DNA of 64,000 nucleotides from Tubiluchus corallicola. Its lineage: Eukaryota > Priapulida > Priapulimorpha > Priapulimorphida > Tubiluchidae. A model generated the notes under the pieces. It was not told the DNA's origin. It searched no databases and worked only from the letters and a program-made list of their open reading frames with translations. The translations under genes and the position numbers were made by a program. How positions within the stretch are numbered: the stretch's first letter is position 1; every line of letters begins with the position of its first letter. This document shows positions 1-64,000 of this stretch, piece by piece. The stretch spans positions 124,001-188,000 of the forward strand of contig JAQGDQ010000276.1 of NCBI GenBank assembly GCA_030141605.1, read 5' to 3'.

Positions 1-2624
1 TAAAAATTATAGTGTCATCAGCATAATAGTACTACCTATAACTAAATTTAAATAAAGAAATTAGCTCTGTAATATTTTGTAAACCCAGAAAAACATCATT
101 AAATCTAATATCATTAAAAGAAAATAAGTTAGATTTTAATTATTCATATAAAAATATTTCATTTAAAGTATTTACTTAATTCTTTGGCACTAATGACTAG
201 AAATTACTGACTTGGGATTAAATAATTATTAACATCTTGGACATTTCATTAAATAAAAAATATTAAAAACGCATTTAAGTAATTTTGAAAATCTGTGCAA
301 ACCAATGTCTAAAATAAGCAGCACATGATACATATTATGCATTCAATGTACAATCACAACTGCTATTGTTCCCATAATAATACTGTTTAGTACAATGTTT
401 ATACATAAGCAAATGGTTGCAATCAAGGCCCACTGCATATTTTTTCTGTAAAACCTTTATAAGTTCCATACATTTTGAGAAATAAGAATCATCAGAACTT
501 AATAACAAATGAGTCGTGCAGCAGTAGGAAGACTGCTCTAGTTTGAAATATAAGGTCTTTGGTATCGAGATGTGAGTACTTCAAGGTGATTAAAACTCAT
601 ATTCCACAAAAATGGTGCAAAATACATGCTAAAACTGCTTAAATGCTATAATCTACAATCATTTATAGTCATCTACTATTATGTTAAAATATACTGCATG
701 CACATATAACTTTCTGTAGCACTTTGCTTGACCATTTAATAGTATGTCCTGAATGTTGAAAGTTTGCTAAACAATATTCCTAGTTCCTACCATAATACTT
801 ATAATGTGAGATTCAATGTTAGAAAAGTAGCCAGTACAGTGCTTCTACAGTTGTGATTAGGCCCACGTCACACAGAGAAAGAAATAAGGAGCAAGCTGTA
901 ATTCATAATCCGTAAGCCACAAGTGTCTACCATCTTCCACAAGATGCATATCATAATTTGCGGATGCTCCTAGCTTTGTGCAAATAGAAAGGCGTTTCAT
1001 CATAATCCGTCTTTTGATACAGATCTGTTTTCTTACCTTGATATAGTCATTTTACCTGATTCGAGATGAGCCAAGGCACTGGATCCAGCTGATCCAGTTG
1101 TTTTAACAAGTAGGTTAGACCTATTTTCAGAACAGGCAATGTGGAGGGAAGTTTATTTCAAACAATGTTTAAGCAATTAAACAGAGATGCAAATGTGTCC
1201 AAAGAGCAAAAAAGTATAGATGAAAATAACAGATTTCTTTTCTAGTTTTTAAAAGTTTGTTTCATTTTCTACACTTGACAGGTGAATATAAATCATAATA
1301 GTCTGCACATACCCAGCTGCAATGTTAGTAATGTCATGTTTAAAAAAATTGCTTTTTAATGTTTTAATTTTTATTGATACTACCCGCATACATCCACATC
1401 CATCTGAATTTGCTAACTGTCCATATTTACCGATACTAAGCTGATACAGTAGCGCCGTGTATTAGACTCAATAATGTAGAATCAATAACCTAATTGTCTC
1501 AAAAACATCTAGTACGGGCTGCTCCTATGCAAAAATATATAAAAACTGTCGGCAACTGACTCAAATAACTCGGCATAATTGACTCTATATTTTTCTGCAC
1601 ATGCTTAAATAAGATACTTTTGTAGGACCAATGAGCTTTTACTATTTTTATGTCGTCTTGCTTCGCTTTTGTGCACTATAACATATGTAGAAATAGTCAC
1701 GTTAAAAACAGTTTGTATGAAAGCAAGGTTTATCATGTGCTAATAATTATGCTGGTCTAGCGATTTTGCCTTGAGTCTGTGTTATCTGCTCGTCCACTGC
1801 AATCAACCTCATTACCCAAGCATTTCTGAAAGCTAAACATTTACAGTGATACGAGTGCAAACTGTACTGTTTTGTCAATTAAGCTACTGTTAGAAGATTA
1901 AAGTTGTAACCACTTGTGCAACGATTTGCTTTTGAAACTCTTGCTGCTTTTCACAGAAAGCTTAATCAATTAACTGATGTAGATAATGTACAGTCATCTC
2001 ATCTGCCAGTATTCCTTGTGACTTACATGCATATAAAAATCATAGAGCAGCAGTCAGCTCACGAAACAATGGACTGTGTCCATAATATGCGAGACTTTTT
2101 AGCGGACCAGATTTTGTCCGATTCTTCGATTATCCACAAAAGTGAGACAGGGCAAAGCGGCGAGATATGAGTGTTATGAATTTGAATAAATGAAGTGTGT
2201 ACCATAAAAGCACACAGACAGACAGATAGACAGACAGCAAACAGATTATCTAAATGACAGGGACCATTCGTCAGCATGTATTAATTTTTTAAGACAGTTT
2301 TTTTCTCCTGACAACCTGTGCCTTATGGGATATGACCACATGTTGCCCAGCTATGTGACACCGGCCTTACATGTGAAAGACAAACTAGGACGCATAATTT
2401 TTGATGCATTTTATTCCTAAGATTAGGAATAACATTTAATTATTAAAAAAATTTATAATTTCGCATTACAATATAATATTTTCAATACAAGCAGATAATC
2501 AAACAATCACAATTATAACAATGACGAGAATAACAATATTTTGTTAACAAAGTTTGAAAACTGACAATACATTGTAGTGCTGCAAGGTAGCAGAAATGAA
2601 CTTATTAAGTATACTACATACAAA
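1..2624. other. Non-coding left flank, no supported gene
   Basis: No recognisable coding exon or repeat boundary was found here. A short CAGA tetranucleotide run sits near 2211-2238. A 55-codon open stretch on the minus strand (1024-857) is noted separately as a weak candidate terminal exon; it has no recognisable homology and a poor polypyrimidine tract. Confidence 0.5.
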
Positions 2625-3133
2625 TAGGGTGGCCAGACATCCTTCTTTTGGACGGACGTCCACATTTTGGGCACTCAAAAAACTATATAACACCCTTTTC
2701 AAATGGTGAGAAGTTGTGGAAACGACGGCCACAATAGCCACTGTCTAAGCTATTTTTATTATGATTTCATGCAGTTGCCATTGGCAACACTAGTGCTGTG
2801 TGATCTGTGTCACATGACTAACAATAAGTAAAACAAACGTACATCAAAAATACAATAATGTAAAATAAGGCATTACTCTTTGGAGATTTGCCATGATCAT
2901 AACACTTTATTAACAGCGAGTAAAAGTCAGTGACCCTCAAGACTCAAAAAATCTCAGCTTCTGAAAAAAACAATTTGTTAAGACTTAAACTTTAGTTGAG
3001 TCTTGACTTCTGTCTTGTTAAATACAATTATTATTTAAATACAATAATTTGTGTGATATATGTATTTTGAATAGTTACCAGGAGAACATTATATACATAT
3101 AACGGCTGTCGCTTTAGGAAATGACCACCCTTA
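2625..3133. mobile_element. hAT-type MITE (509 bp)
   Basis: The ends are short imperfect inverted repeats: TAGGGTGGCCA at the left and, read on the other strand, TAAGGGTGGTCA at the right. The element is flanked by the same 8 bases, catacaaa, at 2617-2624 and 3134-3141. An 8-bp target duplication with TAGGG-type ends is typical of hAT elements. There is no transposase ORF inside, so this is a non-autonomous copy. The boundary is well supported; the superfamily is inferred from duplication length and end sequence. Confidence 0.65.
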
Positions 3134-4799
3134 CATACAAACACAATAGTAAACATGTATTATAAACATTGAGCGAAGAGAATTAAGAACCAGAAACTGA
3201 AAACATACTAAGTCAAAACGACAAATAAATAAATAAGAGCAGAATCGTACGAAAAACCAATTTTAACACTCTTCTGCTATAAGGGCTGCATACACCCGAT
3301 TTGCGCAGTGAGAAAGGCGCGCAATCCACTAATTTGCCACTCGTGTATGTACAGCGCTTTTTTTCTTTCGTTTTTTGACGCTTTTCTCCACGGCCATTTA
3401 GGAAACTAATTTAGAATTGTGTATATTATACTATCCTTATAGTATATTATATAAGGTCCTTATATTATACGATGTGCAGGTACTGCTACTTTTACTTGAA
3501 ACGTATATATGTGACATAATTACCATGTGTGGTAGGGGTGAGCATATCGAGCTTCGAAAGCACGATTCGATTAGAACCTAAAATTATAGAATCGAATAAC
3601 TCGGCATTTCGCCCACATACATTCTTTAACATTATGACATTTGAAACAGCATGCAATCGGCACAATTAAATTTTGTTTGACTTTTGTGCATAATTTTTTA
3701 CTGCAGAATAAAATCAGGTAATATGCATGACCTTTATATCGAGACAGCTATTTATCTATAATTTGAATTTTTTGGAAATCGTGACACCTGCATTGAAAAG
3801 TGATTCGTGTTCGATCACAAAAACTTGGTTTGAGCCGAGTTGGAAGTCACATATTCCATTTGATTTGAATTTGCTTCCTTTGAGAGAATGCTCGTGCGCA
3901 ATGTTTGGCGTTTGTGCTCATCATAGGTACTGTCCAGTCCATCTAATGTGCACCTATATGTTATCATAATATAACGACAAGTAAGCACACTGACGAGCAG
4001 TCAAAGGTTGCAGGACATATGAGACGGAAGAGGATTCAGCCACATTTAGATACTTCCAAAAAACAGAAAGAATTCTTGTGATGAAAATAAGAACAAATCT
4101 TTCGCATTTTTGTCAGAGCAAGTAGTGACATTTGCATACTTGCAACAGTAGAATCAAAAGAACTGTAGGCTATATGCAAGTGAAATCCGTTTTATGTTCA
4201 GGAGCAATGTGCACCATGGATATATGCTTCCATGACAAAATAGACATTCAAGACATTCACATTTTTACACATGGGGTCTGTAATGTATATATACCAATTA
4301 CAAGTAAAAACTGTGTTTATACAAGTGCATCATTATGTTTCATTATGGCAAATCGGTTGGTTTTTCCTGAAATAGCAGCAGAATACTGCACAACTTGAGC
4401 CGGCAGGCAATCAATCGATAAAATAGTGCGTACGATCAATCAAGTGTACACCAGACTAAGCTGCTCAATAGGCTAAGTTGGAGTGCCTGAGGCAGCATTT
4501 CGTAATTTTATCAAATTAAATTACTTTCTTCTTCTTCTTCAAAATCTCATTCCACATATTGTAGGCATTGAGGTATCAACATGTATCAGAATATTCTACC
4601 CGCCTCTATCTGCAGCTTACAGCGTAAGTTCTTCTACCCCTAAAGACAGATTTGGTTGAAGTTGTTGTACATCTTTATTTATCTTAGCTACCCAAGTTGT
4701 TTTAGATTCGCCATGTGGTTCTTTTTGCATGGTTTTAAGGCTTTATGTGGATCATGATTACGGTACGACTGTCTGTGATAATCTTCCTCAACATAGTCT
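3134..4799. other. Intergenic DNA, nothing assigned
   Basis: AT-rich non-coding sequence. A short inverted repeat of about 20-bp arms lies at 3296-3355. A stretch beginning near 3534 (GGGGTGAGCATATCGA) resembles a transposon terminal sequence, but no matching second end was found. No coding exon is supported. Confidence 0.4.
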
Positions 4800-5230
4800 G
4801 GATCACTTCTATCCTGCTTTGGAATCCCCTATGAAGCAGACGATATTGGATGGACTAGTGTATCAAATTTTCAAATTAACACAATAAAAAGGGATTTTCC
4901 AAAAAACTACAAAAAAATGCAAGTAAACCAGTCAAAAACAGAAGAATATATTATTGCGAGAGATGGTAATCAGTCTTGGGAAAAGTGCAAGTACATGGGC
5001 ACTTTTCTAATCACCAAAGATAATATTAAAAGCATAAAACAACAAGCAATGCATGCTTTTCTTCGCGCAAGAATGTATTAACTAGCAAGAAATTAAGTCT
5101 TAACATAAGATTTCGATTATTTAATGCTTACGTTACCAGCATATTTATGTACAACAGCGAAACTTGGGGTTTAACGATTACTCAAGAAAAGCAGATTGAC
5201 ACATTTCATAGAAGTCTTCTTAGTAAATAA
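4800..5230 (+). mobile_element. Decayed non-LTR retrotransposon reverse transcriptase fragment
   Basis: Two successive reading frames give reverse-transcriptase-like peptide. The first, about 4818-5080, contains a degenerate YADD-type active site (PYEADDIGW), then VNQSKTEEYII and CKYMGTFL. The second, about 5081-5228, contains LFNAYVTSIFMYNSETWGLT and IDTFHRSLLSK. This order (ADD, KTEEY, YLG-like, YNSETW, FHRRLL) is the usual downstream half of LINE reverse transcriptases. A stop and frame change near 5080 show it is dead. It ends about 370 bp before the GIPC start codon. The clade is not resolved. Confidence 0.75.
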
Positions 5231-5600
5231 ATAGCACAATTACATGGATAGCAGATATTCTTCTGAATAAAATAGTACTTAATTTGTAATCATTTAGTTA
5301 TGTCTGTGCTCATACAGGTATAGAAAAGACGTAGTTTGTAAGACCTATTTTGAATGGCTCGGTCCTGAAGGAGTTCATTTAACCGCTGTGCTGCTGAGTC
5401 CCTGTACTACGCAAATATTCGCGGTATCTTGAGACCGTGACGTGTACCCGGAAATTTATCATGGCGATTTATGACTGAAAATAGTTTCATGTGTCTTTGT
5501 TGGTTTATTTACTTTTATCTTGCCGTTTGTCCTTCAGAATAATTACTGTACGCGCTTTAAACACTACATATATCAAAACAGTGTATGTTTAACTTTAAAG

Positions 5601-8600
5601 ATGCCATTGTGGAAAAAGAGAAAAGATAACCAAGAAGAACGAACTGTGGGAGATAAGCCAGTTAATGACGTCGGTCCGCACGATGATAACCCCACCAATC
5701 AACCTGCTGTTGGAAATACTGGCCCAACATCGCCATCGCAGGGAACTAAACCACAAGTTAATGGACGGCCAAACAGGCCTGATTATGGTCGTCCACGTTT
5801 GGTGTTCCATGTACAGCAAGCACAGGGCAGCCCAACTGGAATAATATCAGGGTTTACCAATGTGAAAGAATTGTATCAAAAGATTGCTGATTGCTACGAC
5901 TTTCCTGTGACTGAGGTATCTGTGTCACACCGCATTTTATGTTTACTCTTTATTTTTCATTCATTTAGTTTTTTTTTGAATAACTCTCACTCATATTAGT
6001 TGCAGTAAAACTGAGGTTATAATTTGTCGTTAGGCAAAGCTTTACTTTAAATGCAGTAATGAATGTCGTAAGTGAATGGAATAAAAATCCTTAAAGGAAA
6101 GCAGTGCCTAAGTTTTTTTCTTGTTAACACTAGCTACTAAATCTTTGTTAGAGAGAACATGTTATTTTAAAAAGTTCAAGCATCCCTTCGATTTGCAAGA
6201 GTTCTAAGTACAAAAACTTTGCAACATGTGAATCTTACTATACCTATGACCAAGATTTCCCTTTACAATACAATGTTCTGTTTGACGTAACTGCAAAGGA
6301 GCTTTTGGTGCTTACTAGGGATGGAAACAGATCGCATCCACATGATTAAGTAGATCCAGATCCGATCAAGTAAGTCTGAATCCACTTCACTGTACACCAA
6401 CTGTATATTATTCAAGACATTTGAAGTCAAAATTTACATACTCATATCTATCTACAAACGAAATTTGGACAGCAAACATCACGTACATGCCTAGTTTTCC
6501 AAATTCTCTTACAACAAAATTAAATTGCAAAAAACTGTAGTTGCCGTTTATGCGAGTATCCTAATTTTTGCCAGTTATGCAAATCTTTGAAAATATGAAG
6601 ACTTGTTATGAAAACAAATGTACGACGACAATAATGACCGAAGTCATGAATGCTAGTCTATGCTATCCATTGCTGTTTTACATGCTGATTGACAAGTTCG
6701 GGCATGTGCTTTGCGATTTTTATGAATGAATATTTTGGATCACTGTACTGAGTTATAGAATTGTTTGGCGTGAGAATTTCTAAGCACTAGTAAACTGTTG
6801 TAATGTATTTTTCTACCATTTTACAGTTTTAATTTCACAAAACTCCCCAAAATGGGTATTGCTTTACCAACATTACTTACTTAGACAATATAAACATATT
6901 TATATTAAATGCCAATTTGGATCCAGAGCCGTAAATGTGGATTCGTCCTATTCCTAGTGCTTATGTGTGCAGAGGCTTGAAAGCACATACCGATGCATTA
7001 CATCCTGTTACAACAACACATCTGTGTCTTAGTTCAAAGTGAAATTTGCACTTGTTTATAAATGTTTTTATTATTCATCACATTTTATATCTGTGCATTT
7101 TTTGCATACCACCGTTTAACATCCTTTAACATTTATATGTTATGTGAAAATTATATAGAAATTACGCCATGTACTCAGAATCTGCCATTACTTCAGGTTC
7201 TTTTTGTGCATGATTGCGTTGACTATTCATGTGCAATTTACAAAGGTGCATTGCTCAAGCCATTACATTTAACTATTGCCCATTTTTTATATAATAATGC
7301 ATGTGAAAAAACTATATATATAATAGAACTTTTAATTTCAGATCTTGTTCTGTACCTTAAATACACATAAAGTGGACATGTCTCGGTTGTTAGGTGGTCA
7401 AATTGGACTAGACGATTTCATATTTGTTCATCGAAAAGGACAACCCAAAGAAATAGAAATTACGAAATCGGAGGAGGCACTTGGTCTTACAATAACAGAC
7501 AATGGTGCTGGTTATGCCTTCATTAAACGTATCAAGACGGGAAGCACAATGGATAAAATTACCCATGTTTGTGTTGGCGATCACATCGAAAAGATTAACG
7601 ATAAATCTCTAGTCGGGGCCCGTCATTTCGAGGTAGCCAGAATGCTGAAGGAGATACCCCGTGGAACAGTTTTTACTCTGCGGCTGATTGAACCATTAAA
7701 AGCTGGTTTTAGTAAGTACATTTTGGTTTAAAGTAGGGTGTCATGTATAATTGTTTGTATTACTAATACTGCTTAAATTTAATTACGTGTGTCACTTTTT
7801 GCTCTCTGCCAACCTTTCTAATAGTTGGTATATTTGAGAAAATTTCAAAAGTCTGCATTTCTCACCTGTAAATTTTAAAATTTCTCTTTTGTCTTTCCTA
7901 CAACAAAGTTTACAGTTCATACCATTTCGGGACAGTTTTAAAACTTCAGATAAATGATTACGTATCACTTATTACACATTTCAAAAGCACCAAGTACCAA
8001 AGACTCCCACCTCGAAACATTTTTTATTGAGATGATAAAAAATAAAATTTTGAGGCCTAACTTGCTAAGTAATTCTTAATGGCAATAGGAATTGGAGCAA
8101 TTAGAGGTACTATAGAGACACAGTATTCTATGAACTACTACATTCTATCTTCAGGTTTACATAAGAAAAAAGAAAAGTCACAAAAATAAAAAATGTTATA
8201 ATTTTTACACTTTTTTATAATTTATAAGACAATCACTTATTAGGCAAACAATGCACAGCACTGATAATACCAGTCACCAGTATGGGTGTTCGAGGTTAAG
8301 GTCGGGCTCACCAGTTCTGCAAATTAATTGAATTCAAGGTGGGGATTTTTCAGTGTTTGGGATCGAGTTTCGTGTCAGGATGAAATGTTAGGGATCGGGG
8401 TTTCCAATCCCAAACCATGAATATCATTATCAGTAATTGGAGATAAGAAAATGACAGGGAAATTTTAGCTTCACTCGGTTAATATTGACAATTTGTGTGA
8501 CATGATTCACCCACCCATATGTTCAGAGCATGCTCAGTTCTGACCTTTTGATTTTCCTTTCAAACAGTATGGCTCCATTAATTCAGTAATTGCGGTTTTA

Positions 8601-11600
8601 TTTCACTAATTAGTAGTTTCGACAAGTAATCTTGAAATTAAGCTTATATAAATTATTTATACCTGTTTGTTTAATGCAGTATTTGGTTCAACAGCTTTAA
8701 CAATTATGAGTGTGTTAAGATATTGGACGAAAAAAGTGTCTAGGCTAATATGTCGCTCCCCCTCCACGTGCGCACAGACACACACACACACATATACACA
8801 CACACACTGCCAAGCCACAAATTCAGTATTTTTTGTAAATTGTTTCAACATTATTGCAATTGCAAGTATCACATTCACAGAGGACCGAATGTGTTCTGTG
8901 TACTAATCATGCATTTACTTTAAATTACGTGTTAGACACTATGGTTAACAAAATCTCAATAAACAATACGTTATCACGAAATTTAAGCGATGAATAAATG
9001 GTTCATTTTTCCTTGTATGCCTCAAAAACCTCAAGTAAACGTTGTTTTTCAAATATTGTAACCTTGCAAATTTTGCGGTTGAGATTGGTGTTGGGACGGG
9101 ACTGAATGTTCAGGAAAGGCGTTTAGGGTTTGACGAAAGTTCGGGATTGAAATTCGGGGGTCAGGCGATATTGAGGTTGGGACAGGACTGAATGTTCGGG
9201 AAAGGCATTCGAGGTTTGACGAAAGTTCGGGATTGAAATTCGGGGGTCGGAATCATAGTGATTCACCAGGTGTTATAATGGTATGTCTTCTGAACGTGAA
9301 TTATATAATCTCAAAAGATTTCTAGATAGAGAGTTTTTGGCTTTTCTTCATAACTAAAATGTAATGTAGCACCAATCGAAGGCATAAGGTTGTGTTTCTA
9401 CTTTTAGTATTTTAGTATTTTTTGCACTTCAGTGTTGACTCTTGTAAAAATACTATTTATTTTAGCAGCAAAAAATCTTCAGACAATGTTACTGCATTAT
9501 GTGTATATATTTTGCCAAATGCATCACATGATGAAGATTAAACATCCACGTAAGAGGAACTAGATGATATAAAATAAATGAGGACAAATTGGCTCATTGT
9601 GAAGTTAATCCAGTTGATTACTAGGCAGATAATGGTTTTTGCACTGATAGGCTAGCAAACTGAGTTAACTAGCTCTGCTTGTGTAAAGTTCACTGAAAAC
9701 TTTAGTAAAAAGGTTATCATGGTACGCACACACAAACGTTGAATTTCAACCGCACCGCCATACATGTCTCAATTTTTATAGTTATGCTGGGCTTCCCTTA
9801 GTTACATTTTAATTACATTGTAAACGTTTTCTTACATTTTAATACATGAATTAGTTTAGAAATTTAATTATCGTTTAGCCATATCGATACCAATTTTCAA
9901 GTGTCAGAAATCTTTCGCACATGTTTGCTAAAGGGAAAATCTCAGTAGAGTGCTGTCTGAAACTGGTTAAGTCTTCGGTAATAAAGTGAAAAGCTGATGT
10001 TTGAAAAAAATTATTAAGTGCACAAAATGAGAATTTTTGTAATTAATGTTTTTTAAAAAAACTGTGATTTTACCTTCAAATAATATTGGATTATTAAATG
10101 AACAACAGTTTATAAACAAATGTGTATAGGGAACTTTTCTGTGGGGAATTTTAGTGTTCGATTTGATATCATTCTAACTGTAAGCAAATAATCATAAAAG
10201 AAGTTAAACGTACTTGGCAAATCTCAGAAGAGCACTATCTTGTTTGTAAGCAAATAACTGTAGCTACTTTGTGTTTCCTGATTTTCATGAAAGAATTGCA
10301 ACACTTTTAAACCATAAATTTGCATTTTCAAAATAACTTGTGTGGAGTATACAAATTTCCTTGAATTACTCTAGCTACTCTAATTAAATTCTACCAGATG
10401 CACTTTTATTAAACCTGCTTTTATTGGTTGCAGTTTTTGTTGTACTACGTCCTACTCAATTATTCCATTGTGTATGTGTAACGTTCAAAAAAGATTTGTC
10501 TTCAAAACTTGCTATTATTTTTCCTGTTTTTATTCACCCATTTATAGCTGCTGTGCCATTTTCTACCATGTTGAGCACTGAAATAAGTTTGATCGTTGAA
10601 CCCTGTCATTTAAGTATTTATATTGGCTTTACAAAACAGTTTATTCTACTGTAGCTCATATGCTCTTTTCATTGTGCAAACATTGGTAGTATAAAGTTAA
10701 TACCGGGCTGTCTTTTTAAGTAGATAAAACTTTATCAATAGCCATCTATAGATAAGGAAATTATGTAAAAAGTCGTCAGAATTAATATGATATTGTTTTC
10801 AAAAATGGCTTTTGCTCAAAACAAAAGTAAAGAAATTAAGCATTTCCCACAAGAAAAGTTTACTCCATTGTTACCTTGAAAACTCCATCATTATTTTTTG
10901 TTTGCAACAATCATTTTCATTTAAGCTAAACATAAGTTCTCGAAATGTTGCCATTTTAATAACATAAAAATTTTGTATGAGCAGTTGTGGGATTTTGTGT
11001 AAGAACATGTAACAAGAGAACTGTTTTATGAATGGCTTGCTGCCTGTCCGTTTTTTAACTGCCTTGGCTGACTCTGCTCTTTTGGCCAGCTCTCGCTATT
11101 AGTTCCCCAGCAATCTTCATCTTTTTTGCATTGTTTGGCATTACATGAGGCCAAAATGCTCATTAGCATGTACCAATTTCTTGGTAACTTCCCTGATAAG
11201 GGCAGTATGACTCTAATTGATTATAGTCAAATAGTTATTTATTAACACTGTTACTGGCCTCTCACTTGTGAATCTTTTTTTTTTTTTTTGGTTTTTCTTT
11301 GAGAGAGTCTTAGTCATGGACAACATCACATGAATGAGTAAAAAGATTTGTAATTGATTGTATTGTTAAAGTGGTGCATTAAATTTTGTGCCATGTTCTA
11401 CTGCATTAAATGCAAAGTAAATATATGGTACAGTGCTTACTTGCAAACTTGTTTATAAGTTACAGCTATCATGTTAATTCTAAGTCTGCTTAAAGCAATT
11501 GCTCCGTGCTAAACAAACTTCAATTTACTTATTCGTCCCCAATGTACAAAACTATATTGTATGATATTGTGTGGTACAGGTGAAATTGGACCCAGGTCTG

Positions 11601-12727
11601 TGAAACCAGGCAAATCAGGGAAGGTAGGCACTGGGAAAGAAACACTACGCTTGCGCAGCAATGGTCCGGCAAAAGTAGAACAAGCTGTGAGTGTTAGGCT
11701 TACCTTTTACCTTATTTGTTAAACTCAGGTCTCAGCAAAATATTTATTTTGGTTTTCTTAATTGATTTTTTTATATATATAATTTTAGCTTCTTGTGTTT
11801 ACTTAGTCACAAAACTTTTCAAGTAGTATTTGGATATTTGAAGAAATAGTAGCTATTAGAAATAAATCTTCTCATTTTCTAATTATATATAAATCTTGTT
11901 TATATGAAACAAATCATTAACTATTGATTTCAAAAATCAGGGAAGAAATTATTCTGATAAATTTACTTTTTGTGTTTATTGTGTAATTTTGTATTAAATA
12001 AATATAAATAAAGCACGTAGGCTATGAAATGAAAATTATAGTCTTAAAATCACACGTGACATTGTTATTATAGCCTGATGATTTGGTTGTTATGGCAACG
12101 GAAAAGATTAATGGCCTGTTGGAATCATTTATGGGTATCAACGACATAGAACTAGGTATGAATTTCATATAAAACCATCCAATTACTTATTACGTTAAAC
12201 TTCAATATTGATAAATTTAAGCCCTCTTTGTTTTCTTAACTGAAGTCCTTTATGTATGTTATAACGTTACCATAAGCCTTTTTTGTTTACTTGCAATTTT
12301 TATTACGATTATTGATCAACATTCGCCTGATTTTCTTGAATTTATTTGAAGTTAAGTATAACATTTACAGTCATCAATAAATATTTAGTTGCTGTTGATA
12401 CATACAGTCTTGCAAAAAACAGGAAAGTAATATGTGGGTCATCTTTACATTTAATTCAGTTTATTCTTTCTTTTACGTGTATTTTATTTTACTTTTTGTT
12501 ACATAAAATTTAAATGCAATGTTTGCAATAATTACTTTACAGCACAAACAATCTGGGAGTTGGGCATAAGCAAGGACAACACACACGGTTTTGCTTTAGC
12601 CATAGACGAAAGCGACATGGCTGCATTTGGATTTACAGATGATTTCATCTTTGACTTATGGGGCGTAATCAGCGATGCAAAATCTGGTCGCTTACAGCCT
12701 TCCGAGGGTGGTGCGGCTAATTTTTAA
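5601..12727 (+). CDS. GIPC: GIPC PDZ-domain adaptor protein (5 exons, 352 aa)
   Basis: Exons 5601-5915, 7342-7711, 11580-11686, 12074-12155 and 12543-12727 join in phase to 352 residues (human GIPC1 is 333). The order matches the family: variable basic N-terminus (MPLWKKRK), GH1 region from about residue 70 ([20 protein letters not shown]), a PDZ domain at about 141-222 with carboxylate loop ALGLTI at 151-156 and the [12 protein letters not shown] block, then a C-terminal GH2 region ([24 protein letters not shown]). In known GIPCs the PDZ domain binds C-termini of membrane receptors and GH2 binds myosin VI on endocytic vesicles; this is family knowledge. The ATG at 5601 has A at -3, and upstream in-frame sequence holds no ATG. 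The protein runs about ten residues past the usual GRY end. A candidate acceptor (AG 5536-5537) lies 63 bp upstream. Confidence 0.96.
6316..6956. mobile_element. hAT-type MITE in GIPC intron 1 (641 bp)
   Basis: The left end begins TAGGGATGGAAACAGAT and the right end, read on the other strand, begins TAGGAATAGGACGAAT; similarity continues through AATCCACAT and GGATCC blocks. The flanks are gtgcttac (6308-6315) and gtgcttat (6957-6964), an 8-bp target duplication with one change. No ORF of note lies inside. The features fit a non-autonomous hAT element. Confidence 0.7.
8773..8808. repeat. (CA)n microsatellite
   Basis: Interrupted CA dinucleotide run in GIPC intron 2. The open frames on both strands across it are produced by the repeat and are not genes. 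Confidence 0.9.
9090..9250. repeat. 86-bp tandem repeat, about 1.9 copies
   Basis: The unit beginning GTTGGGACGGGACTGAATGT at 9090 restarts at 9176 and runs to about 9250 with a few substitutions. It is G-rich on the + strand, unlike its AT-rich surroundings. A related G-rich stretch lies at 8281-8410. It sits in GIPC intron 2 and has no coding character. Confidence 0.8.
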
Positions 12728-15700
12728 CACTCCAGCAATTACCGGTACTGTATTTTGAAAACTCCTGCTGTGAGTAACCTGGTATGTACGTGTTGTTAAA
12801 TGCGCCTTATGATTGTCAACCTTGTATAAACTAAAGTCATTGCTATTATGATACGGTAATGTTTTTGTTAGCACTGAATGTTAGTTAATGTTACAGTAAT
12901 CAGTATAATTAATGAGAAATTTTTGTAAATGTCGCTTGGAGAGAATTTTTGAAGCTTAGGATACAGGTTATCTATGTATAATTATCATAAAGTAGAATAA
13001 TTATGTAATTGTTTTTCGTGTACATCTACATTACTGATGAAGTGGAATTTTCGGTTTGAAAATGTTACTGCTTTAAATAGCAACAATCCTGCATTCCATG
13101 TGATTATGCAGCTGCTTTCTGCCTTACAATTCCAAACCATAAAATGCCTTATTTTTTGGATTGATTATACTTATATAAATAGATGGCTCACGACTATTTT
13201 TTTTTACATTTGCAATTTTATATAATATATTGTAGCTAATTAATTAGTTGTGAAATTTTGATCTTATAGATGACCAGTAAATTCACTTGCAATTAAAAAT
13301 GTATTGCAAACATTTTTATTGATATAAAGCCTCACTGTTCAGTTTGACAAGCTTTTGAAACGAATGCATATAATGCTGAGTTTTTGTTATTGTTTCCAGA
13401 ATAAAGTATTCCATTCAGATTTTAGCACAAGTTCAACTTGGGGTTTTGCAGCAGGGCTAATAATGCATTTTGTGCAATTATTGCTGGCAAATGCAAACAC
13501 TAAAAAACTTTTATTGCTCCATTTAGGTTGTCCATGCAGAAGCTACATATTTTGTTAAAAACCATCTAAGGCTAGAACATAGATCAGTCAACACTGGTAT
13601 ATTGTTACCCTTGCATGTTATTCTAATTATGTGCAGGGTTAGTATTGTGCATTTTTTGTAGTTTTTGAACGCAAACACATTTACCTCGTGAATAAATATT
13701 TTTGTCAAACGCAAAAAATGCTGAGACTTTGCAGTACTGGAGAGAAGTGTGTGGTCATATTGTTTTACCCCATGCATTAGTGAAGCTAGTTATGTTGCAA
13801 CACTACGTATAGTATGTTAACTAAATTATTGTGATGCGCTTTGACATTTTGTTAAATAGGTTTGTTATCAATTATTCACCATGGCACTTTTACATTGTCT
13901 GACGTTTTGTTTGTGTGTGATTATTTCATCTGGTATCATTATTAGTGAGCTGACCACTGTACTTATTTATTGTGAGACACTATTATAGCTGCTATTCAGG
14001 TATGATGTTTCTGTATTCATCTAAAAGCCGATTTGATAATTAATGTCTGGCTATTCAATCACTAGATGGATCTGCATGAGCTCGAAGAAACAGGTATACA
14101 CACAGATAGGACATTATTCATATTCATACTTTTAATAATTAGCAAACATTTCTGCAGAAACTGTAATAATTGTTTCCTTAGAAGCGTTTTGCCGTATGGT
14201 TGTATGGTTATTTTTATAAAGTGTAAAGGTATTCCTAATATAGAATTCTTTTCGTACGGAACACTTCTGTTTACTTGAAGGACCATACACATGTCATGTT
14301 TCTTAAATTTTGTCCTAAAAGTATGTGATGTATTTAAAATTGTACTGTAATTAATATATAATATATTATAGCAATTCTTAAAGTTTTAATATTATCGCAT
14401 ATTAATCATGTGACGTCTATATATATATATATATTCAAAACATTCCAGATATTCATTGTATATCATTGTTTATACTATCGTTTTTACTTGGGTAGATCAT
14501 TGGTTGTCATATGATTGTGCAATTATCATTGTGGACCAATTTAAATGTGGACCAGTGACTTTATAAATATCTTATCAGTTATGGCAGCTACTATATTATT
14601 TTGATCTTTATCTGCCGTCCACGTAATTTATGTTAATCATTATTTACCATGAGAAAATAAATATTATATTATGAAACAAACCATAGTGTAAACTGCAAGT
14701 ACCATAACTTGTTGGCTCTTGTTGCTCATTCATCAACGTTTATTTATCTGTGCATTCGAACCGTAGTTTCTATGAGCTATTTTCAATCATTTTTCGCAAT
14801 GATACATGCTCATTGCCATGTTTTGTAATTATCAACTACAAGTGAGTTTAAATGTATATTGTTCTGGGTACACATGGTGATTTATAATTTTAATTAAATT
14901 ATAATTCAGCCTGCTTCCTTCGTCAGAAAATTGTCGTCCAGCTAGCAAATACTTACATTGCTCCTGGTAAATGCATTATTCCGTCCCTTTTCCATTTTTT
15001 TTACAATTATACAAAATTTGGTAGGAGCAGTTCAGCTCTAATCACTGTAGTGACATAATTCTGCCTGTTACAGCAATACAAGAACATTTCACATTAATAG
15101 TTTTACTTGCACATGGCAATTTTAACAAGTGCCCAAAGTTGTTAATAAATTTTTGAAATTCAGTCAAGCCTCTTTTTACTACCTACTTTGGGATTGCAAA
15201 AAAGTTGGGCATTAAGCAAATTTTGCATTATTTTGAGGTGCACACACTTATCATTAGTGCAAAAAATGGTAATATTGATATCTATAGGTGTTTGATTGAT
15301 ATTGTTTTGTAAATTGATCTGATTGCTTATGCATCGACTTTAAAGATGTATTATCAGTTTTTGTTTCTGTGCTCTAACAAATCAGATGAATTGATTGCTA
15401 GAAGTGTGTTAAAAAAGTTTTAACGATAACCAATAATTATGTCCGGTGAGCTTTATACATGAAACATTTATGTCACCCTTTTGTCATCCATTAGTCACAG
15501 CATTAGAGTTTTATAGTAGTGGTGCACGTTCTCTTATTTTTTTGTCTCTTTATGTGCATGTCTCTTTATGTTTCATCCAGGTGCATTTGTCATCATATGA
15601 TAAAATAGTAAATGTAATAAATATTTGTGCAATGTTTTCAAGGCTGACTTTTGCCACTTATGGCACGATTATAGAACACAAAAGTCGATTGACTCGATTC

Positions 15701-16504
15701 CGTATGGCTGGTCATCCCTTAACAACAAATTTTACAAATTACTGTTATTCAATACTGTCAGTAGCTTCATTTTTGCTTTATGCGAATTATCTTTATTCGC
15801 ATTATAATTGTACACATATATATGTATTGTGATTTGTAGTAATTACTGTGCAAAACAGCAACCTGTGTATTTTGCTTAAATAATTACGGTTAGAGTGCCT
15901 TGACAATTACATTCAGAAAACTTTTTTTACTTTTTTGGCAAACTTGTGTAAACATTATTTTGCAATACTGGCTTATGTACGTTTTGCTGAATCTACATAT
16001 AAGTCAGACCTGCAGTGAATGTACGGTAGAGAACTTTGCAGATTTTCTATATATTGTGCCGGTCATAATATCATTACAATTAGATAATAAAACAGAATGT
16101 GAAGAAATCGCCCTTGTATCTTGTTTGTGGAAGTTTCTAAGCACACCACGATACACGTGTTGCAGCTTAGTCAAAAAGATACAGCTGCAAAGAAAATTTG
16201 ATAATGATTATCCTATATTTATCAATTCGCACTTTCATGCTAGCATTGTCACACAACTTTTTCAAAGTTTTGTTTAACAGATTGGCGTTTTGTGATCAAA
16301 ATCATTTACTACAGAAAAACATAAAAGCACATAATAAGAGTACAGATTGCTTGCTTAGACTTTCTGGAGTCTTAAAAGCAGACGTGTGATATCACAACAT
16401 CTACAATACAGAGTTTAGCAAATTGATTTCAGAATCAGCAGTCTATGATAACTATGCCTTAAACACATTACAGCAAGCTTGGCAACAAAGAAAATATTTA
16501 AGTG
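12728..16504. other. GIPC 3' UTR and intergenic DNA
   Basis: The GIPC 3' UTR begins at 12728; its end is not defined. AATAAA hexamers occur at 13400-13405 and 13691-13696, among others. A TA run lies at 14418-14434. Around 15172 a CAGTCAAGCCTC sequence resembles a pogo/Tigger-type transposon end, but no partner end was found. Several open frames of 60-128 codons between 15400 and 16400 show no domain, no splice logic and no family resemblance, and I treat them as chance. Confidence 0.5.
13400..13405 (+). terminator. Candidate poly(A) signal for GIPC
   Basis: AATAAA, about 670 bp after the GIPC stop codon. Other hexamers follow at 13691 and later, and no transcript end can be read from DNA alone. 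Confidence 0.3.
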
Positions 16505-16804
16505 GTCAAAGTGTCCTTTGGAATTGAAAGTAAGCAGTGTTAGGCCTGGTTAGTAAATAGGTGGATGACTGCTAGGAAAACTGCTTCAGGGTGTCATACT
16601 GTCTACAGCTTTCTGCCTCAGTGAGGGAGAATGTATACATATCCAAAATGGCTCATGCTTCTGCTGTTTCACTACCTTAGTTGATTATTCCTTATACTGA
16701 GCAAGATTCCAGCACTCCCACAACCATCCCCAAGCCCTGCTGTTAGATGCTAGATACTGGCTTGCAATGTGCGAAACAGTATAAAAATTAATAATAATAA
16801 TAAC
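16505..16804 (+). repeat. 5S-rRNA-like SINE (SINE3 type) with TAA tail
   Basis: From about 16520 the sequence follows the 3' two thirds of 5S rRNA: GTAAGCAG, then the 13-base run GGCCTGGTTAGTA, then GGATGAC, CTAGGAAAAC and GGGTG ending near 16602. These cover the internal pol III promoter region of 5S genes. About 180 bp of unrelated body and a (TAA)n tail at about 16787-16804 follow, which is the structure of a 5S-derived SINE rather than a 5S gene. Many substitutions show an old copy. Confidence 0.55.
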
Positions 16805-18175
16805 ATGATAATTGGTATAAAATTGAATTTCCAAGATTGGGCTTACAGAGTCGTTGCAAAATAAGTGACATAAAAAAGCGGTCTAAGTTTGTCAACACAG
16901 ACATACGGCTGTGAGCTGATAATATTAATCATTAATTCAGTGTAATATTAAACAGCATTTGCTTTGGTATATACATACTAATATGAGCAACCGTCAATTT
17001 GTAAATACTTCAAAAGTGCTTTGAAAAATGATCAATAAGCACAAATTTTAAGCAATTATAGGTTGAATGCAATAAGAGTATGATATCATAGTGATGCTAG
17101 CTGGGTAGGTAGGTGAATGACTGTATATAAAAATTATAGTTAAGTAATTATTATCGTAAAATAGGTCCTTATCTACAATAGGATTTAACTTAGCTAAAAA
17201 GACAGTAAGAAAAATTTCGGGCCTGTAATGGAAAAAAGATACAACTTGTATTTATATGGTCGTAGCAGAATATCTAAAAATTTAAACTCAACATTATTAC
17301 AACAATAATTTATTTAGGCAAAAGATAAAATGAACTGTATTAATCAAGCAAGTTCATCTGGCCCTAACACAGTTTCGGAAGTTCATTAAATAAATAAGAA
17401 ATGAACAGAATTACAATTATGTTACATATTAAAATTAATGTGTCTTAGGACAAACTATCCAACATCACTTTAATTTTAAAATTATTCATTTTCAAATAAC
17501 ACTGTACATGATATATACAATTATATATTAGAAATATTTTTTTGTTTTACCTCGTGCATTGTATAACATAGCAACTTAACTACTTTAATACCAAACAAAT
17601 AAAATTCTCTTATCTAAATAATCCCACCAAAAATGGTATTAGCAATCAACCAGTGCAATGAAACACTGAGTACAATAAATGAAAATATAGCTAGCAAAAC
17701 AAATTCTTGCAACTGTGGCCTTTTCATCTGAAAAAAATATTGAAGAAAAAGACTTGTAGGAATGTCTAAGTTTGTACCTTATACTAGTAATATACAACTG
17801 ATTATGAAATTCATACTTTAGACTAATACATAAAATAAAAAATAGCTTAATTATCTCTCAGTGTGAAGAAAATGAACGATTCATCTGCAAGCTTCTTTTA
17901 TTCATCAACATGATGTACTTGTTAATATCAATAACTTAGCAAAACTACGTTATTGTATCAGTATCAGTTTTTATAAGTTACTGATCTTATCCAACCACCT
18001 TTCCATTGAACAAAAAAAAGAATCGTAAACTAAGGAACTATTCTAAAAGATGACGCACAGTACCTGGCAACGACTGGTCAATAACTTGCCTTGTATATTT
18101 CAAAGATAGGTCTTAGCTATGATAAGCAAAATTACTAAAGCACGACTGCATAACAAGAATGAATCTAACAGTTAA
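16805..18175. other. Intergenic DNA between convergent GIPC and SARA
   Basis: AT-rich sequence with no coding exon and no repeat boundary that I can define. Confidence 0.5.
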
Positions 18176-18181
18176 TTTATT
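18176..18181 (-). terminator. Candidate poly(A) signal for SARA
   Basis: AATAAA on the minus strand, about 190 bp after the SARA stop codon. It is the first such hexamer downstream of the stop that I noticed. Confidence 0.35.
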
Positions 18182-18199
18182 CAAGAAATTGATGGAGCA

Positions 18200-18270
18200 A
18201 ATTGTATACCAGTCAGGTCTCCGGTATTTACAATTTAAAATCTTGTGCTCTACCTTTGAGCCATGAACTC
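18200..18270 (-). repeat. tRNA-Lys(UUU)-like SINE head in SARA 3' UTR
   Basis: On the minus strand, TGGCTCAAAGGTAGAGC fits the pol III A box and folds as a D arm (GCTC/GAGC). It is followed by a stem with the loop ATTTTAA (anticodon TTT) and a weak T-arm-like hairpin. The 3' acceptor side does not pair with the 5' side, so this is not a functional tRNA gene. It lies 100 bp after the SARA stop codon in the sense orientation. A tRNA-derived SINE head is the likely explanation. Confidence 0.45.
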
Positions 18271-18370
18271 GTCTGTTTATCAGTTCTCACAAAACGCAAA
18301 GGGGGATATGGTGTTTGGATGCATTGGGTGCTTATTGTAATAAAATACTGATAGTCATACCGTTTTGTAC

Positions 18371-21300
18371 TTAGTCTAAGATGTGGAAGATGAGTTCAAG
18401 AGTGATTGGACCATCCTGATTCTGTGATGCAGCTTGATGAATTACTGGTATTAGATGTGTGTCCAACTCATTCATATATTCTGGCGGCAGTTTTTTACCA
18501 TTGGCACCTACATCATACCCAACCTAACAAAAAAAACAATTATGAATGTTATACTTCACACATTAACTTAAAAAATGAAAAAAACTTGCACATAAAGTCT
18601 ACAGTTCATAAAGTCTACAGTTCTTTTTTTAATAAAGTGTCAATTTCTAATACTAGTCACTACAAATCATAAGTAACACAACAAATGTTTCTTGGTCCTT
18701 CTTTTGGAAAAAAGGTAACATGAAATGTTGTTCATTATGCGTCACTTTTCCTGTTAATACGGGTTGAGTTTGCAACTTTGTTGAACATTTTTATCATCTA
18801 CTGAGCATTAATTAAACTTAGATCTCAGATAACTTATTCAAACTTACTGTCAAACTTGTGTGAGATACGTCTCGAGTGATGGCAGTCATTATTTATATGT
18901 GAACATAAAATCGGTAAATGCACAACGAAAGCAACCACACAGCTTAAGAGTACAATATGCACTGAAATCTGAATTACAAAAAACCAATCCTAGTTTCTAA
19001 AACAATAATTTGTTGTTTCTCACTTTTCGAAAAAAAAACGTATCACTTATAACATGCTATTAGTCATCATTGTCAATATGTAACAGCACTGCAAATCAGA
19101 TTAATATTTACTTAGATCAAGAAGATTTTACGAATATAATTTGTGAAAAAAACTTACACTCTCGCTATCAATAGCAACACGTAGACCAACTGTTGTTATG
19201 CCTCCATCCTTTAACTTATCTAACTGCTCAGACAAGGCAATACAACAGGCTCTAGCGAGGGTCTCAGCCAACCGATTTAAATCAACTGGATCTGTCCTGT
19301 ACAGCAGAAACAATAAAATGGGAATATGTATGATAAACATTTGGATTACCATATTGCCAGGATTTGAATTTTTATTTTTTTAAATAGATCACCTTAAACA
19401 AGATAAGCCGTCAGATGTGGTTAGGTAAAGTCTGCTTTTACCTAAGGTAAGTCTGATTAGGTAAAGAGGTTAAGTAAGCTGTCAGAATGTGAAAATATGA
19501 GTACAGGTCCAGAAATACTGAATTCCAAATTTCTTACAGCTATTTTGCTAATGATGGTTGAAATTTTGTAAATAAACAGACTTGTGTAATTTAGAAATGT
19601 AAACTTTATTTTCTTTTTTATTAATTCACTTTATAAATTAATATTTTTTAAAAATAACTGCATAGGAATTTAGGTTTACTTTGTTTTTAAAAATCATTAA
19701 AAGCCTTTACAGCTCACACCAAGCTGTTGACTCATACTTTTATATACTAGCAACACTACATTTGTCAGTTAATAGATATTCAGTGGGTCAAAACACGTCC
19801 GTCCTATTATGTGTCTATTAAGCAGTGCCTACTGTATAAGTGTAGTGTAGATTACATTGATGCACCAATTATTATTGCAACATTGCACTTAAAACACAAA
19901 ACTGATGTCGTTAAACTATGCGAAGAAGAACTTTGCCAATAATATAAAAACCTCAAGCTGAATACTGCTAATACAAATTTACCAAACCTTATACCATAAT
20001 AAGGATGCTTACTGATGCAATCACTTTTAGGAACCACAATTGAAAAAGTAGATGATATAAATGTGTATGGCAAGCTTTAATAATTAATAACTACAAATAA
20101 TAAATAAAAATGTGATTGTGCTGTTTTTCCAAATGATAATCATCTGGACAATTACACCATCAGTAAGCATTGTTAATCAAGATCAAAACAAAGTGTTATG
20201 AATGATTAGTAATAGACAATGTAAAATCCCACTAATTATAAAAGACTACAAATTCACTTTACATTCACATGCATACAAAAGGCTAAACCTCAGAGAAACA
20301 CATGCGCATCATGCTTTAGTACCCATTTTACAATTAAATAAAAAACAACTCCTTTCAAGTTTATCAGCAGTTTGCCGTGTTATTATGACCTGCAATTATT
20401 TGTCAAAAAACTACTCTGCAGACTGAAATCCACAAATACAAATGAATAAAAAAAACTGTATAAAAACATACTAAAAACTATATGAACAATTTAAACATAA
20501 TTACGATGCAATGATACAAGTTCTTGGAAAGGAGTTGGGAATTTCTTGCTAAGCCATGCACACTAAAAACTATGAAGAGAATAATGAAAAGTATCACACA
20601 CTGAATTAAGTGTTAATGCATTTTGACCCACAGTTGATAAGAAGACAGTAATTGTGAAAGAAGACAGCATTTTCAACTTACCAACTGCAGATGAGCAAAA
20701 AAAAGAAAAATAGTATTTATATTAATAATTGTAAAACTGTCATCAATAATATTAAAAGTCATGTTTAAAACACAAAAATCCATGTGTCAAAATGTTCAAA
20801 CAATAATAAACAATTTCATAATTCTGGTACACAAGCTAATGTACTGCATAATTTTTCAAAAAAGAACAATAATTACCAGCTGAATAAACCATATTTAAAA
20901 GCTGTGAAAGAAATATTACCTTCTGGTATTCCCATCAGGCACATTTGATAAAAAAACTTCTGTCCAGCGAATAATACGTGAAGCACCCATGTAGTCCGTA
21001 CTGTTATGTATACGTAGACTAGTAATCCCATCCATTAACTGATGATCTATTGGGCTTTTAACCCTAAAACACAAAAAACAATAACAAATTAGGGAGGTCT
21101 CAAAAAATGACTAACACTCCTGTATTGAAAAAAAAGCAATACATAAAAACTGACTTCAAAAGTTAGTGGGTCTGTCACTCATGGATAACCTGTATAAAAT
21201 CGACCAATGACATACATAAATCAAATAAAAGTTTAACATTTATAATAATTTAATAAAAAACTAATAGGACTAACTGAAAGTTATCAAGCAGGTAAGCAAG

Positions 21301-24300
21301 AGACCAATAACTTTTCTCCTTCACTGAATATAATGATTTAAATAAAACAAATTCTTGAACAAAAAAAATGAGCAAGTTATTGCAAGTTATATTTACCCAA
21401 TGTTTACATCCTTATCATCATCAACCCAACACACCTCAACAACTTCGTCAGGCTGGCTAGCACCGATCGCACCACAACCTAAAATACAATGGACTGATTA
21501 ATGTACTTGATCAAATTTACATTGTTCATCTTAAATAATAATGTAGAACTGACACCTTATTACACATCTGCAACAGTATAATGACTGCTCGATACTAGGG
21601 CAGTAGTAGCAGCATTTGAAAAGCTGCAAGTGTTCACACTAGCAAAAAGGAAGTCGATGTACCACCATTATTGTGCTAATATAAAATAGTGCCACATACC
21701 AATAGTATAACCTTTCATCTCCTTTAGTAATGATTTCAGCATTGCCATGTCTTCTGGAACTATTTGTACCATTAGACCATCCTCAACAATACTTGACTTT
21801 GCAGTTAAACCAGAAGCTGGTTTGAGAGCTCCATTAAATACCACAAAACTCGCACCAGTAACTGAAAATAAAAGCTTATACTAGCAACAATTACCAAGAA
21901 AAAACTATAGTGAACCACGTGATTCTCAAAAACTAAAATAGAAGTTCATCAAATTGAAGGTTCTGCATTAACTTTTATATCTAAAAGGAATGATCCGCCT
22001 TTTCTTTATATAATCACATTGGTGACTTCAGTTTACAATAGCTTCCACGTTCTTAGTTTCCGTCAATGTCCTGCAGGAACTAACCTTTTCGAGGTTTATT
22101 TTGGATATTGATTGCTTGTGTCTGGTAATTGCCATCGTCGTTTTGAATGCAAACTAGATGAGAATCTGCCTCCTTGCTGAAGCATGATGAAAGTGCCATC
22201 ACGTGGTCATTGCTATTATTAACCACCTTTATAATCTAAAACAAACATCTCTGTCACTTTCAGTCAAATATGTGAATCCTGATTTACGCATTCAACAACA
22301 CGATATCATAATTCATATTAGGTGGTTTTTGATTCATTATTTTTTACCATATGGTGGTATGGTGGTATTGTATCACCATACAGTTAAACACAATGCCCAA
22401 CAGCAGGTTCTACCCTATTTTATGTTCTACTAAAAACTGACAAAGAAAATGTCTATCTGCCCTCTTCCCATTTTACTTGTTTGGGTATCCATATCACATT
22501 TCAAAAGTTGTTAAAAAAAATTCAATGAAAGCTTGTCAAGGTGACGGCTATGGAACAAAGTAAAGTTAGCCAGATTCTAAAAGAAAAGCCAGATTTTGTG
22601 AAAAAGCAAGTTATCAATCAAGTAAAATTTGATTAGACTTTGGCAAAGAAGGAATAAAAGAAGAAAAATCAAATAAAAGAAGAAAAATAAGGAACAACAG
22701 AGCTTTTATTAGTCGAATAAGTTTTTGAAGGGAAAAGAAATACATTTCAGTGAATCTCCAAAACAGTTTTGTTTTACAAGTGTGAATGTTTTTATTAACT
22801 TTATAAAACTCGGAACAATATAAATATTGGTGATGAAAGTCCTGCCTCGTATGAACTTCTTAGACTAACCATATTTATTCCACAATTTTGGAAATATAAT
22901 CAAATTGAAACAAATTTTAGTTTATTAGGTCTAATCTCAGTAAAAAATCATGAAAATGTTCCTTTGCATGGTTGTCAAAAAATGAAAACTCTCATCTTTT
23001 TATATTAGTTCCTCAGCAATAAGTTATCAGCTGACAGTCTTATAAACATCACCTCATTGTATCGATTTCGTGGAAAGTTGATGTATGTTTTTCTGTCCTC
23101 CATGTGTATGGTTATGCCTTTTACTTGTGGCAACATGTAGCAGTAATTTCTCAAGTCCTAAAAACACAAGTTAATAAATTTAGTGAAAAGGAATAACAAA
23201 GCCCATGCAAAGTAGTAAAATTCTATGTCCTATCAGTCAGATTTCCATTAATCTAATAATGCATTGTCGCTTTCTGTATCGCCTCTAAATCGTAGTAAGT
23301 GAAAATTGTTCCACAAATCGATAAATGTGTTACCAAGTTTATAACTATGGCTGTTATCTCATGAATAAAGCATCTTGTTAGAAGAAATAATTCTATGTCA
23401 CTATGTTATAACTATGTCATAATAACATTGTCACCACAACAAGCAAATCAATAGTATGTGTCTTGCCTTAACGAAATGGTAGGCATAAAGCAGCAAACTA
23501 ATGCAAAAACCTACTATATGTAGAAACAGGTATTCCTTCATTGTCAAGTACTGTTAAGCAGTATCAGACAAAATCTTTTAAATCATTTAGGCATAAATTA
23601 GAGACTTATTGCTGAACAAGGTGAAAGGGTTAAAAGAACATCAGAGAACTCCTATGAATTCTGTGAATCTGAGGAGTGAGTTGTATAAAAGAGCATGTAA
23701 GACTATCTCATCAATGTGTGAGAGTTAATTAAGTAATGTAATTAAGAGAAATCCAAACATCACAGTAGATACAGTTTATGATAATAATGCAGTTTTACAC
23801 GGAAAACACAGGACTGCTGCATCAAGAATAAGTAGATGCAGCAAGTGTGTGGTGCAGTAGGAACCCATATGAGGAAAGATTGTGTGTTTGCATGCAAAAC
23901 TGTGCAAAATGAACATGTGCTGTTAGAATGTTCATATACTCAGTGATTTATATCTTGAGAATTTAATGGACTAGCTAACCTATTAAAAGAGACAAAATGC
24001 TTTGTTTACTTAGTTCATCAAGTGTTAGTTATCTTTAAATAATTGTGTTATACTTGTGGAACTATTTTTTCTTATACTTACATGTATAGTTGTATACTAT
24101 ATGGTATGATGATGGGCAACTTTTACTATGGTGATGCGCAAATGTTTGTCAGTGACTGTAAAATTTTGCAAAAGTGTCAATAAACCAATTAACTGACCTA
24201 CACACTTATTGTAGATTATGTATTCGTGGGAACACTAATGTTACACAAATAGAAAGAATCAAATTTGTGAGATTATATATCAGATACAAAATGACTGATG

Positions 24301-27300
24301 AATTAGGCGATGTTATTAAACAATTTAGAATTATTAATATGTCTTTACACATATACTCACTGCTAAAATATTCATTATTGTGTGGCCCACTTCGCCATAC
24401 ACAGGTTTTCGAAATCTAACGCTTATCAATGGACAGGGATAGTCTGAAAAAATAATCACAATACATTGAATCAGTAAAACTACCAAAAAACCATGTTATT
24501 TTTCCCTTGACTGTTATCGTCAGTTAGCAAACAAGTAACAGAGGCAAGAAAAACAAATGACTCAAAATAATAATTATTTTTATCAAATTTATCAAGTCTG
24601 CACATATAAGCATTAGAATAATGGTATACAATTGTGACTTAAAAAAACTAAAACTTTCAGACTTCTTGTTACACTTTCACAAACAAATTATAATTTGCAA
24701 AGTCTGGTAACAAGAAGTAACAAATTCGTGATGCAACAAATCTTCTGTCTGCAAATGTGGTAATGTTAAGCCATACTTACATCTAAATTCAGCTCCTAGA
24801 CGTAACATTAACCTTATGGGAAAAACCTTCACCCAAGGTATCTCCCACTTTTGTAACAAAACAGCAAAAATGTAAGGCGGCTCAGGTAAAACCAATTTGT
24901 GCAGACATTGGAATGTTGAGCGTATATAAAGGAATCCACAGTGATCTCGGGACTCCAGGAATGGCGTATCCAGGATAGTGTGACCCATGTGATGGACTCT
25001 TTTGCCTAAATTAATCACAGAATCATGAAAAAACTTTCTCTCCAGCCAGCGTTGAGTTGCTTTTTACAAAATTATTAATAACATATACAAGCATAATCAT
25101 GAAGTCTTCAACTTTAACAAAATTTATTTTTAGTCTGTTCTCAAAGCAGCACAGAACTACAAAAGATTTATACAACTGTCTATTAACATGTTACACACCA
25201 TACCAATTTATGAAACATTGTTTCATCAATTTTACAATGTAAAACCTGAATGCAGCAAAAACATTTCTGCACTTCATTTGATTGAATAAACATTGACCAA
25301 CAATTAATCAATCGAATGCTACACCACAATACGATTTTTGATGACAGATTACAGCACGTAAAAGCCTTGTGTCTTTTTACGCAAAACTGAACCAGAATCT
25401 GGTGGTCTGCGAGTTGTTACATGGCCATGAGATAGTACAGAGTCGTGGGGGCAAGTCAAATAAATTGACACAAATAAAAGTAATTGAATAACATTACCTT
25501 TGCTGGCATCTAGGTAAATATTACTGAAGTACATAAAAATGTCTCGGGGAATCTCTTCGTTAGGCAGAGCTTCCAGGATGACTACAATCTCATCCTGACC
25601 AACTGTGCACATGCCTCGGCTAGTGAAACACCAGCACACCATGTTAACACAGCAGTCCACTAAAAAAACAAAATTTAAAAAATGAATATTTTCTTTTAGC
25701 ACATAGAGGAGAAACAAAAGTAGAGTTGCAAACTTTTCTCAAAATTTGTTTAAAGAAATGAATGTCATGATTCAGACCAGAAAAGAAGGCCTACATTGCT
25801 TCTAGCAAGACAGTTTCTCTCTAAAGCTCTTCAGTCAACTATACAGTTCAAGTGCAGCTATTCAATTCAAACTTCTTTCAGATTTTCATAATAAAAGTGA
25901 TCTTTGAGATAGCATAGAGCAGATAGTTAGTATACTGGCAATATAATGATACTAAGTATTGATTTTTTGTACATGACTGCATACTAGCCTATATGCAGGC
26001 ATTTAAAATAAATTATATTAACTGCTGACAAAAATTGAGAAATTGTATTGTCTCTGTCTGACATCACTATCAGACTTCTTTTGATTTTCTTCTTATTTTC
26101 CAAGCATAAAATAAGTAATTTTGAGTTAGTCCTAAGGGCTCTCCATAATATGCACTTACCGTGCAAATATTTTCATATATTTTAACCTAAAAGGATGTTT
26201 CACTCATTCAGTCCATTTGAAAAAGTTGACAGGTTCAACAAAACGTCATAGATAAAATAAATGACTATCAGCAAACATAAGGGATATATTCTGCCCACCA
26301 CAAATGTTAACAGTTAAACAAGTTGTACTGCATTATCTGCAAACTTGGGTAATCACTTAGGAAAACTCTTGTAATCAATTTGCTAACAAGAAATAATTTA
26401 ATCTTTAAACACACAACTGCTTTTCAAAAACCTCTAAAACAAAACGATGGAATGAAATTTGGCACAAAAGAACGTTGTTACAAACAACCATTTTTAAATT
26501 AAAAAAACAATGAAACAAACGAATGTAATAATTATATTTTAAACACAAAAAGCATAACATAAAAACCTAATCTACCTAATTAGAGTAAACTAAAATGCTT
26601 AAAATTATCGTAGAAATTACTACAAATAATAGAATGACCAGTAACACTAAACAATATAGCTGTACTCACAAGACACCATTTTAACGAGCACTTTGAGATT
26701 TTTGTTGATTAGAAATTGTACTGGCTCAGCAGATTCATCTGAAACAGAAATAGTAGCTCTATAAAAACAAACTGTTTTGGGGGCATGTTAATAAATCACT
26801 TTAGTGATGACCACATACGACGTAACTATAGTTACCACATTTAGCTACGAAATATAGCATACAAAGAACGAAAAGAAAATAGTGTACCTTTTACTGAGGC
26901 AATGACAGTGTCTGAATCAGGATTATGCTCTAGCAGTATGTCTGCAATATAAAAATTAAAACATTTAATATAGCAAAAAGAAAATGAAATCTGATCATTC
27001 GATCTACTATTTGGCCCCACTAACTATGTGCAATCAATGAAAACGAAAATTAGTAATAACATAATTTATTTATAACATGTTATCCCCTGTGTATATGCAT
27101 ATTTCCTATTTTAAAAGTATCAAATCTTATTTCAGATACAGCCCAGGGTTCCTTATTACGACGGATATTATTTTTACTGTACATAAATAAGTTGCCTGAC
27201 AATTTAAACTCTGTCTTTCTCAAGTTATACGCTGATGATGTTAAACTGTTCATAACAACTGACTGTAGTCAAGTGCCAAGCTTTGTTAATTCTTACAAAT

Positions 27301-30300
27301 GGGCTAATAGATAGGCAGCTCTATTAAAATTTGGCACTTTGGCAGCTCGATATTCCAGCTGGTAAGTGCATACTCACTCATGTAGGACGCAATAATCTTC
27401 TTTTCCAGCATGACCAAAACGACACGCTTTCCCAGAAAATACTAATTTTAGAAACTTATGTTTTGCCGCATGCTCCGGCCTAAAATTTTCAATCTATTGT
27501 TCTGACCAGTTTACTAAAGCTTCTATAATAGCAAATATGGTACTTCAATGTTTTGCTGCCAAAACGCCAACATTCTCTTAACATCATATAAGTCATTCCT
27601 TCAGCCTTTGCTGGAACACTGCACCTTGGGTGGAGTCCAGATAATGTAACTGTTATTCATAAAACCAAGAGTGTACAATGATATTTCACAAGGTAATTAT
27701 ATGTGAAATGTGGGTTACCTTTTGTTAATTAATTATACTAGAAGGCTTGATTATTTGATACTAAAGCTTGAAACCAGGCACCAGTTTTTGTTGTCATGGG
27801 CTTACTGATTCAAGTTTTAACAATTTTTTCACATGTACCTAGTCTCCATTTAAGGGGCGACAATTAACTAGCCCGAAATGAGAGGCACTCCCTTGCCACG
27901 GCACACGCACGCACATACGTTTCACTTGTGCATATTTGTAAAATGTACAAACTTTAGTAACATGCTATGATTCAGGTGATGATCTTCCGTGGATTCCTTT
28001 CAGTTATTCAACAGTTTTTCTGCAATAGTGCTCTATTGAGACATCACAATATTAAAAACCACCTCACACCACCAACACCACGTATACCACGCCACAAAAC
28101 AGCAGCAACAATAACCATGTGGAAACTGTAAGAAATGACAAGCACCAAAAAATCTGCCCAGTAACGATTAATAAAGTGCAAACATTTTGCATTGTCTTTG
28201 ACTACTGCTGCCAAGTTGATCGTAAAAAGCAGCAGGTACACATGTAGAGTTGCCATGGGCACGAATTTTCAAAAATTTAGTACGCATTGTTTGCCTCACA
28301 ATGAGAAAATGGCAAAGATTTGTATCATGCCTGGTGGCTTTCTTCTTTCCTCAAAGATTATCAAATTATCTTTAATTGTTTATGATCTGATTTATACAAA
28401 TATGCAATTGGCTTTTGGCTTGAATAAATAATCTAATCTAATCCAATATAATTTAAGATTCTATTTAAACACATAACATACACATAACACATAAGATACC
28501 TAGAACACAAAAAGTGCTAGCCATCAGTATATTTATACAGATAAGTGTGCATGGCATAGTTTGCATAAGTTCGATTGCTAATCACAGTAACATGTAAATT
28601 ATGTAAATGCCAATTCTACATCACAGTTAGACAAAGTACTTTTTAAAGCTTTTATAATTACATTAAATCCCAAATGTTGCAAAAACATGTTTGGTGCATT
28701 CCAACAAAAGCTTAAGTGTGTAAACCCAACTTATATCTGCCTCTGTTGCCCACTAGTTAGTTGATGAAAATTTCTGGCATAATTTAAAAACGAAGATTTG
28801 CAATACTATATAAGCAGGTAATTCGCATGAAACAAGATACGACATTTCATTATCACAATTTAATTCAAAAATATTTCAAGTGAAAATGTATTCTGAAATA
28901 AAAACCTATTTGCATTTGCTGCTAGTGGCAAGTTCCAGTAGTTTTTGGAATTTTTACGATTGCTGTAATTCAACATTTTTCAATTCTGCCACACCTGTTG
29001 ACAAAAAAACTAAAAATGACAATTTCAATAAATGCCAAAAAGCTACATCATCACCAAATTTTACGTGCCTGTATTACTGCCATCAAGTAAGAACACTGGT
29101 GGTAATCCGACCTCAGGAACCAGACACTGCAACCGAGAGCCACCATCTGTTACCATTTTTACAATTTGCTGTTTTGATGATAAACCACCTCGTGGTGAAT
29201 TGTCTCCTGTGTTAAATGTAAAATAAAGATTTACTTTTTTGCTCAATGCATTATGTTTATTAAAACGCAATATTAAACATGTTAAAAATGAAATCGCTGG
29301 TTATTACAGCCAGTGGAGTATTTACTGCAATATTTCTTGTTATAGCAATAAGGTACTACACTAGTAAAAATGAATCACCATAGCCATTATGTTCATACCA
29401 TAAGAAAAGTTATAATCACTATCTTACATATCAATTTACCCATCAATTCCTGTTTTAAGAATAACTAACTTACAAAATGTTCACCTTGTCAAATTCAACT
29501 AATAAAGTAAAACTCAGTATACTGAGTACAGATAAATCTTCAAAATTGTCTTTGTGTGACAAGTTTAAATTAATCGTGATCATTTTCTCGATGCTTGATG
29601 AATGCTGTTGGCTTCATTTCAAGCTTGGGTTATACCAAACCAATTAAAAACGGTCTCTGTTAAAATGTCTGAACTCAGCATAATAATAACAAATAATTGA
29701 CACTATTGCTGATGTTGCTTACCAATCCTTGGTCCAACTGGGTAAGAGGGACATACATGTAGACTGTAGAATGCAGTTGTAATCTAGCAACACTGACTAT
29801 ACTTTCTCTCCTAACTCGTTCTCAAGGGCTCACTTATTGTTAAAATGTAAAATCAAATAGACTAAATATCACATTTCACTAATTGGTTACCAACCTGGAG
29901 GGGTTAATGGCGAAATGACCCTCTTTTGTCCTGCTACACGTCTTAGTGGACGATGATCTTGTGAGCCATCTATTTCAGTTAAGTCACCACCTGGACGAAT
30001 ACCATCAGAAAACATAACTTGCTTTCTCTCTCCAGGAATACTCACTTTCTTTGAGCCTGATTAACAGTGACAATTATTAATTGTAACCCTTTTTGCAACT
30101 ATTTTGAAAGCATGATTTCACCTAATCTTCATACTGTCAGTGGCTTATCATAATTGTTAAACAAATTTTATTTAGATGATTTACTAGTTACTACAGCACT
30201 TGTACATGTTCAAATAACAAACAACTAACATGCGATTAGAACGTATGTAATTGTTTGCACACGGGCTAGAAAGACGGCTTACAAATCTTTTGAGATCTCA

Positions 30301-33300
30301 CTGGATTAGGGCTTGCTACCAATAAGCTACGCTGTGCACACAGGAAAAAACAGTCTAGAGGTTATGTACCATTGCGCTCACATTTTCCTTTGTTGTACGG
30401 TTATGACAAAAAAGAACTATTTAAGCTGGACCACCAAGACCCAAAAACATATGCAAACAGGATGAAATGCTCTTAAAAAAACAGGGATGTCAAGAGTTCA
30501 TTTACACAAATACATTGTTCCACTTTGGTTCAAAAATCTAAATAGAGCTTAGAATTATTTTGCTAGAACCCACAAACCTATTAGCGTAAAACTTCAATTT
30601 CACTGTTTGGCATAAGCAAACTAAATTATATTTACTTTTTAACAAAAAAGACCTTGATAAACAATTAAAGTGTTAAAACACTGCTGATGCATTAAGCATA
30701 GCTGAAAAGTGCATAACATTTTGTGCATACTATCAAGAAAATAAACTAGGCATTCAGATGATACAAAAAATGAAGTTACAATTACAAAATACCTATTTAC
30801 CTTGAAATTAGAGAAGGGCAGACAGATAGATGAAAACTAAAGTCACTGTTAAGAGATTGCTTAGAAAAAATTACACAAGCCAAGTGCAAGTATGCATCAG
30901 ATAAACAGCCATTAATGATTATAATACTCATCTTATTTTGTGCTTCTTATTCACTAAAAAAATGATCGTTTGCCAATATTTGATCAACTTTTAAAATACG
31001 ATTGCATTGTTCACTGCGACTGGTAATTTTAATACAGCGATAATATAAATTAATTTTACAGAAAGTTACTTTGCACTTTTTTGCTTTACTTTTTAAAGTT
31101 ATAGTGATAGCAATAAAATAAATCCAACATGATAAATTACGCGTCTTTTGCTTTTAACTATGCCTAGCAAAACAGACATTAGGTATGAGCAAAAAAATAG
31201 CGCAACCAATAAATGAAAAAACTAGACTAACACTACAACCAAGCGCATGGGTTTATTTTAGCGAAGCCAGTAAAACTTTAAATAAGAATTTAGGAAGGTA
31301 TATTTCGTCATAGCATAGTAAGAACAAAGTAACAAACAATAGTTAGGTGTGCCAGAAAAGTATATAACAAAGTGGTTAAAGCATTCCATACCTGACGTAC
31401 CTTCAGTTTTTAATACTCCGACCGGGACCATGACGGTAGGTGGTGGCTGATTCAAGTTTTCCTGAGCTTGTTGTAATGGCGGTATAGTTGAGCAATATTC
31501 ACTTGGGTTGTTAGGATTAGGCGTATTCTGTGTTGGGGTGTTCATGTGTTCCAAAGCTTGCACTAATCGTTAAAGAAGATACCATTCAAATAATAGAAAT
31601 TCACAATAAAAAAAGAAAACTAAAACTTGTAAACCACATGGTCAAATTAAATACTCAGTAACTTCAAAAATAAAATTGCATAGTAGAAATACAAAAGAAC
31701 TCACCGTATCATGCTTTGTAAGCATAATTCTTGAAAAACTATTTTAGAGACATGGTAACAATGCCAAAGTTTAGTTTCCAGCAAAAAGACTATATTCATT
31801 GTTTGGTAACTCAATAATTTCATTTGTTTTGACTATTAGTTCTACATAGTACAGAAAAGTTCAAAAATTAACTCAAATTGTTAATTAGATTATGGCTGTC
31901 AAAAAACCATTGCAGTTTATTTCACAACTACTACCCTTATGGTTAACGAAATGAAGAAAGAAGACCCTGAAAAATTGTGAACCAGTTGAGACTTGAACAC
32001 GAGACTCTGGGACATTAGAACTCCCATGCTTTGCTATCGAGTTATTGGTTCAGTACGACACAACAGGCCTCAATTCTCATCATTGCAGCACACAGTCCAA
32101 CAATGCCACCTGTACCCTTATCACAGCAGGGAGACACTTTTGGTATCGATTCTTCTAATTAACTGGCGATTATGATTTGAAAGCTAGAAGTTAATAAACC
32201 ATTGTAGTTTACTTGACAACAACTTACTAACCTTGTGGCCAATGCAAAAAATTGCCAAAAGTGTCTCCCTACTGTGATGTGGTCACGTTAATGCTAATGG
32301 ATTGTGTACTGTTAGGAAGAGAATTTAGACTGCTGTATCATACTGAACCAGTAGCTCAGGTTGCACAGCGCGGGAATTCTAATCTGAGATTTAAGTAATG
32401 ACTGGTTCACAATTTTCAGCATCTCCTTTCTTCACCTTGTTAGGCCTCACAAAATATTGCTTAGTCAGGGTAACCCATCCGACCCTAATTTTGAAGAACA
32501 AGTGTAAACATTTTATTGACAATGCAGTGGGGAAAAATTACTTTTCTAAAAATACAGGGAAAAAACAAAATTATAACACAACGTACATTCGATGGTATAA
32601 AACAATACAAAATGACAGTTCTTTAACACTGCCACTGATGCCTTTGTCAGAAATTAGTTCAATTCAAACACAATTTACTTTCTTTTTATACACAGTCTAA
32701 ATGACAAAAGTGGCAAATTGGCAATCAAGTTCATCAAATCCACAGATAATTTTGGTTACACCTAAGTCTGGCTTAGTCTGCACTATTTGTTTATGAAAAG
32801 TGATGTGTAACACAGCATAAGCATGTAGCCATAATGGCTATTCATTTTCTGATAACAAGGTTAATGTAGGTAATACTACAAAAGATAAAATAAATAAATA
32901 AAAAACCTGACCCATTCAAATTTTTTAGAGACCCACTTAAGTGGGCAAAAACATGCATAAACATTTTCAAGCATTTGCATAAATCTTTCATCTGACACAT
33001 TATCAAGTGTCAAAATGTGCCCAAAGTCATACCTCTGTTCATGGTTGTATAACAATCTTGGCAAACCCTAGCTTCTTTGTTACTAAGATAGGCCAGCTTA
33101 GCCTTCATATTACAACAGTTGCCGCAAAGTACCTGTAAAATTTTCATTTTATTTCAACAGAGTAAGAAAAATAATTGATAATTCTATGATTAAACAAATG
33201 TGCAGTATGGATACCTGGAGAATACATGAAAAAAATAACGAAAGCTGAATACACACTTTTATAGAAGAAACTGCAAAATTATAAAAGTAGCCTACTATAA

Positions 33301-36300
33301 TACGTTTTCAGTACATTAGAAAGACAAAAAAAATATTGACAAATCATAAATCATATCATTAAGGAAACAACATGCTATCAATATTCATAAATACATTTAC
33401 AAAAGTGAAAGTGCACTTATTTATTTGGATGTATGTATGTACATTTATTAGCTTTCCATAGCCAAGCAACTAAATTGATTATGATCAAATTTGTTATGGT
33501 GGCAAAGCAAATTAGAGAATGTGATATAGCCCATTTTTTGTTCCTAAAAATGCAATGGTATAAAAATTGGTCACACTTTTTAGAAACTTTGGCTGTACAC
33601 ATAATTCTATATGATGTTAGAGTATAAGGCTGCAAATTTTTAAGAAAGCTCAAACTGTTGATTTGTATATAAAATGACAGGCCAATGCTGGAAGTGTCTA
33701 CAAAACAGAAAAATTACTTTATCTTTCTTTTTGTGTTGAGCAAGCTACAATCTATCAACTTTCATTTACTAGCTATAACTGGATTGACAAAAACTATGCC
33801 AGATGACTACTTACTTATACTTATATAATTGTGCAAGCCTAACAAGAACACCAACAACTTTAGGTTTTTCAACTATTATTATATGCATAAAACATCAAGA
33901 AAGTATACTTTAGCTACATCACATTGTTCTAATGTAAAGACCAGCAATATAATTTATGAATTGTAAAATGTTACTCACCCTCCCGCAAGCGCGACAGTGA
34001 TGCCTCCGTTTTGTCAAAGTAAACTTCAATTGGCATTTCATGCAACTCGGAGCTTCACTATCAGGTACCCAATATGGTCTAAGCTTGCCTAATCGCTTTT
34101 CCTCAGGACTAATTGTACTTAGTCCCTCAGTAAATGGAGCTAAAAAATCATCAGATGTATTGCTCACTCCATCTAAAACAACATAATTTCAATAGTGCAT
34201 AATTATAGCAAGACCACATTTAACGATATTGTCAATTCATTAAATTGAATTTCTCACAAATTTCACATTTTTAAAACCTTAATGAAATATAGTACTAGGT
34301 GTAGCATTAAGAGAATTGAGACTACACACATATAGATCATAAACATTATATGGTAAGCAAAAATGGACAAATTATATTAACTACGACTGGCATTAATTAG
34401 CAAAATATTAGAAAAATTTATAGAACAAAGGACTTGCAAAAAATTTATTTTAGCAGTCCTAGTGCTGAGGATGCCCTAGATGGCAAAAATATATTCGAAT
34501 GGGAAACTTAAAATATAGTGTTGATGATTAATTATGCTAAATTTTATTATACGTTGTATATAAGACAGAGCAATATTGTAGAATATTATTATTTAAAACA
34601 CACCTGTTACTCTAGCTCCTTCAGATGTAGAACTCTGATCAGAAAGTTCTTCCACATTCAAGTCTAGCTCTTCTGGTTGAGCAGTATCGGCAGCTATTGG
34701 TACAAACTTGCCCCTTGTTGGAATGTTCAGTGACGTAGGTCTTTGCTGTGTGACAGAACCTGCACTGTACTGCTCGCCTTCAGTCACTCCAGTATTATCT
34801 TTTATCGTTTTATCTACTGCCGAGTTTTGGGTGTTTTTAGCATCAGTAGGGTCATTATCCTGAAGCAACCCCGGAACAGTTATCAATCTGTCATCAGAAC
34901 TTTCTGATCTTCTTGGGTCCACGACAACAGGTACATGTCGACCATGATGTGCACTAATATGTGACTGCGAATGAGCGGGACAGACAACACTGGGAGTTTC
35001 ATTCATTTCATTTGACGATACCTCATCAACCGGAGAAAACACTGTAGGTTGTAAAGTATCAGTGTCGGACTCCATCGGATAGTGTTCTTCAATCACAACC
35101 TGTAGTTTATTATCGTCCATGGTAACATCGCTCCACTGGGCTTTTCTGCTTGCTACAGGTCTAGCAATAGTCTTTGAATCAGGCTGTTGTAATGTAATCT
35201 GTGCTTCAACTGGATAATGTTCAGACACATCATTAGCTAAAAGAGCAGTGTTGCATGGTGCTAAAGAAAATCCTGCCAATGCTGAACATGTATTTTCTGG
35301 CAGCGGTAAACAAACCACAGTTTTATCTCCTTCAGCAGCCAGTTTTTCTCTTTTTGTGAGGTCACCAGGAAGTGGTTCATTAATCAGCTTGTCCAAAATG
35401 GTTCCTCCATCTTGCTGAAACCACTTCTGTTTTGGCCTAGCTCCATGGTGAACTATTCGACCACAAATACCATTCACAAACTTATTATCGGTTGATTTGC
35501 TGTCCTCTACTACATGAGCATGGTGGGTAGGTGAAGGTGGAGGAGCCGGAGCTAGTCTGTCAAAATCTGAATTTCCTTCTTCCATATCACTGTTGGAAAC
35601 ATTTGCATAAACATCATCTGTAGTGCTTACTGCAGGTTTGTCCTTTGTCATTGCCACCAAATCAGATGACACTGAACCTATTCCTGAATCATTGCTATTC
35701 ATTAAACGAGGGCTAAAATTTTGGAATTCTGGTTTTATGTTAGACAGTAAAGCTTCTAATTCGCTGTCACAAATATCAATATCATCAACTGAATCGAAAC
35801 CCACAACATCTTTATTTTCACTTTTTCCTCCATCCAAATCATGTTTCTTATTTTCTGAAAAACTTGATATGCTTTCCTTGATTCTATAAGCATCAGCTTC
35901 TGAGACTGCAGCTTGATTTGAGATGCTCGACTGAGAAAGTGCTTCACCTTCACTTACTTTAGAATGAAACTGGCGAGAGCCATCTTCGAACGTGTTGTAC
36001 CCAGAGTCACATTTTGGTGTATGCAATTCTGCGTTTGACACTTCACTAAAACCTTTGGTCAAGTTATTTTCTCCAACAGAAACCTTTAAATCGTCTACCT
36101 TTGCTTTACCATGCAAACTTTGTGAATCAAGTTGCTCATTTTGTACCAAAGGTAAAACTGGTTTATTAGCCAAGAGATCTACACCACTCTTTTCTAACAA
36201 CAGTTTATCCACTGTCTGATCATTTGAGAGAGTTTTTAATGCACCGTCAACATAATTTGATGGCAGATTGCTGTGGCAACTGGAAGTGCTACCATCTAAT

Positions 36301-39150
36301 GCTATGTTTGAAACACCAAAATCTAACAAATCTGGAGTACTTAATGCTTTTGAATTACTATCAGGATGTATATCTTTACAAAGGTCACCGTTATTATTTG
36401 GTATGTCATCTAAAGATTTATGCTCCTCTGATATATTAACACTAGTGCTGTTTTGACTCGTTGGTGGTCTAACCTCATTGGCAAGCAAGCTAACCTCTGA
36501 CAATGTGTTTGAAGGAAGCTCTTTATAGCTTTGCTTCAAATCTGTTACGCCATTAACAAATTCTGGTTCTTCGTAAATGTCATACCTCATACTACTCACA
36601 AAAGGAGTTTGTTGGTTTGCTGATAAAGCGTCATTTACAAGTCCTGGTGTTTCTGACACACATTTGTGTGCTAGAATAAGATTGTGTTCGCTGCAGTCAG
36701 ATTTGGGACTTTGCAGTGCTGGAGCAAAATCTTGCGACTGTCCTGGAGAAATAAATGTAGCCTGATCTGTAATATTAATAATTAAAATTACTAAGTTTTG
36801 ACATAGTAGAGAACAGGAAATTGCATATTGTACCATAAAATGTATCTTAGAGTACCAATTTTAAACTTTTGACAACTTCCAATAAGACCAAGTAAAAAAA
36901 TTAGCCTATTCATGAAATTATTCAGGAATTTAAATGCACTGTCATATCATTGAATCATTGGAGCTCAAATATTTTGTTAATCAGACAATATATATCTATA
37001 TATGCATATATAAAGTATAAGAAGTAATTTCATTTCTCAGATCAGCAAATATTAATCTACCATAGAGACGAAACAAAACTTTCCGAAATTGTTCAACAGC
37101 TGAAAGCATTTTACTTACCATAGACAACAGTAACTCAGAGCTCAAAAGTATACAATTTGAAAAACACAACACTCTAAATTATCTGAAGGGTAAAAAATTG
37201 TATTTACACTGCTTCATATACATTTCCATTGCGCTGTACTATACTGACATAACTGATTTAATGCCCAAACCTATAAATGTCACTGAGTGACAGTAATTTC
37301 TCTCAGGATACCAAAAATAAATCAAACTAAAATGTGGACACAGCCATACAATTATGTTCTTGACATGTCAATTGAAAAATTCGTTTCAAGCTCCAAGCAA
37401 GATGTAATTCGAGCAATCAACCTACTGCCAGTATAATCTGCTTATAACGAGTTTCAGGAGACAGTGAAAATTTGCTCACTATAACCGAGACTCGTTGTAG
37501 CCGAAGTCAATTGTCTGAATGTAGGTACAAGATAGAAATGAAACCTGTAAGACGGATATGATGTACCGATGAAGAAAACACTTTGTTCTGAGACTGGCAC
37601 AAGTTTCTTAATGTCACTATCCAGCAAACTTATAATATTTAAACTCTATTATGTATTTTTAGGGTTAATGCAGTAAATTCCTGCTTAAGATCACCAGACA
37701 AGTTGCTTTTCTAAACTGCTACTGTGATTCATAGCCTATGTCTGGCAACAGCTCAGAGCTCTTTGCATGAGTGTTACATAATCGTTTAAGCCTTCACAAG
37801 ATCCTCGTTGTTTGTGTGGGTGGAAAATATGGGCTGGCAGTTTTTCAAGTAGCTGTACAGGTGCAGTATAAGTTATAATTATGAACATTTCAACAGAAGC
37901 CTATACTAACCTATATATGTCATCTAATAACTACATCTATAGTCAGGCTAGCCTATGTGTTAGTTAATATAAATCATAATATTTATTTAAAACAATACTT
38001 ATATTATAAATTAAACTTAAGTTAAAGAATTTCTTATTTTGAAAAGCAAAATGGTTTATTTTTTCAAATACTCGGTTATTGGTGCCTGCTTTACATTAAA
38101 TTGCACTACAGGATTATTCAAGGAGCTGCCAAGTTTGTGAGGCTGTAAGCTAGAATGAGAACACGTTATATCTTTTGTGACGATACGTGTATCATCAAAG
38201 TGCACCAGTATCGCGATAATCTGAATCATTGGTATTTAGCATGTCCCTGACTGACCGCTGAGAAAAACAGTATGAAATAATTCAAGCTTCAGCAGCAGAA
38301 TGTACTGTAGATAAACAATAAGTGCAGTGAGCGCAGAATATGCAGACTTGACACAGGCAGACCTCCTGCTAGCAGCCAGCCACAATGTGTTTATAATGAT
38401 CTATAGGAGACTAATTGCATTTTCGCTTATAAGTTTCTGTAATGGTTTGCAACAAATGTGGTCTAGAAAATGCATCAGTATATTTTTAGTAAAAAGTATT
38501 GAAACGTTTTGCATTTCTGGTGGCTTACAATGCAAGTAATACAAGAGTATACACAAAAATCAAAGATTTGTTTTAGTACTTAGCAATCTCAAAATTGTTT
38601 GATAAAACTAATATATATACATGTGTGTGTGTGTATATAAATATATGTATATTACCTAATATATCAATAGTTTAATCTAGTATCGTGATACGTATTGTAT
38701 CATGAGATTGGTATATCGTGACTTAGGTGTATCATTACAGCCCTAGTAGTTACTACCCATTGTTCTATGCAAGATCATGAAGTTAATCGTCACAATGCAC
38801 AGTGGCCTTTCTGCCCTTGGTGAATGATGCCCATTTGCCCATTGTTTTGTACCCGTTCATTATACGCAAAGAAGTACAAACACGTTGCAGTACAATTCCC
38901 TCATAATAACCAAAAACTCGTAATAACGGAGCTCACTGTAAGACTGGTTTAAATACATTACTTAAGCCTAGGATTTGACGGGATTTTGAAATTTACATGT
39001 AACATCCAGAGCTTCATTAATATATGGATTATACTGCATGTGGTTCATTTTTAAGCCACAAAATTATAATTGCTGATTAGTGGTTTGTTTACCTTCACTG
39101 AGTTCAAAATCATCTAGAACTTTATCCAAGTCAATAGCAAACTTGTCCAT
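18371..39150 (-). CDS. ZFYVE9: SARA/endofin-type FYVE protein, Smad anchor (19 exons, ~1498 aa)
   Basis: Coding exons, 5' to 3': 39150-39093, 36766-34604, 34172-33979, 33132-33033, 31562-31401, 30056-29895, 29206-29078, 26941-26888, 26738-26670, 25659-25498, 25005-24781, 24443-24361, 23157-23053, 22235-22085, 21861-21700, 21478-21397, 21063-20920, 19296-19158, 18523-18371. All phases agree. The N-terminus (LDKVLDDFE) matches ZFYVE9. A 721-codon exon encodes an acidic, Ser-rich linker. The FYVE finger (residues 775-832) has WVPD, RRHHCR and zinc ligands C784, C787, C800, C803, C808, C811, C829, C832. Next come a Smad-binding-like stretch ([13 protein letters not shown]), a KQVMF motif fitting PP1 binding, and the conserved C-terminal domain. 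Known SARA sits on early endosomes via PI3P and presents Smad2/3 to TGF-beta receptors. The donor at 29078 (A|GTAATA) is the least certain junction. Length suits human ZFYVE9 (1425) and ZFYVE16 (1539); I read it as their single ancestor. Confidence 0.95.
23580..24010 (+). mobile_element. LINE 3' remnant in SARA intron (antisense)
   Basis: A frame-broken stretch encodes RISRCSKC, then after a frame change [19 protein letters not shown] near 23890-23945. The C...E-H-x-L-L-x-C pattern matches the cysteine/histidine motif at the C-terminal end of many LINE reverse transcriptase proteins. It lies between SARA exons 24443-24361 and 23157-23053, on the opposite strand. Stops and frame changes show it is dead. 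Confidence 0.5.
27085..28450 (+). mobile_element. CR1/jockey-like LINE remnant in SARA intron (antisense)
   Basis: From 27132 a continuous 60-codon frame reads [20 protein letters not shown], then a Y-A-D-D active site at 27228-27239 followed by VKLF, ending at a stop (27312). Later fragments, in other frames, give [17 protein letters not shown] (about 27350-27400), [19 protein letters not shown] (about 27607-27670) and [13 protein letters not shown] (about 27740-27780). This is the order of a CR1/jockey reverse transcriptase from the QG-S-LGP motif to the end. The 3' end near 28430-28445 carries short TAATC repeats. The element lies between SARA exons 29206-29078 and 26941-26888 and explains much of that 2.1-kb intron. 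Boundaries are approximate. Confidence 0.8.
30257..30337 (-). repeat. Class II tRNA-like SINE head (81 nt)
   Basis: Read on the minus strand, the 81-nt stretch starts GCACAGC and ends CGTGTGC (five of seven acceptor pairs). It has an A-box-like TAGCTTATTGGTAGCAAG with a D stem GCTT/AAGC, and a B-box-like TTCTAGCCC near the end. The length and A-to-B spacing fit a Leu/Ser-type tRNA with a long variable arm. The T arm does not pair, so it is probably a SINE head or pseudogene in the SARA intron between exons 31562-31401 and 30056-29895. Confidence 0.35.
31944..32442. repeat. Foldback with two inverted tRNA-Arg(UCU)-like units
   Basis: The two halves are imperfect reverse complements along most of their length (outer ends at 31944 and 32442). 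Each arm holds a tRNA-like unit: minus strand 32051-31979 (73 nt) and plus strand 32345-32408 (64 nt). Both start GAACCA and end CTGGTTC, so acceptor stems pair (7/7 in the plus copy), and both have a TTCTAA anticodon loop (TCT). The plus copy has A box TAGCTCAGGTTG; the minus copy keeps a B-box-like GTTCAAGTC. A separate direct repeat of about 45 bp (31908-31950 and 32201-32250) also spans the site. It lies in a SARA intron. Confidence 0.6.
37429..38938. mobile_element. pogo/Tigger-like element, degraded, in SARA intron 1
   Basis: The left end (CAGTATAATCTGCTTATAAC) and the right end read on the other strand (CAGTGAGCTCCGTTATTAC) share CAGT and a TTATAACGAGTTT-like block, a pattern common in pogo/Tigger terminal repeats. 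A TA dinucleotide follows the right end, but the left TA is not preserved. No transposase frame was recognised in the 1.5 kb. A TG run lies near 38621-38632, and a second inverted-repeat-like pair near 38150 and 38750 may be a nested element. Confidence 0.45.
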
Positions 39151-39162
39151 GATAGATCTTGC
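39093..39162 (-). promoter_or_regulatory. First coding exon of SARA with adjacent splice acceptor
   Basis: On the minus strand a pyrimidine-rich tract ends in AG at 39164-39163, leaving only 12 untranslated bases before the ATG at 39150 (A at -3, G at +4). Either a 5'-UTR intron or a spliced-leader acceptor would give this arrangement. Upstream non-coding exon not found. Confidence 0.5.
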
Positions 39163-39798
39163 CTGAAAAAATAGAAAATACAGGGTCCATACTATTAATG
39201 ACGTTCCACCAAAATCAAGACCACAACACATTGCGATATGAGCTCTTTACCCCATAGCTACTACTACTGCAGCTACTACTTTATGCCAAAAATGAACTTT
39301 ATTGATATTGCTTTCATATCCTATCATATTATGAACCAAGAACCTAAAAAATACAAAACCTTTGCCCTATTAAGTGTATAAACAACACACCACTTGTTTA
39401 GTTTGCAAATTTCTTATCAGTGCGCAAGCGTGAATGACTCATCCTACAGACGCAAAAATATCAAACTCCAATTGTGATAAAGCCATAACACAGTGACAGT
39501 CACAGATGAGTGAGATATTTTCCCATAGATACAGTTATTTAATCATAGAGTCGTACATATTTTTTATTGGAATAGCTCAATTAATAATACCAAATTCCAA
39601 TCATAGCCTACCTATGGCCACAAGGTTAATTTTAGTAGTTTTAGCATTGTGGTCAGAGCTGCAAATGACAGGACTGCAAATGCAAAATTTTAATAAAAGA
39701 AATGTATTCTACTAAACTCTTCTCTAAGCACAAAGCACTCTGCTCCTATTGTTTTCTAACACTCACCTATAATTCCTTTGCTGTTACCTAATAACAAT

Positions 39799-40539
39799 AA
39801 TGTTATTATTGTTTCGGTTCATCTACCTGTTTTCCAGCCTGTACAAGCCCTTATTTCATTTTGGCAACAAGATTATCCAAATATTTCTAAACTTAATTAC
39901 AATTATTAGTTTAAAGTTGCAGACAAGATTAGTTGACCAAGACACAATGAAAAAACCTCTTGCCATTTTTATGAATTGAAGTTCATTTTTTAAGCTGAAT
40001 GAATGTACTTTGACAAATAAGCAATATAATGCTACTATCAACAAAAAATTGCTACGTAAACCAAAGTTGGTACCACAGACACAACGCTTTGTAGATAATT
40101 ACAAGTATTAGCACAGTATTTTCGAAACCACGATGGATATTTTAATATAGACGCAAATCCTTGCTTTTTGAAGAAATGCTAATACAAACAGCAAAACAAT
40201 ATTTACATGAATCGTAATTCAAGTGAAGACATTTGTTCCATAGGAAATAATGTAAATGTAACGGCAAAAAACAATTAATGCTTGGCTTATGAGCATTACA
40301 GCAACTTCTGTGCCAAAATTAATGAGTACATTCATTGTTGCGCGATCTGGCTTTTATTCAATGAGCATATTTTCCAATGAGAGACTATTTTTTCCTCTTT
40401 CCGTCAAATGTATAGAACTTTTTTGCACTCTGTAATAAGTTAAAAATAAAGTTTAATTTTGCTGTTCCATGTTTGATATCAAACCTGATTTCATTTCTTG
40501 TAATAGGAATGTTCACTACAGTTTTATGCCAGCCATATA
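39799..40539. repeat. Direct duplication, copy 1 (741 bp)
   Basis: This stretch is repeated in the same orientation at 41046-41819 with scattered substitutions, beginning AATGTTATTATTGTTTC and ending in AGCCATATA. It lacks about 45 bp that copy 2 has near 41668-41713. No inverted termini, reverse-transcriptase frame or target duplication was seen. It lies upstream of SARA, where its promoter should be. Confidence 0.85.
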
Positions 40540-41045
40540 TTTCTTTTTGCTGTTACCTGCAAGTTTGAATTATATTGCTACAAACTACCGACTATGGTTT
40601 CCATGTAAATATGTGATTAGTTCATTTTTAGATGCTGTTAACTCTACCTATATAAACTGTTTGTTGCTTGAAAAACTTTGAACTGACTGCTGGGATACTG
40701 CTGCTGAAACGTCTGTCTGCGACGATTTTACAGTTTTTATTAATGAAGTTGTCTTTTAAGAAAACACCAAAATTCCTGTATAAACAATTGAAAAAAGTAG
40801 TATTTTGAAAACATGGCCAAATAAGTCATTAATTTTGCCTTATTTTGTTCCACTTTTCTATGACTTCCAAGTCTTCCATACAGTTCTTTGTTAGCTCATA
40901 AAAGGAAAATAGCTCTCAAAATACAGGTACAGTTCCATCACCAATAAGCAAAATTAAGCATATATACATATTGCAGTAGTCTCTAACTTATTTTTTCGTA
41001 CCAAACATTTACATGTATTGTCTATAGCAAAAATTGCCATCTCTT

Positions 41046-41819
41046 AATGTTATTATTGTTTCAGTTCATCAACCTGTTTTCCAGCCTGTACAAGCCTTTA
41101 TTTCATTTTGGCAACAAAACTATCCAAACATTTCTAAACTTAATCACAATTATTAGTTTCAAGTTGCAGACAAGATTAATTGACCAAGACCCCATGAAAA
41201 ATTTCTTGCCATTTTTATAACTTGAATTTCATTCCTTTAAGCTGAATGAATGTACTTTGACAAATAAGCAATATAATGCTATTATCAACAAAAAATTGCT
41301 ACGTAAACCAAATTTGGTACCACAGACATAACAATTTGTAGATAATTATAAGTATTAGCACAGTATTTTCGAAACCACAATTGACATTTTAATATAGAAG
41401 CAAATCCTTGCTTTTTTATGTAATACAAACAGCAAAACAATATTTACATGAATCATAATTCAAATGAGCACATTTGTTCCATAGGAAATAATGTAAATGT
41501 AACGGCAAAAAATCATTAGTGCTTGGCTTATGAACGTTACAGCAACTTCTGTGCCAAAAATATGAGTGCATTCATTGTTGCACTATCTTCCTTTTGTTCA
41601 ATGAGCATATTTTCCAATGAAAGAATATTTTTTCTGTTTCTGTAAAAGGTATAGAACTTTTTGCACTCGATTTACTGTTTTGCATTTGTATGAACTGCCT
41701 TTATAAATGACTGCAATAAGTTAAAAATAAAGTTAAATTTGCAGTTCCATGTTTGGTATCAAACCTGATTTCATTTCTTGTAATAGGAATTTTCACTACA
41801 GTTTTATGCTAGCCATATA
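41046..41819. repeat. Direct duplication, copy 2 (774 bp)
   Basis: Second copy of 39799-40539, separated from it by about 500 bp of unrelated sequence. It lies about 490 bp beyond the GTF2F1 stop codon. Divergence between copies is moderate, so the duplication is not recent. Confidence 0.85.
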
Positions 41820-41924
41820 GATATGCTGAGAATTATTTTTGCAGTCTTGTTCATAGATTCAAATAAAGTGTCTGGTGAACAAATCCATTAATTTCAGTAC
41901 AGTGTAAATGTGACAAATTGGTAT

Positions 41925-41930
41925 TTTATT
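41925..41930 (-). terminator. Candidate poly(A) signal for GTF2F1
   Basis: AATAAA on the minus strand, about 375 bp after the GTF2F1 stop codon. I saw no earlier AATAAA after the stop. Confidence 0.3.
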
Positions 41931-42303
41931 ACAACTGGCAGGCTTATAATTATATGGGAAGATGTGCCTTGGTGCCTGACAGCTGTTATAAATCAGTATG
42001 GTAAATACTCAGACAGTACACGTAGGTTAGGTTTCAAATAAAATTTTAGCACTTAAAATAAAGTTAAAAAAATTATTATAACTAAATGAAATGTTTGCTG
42101 CTAAGTGAGAAAAAAGGCGGCATGAAAAAAGTTTGTGGTCATTAAAACAGCCAAATGAGGAATCATTAAGTAAGGACTTAATCAAATGTATACATCAAAC
42201 AAAACAAAAGTACAAGTAACTTAACAGACAACAATTTTACATTACTCAAATACATAAAACAATCATTCATATTACCAATGATTCTAATCCATGCTTCAGC
42301 ACA

Positions 42304-45300
42304 CTACAAATCATTTTTCTTTATAAATAAAGTCATTTTTTGCTGACCTTTATCTTTTACTATAGTTCTCTCAGGATTCAACTTCTTTAAAATAAGGGTA
42401 AGTGTATTCACCATTTGCTGGCTGGACATCCCTTTACATTTGTTTTTAAACTTTTGCAAAAGATCCTTTGTTGTCATTGGTTTACGCATAAGATACCTTT
42501 TAACAGCATCTTCGGTTATGCCTTCATTAGCTGAACTAACTGGGCTAGCTGTACGTACTTTTTTCGTTGGAATTTCGGAGGCAGCAGCAGACACTATAGG
42601 CCTTTTCTTTCCTTTTTCTAGCAACTTTTTTGCAGCTTCGTTCAAAGTTTTTTGTGGGTCATTACTGATTTGAGGAGTGTTTGGTCGACTATTTGTAGCA
42701 CTACTAGAAGGCGAATTCCGACTGCTCCCCTTTTTCTTTTGTAAAAACAAACTAGAAGTGATGTTTGTATCATCTATATCAGAGTCAGATGTATCAGAAT
42801 CACCAGAGCTAGATGAAACATCATTTTTCTGTTCATACTTCTTGTCCTTATCAGGTGACTCGCTATCTTTTTTCTGAGAATCTTTACTTTCCTCATTTCC
42901 TTCCTCTTCCTCTTCGTCAGCATCATCCCACTGGTCTTCAACTCCCTTCAGTTCATCTTTATATGTTTTTTTATCTTCGTCTAACTCTTCCACAGAAGAA
43001 TCACTTTCAGAAATATAATCAATTTCTACATCATCATAATCTCCTTCATCACTCTCTTCAACAGCTTCTTCATTAACATCTCGGCTTTTTCGATTTTTTT
43101 GCTCTTTTGTCATTTTCTCTTTCCTCGGCTTCTTCTCTTCCTTTGGAGTATCATCATTGTCACCATCATCATCTTCTTCTCCATCAGAATCAGCCCACTC
43201 ATCATGATCAGTTATTCGTAACTTGTCAGCTTTTGAAACTTTCTTGCTTGTCATTTCCTCTGCTTCTTCAGTGATGACTCCTTCACCTTCAGGTTTCAAT
43301 CTTTTTTTAACCATTATAGAGAAGTGGTTCAATATTTTATCTCTCCTGAGCAAAAAACAACAATAATGAACATTTCAACTAAAATTTAGATTCACAGTTT
43401 AAAATAGTATTTATGAAGTAACAAAATGTCCATTTTAAAAATAAGAGAATAATTAGAGAAACAAAGACTAACAAGCAGCATCAATTTGGAAAACAAATAA
43501 TAGTGCATAAAGATGTCAAGACCGGAAAACTGATATTAAACAGAGAAAAAACAATTATAATGTAACTACAACCTACCTTCCAAACTCTTCTTCCGCTTCT
43601 TCCTCATTTAATGTCTTGTATCTTGCAAGTGACGTAAAGTTGTACCAAGCATCTAGTGGAAAAGCCTCAAATGCACCATCACTTGCTTGCTTGAACACGT
43701 AATAAGATGAACTACTACCAATACCTCCTTCCCTGGTGCCCTTATATCTGAAAATATTCAGCTACAGTAACATGACAGAGGTGTTAGGCATACCCAATTA
43801 CATAATAATAATGCACAACTAAACTCAAAGTACAGTCAACTCCATTTAATTCATATCTCTTGGGACCAATGAAAAAATTACAAATTATGGGAAATAGAAG
43901 TTAACTGATTATCTGCAGATAACTAAAACTAGGGGCTATGGCAATGTCTCAAGGGTCCAGGGATATTGACAGTGATATTACTACGGATAATTTAGGTTTA
44001 TAACATTATTATATTTTGATTTTTCAGATTTATAGGCTAGGTACCGTATATGCTCGCATATAAGCCTACATCGCATATAAGCCGACCCCCTAAAACTGCT
44101 TTAAAATGGCCAGTTTTTGCAAAAACCCGTATATAAGCCGACCATCAACTTGTCTAATTTTACTCCATACCCAATCAACAAAATTGATCCCTTTTGTCAC
44201 ATTTTGTTAATTGGGTATTTTTGGTTCATAGAAATTTTACAACTAAAATTATCAAAATTCAGCACACTTTTAAATTCTGTGGCCGCGTGCTCACGTTTGC
44301 CTCAGTTTGCCTCATTGGTTTGCTGTTCCTCTATAAGCCACGTGACCCTCGTCTCCCCACGCGCTGCCTACCAATTGGCTGATGACGTCGGCTTGGTTAC
44401 GGCTCGCAACTGGTGACACACAGTGGTGTATTGCTAAATAAAAAGTAGGTGGACGGCTAGTCTCAAGACTTACCATTTTACATTCACAAATTTGAAAGAA
44501 ATTGACATTAATGAAAACCGTTTTTTGAAAAAATGAAAACAAGTAGATTTAATATTAAACCCGTATACATTTTTAATATTTTTTATCTAATGAATACAAA
44601 AAGCAGACATTTATTGAAATGTGAATTTTTTCTAAAAAAAAAAGTGGGTGGACGGCGATCCCCACAATCCCCCTCCAATACACCACTGGTGACACACAAC
44701 CAAATAAAGAGTCAGATAACGATGAAAATGTGTGGCTGGAAAATTGGCATTAGTGTCTGTCCTTGTGTTCATTTTGTTTCATGCGCATATAAGCCGACCC
44801 CCTGATTTCAGTATCGTATTTTATAGTTCTAAAATCGGCTTATATGCGACTATATATACGGTAAGTCTAAGTCAGTCAGAATCTGCTACTTTTATCGAAC
44901 TATATATTGCCGTCATAAAGCAGCTGCGAGAAATTAGTGCCTAATGTCTAATGTATTAGTTCTAGATACTCAGTTTTTTGCTTAAGGCTGTACTATCCAT
45001 TTTACAAAATAAAAAATATATAATTGCAACTTCTGTTATCCTTATCTTGGTGAATTAGTTGTTGATATAGCAGTTAAACTTACGCTTTCAGCAAGTCCCC
45101 GGGATAATCTCACCCCTTCATTAAAAAGTGGTCTATGCTTTTATCATTATGAAGTTTGCACTCTGCAGCAATGCTAGCTGGCAAAAAGCCACCATGCAGT
45201 ACTGGTGAATCAAGGTTATGAAACAGCTGATGCTACTGAGGCTAATTGTTAAACAAGTTTGCCAGCAAGTTCTAATAAATTATTACATAGTACGTAAACT

Positions 45301-48300
45301 GGTATTAATGGTGCAACATATGTACAATTATTAAATTTTTAGTCCAAACGTAGTAGAAAGAAAAGTCAGTACTGAATATAGTATATCTATATAGTCTACA
45401 TAGTATATATGACTTAAACTGGGAAGTCAGATTGCCAGTAGCTCGCCGGCCCCACATGATACAGGATGGCTTTAGCTTTAATAATTCATAAATTATATAC
45501 GTGTGCTTGCATACCAAAGCCGTCCATAAGTCGGCATAGTTAAAACTTCGTTATGATGCTTCAAAGTAGAATGACCCAAAAATTCGGTCAAATGTCAATT
45601 TTTCTTATTTTATAAAAATCATCGCTAAATATATTGGACTTTCATATTCTAGCATCAAATTATCAAAAAAGTGTTTGAAAAACGCTAAAAATTTAATTTT
45701 ATAACTCCTTACCCAGTTTTCTGTCTAGAAACTAGTAATGCAATTGTAAAAAAACTCCTATTTTCAAACTCCGATTGTAGCTCATGGAAGCTGTCATTTT
45801 GCTTCGGATTTTTTCTGTTGCCAAGCCCAGATCTTCGTCAGGGGGAGTCATCTACTGGATTTAAACAAAACTTTAATGTGCTTTTGCGAAGTCCGTAGCA
45901 ACCAAAGCTTGCACGGTTGCTAAGTGCTTTGTAGAGACGCCACAAAAAACAATGGCTGACTTTAACAGTATCTCAAAGATTATGTTTTTCAGTGCGTAGC
46001 CTGCACCTCAACTTCAAAGTGGATTATCTCAGCTTAGAAATAACATAGAGCAATGAACTTGGTATAAAAATTATCCTCGTGAAATGGAGATTCAGGATAT
46101 GTGAATAACTAGAAAAGCTTAATTGCCGACTTCTGGACGATTTTGCTATGCAAGCACACATATATCATCCATACCCTTTACAACAGAATAGATAGAAAGC
46201 AGAACATGACACAACACGCTTCTAGTGCATACTAAACCATTACTGACCAGTTTTATGATAAAGTTAAATGTAGTAACAGAAGTTAACCACACATATATAC
46301 TACAGTGCGCAGAGGACACAATCAAGTCACCTATTAGCTGTAGTAGCCACATGTGTAGAAAAACGATTGGAAGAACACAGGATATAAGTATAGGAAGATG
46401 TACCATGATTCAAAATCCGCTTGGTCAGCAGCACATCATATTGCCGGGCATCTGCAGTGTACGCTAATGGTATACTTTACGATTATTAACCTAACTTACT
46501 TAAATATGAAATACATGAAAAAACTTACAAATACTAAGCACAGATGGTCCAGGAATTAATAATGTATTAAGCGAAAATGCGAGATATGCGAGAGATTAAA
46601 AGTGATTTTTATTATATGTTAAACAGGACTTTTAGATGTGATACGAACTAACTGAAATTATGAATTAATCAGATCTGTGAGAATTTCTCCCATCTATGAT
46701 TGGAGCTGAAGTCCAAGCCAAGCAAAGGAACCTAAAATTAATCAGGAAGAGAAGTATTTACTCAATTTATGCATATTGCCCTATTTCAGATCACCAGTAA
46801 AATACATTATGTAACTTACATGCTCTGGCCTAGTAGTACATGAGTACATAATGAGATGAGTTAGCCAATAAACGTTAAGTTTATTACTCAAACAATCGGT
46901 CATTCAAACACTTTTAATAATAAGGTAGACACTCACTGATATAAAAAAAGTGGGTACACCACACGTGGTTTTTAGCAACTGGACTATACTGAAATGAATA
47001 TGTTTCTTATCTAATGACATTGCTTGAATTTCAATACACAAATTTTCAAATGAATAGATATTATGGTGCCATATAAAGATTTACCAGCAAGAACGTGATT
47101 ACCCAGTAACTAAAATCACTATCCATAGGATCTATCACCAAAACTATTTATGAATTTGTGAAAATGAGACTAAAGAAAGAATGACCAACCTCTTTCCGTT
47201 TTTTCCACCTACTTTGAGTAACCATGGTTGATCTTCGGGGTTATACTTTTTGGAAATGATGCCATACTTTTTTCTTCTTGCTTCTTCTCTTCGTTCACGA
47301 CCATACTCACTTCCAGCACCAAATTTTGGTATATCTTCATCCGTCTTAAACTGTTTGAGATTGTTTTCTCTGCACATGTGCACCTGAAATATATAAGACA
47401 TGGTTTATTCATCTTTATGTCATAGCTGGTGCTACAAATGTCCATGAAAATAAGCTTCATTCTAATTCGGATTTACACCATGCCACAAAGGCTTAAAGTC
47501 ATGCGAACAAAAGCACATGAAAAAATGCTTGGACATAGCATATATTTTTTTTCTGAAGACAGCTTAGTAATTAGAAAAATAACATAAACATTTTGAAGTA
47601 TGTTGCTAACAATATTGCAAGATAATGAGTCTGCAAAACTCAGCACTTATGATCCAAGACTCACTTAAAATCGTAATTGCCAATTTCCATTATCACCAAC
47701 ATACCAATGTTTGGTATTATGTGGATAACACATCATGATCATAACAAAATGCAAATATTTTAAATACAGGCTTAGTTCATAAAACCCTATAATCTTAAAT
47801 ACCATTGTTATTTAAGCAATACTACACCACATTGGTATACCATAAGCAAAATCTTTATTTACTTTTACATAGAGTTGTCAATGTGATAGCAAAAACCCAC
47901 CTTTACTTACTTTAATATTTAAAAAATAATTGAAATATACGCTATAAACCTATAAACACTACCTGATTCCAAGCTGATATATTAACACCATCTGAACCAT
48001 TAAATCTCATTACACTGTATTTTTTGCTACCTGCAAGTCTAAAACAAAACAAAGAAAGAAACATGTACTAAGAAAGGTAAAATACAGTTTTAAAAAAGCA
48101 AAACTGTGAAAAGACCGAAACTCACATATAGCTAAATATAGTAAACTCCTACAAATCGGGGTTAGCACTTAGCAAAATGTATAAATTATCTGGCATTTTT
48201 GAAAGGTACAAAAAATTTTAAAAAGTACACCTGTAAAAATTATTGGTATTCTGGCACTATTTTCACTAATTAAATCAACCAGTTTGAAAGTTGTCAGATA

Positions 48301-49303
48301 CTTTGTCACATTATTATTATTATTATTATTATTATTATCTGCTGACCAAAAGATGAAATGATTACTTCAGTTATGAACATAATCAAATATTTTTACAATG
48401 CTGCACAGCGGGTGTGCCCTGCAATTGCTCCCTGAATGACCCGAATTAATCTACACAATCTACAGAATCTACTTGCAACAATTATAGATAAAGATAACAC
48501 CTATATTATTCTTACTCCATCAGTGTTAGACTTCAGTGTCTTGTACATCGAGCCTGTTCATACTAGTGCAGTCTCAAGTTCTTGCAGACTAATATACATA
48601 AAAGTGCTAAAAAATCTTAAGATACGTTTTTCCTTGTTAAGTCAGCTTATACTACCAAGTCTCATGCTGAAACTACTGTAACTTGTTACCTTGCTCAGCT
48701 CATATAAATATATCAATAGATAAAAGCACTGGCATAAGACTCAGACAAACAAAGCAAATCTAAATTATAAAAGGCTGAATTATAAGAGTTCACTCTATGT
48801 TATGTATAGGCCTTCTCATGTTACAATCTTAATGACAGTCACATTGTTTCTTAAATTACATATTAATCAATAATATTTACGTTAAACAATAATGTTTACA
48901 TTAAACAAAAACTCTGTCAATTCAGAATTGCTTCAACATTCCAATAATCATGTTGATAAACAATAAAGAAACTAGTATTTGGAAATATACTTACTTTGGT
49001 ATTCGAACAGAAAACTCTTGAGTTTGCCCTACTGATTCTGCTTTTACTGCAGACGAAGGTTTACCTCCCTATAAGTACATATGCTATATAATAAATAAGT
49101 AAAGAAAAAAAACTTAAAATGCAGTCTGTTAGAAAGCAAGTTATGATGACACTATCTATTAGACATTAGAGGAAATTAGAAATGACTTCAATACACTGTA
49201 CTCTGCTAACAGAAAATTACCAGGTTTTCAGTAACTGTAGCACATAGTTTAAATTATTTACCTGATTTGTTTGTTGGTGTAACATTGTAATAGCGTTGCA
49301 CAT
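42304..49303 (-). CDS. GTF2F1: TFIIF alpha subunit, RAP74 (6 coding exons, ~532 aa)
   Basis: Coding exons, 5' to 3': 49303-49262, 49068-48995, 48038-47963, 47383-47190, 43747-43577, 43345-42304, all in phase (human 517 aa). The N-terminal part (to about residue 200) matches the RAP74 domain that pairs with RAP30: TQEFSVRIPK, KKYSVMRFN, SAWNQ, FGAGSEYGRERREEARRKKY, EDQPWLLKV, DGAFEAFPLDAWYNFT, KILNHFSIM. A highly acidic, Ser-rich middle follows (about 230-380). Residues 463-532 form the conserved C-terminal winged helix (TEDAVKRYLMRKPMTTKDLL, LKKLNPER), which in known TFIIF contacts the FCP1 phosphatase and Pol II. TFIIF is a general nuclear factor for Pol II initiation and elongation. The start is uncertain: ATG 49303 has poor context, ATG 49285 (526 aa) has A at -3, and an acceptor AG lies at 49334-49333. 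Confidence 0.95.
44044..44861. mobile_element. Tc1/mariner-like MITE in GTF2F1 intron, interrupted
   Basis: Left end CCGTATATGCTCGCATATAA and right end on the other strand CCGTATATATAGTCGCATAT are matching inverted repeats, continuing into AAGCC blocks. Both ends are flanked by TA (44042-44043 and 44862-44863). Internal copies of ATAAGCCGACCCCC occur near each end. TA duplication points to Tc1/mariner or pogo type. Total length is 818 bp, of which 268 bp is a later hAT insertion. No transposase. Confidence 0.7.
44421..44688. mobile_element. hAT MITE (268 bp) nested in the Tc1/mariner-like MITE
   Basis: Perfect 13-bp inverted ends, CAGTGGTGTATTG and CAATACACCACTG, flanked by a perfect 8-bp duplication, gtgacaca (44413-44420 and 44689-44696). 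A GTGGACGGC-like motif also occurs near both ends in direct orientation. CAGTGGTG ends with an 8-bp duplication are classic for hAT elements. It is younger than the element it interrupts. Confidence 0.85.
45496..46165. mobile_element. Inverted-repeat element (~670 bp), superfamily unknown
   Basis: The left side GTGTGCTTGCATACCAAAGC and the right side on the other strand GTGTGCTTGCATAGCAAAAT match over about 45 bp, including CGTCCA.AAGTCGGCA blocks. Exact ends and target duplication could not be fixed because similarity fades gradually through ATATAY. It sits in the same GTF2F1 intron as the nested MITEs. No ORF. Confidence 0.6.
48310..48339. repeat. (ATT)n microsatellite
   Basis: About ten perfect ATT units in the GTF2F1 intron between exons 49068-48995 and 48038-47963. 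Confidence 0.9.
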
Positions 49304-49332
49304 CCACACACCTTGATTACTTCGACCACTTC

Positions 49333-50716
49333 CTGAAATAAAACAAAGTATCAACAGATTATAGATGCTATTATTTAAATTTCTAATAGCTTGGCTACAC
49401 CAAATCATCTCTGCAGAATAATCTATCATAAGCTTTAGCCTGTTTAATTCCAGAAGTTACACCAGCCAAATAAATCACCAAACAGTAAAACTTATTAAAA
49501 ATAGTTGATACAGTACCTAGACTAATATAAACGCACAATTTTAAATACAATTGACTAAATATGAACTGCGTCGAAATCCTACTAAACTTAAACTGCACCG
49601 AAAAGCTATTAGCTGAAAAAATACTAATTTAATGAATAGTATCTTGCTAGGCATAAAAGTGTAACAGTTTGTTTAGTAGATCACATATTTTACGTATTTT
49701 CTAGCTCCTAGCTTCTGATTAATCACATTTACTTCGGTTCATTTTGAACTGACCACTTGGCGTAAACCTATTCTGAGTATGCTGAATTATGATTTTTTTT
49801 TCTAGTATGCTAGTCTTCATCCAGTTTTTATACAGACACACTATAGAACCTGTTTGTCCAAGCATAAAAATGGTAAACAAACTCTCTTTAGCTAAAAAAA
49901 TGCTTTAGACAATTATTTAGTGAAAGCTTCAAAGATCTCAGTTGGAAACCTAAAGCTTCTTTCGATGAAACTGTCATGAAACAGATAAATTCCGAGTTTC
50001 TTTACCAGTGTTTGCGTGTAAAGTTCTCAGTTTTTTCCTTCAATTAAAGATTGTTGGCATTGAGGTTTTGTCTCGAGAAATTTAAAGTATTTATGGCTTT
50101 CGAAGTGACTTGATCAACATGTCTGTTCCAGCAGAGGTAATTTGAGATATACATACAGTAAGCCAAGATATACAACAGTATACACACACATGCTTCAGCT
50201 TTAGTAAATAGGGTGTCAATAACTGAATGGATGGTTTTACAAAATATTTAATTATCATAATTTCACACTTGGTAAGATTTAAATATATTAAACTTCATCA
50301 AGCATCATCCATTTAGATCATTCTCACGGAAGAATCATCAGATTACTACTGCCAGTACCAGATTAAAACTGAAAATTCAACAAAACCAAAATTAATGGGC
50401 AATCGATTTAGACAACTTTAAGTTCATTGGCCACAGTTTTACTATTGGGTGCTAATTCACTTCCTAACGCTATTAATTAAAAATTATTTATTATTAATTT
50501 TAAACGAAGTTAAAGTTACCAGTTAGTTACACTTACAAAGGTACAAATTACAGCAGTTTTTCAAAATCTCACATCATTTTAGCGAAATGAACTTGGCGAG
50601 TCCCAATATCAATTCCCAAATATAGTAAAAATTAATACAAAATTATTATTAAAAACTAATTTTTATCTATGCACCTACTAAGCTACTAACCACTAGTAGC
50701 CACTAACCAACCAGTT
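49333..50716. other. GTF2F1 upstream region, nothing assigned
   Basis: Should contain the GTF2F1 promoter and any 5' non-coding exon, but no TATA-like or other core element stands out in the AT-rich sequence. No coding exon supported. Confidence 0.4.
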
Positions 50717-51529
50717 TGTAGGGCGCCGAGTTATCCACTAGCCGAAGAAGGACACTTCCGGCAAAACGCATGTGCCAAATTTGGGTAAAAGCAGTGTCGT
50801 ACATGGGCAGCCCAAGCAGGACATTAGGGATTTCTGTCGAGAATCGAGATTTATGACATACTAAAACATAAAAGTAAATTCGTTTTTAGAAAAAAAGTAA
50901 CTTTATAATAATGATGGGTAGTCCTTCACAATTCACATATGTATTTTTGCAACAATATCATCATTATTATTAGCTCCATCAACATCAGCATAACATTAAA
51001 CTAAGTATCTATTGCTTTAAAGAGAGAAACTATGTAGGACACATGACTCGCTAACCCGTTTATTTAGTAGAAAACAATTATTTGTCCAAGAGGGAGTGAA
51101 AGGGATCACCTGTCTGTAAAGCAAGACAAAATAAAAAATGCTATACCTTAAACAAATGTTGGAATCGCCTAAAAAGTGCACTTATTTCACTTCAAAGAAG
51201 ATTAATATTGGCAAATATTAATTCTTCTAGCTCAGAATAAAATTCTTTTATTTTATCAGATGTATAATAACTTATTCAACGTATATTGACGTTTTTAATT
51301 ATTATTATTCCATAAACAAGGACAACGGACGGTGCCACTACGCTTAACGAATCAGTTCGCCCGCTTCTAGTGTCCTACTTGGGCAGCGAATTTACGACGC
51401 GTTCTACTTGAGCTAGCCTATGTACGACGCGTCCTACCTGGGCTAGCCCATGTACGGCGCGTCTTACTTGGGCTAGCCCATGTACGTCAATTGTCCTATT
51501 TTGGCTAATGGATTACTCGGCGCCCAACA
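50717..51529. mobile_element. TGTWGGG inverted-repeat element, copy 1 (813 bp)
   Basis: The left end TGTAGGGCGCCGAGTTATCC and the right end on the other strand TGTTGGGCGCCGAGTAATCC are inverted repeats of about 30 bp with a few mismatches. The flanks are cagtt (50712-50716) and cagtt (51530-51534), a perfect 5-bp duplication. The interior is clearly homologous, in the same orientation, to 54446-55359, including the stretch after CAATTATTTGTCCAAGAG and the block ending GGACAACGGACGGTG. Three 30-bp direct repeats lie near the right end. No protein-coding frame, so non-autonomous. The superfamily is not assigned: TG..CA ends with a 5-bp duplication recall integrase-type elements, but the long inverted repeats fit a cut-and-paste transposon. 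Confidence 0.75.
51396..51485. repeat. Three 30-bp tandem units inside element copy 1
   Basis: Units at 51396-51425, 51426-51455 and 51456-51485 each begin GRCGCGT and end CCYATGTAC with few substitutions, and each contains a (G)GGCTAGCCC-like palindrome. Subterminal repeats of this kind are often transposase-binding arrays; that role is an inference. Confidence 0.85.
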
Positions 51530-54445
51530 CAGTTAAAACTTGCCACACAAGATAATAAGAAATCTTTGTCTCAATCAATAGTAATGAGCTTATTTCACGT
51601 CTTTTACTTTTTCACATTACGACGTGCCAAATTCTTTGTCCAATGCCTACTGCCTAGTGAGGAGTGGCTGCGTGGTGACAGTGAGCTACCTATGGCTATG
51701 ACGGTTCTCTCAAGTTTTAATTAAAAATAGCACTTTGGTTAATGGTTTATTAACTTTTTGTTTTACTTCTTAATTCTATTAAGTGATTTATAAATTAATT
51801 TAATATGACATCAATTAACACCACACACAAACAAGAAAAAGAGACACACAACTGCAAATCATGCAATCTACATTGCACACGCATACACACTTACACCAAA
51901 GGAAAAGGGTCATCAGGTGAGGCACAGGGAAAGATTAAGATTTCAGTCCACACTCACTGTCTGCAAACTCTACCTGCAGACCCAGTCCCATTTATTGCCC
52001 AGATGTTAAAGTGATAACTACAGACATAATACCAAGCACACACAGAACATCAACATAAACTAACTGCAACAATGGCAAAAAATGAGAAGGGGCTCCTACA
52101 GCATGACCACAGAGCGACAAAAGGCTAGACAAATTTCTCGTCACCAAAATCACATCAAGGTAACAGCTGCTTGCCTAATTGAATACAAACCAAACTTAAA
52201 CAAAAAATGACGGTTTTTAAAAATATTTTCACAAGATTGTCGTAGATAACTCTCTATTTGACATAATTTGATACATCCTAGTTGGCCTAACCAAAAACCT
52301 CTCCTTACTTGAACATAACCTGGCATACCTTGACCAGAAAACACATTATAACCTATCTTAAGTGGAATATTGCTAGAAGGAGAAAATACATAACAACAGA
52401 AAAGTTATTTTAATATTTCGTTTAGAACTGAGAAAAAATTAAAAACATATGCCTCCCAAGTCCCAATATCATTAGTCATCATATCGATATCATAATAATT
52501 TTTGTTCTTCCGGGCATACCCGACTGATTTTAATAATTGTTCCATATCATAGCCAGAGCTGTAAATAACTCGAATTTCGGAAAAGAAAGTTTATCTGTGT
52601 ATTCTAAGTAACAAGCCCTCATTCTGTACCTTTTAGGAATTCAATACTATAATTACACAGTTCCCACAAGATTCGCTTAATATGGTAAATGCAATCAAAA
52701 GTAAATATGGCTAGCAGTAGGTGCATGAACTTCAATTTGGTTATCTTATTTTTCAAAACCATTTTGAGAAACATTACATTGGAAAACGTCTAAAGAAATC
52801 TTGGATTCAAGTCCATCAATATAGTGTTAACCAATTAAGAGTCATAGTGACTATTTGATTATGCATAAAAACATGTACCCTGACATGACTGATTAGACAC
52901 TGGTCAGTTACTCAATGGCAGCCAACCAGTAACATAGTTCAGTTTAAACTGTAATTATTCAATAACAAGTGTGGTGAATATCTGTTGAGCCACTGCTGGA
53001 TCAGCATCAACAGCTAATCCATTGCTATCATCATTAAATTTTACTAAGTGATTGAATTATTTGTGACTGGCTGTCATTGCTAACATCAATGCGAGTAACT
53101 ACTTAGCGATTATGGAATCAAGCAGCTTTAACTACTTTGTTAGCTTAATCTATTTGGCTGCAGAGCTGGTGAAATTATTCATTTTTGCTAAATTATCAAT
53201 ATCAGTTACAATGACAATTACAATTAGTCATTTGGATTTATTTACCAATAATGATTAAAATTACAAATAGTTATTTCCGAGATATTGTCAAGCCCAATTC
53301 CAATTACTATTAATTACATTCAGAACACTGCAATTGCTATTATTTATAAAGGCAACTTAATTTTTTAAGAACTGTTAATTTGTGCACCTCAGTTTTGACA
53401 ATTATAGTTATTATTATTAGTGCCAATTTTGTGCAGAAAACATTACCATTCAAATTGCTTATTGTTTTTAGCTAAATTTGAATCCGATTTGACTATATAA
53501 TACAATTGCAACAACAATAATTACAACATTAACAATTACTTTTCACAAAACACCATTACAGTTACAATAACTTGCACAAGGCATTGTCGAAATTAATTTA
53601 CAATTATGTTTCACACAAATTATCGGAATTTTGTAATCATTACAAAATAATAGTGATTAGTCAAAGTAATTTTACCTACTCTAGTGGATGAGTAATTGAA
53701 GCCGAGTATTCTTTCTGATTGACTGGTGTTTTTTTAATAACATTGAGTATGTGAGCGTGTGGTAGTATATTGCACACTTTTAGACATTGTGAATGCTCCA
53801 TGTTTTGTCGTATCTAGTCGATCTGGTCCTACATTGTCGTGTCTTGTCTTGTCCTGACCTGTTCTGTTCAATCCTGTCCTGTCCTGTCTTGTCCTGTCTT
53901 GTCCTTTCTTTGAGATAGTAGCCACAATACTGCCACAGTGCTGAACTGTGTAGAAATGTGTGGCAGAGTTGCCAAGTTTGGTGGATATGCGTAATATAAT
54001 TATACAGAAACAAGTGTGGCTACGTGGGCAAAAAATAACGGAGTGTGCATGGCGGGTAAGTAAGGGGGTATGGTGTAGGTTTAAGTCACTATTTGTGCTT
54101 AACACATGGAGAGACACCAATGTGGTTGAATCTTGAAATCCTTCAACAATGCAGCAAGTTTCAATAGCAGGGCAATAAAGCTTACCAGGCCCTGTCAACA
54201 GTTGTTGCTTGCAAATTGTCGGTAGAGGTGTTAAATAATACAAAATCACAACAAAAAATGCAAACGCGACCACAGTAACCAATCGTTGACAATCTAGTAG
54301 TAACGTCGTATATCTTAACGAAAATTTAACGGATGCTTGGTAACTTCAGTCGTTTAAGTCTTAAGTAATTGCGAATAGAAAAACCTCCTTAGCGGTGCGC
54401 TTACTAATGTTTTGCTCAACTTTACCGTTTCAAAACAAAACTCCA
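51530..54445. other. Intergenic DNA between the two element copies
   Basis: No coding exon supported. From about 53000 to 53680 the sequence is rich in degenerate AATTAC/CAATTA units and looks like an old low-complexity repeat. A pentanucleotide array follows at 53835-53906. Confidence 0.45.
53835..53906. repeat. TGTCY pentanucleotide array
   Basis: Runs of TGTCT, TGTCC and related pentamers. Being five bases long, the array is read in all frames without stops and creates an artificial open frame rich in RTGQDKT on the minus strand. Confidence 0.85.
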
Positions 54446-55359
54446 TGTTGGGAGCCGTTTGGACCACTGCGCCAAGTAGACCACTTGATGCGCTAAAAGT
54501 AGTGTCCTACATGGGCAGCCCAAGTAGGACACTAGCGATTTTTGTCGAGAAACTTGCTCTGGCAAAACTTGTTTCCAGTTTATATTACCATTGTTTATAA
54601 GTATTGTTATGACATAATAAAGCATAAAACAAAATTTCTTTTAGAAATGGATATTCCTTGGCAATTTACAAATGCATTTCTTACAATAATTTCATCATTA
54701 TGATTAACTCCATTAATATATCATAACATTAAAACTAGTATCTAATGCTTTAAAGAGAGAAATTCTGCACACATTTATTACAGAAATAATTGCAAATTTA
54801 AAAATGAGACAGATGCTGCTAAGCCTTCACAACACCAAAAAGTAATTTTTGACATTTAAGAAAAGCAAGGATAATTAGTTTTAATATTATCAGTAGTATT
54901 GTAACATGTAGGGCACTGTCCTACATGGCTCGCTAGCCCATGTAGGACACATAGATCGCTAGAACGTTTACTTATAAGAAAACAATTATTTGCCCAAGAG
55001 GTAGTGAAACGGATCACCTGTTTGTGAAGTGAGACAAAATCAAAAATGATATACCTTAAACAAATGTTGAATTCGCAAAAAAGTGGGGTTTTTTCACTTC
55101 AACAACATTAATATCGAAACCTAATTTAATATTGTCCCTTCTACCAGCTCAGAATAAAATTCTTTTATTTTATTAGATGTATAATAAATTATTCAACGTG
55201 TATTAACGTTTTTAATTATTATTATTACATAAACAAGCACAACGGACGGTGTCAGTACACTTAACGACTGAATTCACGACCTGTCTCTAGTGTCCTACTT
55301 GGGCAGCCCAAGTAGACCAATTGGTCTACTTGACGCAGTGGTCCAAACGGCTCCCAACA
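54446..55359. mobile_element. TGTWGGG inverted-repeat element, copy 2 (914 bp)
   Basis: Inverted ends of about 38 bp (TGTTGGGAGCCGTTTGGACC at both ends) with one mismatch seen, flanked by ctcca (54441-54445) and cccca (55360-55364), a 5-bp duplication with one change. Interior homologous to 50717-51529. It contains near-perfect palindromes: GTGTCCTAC at 54502 with GTAGGACAC at 54524, and TGTCCTACATGG at 54917 with CCATGTAGGACA at 54938. It ends 140 bp before the PLAA ATG. No coding frame. Confidence 0.8.
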
Positions 55360-55499
55360 CCCCACACTCCACAGGCACGAGGTTTAGGCATGAGATTTTG
55401 AAGACTCACTGTTAGGATAACTGTGTATTATTTGTCTTATTAAATTCTAAACCTAAGTGTAAAACCGAAGAAGCGTTTGAATACAACGATTTTTTGCAG

Positions 55500-58400
55500 A
55501 TGTCGGTGTATAAGCTTCGGTGCTCTTTAGTTGGGCATGAGTCTGATGTTCGTGCTGTGGCCGCTGCGTACTATCCAGATAACGGTATAGTGTCTGCCTC
55601 GAGAGATCGCACTACTCGCGTTTGGGCTACAAATGAGTAAGAATAATGTGAAAATCTTTATTATTAACTTATTAAACGGCCGTGTAATCAGAAATGTAAT
55701 GAACGTTGTTTAGCACATCCCCATATTAAAAAAATAAAGCAAACTAAGGACAAATCACTTGGTAAGCGTGTTGGGTTTATTTTACTGTTATCGCTTCAAA
55801 ATTGTCACGTAACTGGTGGACTTCATGACATTTTCATAAGCACTTTCTGTAAGTGCATGCTGCTTAAACTAATTTAAATTTCTACAGCTTATCAAATGTT
55901 TGTGCAAATATATCAAAATTAGCTACCTGATTTTTGCAAAAACATTATACTTGGACAGAAATTGACAGTGTGCTGTTTTTCTTCAGCAGATTAGGGACAC
56001 CATTGGTGGGAAATAAGCATTCAAAATGGGAGCACCCATGCTCGAAATAATCACGAGTTTAAAATAAAAAATGACTTTACTAATTACACCAGGCACTTAT
56101 TACACTTTTATTACATAATCCTAACAAATCCTTTTCAGAAGCATTGAAATAAGCCTAACTTTCCAGAAGGATTGACCTTTCCTTTAAAGTTTATCAGCAA
56201 AATTTTCATACAGATGCTTTACTCTTCACAAAAGAGTTATTTAACAAAATGTAAGACTTTTCTCACAGAACTGAAAAAGAACTCATGATGATGTGACTTT
56301 AACACTGGTGAGTGAAACATAGGCACTGTAACGGTGTCCAGCTGTCCGTTATCTAAATGTCCACCAACTTGAAATTAGATAAAAGCAGTGTTATATGTAT
56401 ATATAAACACTTCTCTCTGATTGGAATAAAGTACACACTCAGACAAAGTGTTCTGTAGATTCCACTGAACTGTACTCTCAGAATAAGAATTATCAGAGCT
56501 GGAGCTTTGATGGAAAATTTGGAACACTGTTCATACTATGAATTATATAGTGCAAAAGTTTGTTCCAATAAAATGTACAACTACCCGCAATTTTGGAAAT
56601 AAAAAGTACCATTGTGAATTAAATATTACACATATACAAAACAAAATTAGCATCTATGACAAATGAAGCAGCACATGACAAAGACTAGTAAAGTGTATCT
56701 AATAAAAAGTTATGTAGGTTCGATAATGTACCTCATGTAACTTCCCTGATAATAAATGAAAATATCACAGATCATTAATTAACATTTAGTTTACACAATT
56801 CCTTTTGTCCTATAATTAACTATTCACATTAAGTAAGATATAGGACAAGACTTGTGTGTACTAAATGTTAATTAATGATATGAGATATTTGAATTTATTA
56901 TCAGTGTTATGTGATTCAGTGATATAACATTCAATGTGGTAAAATTTGGGGAGTTAAATCAGGTTCATTATAAAACCTATATAACTTTTTATTATATAAA
57001 GGTTACTAGTCTTTGTCATGTGTTGCAGCTGCTGCTTCATTTCTCGCAGATGCTAATTTTGTTTTCTCTGTGTGTAATATTTGGTTTATTTACTATGGTA
57101 AATATTTCAAATTTATAGTTTTATTTCCCATTGCACAAACATTTTATATGTATTTAGTCCACAACATTTCAACTTCATTATCATTAATATATAGCTTACG
57201 TAAAACAATTAAAATGAGTGTGGACAGATAAATCTATAATAACTTCTATGCAAAGGGCCAAAATATTGTTTGGCGGCTTGTTCAGAATTGGTTGTATATG
57301 TAGTCTGTTTAAATATAGTCCTAAAAATTTCTGGTGCTGTTTATCAAAAAAACAAACTAGTGTATTGGTGGTGCCTCAAGGCAATAAACTTACTTACTGT
57401 AATCGATGCCTGCTTTGCTTACTTAATTATAAGGTCATGAAGTAACCTATGTATTGTAAATTGTTCTATCTTTTCTAGTTTTGACAGAGGCTTTACTGAA
57501 TCATTGTGCATGAGTGGGCACACTAACTTCATAGCCTGTATATGCATTTATCCTCCAGACGATAAACACCCACATGGCCTTGTCTTAACAGGCAGCAACG
57601 ACAAATCTATCTGTGCTTTTACATTGGAATCTCCAGAACCTGTATATAAGCTCTTGGGTCACAATGATACAGGTATATATGTCTATGCCAATATGTACAA
57701 ATAATGTATTTAGTTGTGAACGGTGTTTTGTAAATTCGTGTGAATAACCTATGTAGTATGCACACTAAGCAATTTCACTGTTGGGAAACTAACTTCGTTA
57801 AATATAGAAATATAGTAATGGCATTTATCACTTTATTTATCAGATACACCATCTTCATACGAGTACAGCAATTACGATTTGGTTTTCACCAATTAACTAA
57901 CAATTGGCTATATACATTTAATGCATGTAATGAGATACATGCACTTAGTAGCCATTGTTCTTCATGAACATGTCTACATTAAATGCTTGATTATTACATT
58001 AGAAATGGAACCTTTTGTTTCAGCTAAAATTGCCTGAAGTGACTGATCATGAAGTAAATATGTATCAGTTTTAGAGGAACAAAGATAGTGCATTAGATCA
58101 GTAAACCGATGTTTTTGTCACTGCCACTATAATTTTAATTACTTGTAAATAACTAAACATATTTTAGGTAAAGCACCAGTGGCTATTGAATTTTCAGTGT
58201 TATAAGTTCGGTGTTCTTTAACAATCATAATTAAAGTTATGCAAGTTGGCACATGGCTTTTTGTTTTTTGTACAAAACCAATGAGCAGCAATACAAAATA
58301 ATTTATTACATTAAAGTATTGCTCAAACAATAAAGCAACTACCATACCCTTAACGTTACTGTGAAACTCTCATGCATCTCGCACAGCCTGCAATCTTGAA

Positions 58401-61400
58401 GGTATAATCTGCATGTAAAGAGCAGTGACTTGAAAACTCTTTTGTAATTAATTTTTTTATTGAACTGAATGTCCTGGAAATGCATCAGTTTTCAACAACC
58501 AAACGTAACGGAGCTATCCTGAAAGTCAGACTGGACACTAAGATTGTAAAAAATTTTATTATTCAACAGACAAGTTTGTAACACATTTGCAAAATATGTT
58601 GTAGGATCGTGAATTTTTCGAGTCTGTGCTCCAGTCATACTCGATAAGATAGCAAGTTGTGTGAGACACGTGAGGCTTCCACACTGAAATTTCCTGAACA
58701 ATAGGTTTTGTCTTCTTTCAGGGATACTTCGAGACAGTAAATTATTCTGCACTGTTAGACTGTTTTTGTTCCCCCCCTCCTAGCAAAGGGTTATGTGCCA
58801 CCCTGTTCAGCCAAGTTAATTGTGACTATATCAAATTTAATATCATAATATGTGAATAATTTTTTTCTAACAAGTATTATAATTTGTATAGAAAAGCCAA
58901 AAAAGATTCCATAATGAAAGCCCTGTGAAGAAGCTGCTGCTTAAGATACTGTCAGTAGGCAAACTGTGTGGAAGAGTAGATGTATGGCCAGACTGCTTCG
59001 TTACTATATAGAAATCGAAAACTGTGTAATTTCTTCTTAAATAATACAATTATATACTGAGAGATAGCAACTGCGAGAAACTTCATCTAGAATAGGCACT
59101 TTAAATATCAACATGTATCAGATTTCTCCACCTGACTTATGATGCCTGTTTCACTCATTTCGCTCATGTTGAGTTAATTCTAATTGAAGTTTCATGAAAT
59201 TTCTTGCTGTTGCTATAATTCAGTATATAAAATTGTTTGTATTATTTAAGATGAGTGTTTGACTATCCTGCAGTAATTAAACAGTCTGGCGTAGTCTTCC
59301 GCACAGTTTACCGACTGAATATATGGTGTCTTGAACAGCAGTGTCTTTATAGGGCTTTGATTACAGAATATTGTTTTTTGTTTTGTAATAATTTCATTTG
59401 AATTTGTAGTTTGCACATGATAGTGATTTTTTTCATGATTTCAGTAGCTCACTTTGATTTTGTAGTTTTCTTATATTCACACTATTGTATTAATGATAAA
59501 AGTTTTTCAAATGCACTTGGAAATACAACACGAAATTTTTATTTTTTTATTGTTTCAGTATCTTGCCTGGCTGTGGGAAAGTTTGGTACAATTCTCAGCG
59601 GCTCCTGGGATACAACTGCCAAAGTGTGGCTCAATCAAAAGTGCGTGATGACTTTGCAAAACCATTCACTAGCTGTCTGGGGTGTTGCCATCATGCCAGC
59701 GCAGGGCTTGATGCTTACTGCATCTGCTGATAAAACTGTCAAGATGTGGAAAGCTGGAAAGCTGGAAAAAACTTTTAAAGGTAAATGTGCTTATCCGCTT
59801 TTTGTATTGTGTAAGGTGAAAAACAATATCCTTTACTGTGAAAAGCTTGTGTCTGTCAACATTTATTATTTTTGGTGCAACAGAAGAAAATTTGTAAACT
59901 GGTTTTTTGGTAAGTTGCAAAACATTATGTAAGTTGCAGGCATTATGGTAAACAACACTTTATTAAATAAATTGTCATAATAAAATTGCTAAAACTTATT
60001 AGTTTTTTAAATTGTGTTATGCTATATTAAAAATTAAAAATGCTTAGAAGTCAGTATAGATACACAGGCATAGCATTATTTTCTCTTCCTCAGAGTACAT
60101 CCAATACACATGTCTTGATGCGCATCTGTTTTCTATGTAGGTCATACTGACTGTGTAAGAGGACTTGCTGTTTTAACGGACATAGAATTTCTTTCATGTG
60201 CTAACGATGCTAGCATCAGGAGATGGCTAGTTTCAGGGGAATGTGTCCACACATATTATGGACATACGAACTTCATTTACAGCATTGCCATTTTGCCAAA
60301 TGGAGAAGACTTTGTTACAGCTAGTGAGGACAGGACAGTTAAGGTGAATTATCATCAAAATGTCCACATTCTCATTGCACTTGTATTATAGCACCTGCTT
60401 GTGCCCATTATAACTGTTTTAACACCAGGATGCAAGTTACAAAAATGTTTTTTCAGTATTTTTGACTTGGAGTATTTTGTTGTAATAGGTTTGGAAAGAT
60501 GGAGATTGTGCACAAACAATTAGATTGCCAACTGAGTCAATTTGGTCAGTCACATGCTTATCAAATGGTGATATTGTTGCAGGATGCAGGTATTTTTCCA
60601 CATACGTTAATTATTTTGAAAGCTATATTCTGTGATGTTTGACATTTAATGTTTTAAGTTAATATTTAATTTCTAAATTATTAAGATAAGATGGTATTCT
60701 TCACCGTTTTGCTCCTTTTTACCCAAACAGATTTTGTTTTTTTTGCAGTGACGCCATAGTGAGAGTTTTCACTAAAGATCCTGAACGAATGGCAAGCGAA
60801 AGCGAACAGAAAACATTTGAAGAGCATGTGGCCAGCTGCAAAATCGACTTGAAGGCAAGTGATTTGGGAGAAATAAAGACCGAGGACTTGTCAGGAATTG
60901 AAGCTTTGCAAAATCCAGGTCAGAACTTCTTATCTAGATAATTGTTTTATAAAGCTTGATGATCAGCACGGCAGACTCCCTGCCATGCGTGCCCAATTGT
61001 CTGAACTCCTAGTGTAGTAAATAATATTATAGACTGTTGCAGTGCTTACAAACAGAATAGTAAAACATAAATAAAAAGTAGAATATTTTTGAATTTATTT
61101 GAAATAAATAGGCAAATTTGATTTTATTTTGTCTAGTGGTAAAATTAGTCTGTTTAATTTTATATCTTTTCATAAAATGAAGTCATTTTCAGAATGATTA
61201 AACTTTAAATTTTGTCAGTACATAATTATAATTTTGTCTCAGTGTTGTTCACCAAAATACACCATAATTGTAGAAAGAGTGAAAATTTGTTGCGTGTTTA
61301 GGCAAAAAAGATGGAGAAACGACTATGGTTCGCACTCCCAATGGTGTTGTTGAAGCTCATCAGTGGAGCATGGCAGAACAAAAATGGATAAAGATAGGGG

Positions 61401-64000
61401 ATGTGGTTGGCAGCAGTGGAGCAACCCAACAGACTTCTGGAAAACAGTTGTATAATGGAAAGGTATCATAAAGCTATGAGCAAAATTGCATTTTATAATT
61501 CTTTGGGCTTTGCCATACACTAACATAAATCTCCTTTAATAATGTCTACTTTTGCCGGTGCAGGTGAATTGTAGCTTTGAATCTTAAATGAATTCATTAT
61601 TATCATCTAATTAACTGAGTTCAAGTGGGGAATAGCTGAGTGGTCAGAGCTGGTGTGTGTGCAAAACTTAAGTAGCACCAACATTTTAGTTAGTAAATTG
61701 GGGCCACTAGATAGAAAGGCTTTAGGGATTCTATCTGCCATGCTGCCTGTCATTGTTTTTTGTTGAAAGAGGATGTACACACATGTGAACATGGCTAAGA
61801 CACCGCTCCCAGTTGTATGTTCCTCTTTCAGAGTTATTCTTAATAAATTCCAATGTTGCTACAATCAGTCTACTTTAGTAGCCAATAAGCCATGTATAAT
61901 GTGCCAAAATATAACAAACTGTAGCATGATTTAATATCACCTACAAAGAAACCTTAGACAATTATAATGTAATTGCAAGACTTTTTATCTGTTAGTGACT
62001 AACAATATACTTGATACGATAACTCGCTTAATGCCGTCAACAAAAGTTTTGCAAATGGAAGATACCATATTAGGGGTATATTTAAAGTACAGCAAAAACA
62101 ATAATGATGAAAGTCGTATAAACTGCAGTTTGAAATGTATAAAATCAATGCTGCCAAATAAATTATTGATTGCGTCATTTTTCTTCTTTTAAACAGCAAT
62201 ATGATTACGTCTTCAGCATAGATATAGAAGATGGAAAACCTCCTTTAAAGCTGCCATATAACATCACAGATGATCCGTGGCTTGCAGCACAAAAGTTTCT
62301 GAGTGAAAACAACCTTAGTCAGATTTTTCTTGATCAAGTGGCAAATTTCATAATTGAGAATAGTAAAGGAGTTACCTTTCAGCAGCAAGCTGATAATTCT
62401 GTAGTGGATCCTTTCACAGGTATGTCATATTTGCTAGCAAGCTAGTTTTGCTAGCTTTTAAAACTTCAGACTACAAAAAAATTTCTTTAGTATAACAGTC
62501 ACTAAAGCTCATTCCTTTGATAGTAAAATTTTTAGGTTAGTTTGAATACATTAAAACCTCTGTGTCAATTCCTAAACTAAAGAAAAATCTTACATCACAT
62601 ATTTGCCACATATTCCGAATAATCACTTTCAATGTGTGGATGTATAATCTATATACCAACATTACTTCACAGCACGTACATGCAAATACTCACAACTGTT
62701 AATTCATCCCTATAAAACTATATAATTAAATTGGTAATCAGTTGTGTCTCTTTTATTTTTATTCTTATTTTGGCTATATTTATGCTTTGGAAATATTATC
62801 ATGACTTAATCGTCGTCATAACATCATCGTATTAACATGTGTCATTCATGTAGTCCTCATCAACATGCTGAATTTCTAGCTTTTCCTCATTCTAGAAGAA
62901 AGTGTGTGTGTGTGTGTGTGAGAGTGAGTGAGTGTATGAGAGAGATCGTTTAATGCATTTCTGTTTTGTTTCTTAAATTTCAAATTTAACATTAATCTGG
63001 GCAGCACCAACACAAGATTTTCTTCGTGGTGTTGTCCAGAGGCATATTAGGAGTCTCAATAAAAATTATATATTACTGTTTTTTTCTTTGTAAAATTTGT
63101 GTTAATTTAAAATTAATTTAATGATTTCTACATAAATTATCGTTGTATGCTCATAATAAATCTTGCAATAAATACTAAATTCTGATTCTAAAAATTCTAA
63201 GTGCATTACTTATCATTACAAAACCACATTCATATGCACATTTCAGAACAATCTGGCTTCTTTTGAGGAATGATAATATAATCTCGTCTATATTACGTGG
63301 GTCTCAAATTTTGCTTTTATTGTTTTATTTCAAACTCAGAAAGTTGGTACCAAGTACAGTGCTGCTAGCTTTGCACCAACTTGTCAGATTACCTTTACTC
63401 ATCATGTCTCTTTTTCCAACATAACTCCTAGTCTTCAAATATTTGTCAAAGTGAACAGCTGTCTTTCACAAATTTGTTGAAATGTTTCTGTTACTTGACA
63501 ACCGAATTGCTTAATGATTTTTTGTAGCAGTTGTATTATTAAGCATAAGTATTTTATGAATTACTTACGTAAAGTTTATTTGAAATAAAATAATGTTAAT
63601 AATAGGGCAATCAGAATTTAGGATACTCATAGTTTCACCTAGCAGCCATTGCTAAGTTTGTACATGTAAATCAGTGTTAAAATTATTGCTTTACTAAAAC
63701 TGATTCACGTATAAAGCATAATGCATAACTTAACTTAAAGTACGAAAGCATGACTTACATGTATTGTGGTGCTTCATAATGTATTTGACTTCTACTATCT
63801 TTTGTCAATGTAAACTATGAAAAGATGTTAATACATTTTTGCAGAAGCTTGCAGGAAAAAAGTAGTATATTACAGGTGTTTTTTGAATATTGGTATCATC
63901 TTATTTAGCTTATTGATTTTATTTTTAACAGTTAAGAATACAAATGACTGTACTGCACATGGTGTTTTTCCTAATATTTAGGTCAAAGTCGTTACATCCC
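55500..64000 (+). CDS. PLAA: PLAA, ubiquitin-binding p97 cofactor (partial, 9 exons seen)
   Basis: Exons 55500-55636, 57479-57672, 59559-59780, 60141-60343, 60489-60589, 60749-60918, 61302-61462, 62197-62419 and 63982 onward join in phase to 476 residues; human PLAA has 795, so the 3' part is cut off by the window. Residues 1 to about 300 form a WD40 propeller with family blocks such as [37 protein letters not shown] and [12 protein letters not shown]. The PFU ubiquitin-binding domain spans about 355-458 ([37 protein letters not shown]). The last exon opens with GQSRYIP, matching the DPFTGGGRYVP linker. The p97-binding PUL domain must lie beyond 64000. PLAA/Doa1 delivers ubiquitinated cargo to p97/Cdc48 and supports endolysosomal sorting. 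The ATG directly follows an acceptor-like TTTTTTGCAG, so a non-coding first exon or spliced leader is likely. Confidence 0.96.
56747..56903. repeat. Hairpin-forming foldback with 65-68 bp arms in PLAA intron 1
   Basis: The left arm (56747-56814) and right arm (56839-56903) are reverse complements with roughly a dozen mismatches or gaps, separated by 24 bp. Shared blocks include TGATAATAAA, CATTAATTAACATTTAGT and GTCCTATA. There is no convincing target duplication. It is probably a very small MITE; as RNA it would form one long hairpin. Confidence 0.75.
61628..61700 (+). repeat. tRNA-like SINE head in PLAA intron 7
   Basis: GGGGAATAGCTGAGTGGTCAG followed by AGC is a strong pol III A-box context. 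Downstream tRNA arms are not recognisable, so this is most likely the head of a decayed tRNA-derived SINE rather than a tRNA gene. Confidence 0.35.
62902..62920. repeat. (TG)n microsatellite
   Basis: A perfect TG run followed by GAGT/GAGA-rich sequence in PLAA intron 8. Confidence 0.9.

Follow-up and report, generated by a model that had tools for sequence, protein, structure and literature searches.

The locus raises two questions: what kind of element are the two inverted-repeat sequences between positions 50,717 and 55,359 of the window (the whole stretch of Tubiluchus corallicola DNA that was analysed, 64,000 nucleotides long), and what type of enzyme moves them? A first description made from the letters alone (the sequence-only reading) had treated them as two copies of one unclassified element with 5-bp duplications and internal palindromes. 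We conclude that they are, to near certainty, non-autonomous inverted-repeat DNA transposons and that they very probably belong to one genome-wide, MITE-like family, whose enzyme class we leave open. The family is real, well delimited and recently spread, and largely ordinary in kind. Direct reading of the window found the coordinates and motifs of the sequence-only reading to be correct, and the two copies and their parts are as follows.

50717..51529, forward strand: copy 1, non-autonomous element of subfamily A (813 bp; the subfamily A consensus has 756 bp)
50712..50716, no strand: left target site duplication of copy 1, CAGTT, identical to 51530-51534
51530..51534, no strand: right target site duplication of copy 1, CAGTT
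50717..50757, forward strand: left terminal inverted repeat of copy 1; its half-site, at about position 31 from the end, is degenerate
51489..51529, reverse strand: right terminal inverted repeat of copy 1
50796..50822, no strand: left subterminal palindrome of copy 1, GTCGTACATGGGCAGCCCAAGCAGGAC
51372..51486, no strand: right subterminal array of copy 1, 3.9 copies of a 30-bp palindromic unit, GTCCTACTTGGGCTAGCCCATGTACGACGC
54446..55359, forward strand: copy 2, non-autonomous element of subfamily B (914 bp; about 99% identity to many genomic copies)
54441..54445, no strand: left target site duplication of copy 2, CTCCA
55360..55364, no strand: right target site duplication of copy 2, CCCCA (4/5 against the left CTCCA)
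54446..54487, forward strand: left terminal inverted repeat of copy 2
55318..55359, reverse strand: right terminal inverted repeat of copy 2
54504..54530, no strand: left subterminal palindrome of copy 2, GTCCTACATGGGCAGCCCAAGTAGGAC
54918..54948, no strand: central palindrome of copy 2, GTCCTACATGGCTCGCTAGCCCATGTAGGAC
55292..55333, no strand: right subterminal palindromes of copy 2, GTCCTACTTGGGCAGCCCAAGTAGACC and the overlapping CCAAGTAGACCAATTGGTCTACTTG

Copy 1 starts with TGTAGGGCGCCGAGT and terminates in ACTCGGCGCCCAACA, with CAGTT at either side; copy 2 has the termini TGTTGGGAGCCGTTTGG (left) and CCAAACGGCTCCCAACA (right), and its start, TGTTGGGAGCCGTTTGGACC, returns as an exact reverse complement at its other end, the flanks being CTCCA and CCCCA. 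The 5-bp duplication claimed for both copies is therefore perfect in copy 1 and carries one mismatch in copy 2. The terminal inverted repeats of both copies are 38 bp long (41-42 bp counting an inner mismatch) with TGT..ACA ends, the GTCCTAC..GTAGGAC palindromes reported near the ends are present in both, and the common interior aligns at 82% over 370 bp, with two further blocks, one of 117 bp at 82% and one of 58 bp at 90%. Because their duplications and their subfamilies differ, copies 1 and 2 are two separate insertions: "two copies of one element" holds for the genome-wide family, yet the copies represent two subfamilies that inserted independently. An empty-site search found no empty allele in the assembly for either site, so it is solely the duplications that point to the window insertions. 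An Rfam search of the window returned no match. To the right of copy 2 (window 55360-55640), the ATG of a WD40 gene lies about 140 bp downstream of the element's end; the first exon matches PF00400 and by eye resembles phospholipase A2-activating protein (PLAA). Given that short distance, copy 2 may be located in the promoter or 5' leader of this gene.

The host assembly searched comprises 343.5 Mb. A rough first look by nucleotide search gave 884 candidates for copy 1 and 832 for copy 2 over the whole assembly, in which redundancy inflates copy counts (contigs C1752, C1831, C1974, C2072, C2074 and C2107 carry one locus, with equal flanks and feature spacing); because several contigs repeat one locus, insertions were deduplicated by flank before counting. 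Exact 20-mer ends occur across the assembly at 156 sites of type A (copy 1), 176 of type B (copy 2) and 101 of type C, against zero sites for the reversed pattern of each, and these counts imply more than 200 intact-ended copies. The type C end, TGTTGGGAGCCGAGTGGACC, mixes A-like and B-like positions; the family comprises at least three end types, namely A, B and the intermediate C. Among the pairs listed, paired ends are spaced about 0.3-1.1 kb apart (three longer cases were examined or explained), and elements of the family are 750-945 bp long. At one locus (L057, C1022:207900-212100) several A- and B-type copies lie within 4 kb, some of them nested or fragmentary.

The consensus of subfamily A is 756 bp long (17 copies) and that of subfamily B 914 bp (26 copies), and their two ends match as inverted repeats at 37/38 and 38/38 positions, respectively. 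The longest stop-to-stop frame is 60 aa in the A consensus and 80 aa in the B consensus, and the family is without coding capacity. It thus shows what marks a non-autonomous (MITE-like) DNA transposon: terminal inverted repeats, a duplication of fixed length in many insertions, and no coding capacity. In pairwise comparison the sampled B copies are 99.0% identical to one another and the sampled A copies 91.1%, values narrower than the true divergence because the sample consists of the copies closest to those in the window. Subfamily B is young and recently spread, and subfamily A is older.

Deduplicated by flank, 50 distinct insertions comprise 28 with an exact 5-bp duplication, six with a 5-bp duplication bearing one mismatch, six with an exact 4-bp duplication, one with a 7-bp duplication inside a simple repeat, and nine with none recognisable; random re-pairing of left and right flanks gives a chance expectation, per 50, of 0.12 exact 5-bp and 0.29 exact 4-bp duplications. 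Tabulating the duplication in other copies, a check proposed in the sequence-only reading, therefore came out mostly in favour of 5 bp. At the 27 exact-duplication sites whose flanks are long enough, a purine occupies the third position outward from the duplication in 46/54 half-sites, and C never does; as the two halves of a site are not fully independent, the p value serves as a guide. The target pattern is weak and palindromic, WRW..WYW. A symmetric preference of this kind would be expected of a strand-transfer enzyme acting on paired ends.

Counted inward from either end, position 31 of the consensus sequences holds a half-site, GTAGGAC, which in B reads GTAGACC. The GTAGGAC motif recurs about 60-100 bp inside the ends as inverted pairs (GTCCTAC-ATGGGCAGCCCA-AGTAGGAC and variants), with one additional central pair in subfamily B, and in both consensus sequences the half-sites take mirrored positions at the two element ends. 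Exact GTAGGAC/GTCCTAC half-sites number five per consensus, against about 0.05 expected from dinucleotide shuffles; in copy 1 the right-hand subterminal unit has been expanded into the array listed above. The half-sites and subterminal palindromes are likely candidates for enzyme-binding sites. We hypothesize that the elements are mobilised in trans by a DDE-type transposase making a 5-bp staggered cut. Such an enzyme would bind the half-sites at position 31 of each end and in the subterminal palindromes, pair the element ends, and join the TG..CA ends to staggered target positions, whereupon gap repair would yield the target duplication.

The two subfamilies differ most at their ends, as the sequence-only reading had said of the outer repeats. 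Compared in blocks of 50 columns, the A and B interiors mostly share 75-95% identity (a single block stands at 53%), whereas their 38-bp ends agree at only 25-26 positions (~67%); despite this divergence, the two ends of any one element are nearly alike. This combination of like interiors, unlike ends and matching ends within each element indicates that both ends changed in concert while the interior was retained. One end could have been copied onto the other in gap repair, with subsequent selection for a different enzyme variant. In the CMITE families of Acropora corals, too, MITEs that share a genome have kept their interiors better than their terminal inverted repeats (PMC2872659). CMITEs are about 100 bp long, TTAA-flanked and piggyBac-linked (PMC2872659), whereas elements of the present family measure 750-945 bp and have 5-bp duplications.

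A longer copy with the same ends and a transposase or integrase gene, which the sequence-only reading had proposed to look for, was not found among the exact ends listed: for type B, the pairs listed and the unpaired ends read belong to short elements, apart from a few sites outside the listing, and the first 100 sites listed of A and of C include no autonomous copy. In a search for the integrase (rve) family, none of the 150 scored hits listed lies between paired family ends, and no family ends occur within 1.5 kb of the 30 rve loci read. The hits read as possible partners are bacterial IS-like, Gypsy-like or Polinton-like, and lack the ends. Two of these loci (L099 and L103, on C1626 and C2003) hold an integrase gene that is rich in GC, has a chromodomain-like end and is followed by an open frame; they are Polinton/Maverick-like. 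At others (L063-L074 and L078-L085, on C31, C1700, C1798, C2237 and others) IS3-like transposases adjoin SusD/TonB-like and IS256-like frames, and for this reason some contigs of the assembly look bacterial (Bacteroidota-like), that is, derived from symbionts or contaminants.

A search for the hAT dimerisation domain (PF05699) placed none of the 115 hits listed between paired ends, except one nested hAT on contig C215. The 2.03-kb A copy that carries this fragment was rejected as a partner because the hAT has CAG..CTG ends of its own and a nearly exact 8-bp duplication: it is a 1.2-kb insert inside the A-type copy, at about 192-1379 of L108 (C215:1178880-1180990), with ends CAGTGGCG..CGCCCCTG and a duplication (GCACCCGT/GTACCCGT) matching at 7/8 positions. 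Relatives of this hAT occur elsewhere at 85-93% identity, one of them, at C1143, with a 727-aa open frame. A 7-kb pair of ends at C167 (L107, C167:7380-14450) was likewise rejected as a long transposon; it is an inverted duplication whose 1,983-bp identical arms take in the flanks and include a 48-bp tandem repeat, and it could be either a recent palindrome or an artefact of assembly.

KRBA2-like integrases, which we take to belong to Ginger2, were sought with a 159-aa KRBA2/Ginger2-like sequence used as a search query only. It matched three remnants (C1706:88397, C1456:33122 and C2087:533859) at 51-56% identity to the probe, the last of them inside a 218-aa open frame; the best, at C1706, is decayed and without family ends, and was discarded as a partner. 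A degenerate end pattern matched one sequence in viral_contigs and six in genome_contigs, which is chance level, with an inverted partner in none, and a full-text literature search found no published terminal repeat TGTTGGG.

If the ends and the length of the duplication are taken by themselves, a Ginger2/TDD-like enzyme has a substantial chance, some way below even, a 5-bp hAT of the hAT5 type a small one, and another or undescribed class a chance not far short of even. By these two features Ginger2/TDD fits best. Ginger1 and Ginger2 have TGTNR ends (PMC2836005), as have the family's TGTTG/TGTAG; duplications are 4 bp and of CCGG type in Ginger1, and in Ginger2 4 bp (animals) or 5 bp (TDD-4/5), at RTATAY targets (PMC2836005; PMC10045372). 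Both lengths occur in the present family, 5 bp dominant and 4 bp in the minority; the three Ginger2-like integrase remnants in the genome also speak for this class, and non-autonomous derivatives are known there too, such as Ginger2-1N1_NV, 252 bp long with 52-bp inverted repeats (PMC2836005). By target preference, however, the family does not fit animal Ginger2, since a sole site (L014, GTATAC) agrees with RTATAY. Metazoan Ginger2 families further combine 4-bp duplications with inverted repeats of about 50 bp or longer, one of 45 bp (PMC2836005), against 5 bp and 38-42 bp here. The single remnant read, that at C1706, is without matching ends. An autonomous Ginger2/TDD member encodes an H2C2 plus DDE integrase-type transposase; among the rve hits listed, none lies inside the family's ends. 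That a Ginger2/TDD transposase is the mover, and the elements true Ginger2 members, is a serious possibility that we hold to be somewhat short of probable. Because ends and duplication fit this class and target preference does not, we place the elements as a non-autonomous inverted-repeat DNA transposon family without a superfamily. The integrase-type proposal of the sequence-only reading thus keeps its resemblance of TGTNR ends to integrase-type transposons, but the chemistry it named is conjectural, no partner gene having been found and RTATAY not being preferred.

Transib and ProtoRAG elements, with 5-bp duplications, have CAC-type termini, unlike the family's TGT..ACA. Their group is described with CA..TG ends (PMC12730594), IS3EU/GingerRoot with 6-bp duplications and mostly TA ends, and IS481EU with duplications of about 4, 15 or 25 bp (PMC10045372). 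That the mover belongs to an undescribed superfamily with TGTWGGG ends and 5-bp duplications is unlikely: the full feature set of no known superfamily is found here, and no partner is among the scored integrase or hAT hits, but the search extended to about 150 scored candidates each for two enzyme classes, and to exact ends. Slightly less likely still is an undescribed lineage that would unite TGTWGGG ends, a 5-bp stagger, dimeric GTAGGAC subterminal sites and ends changing in concert around a conserved interior.

hAT transposons typically carry subterminal repeats and have termini of CAG..CTG type. A hAT5-type transposase, that is, a hAT making 5-bp duplications, would agree with the subterminal repeated motifs and with the abundance of hAT genes in the host genome, but not with TGT..ACA ends. 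The hAT5 group does have 5-bp duplications (PMC12730594; PMC9004415), so the equation of hAT with 8 bp is not absolute, although the sequence-only reading was right to set the elements apart from the standard hAT, Tc1/mariner and piggyBac types. An autonomous hAT5 member has Dimer_Tnp_hAT; among the hits listed for this domain, the only one enclosed by family ends is the nested hAT at C215, with its own ends and 8-bp duplication. We consider this mover improbable.

Solo LTRs or short LTR retroelements can be dismissed almost outright, for while LTR elements typically show TG..CA ends and 5-bp duplications, they have a 2-4-bp inverted end and direct LTRs around gag-pol, and the family has hundreds of copies with mirrored half-sites and near-perfect 38-bp inverted ends (the argument already made against a solo LTR), no paired-LTR arrangement or gag-pol body, and no ends within 1.5 kb of the rve loci examined.

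The non-autonomous family described here is a sizeable and recently spread addition whose 5-bp duplication is well measured and which offers clear candidates for enzyme-binding sites. Next to the coral CMITEs, it is a second case in which sister families retain their interior while both ends change together. Were its partner found, one could test whether animals, too, have the TDD-like variant of Ginger2 with 5-bp duplications that is reported from Dictyostelium.
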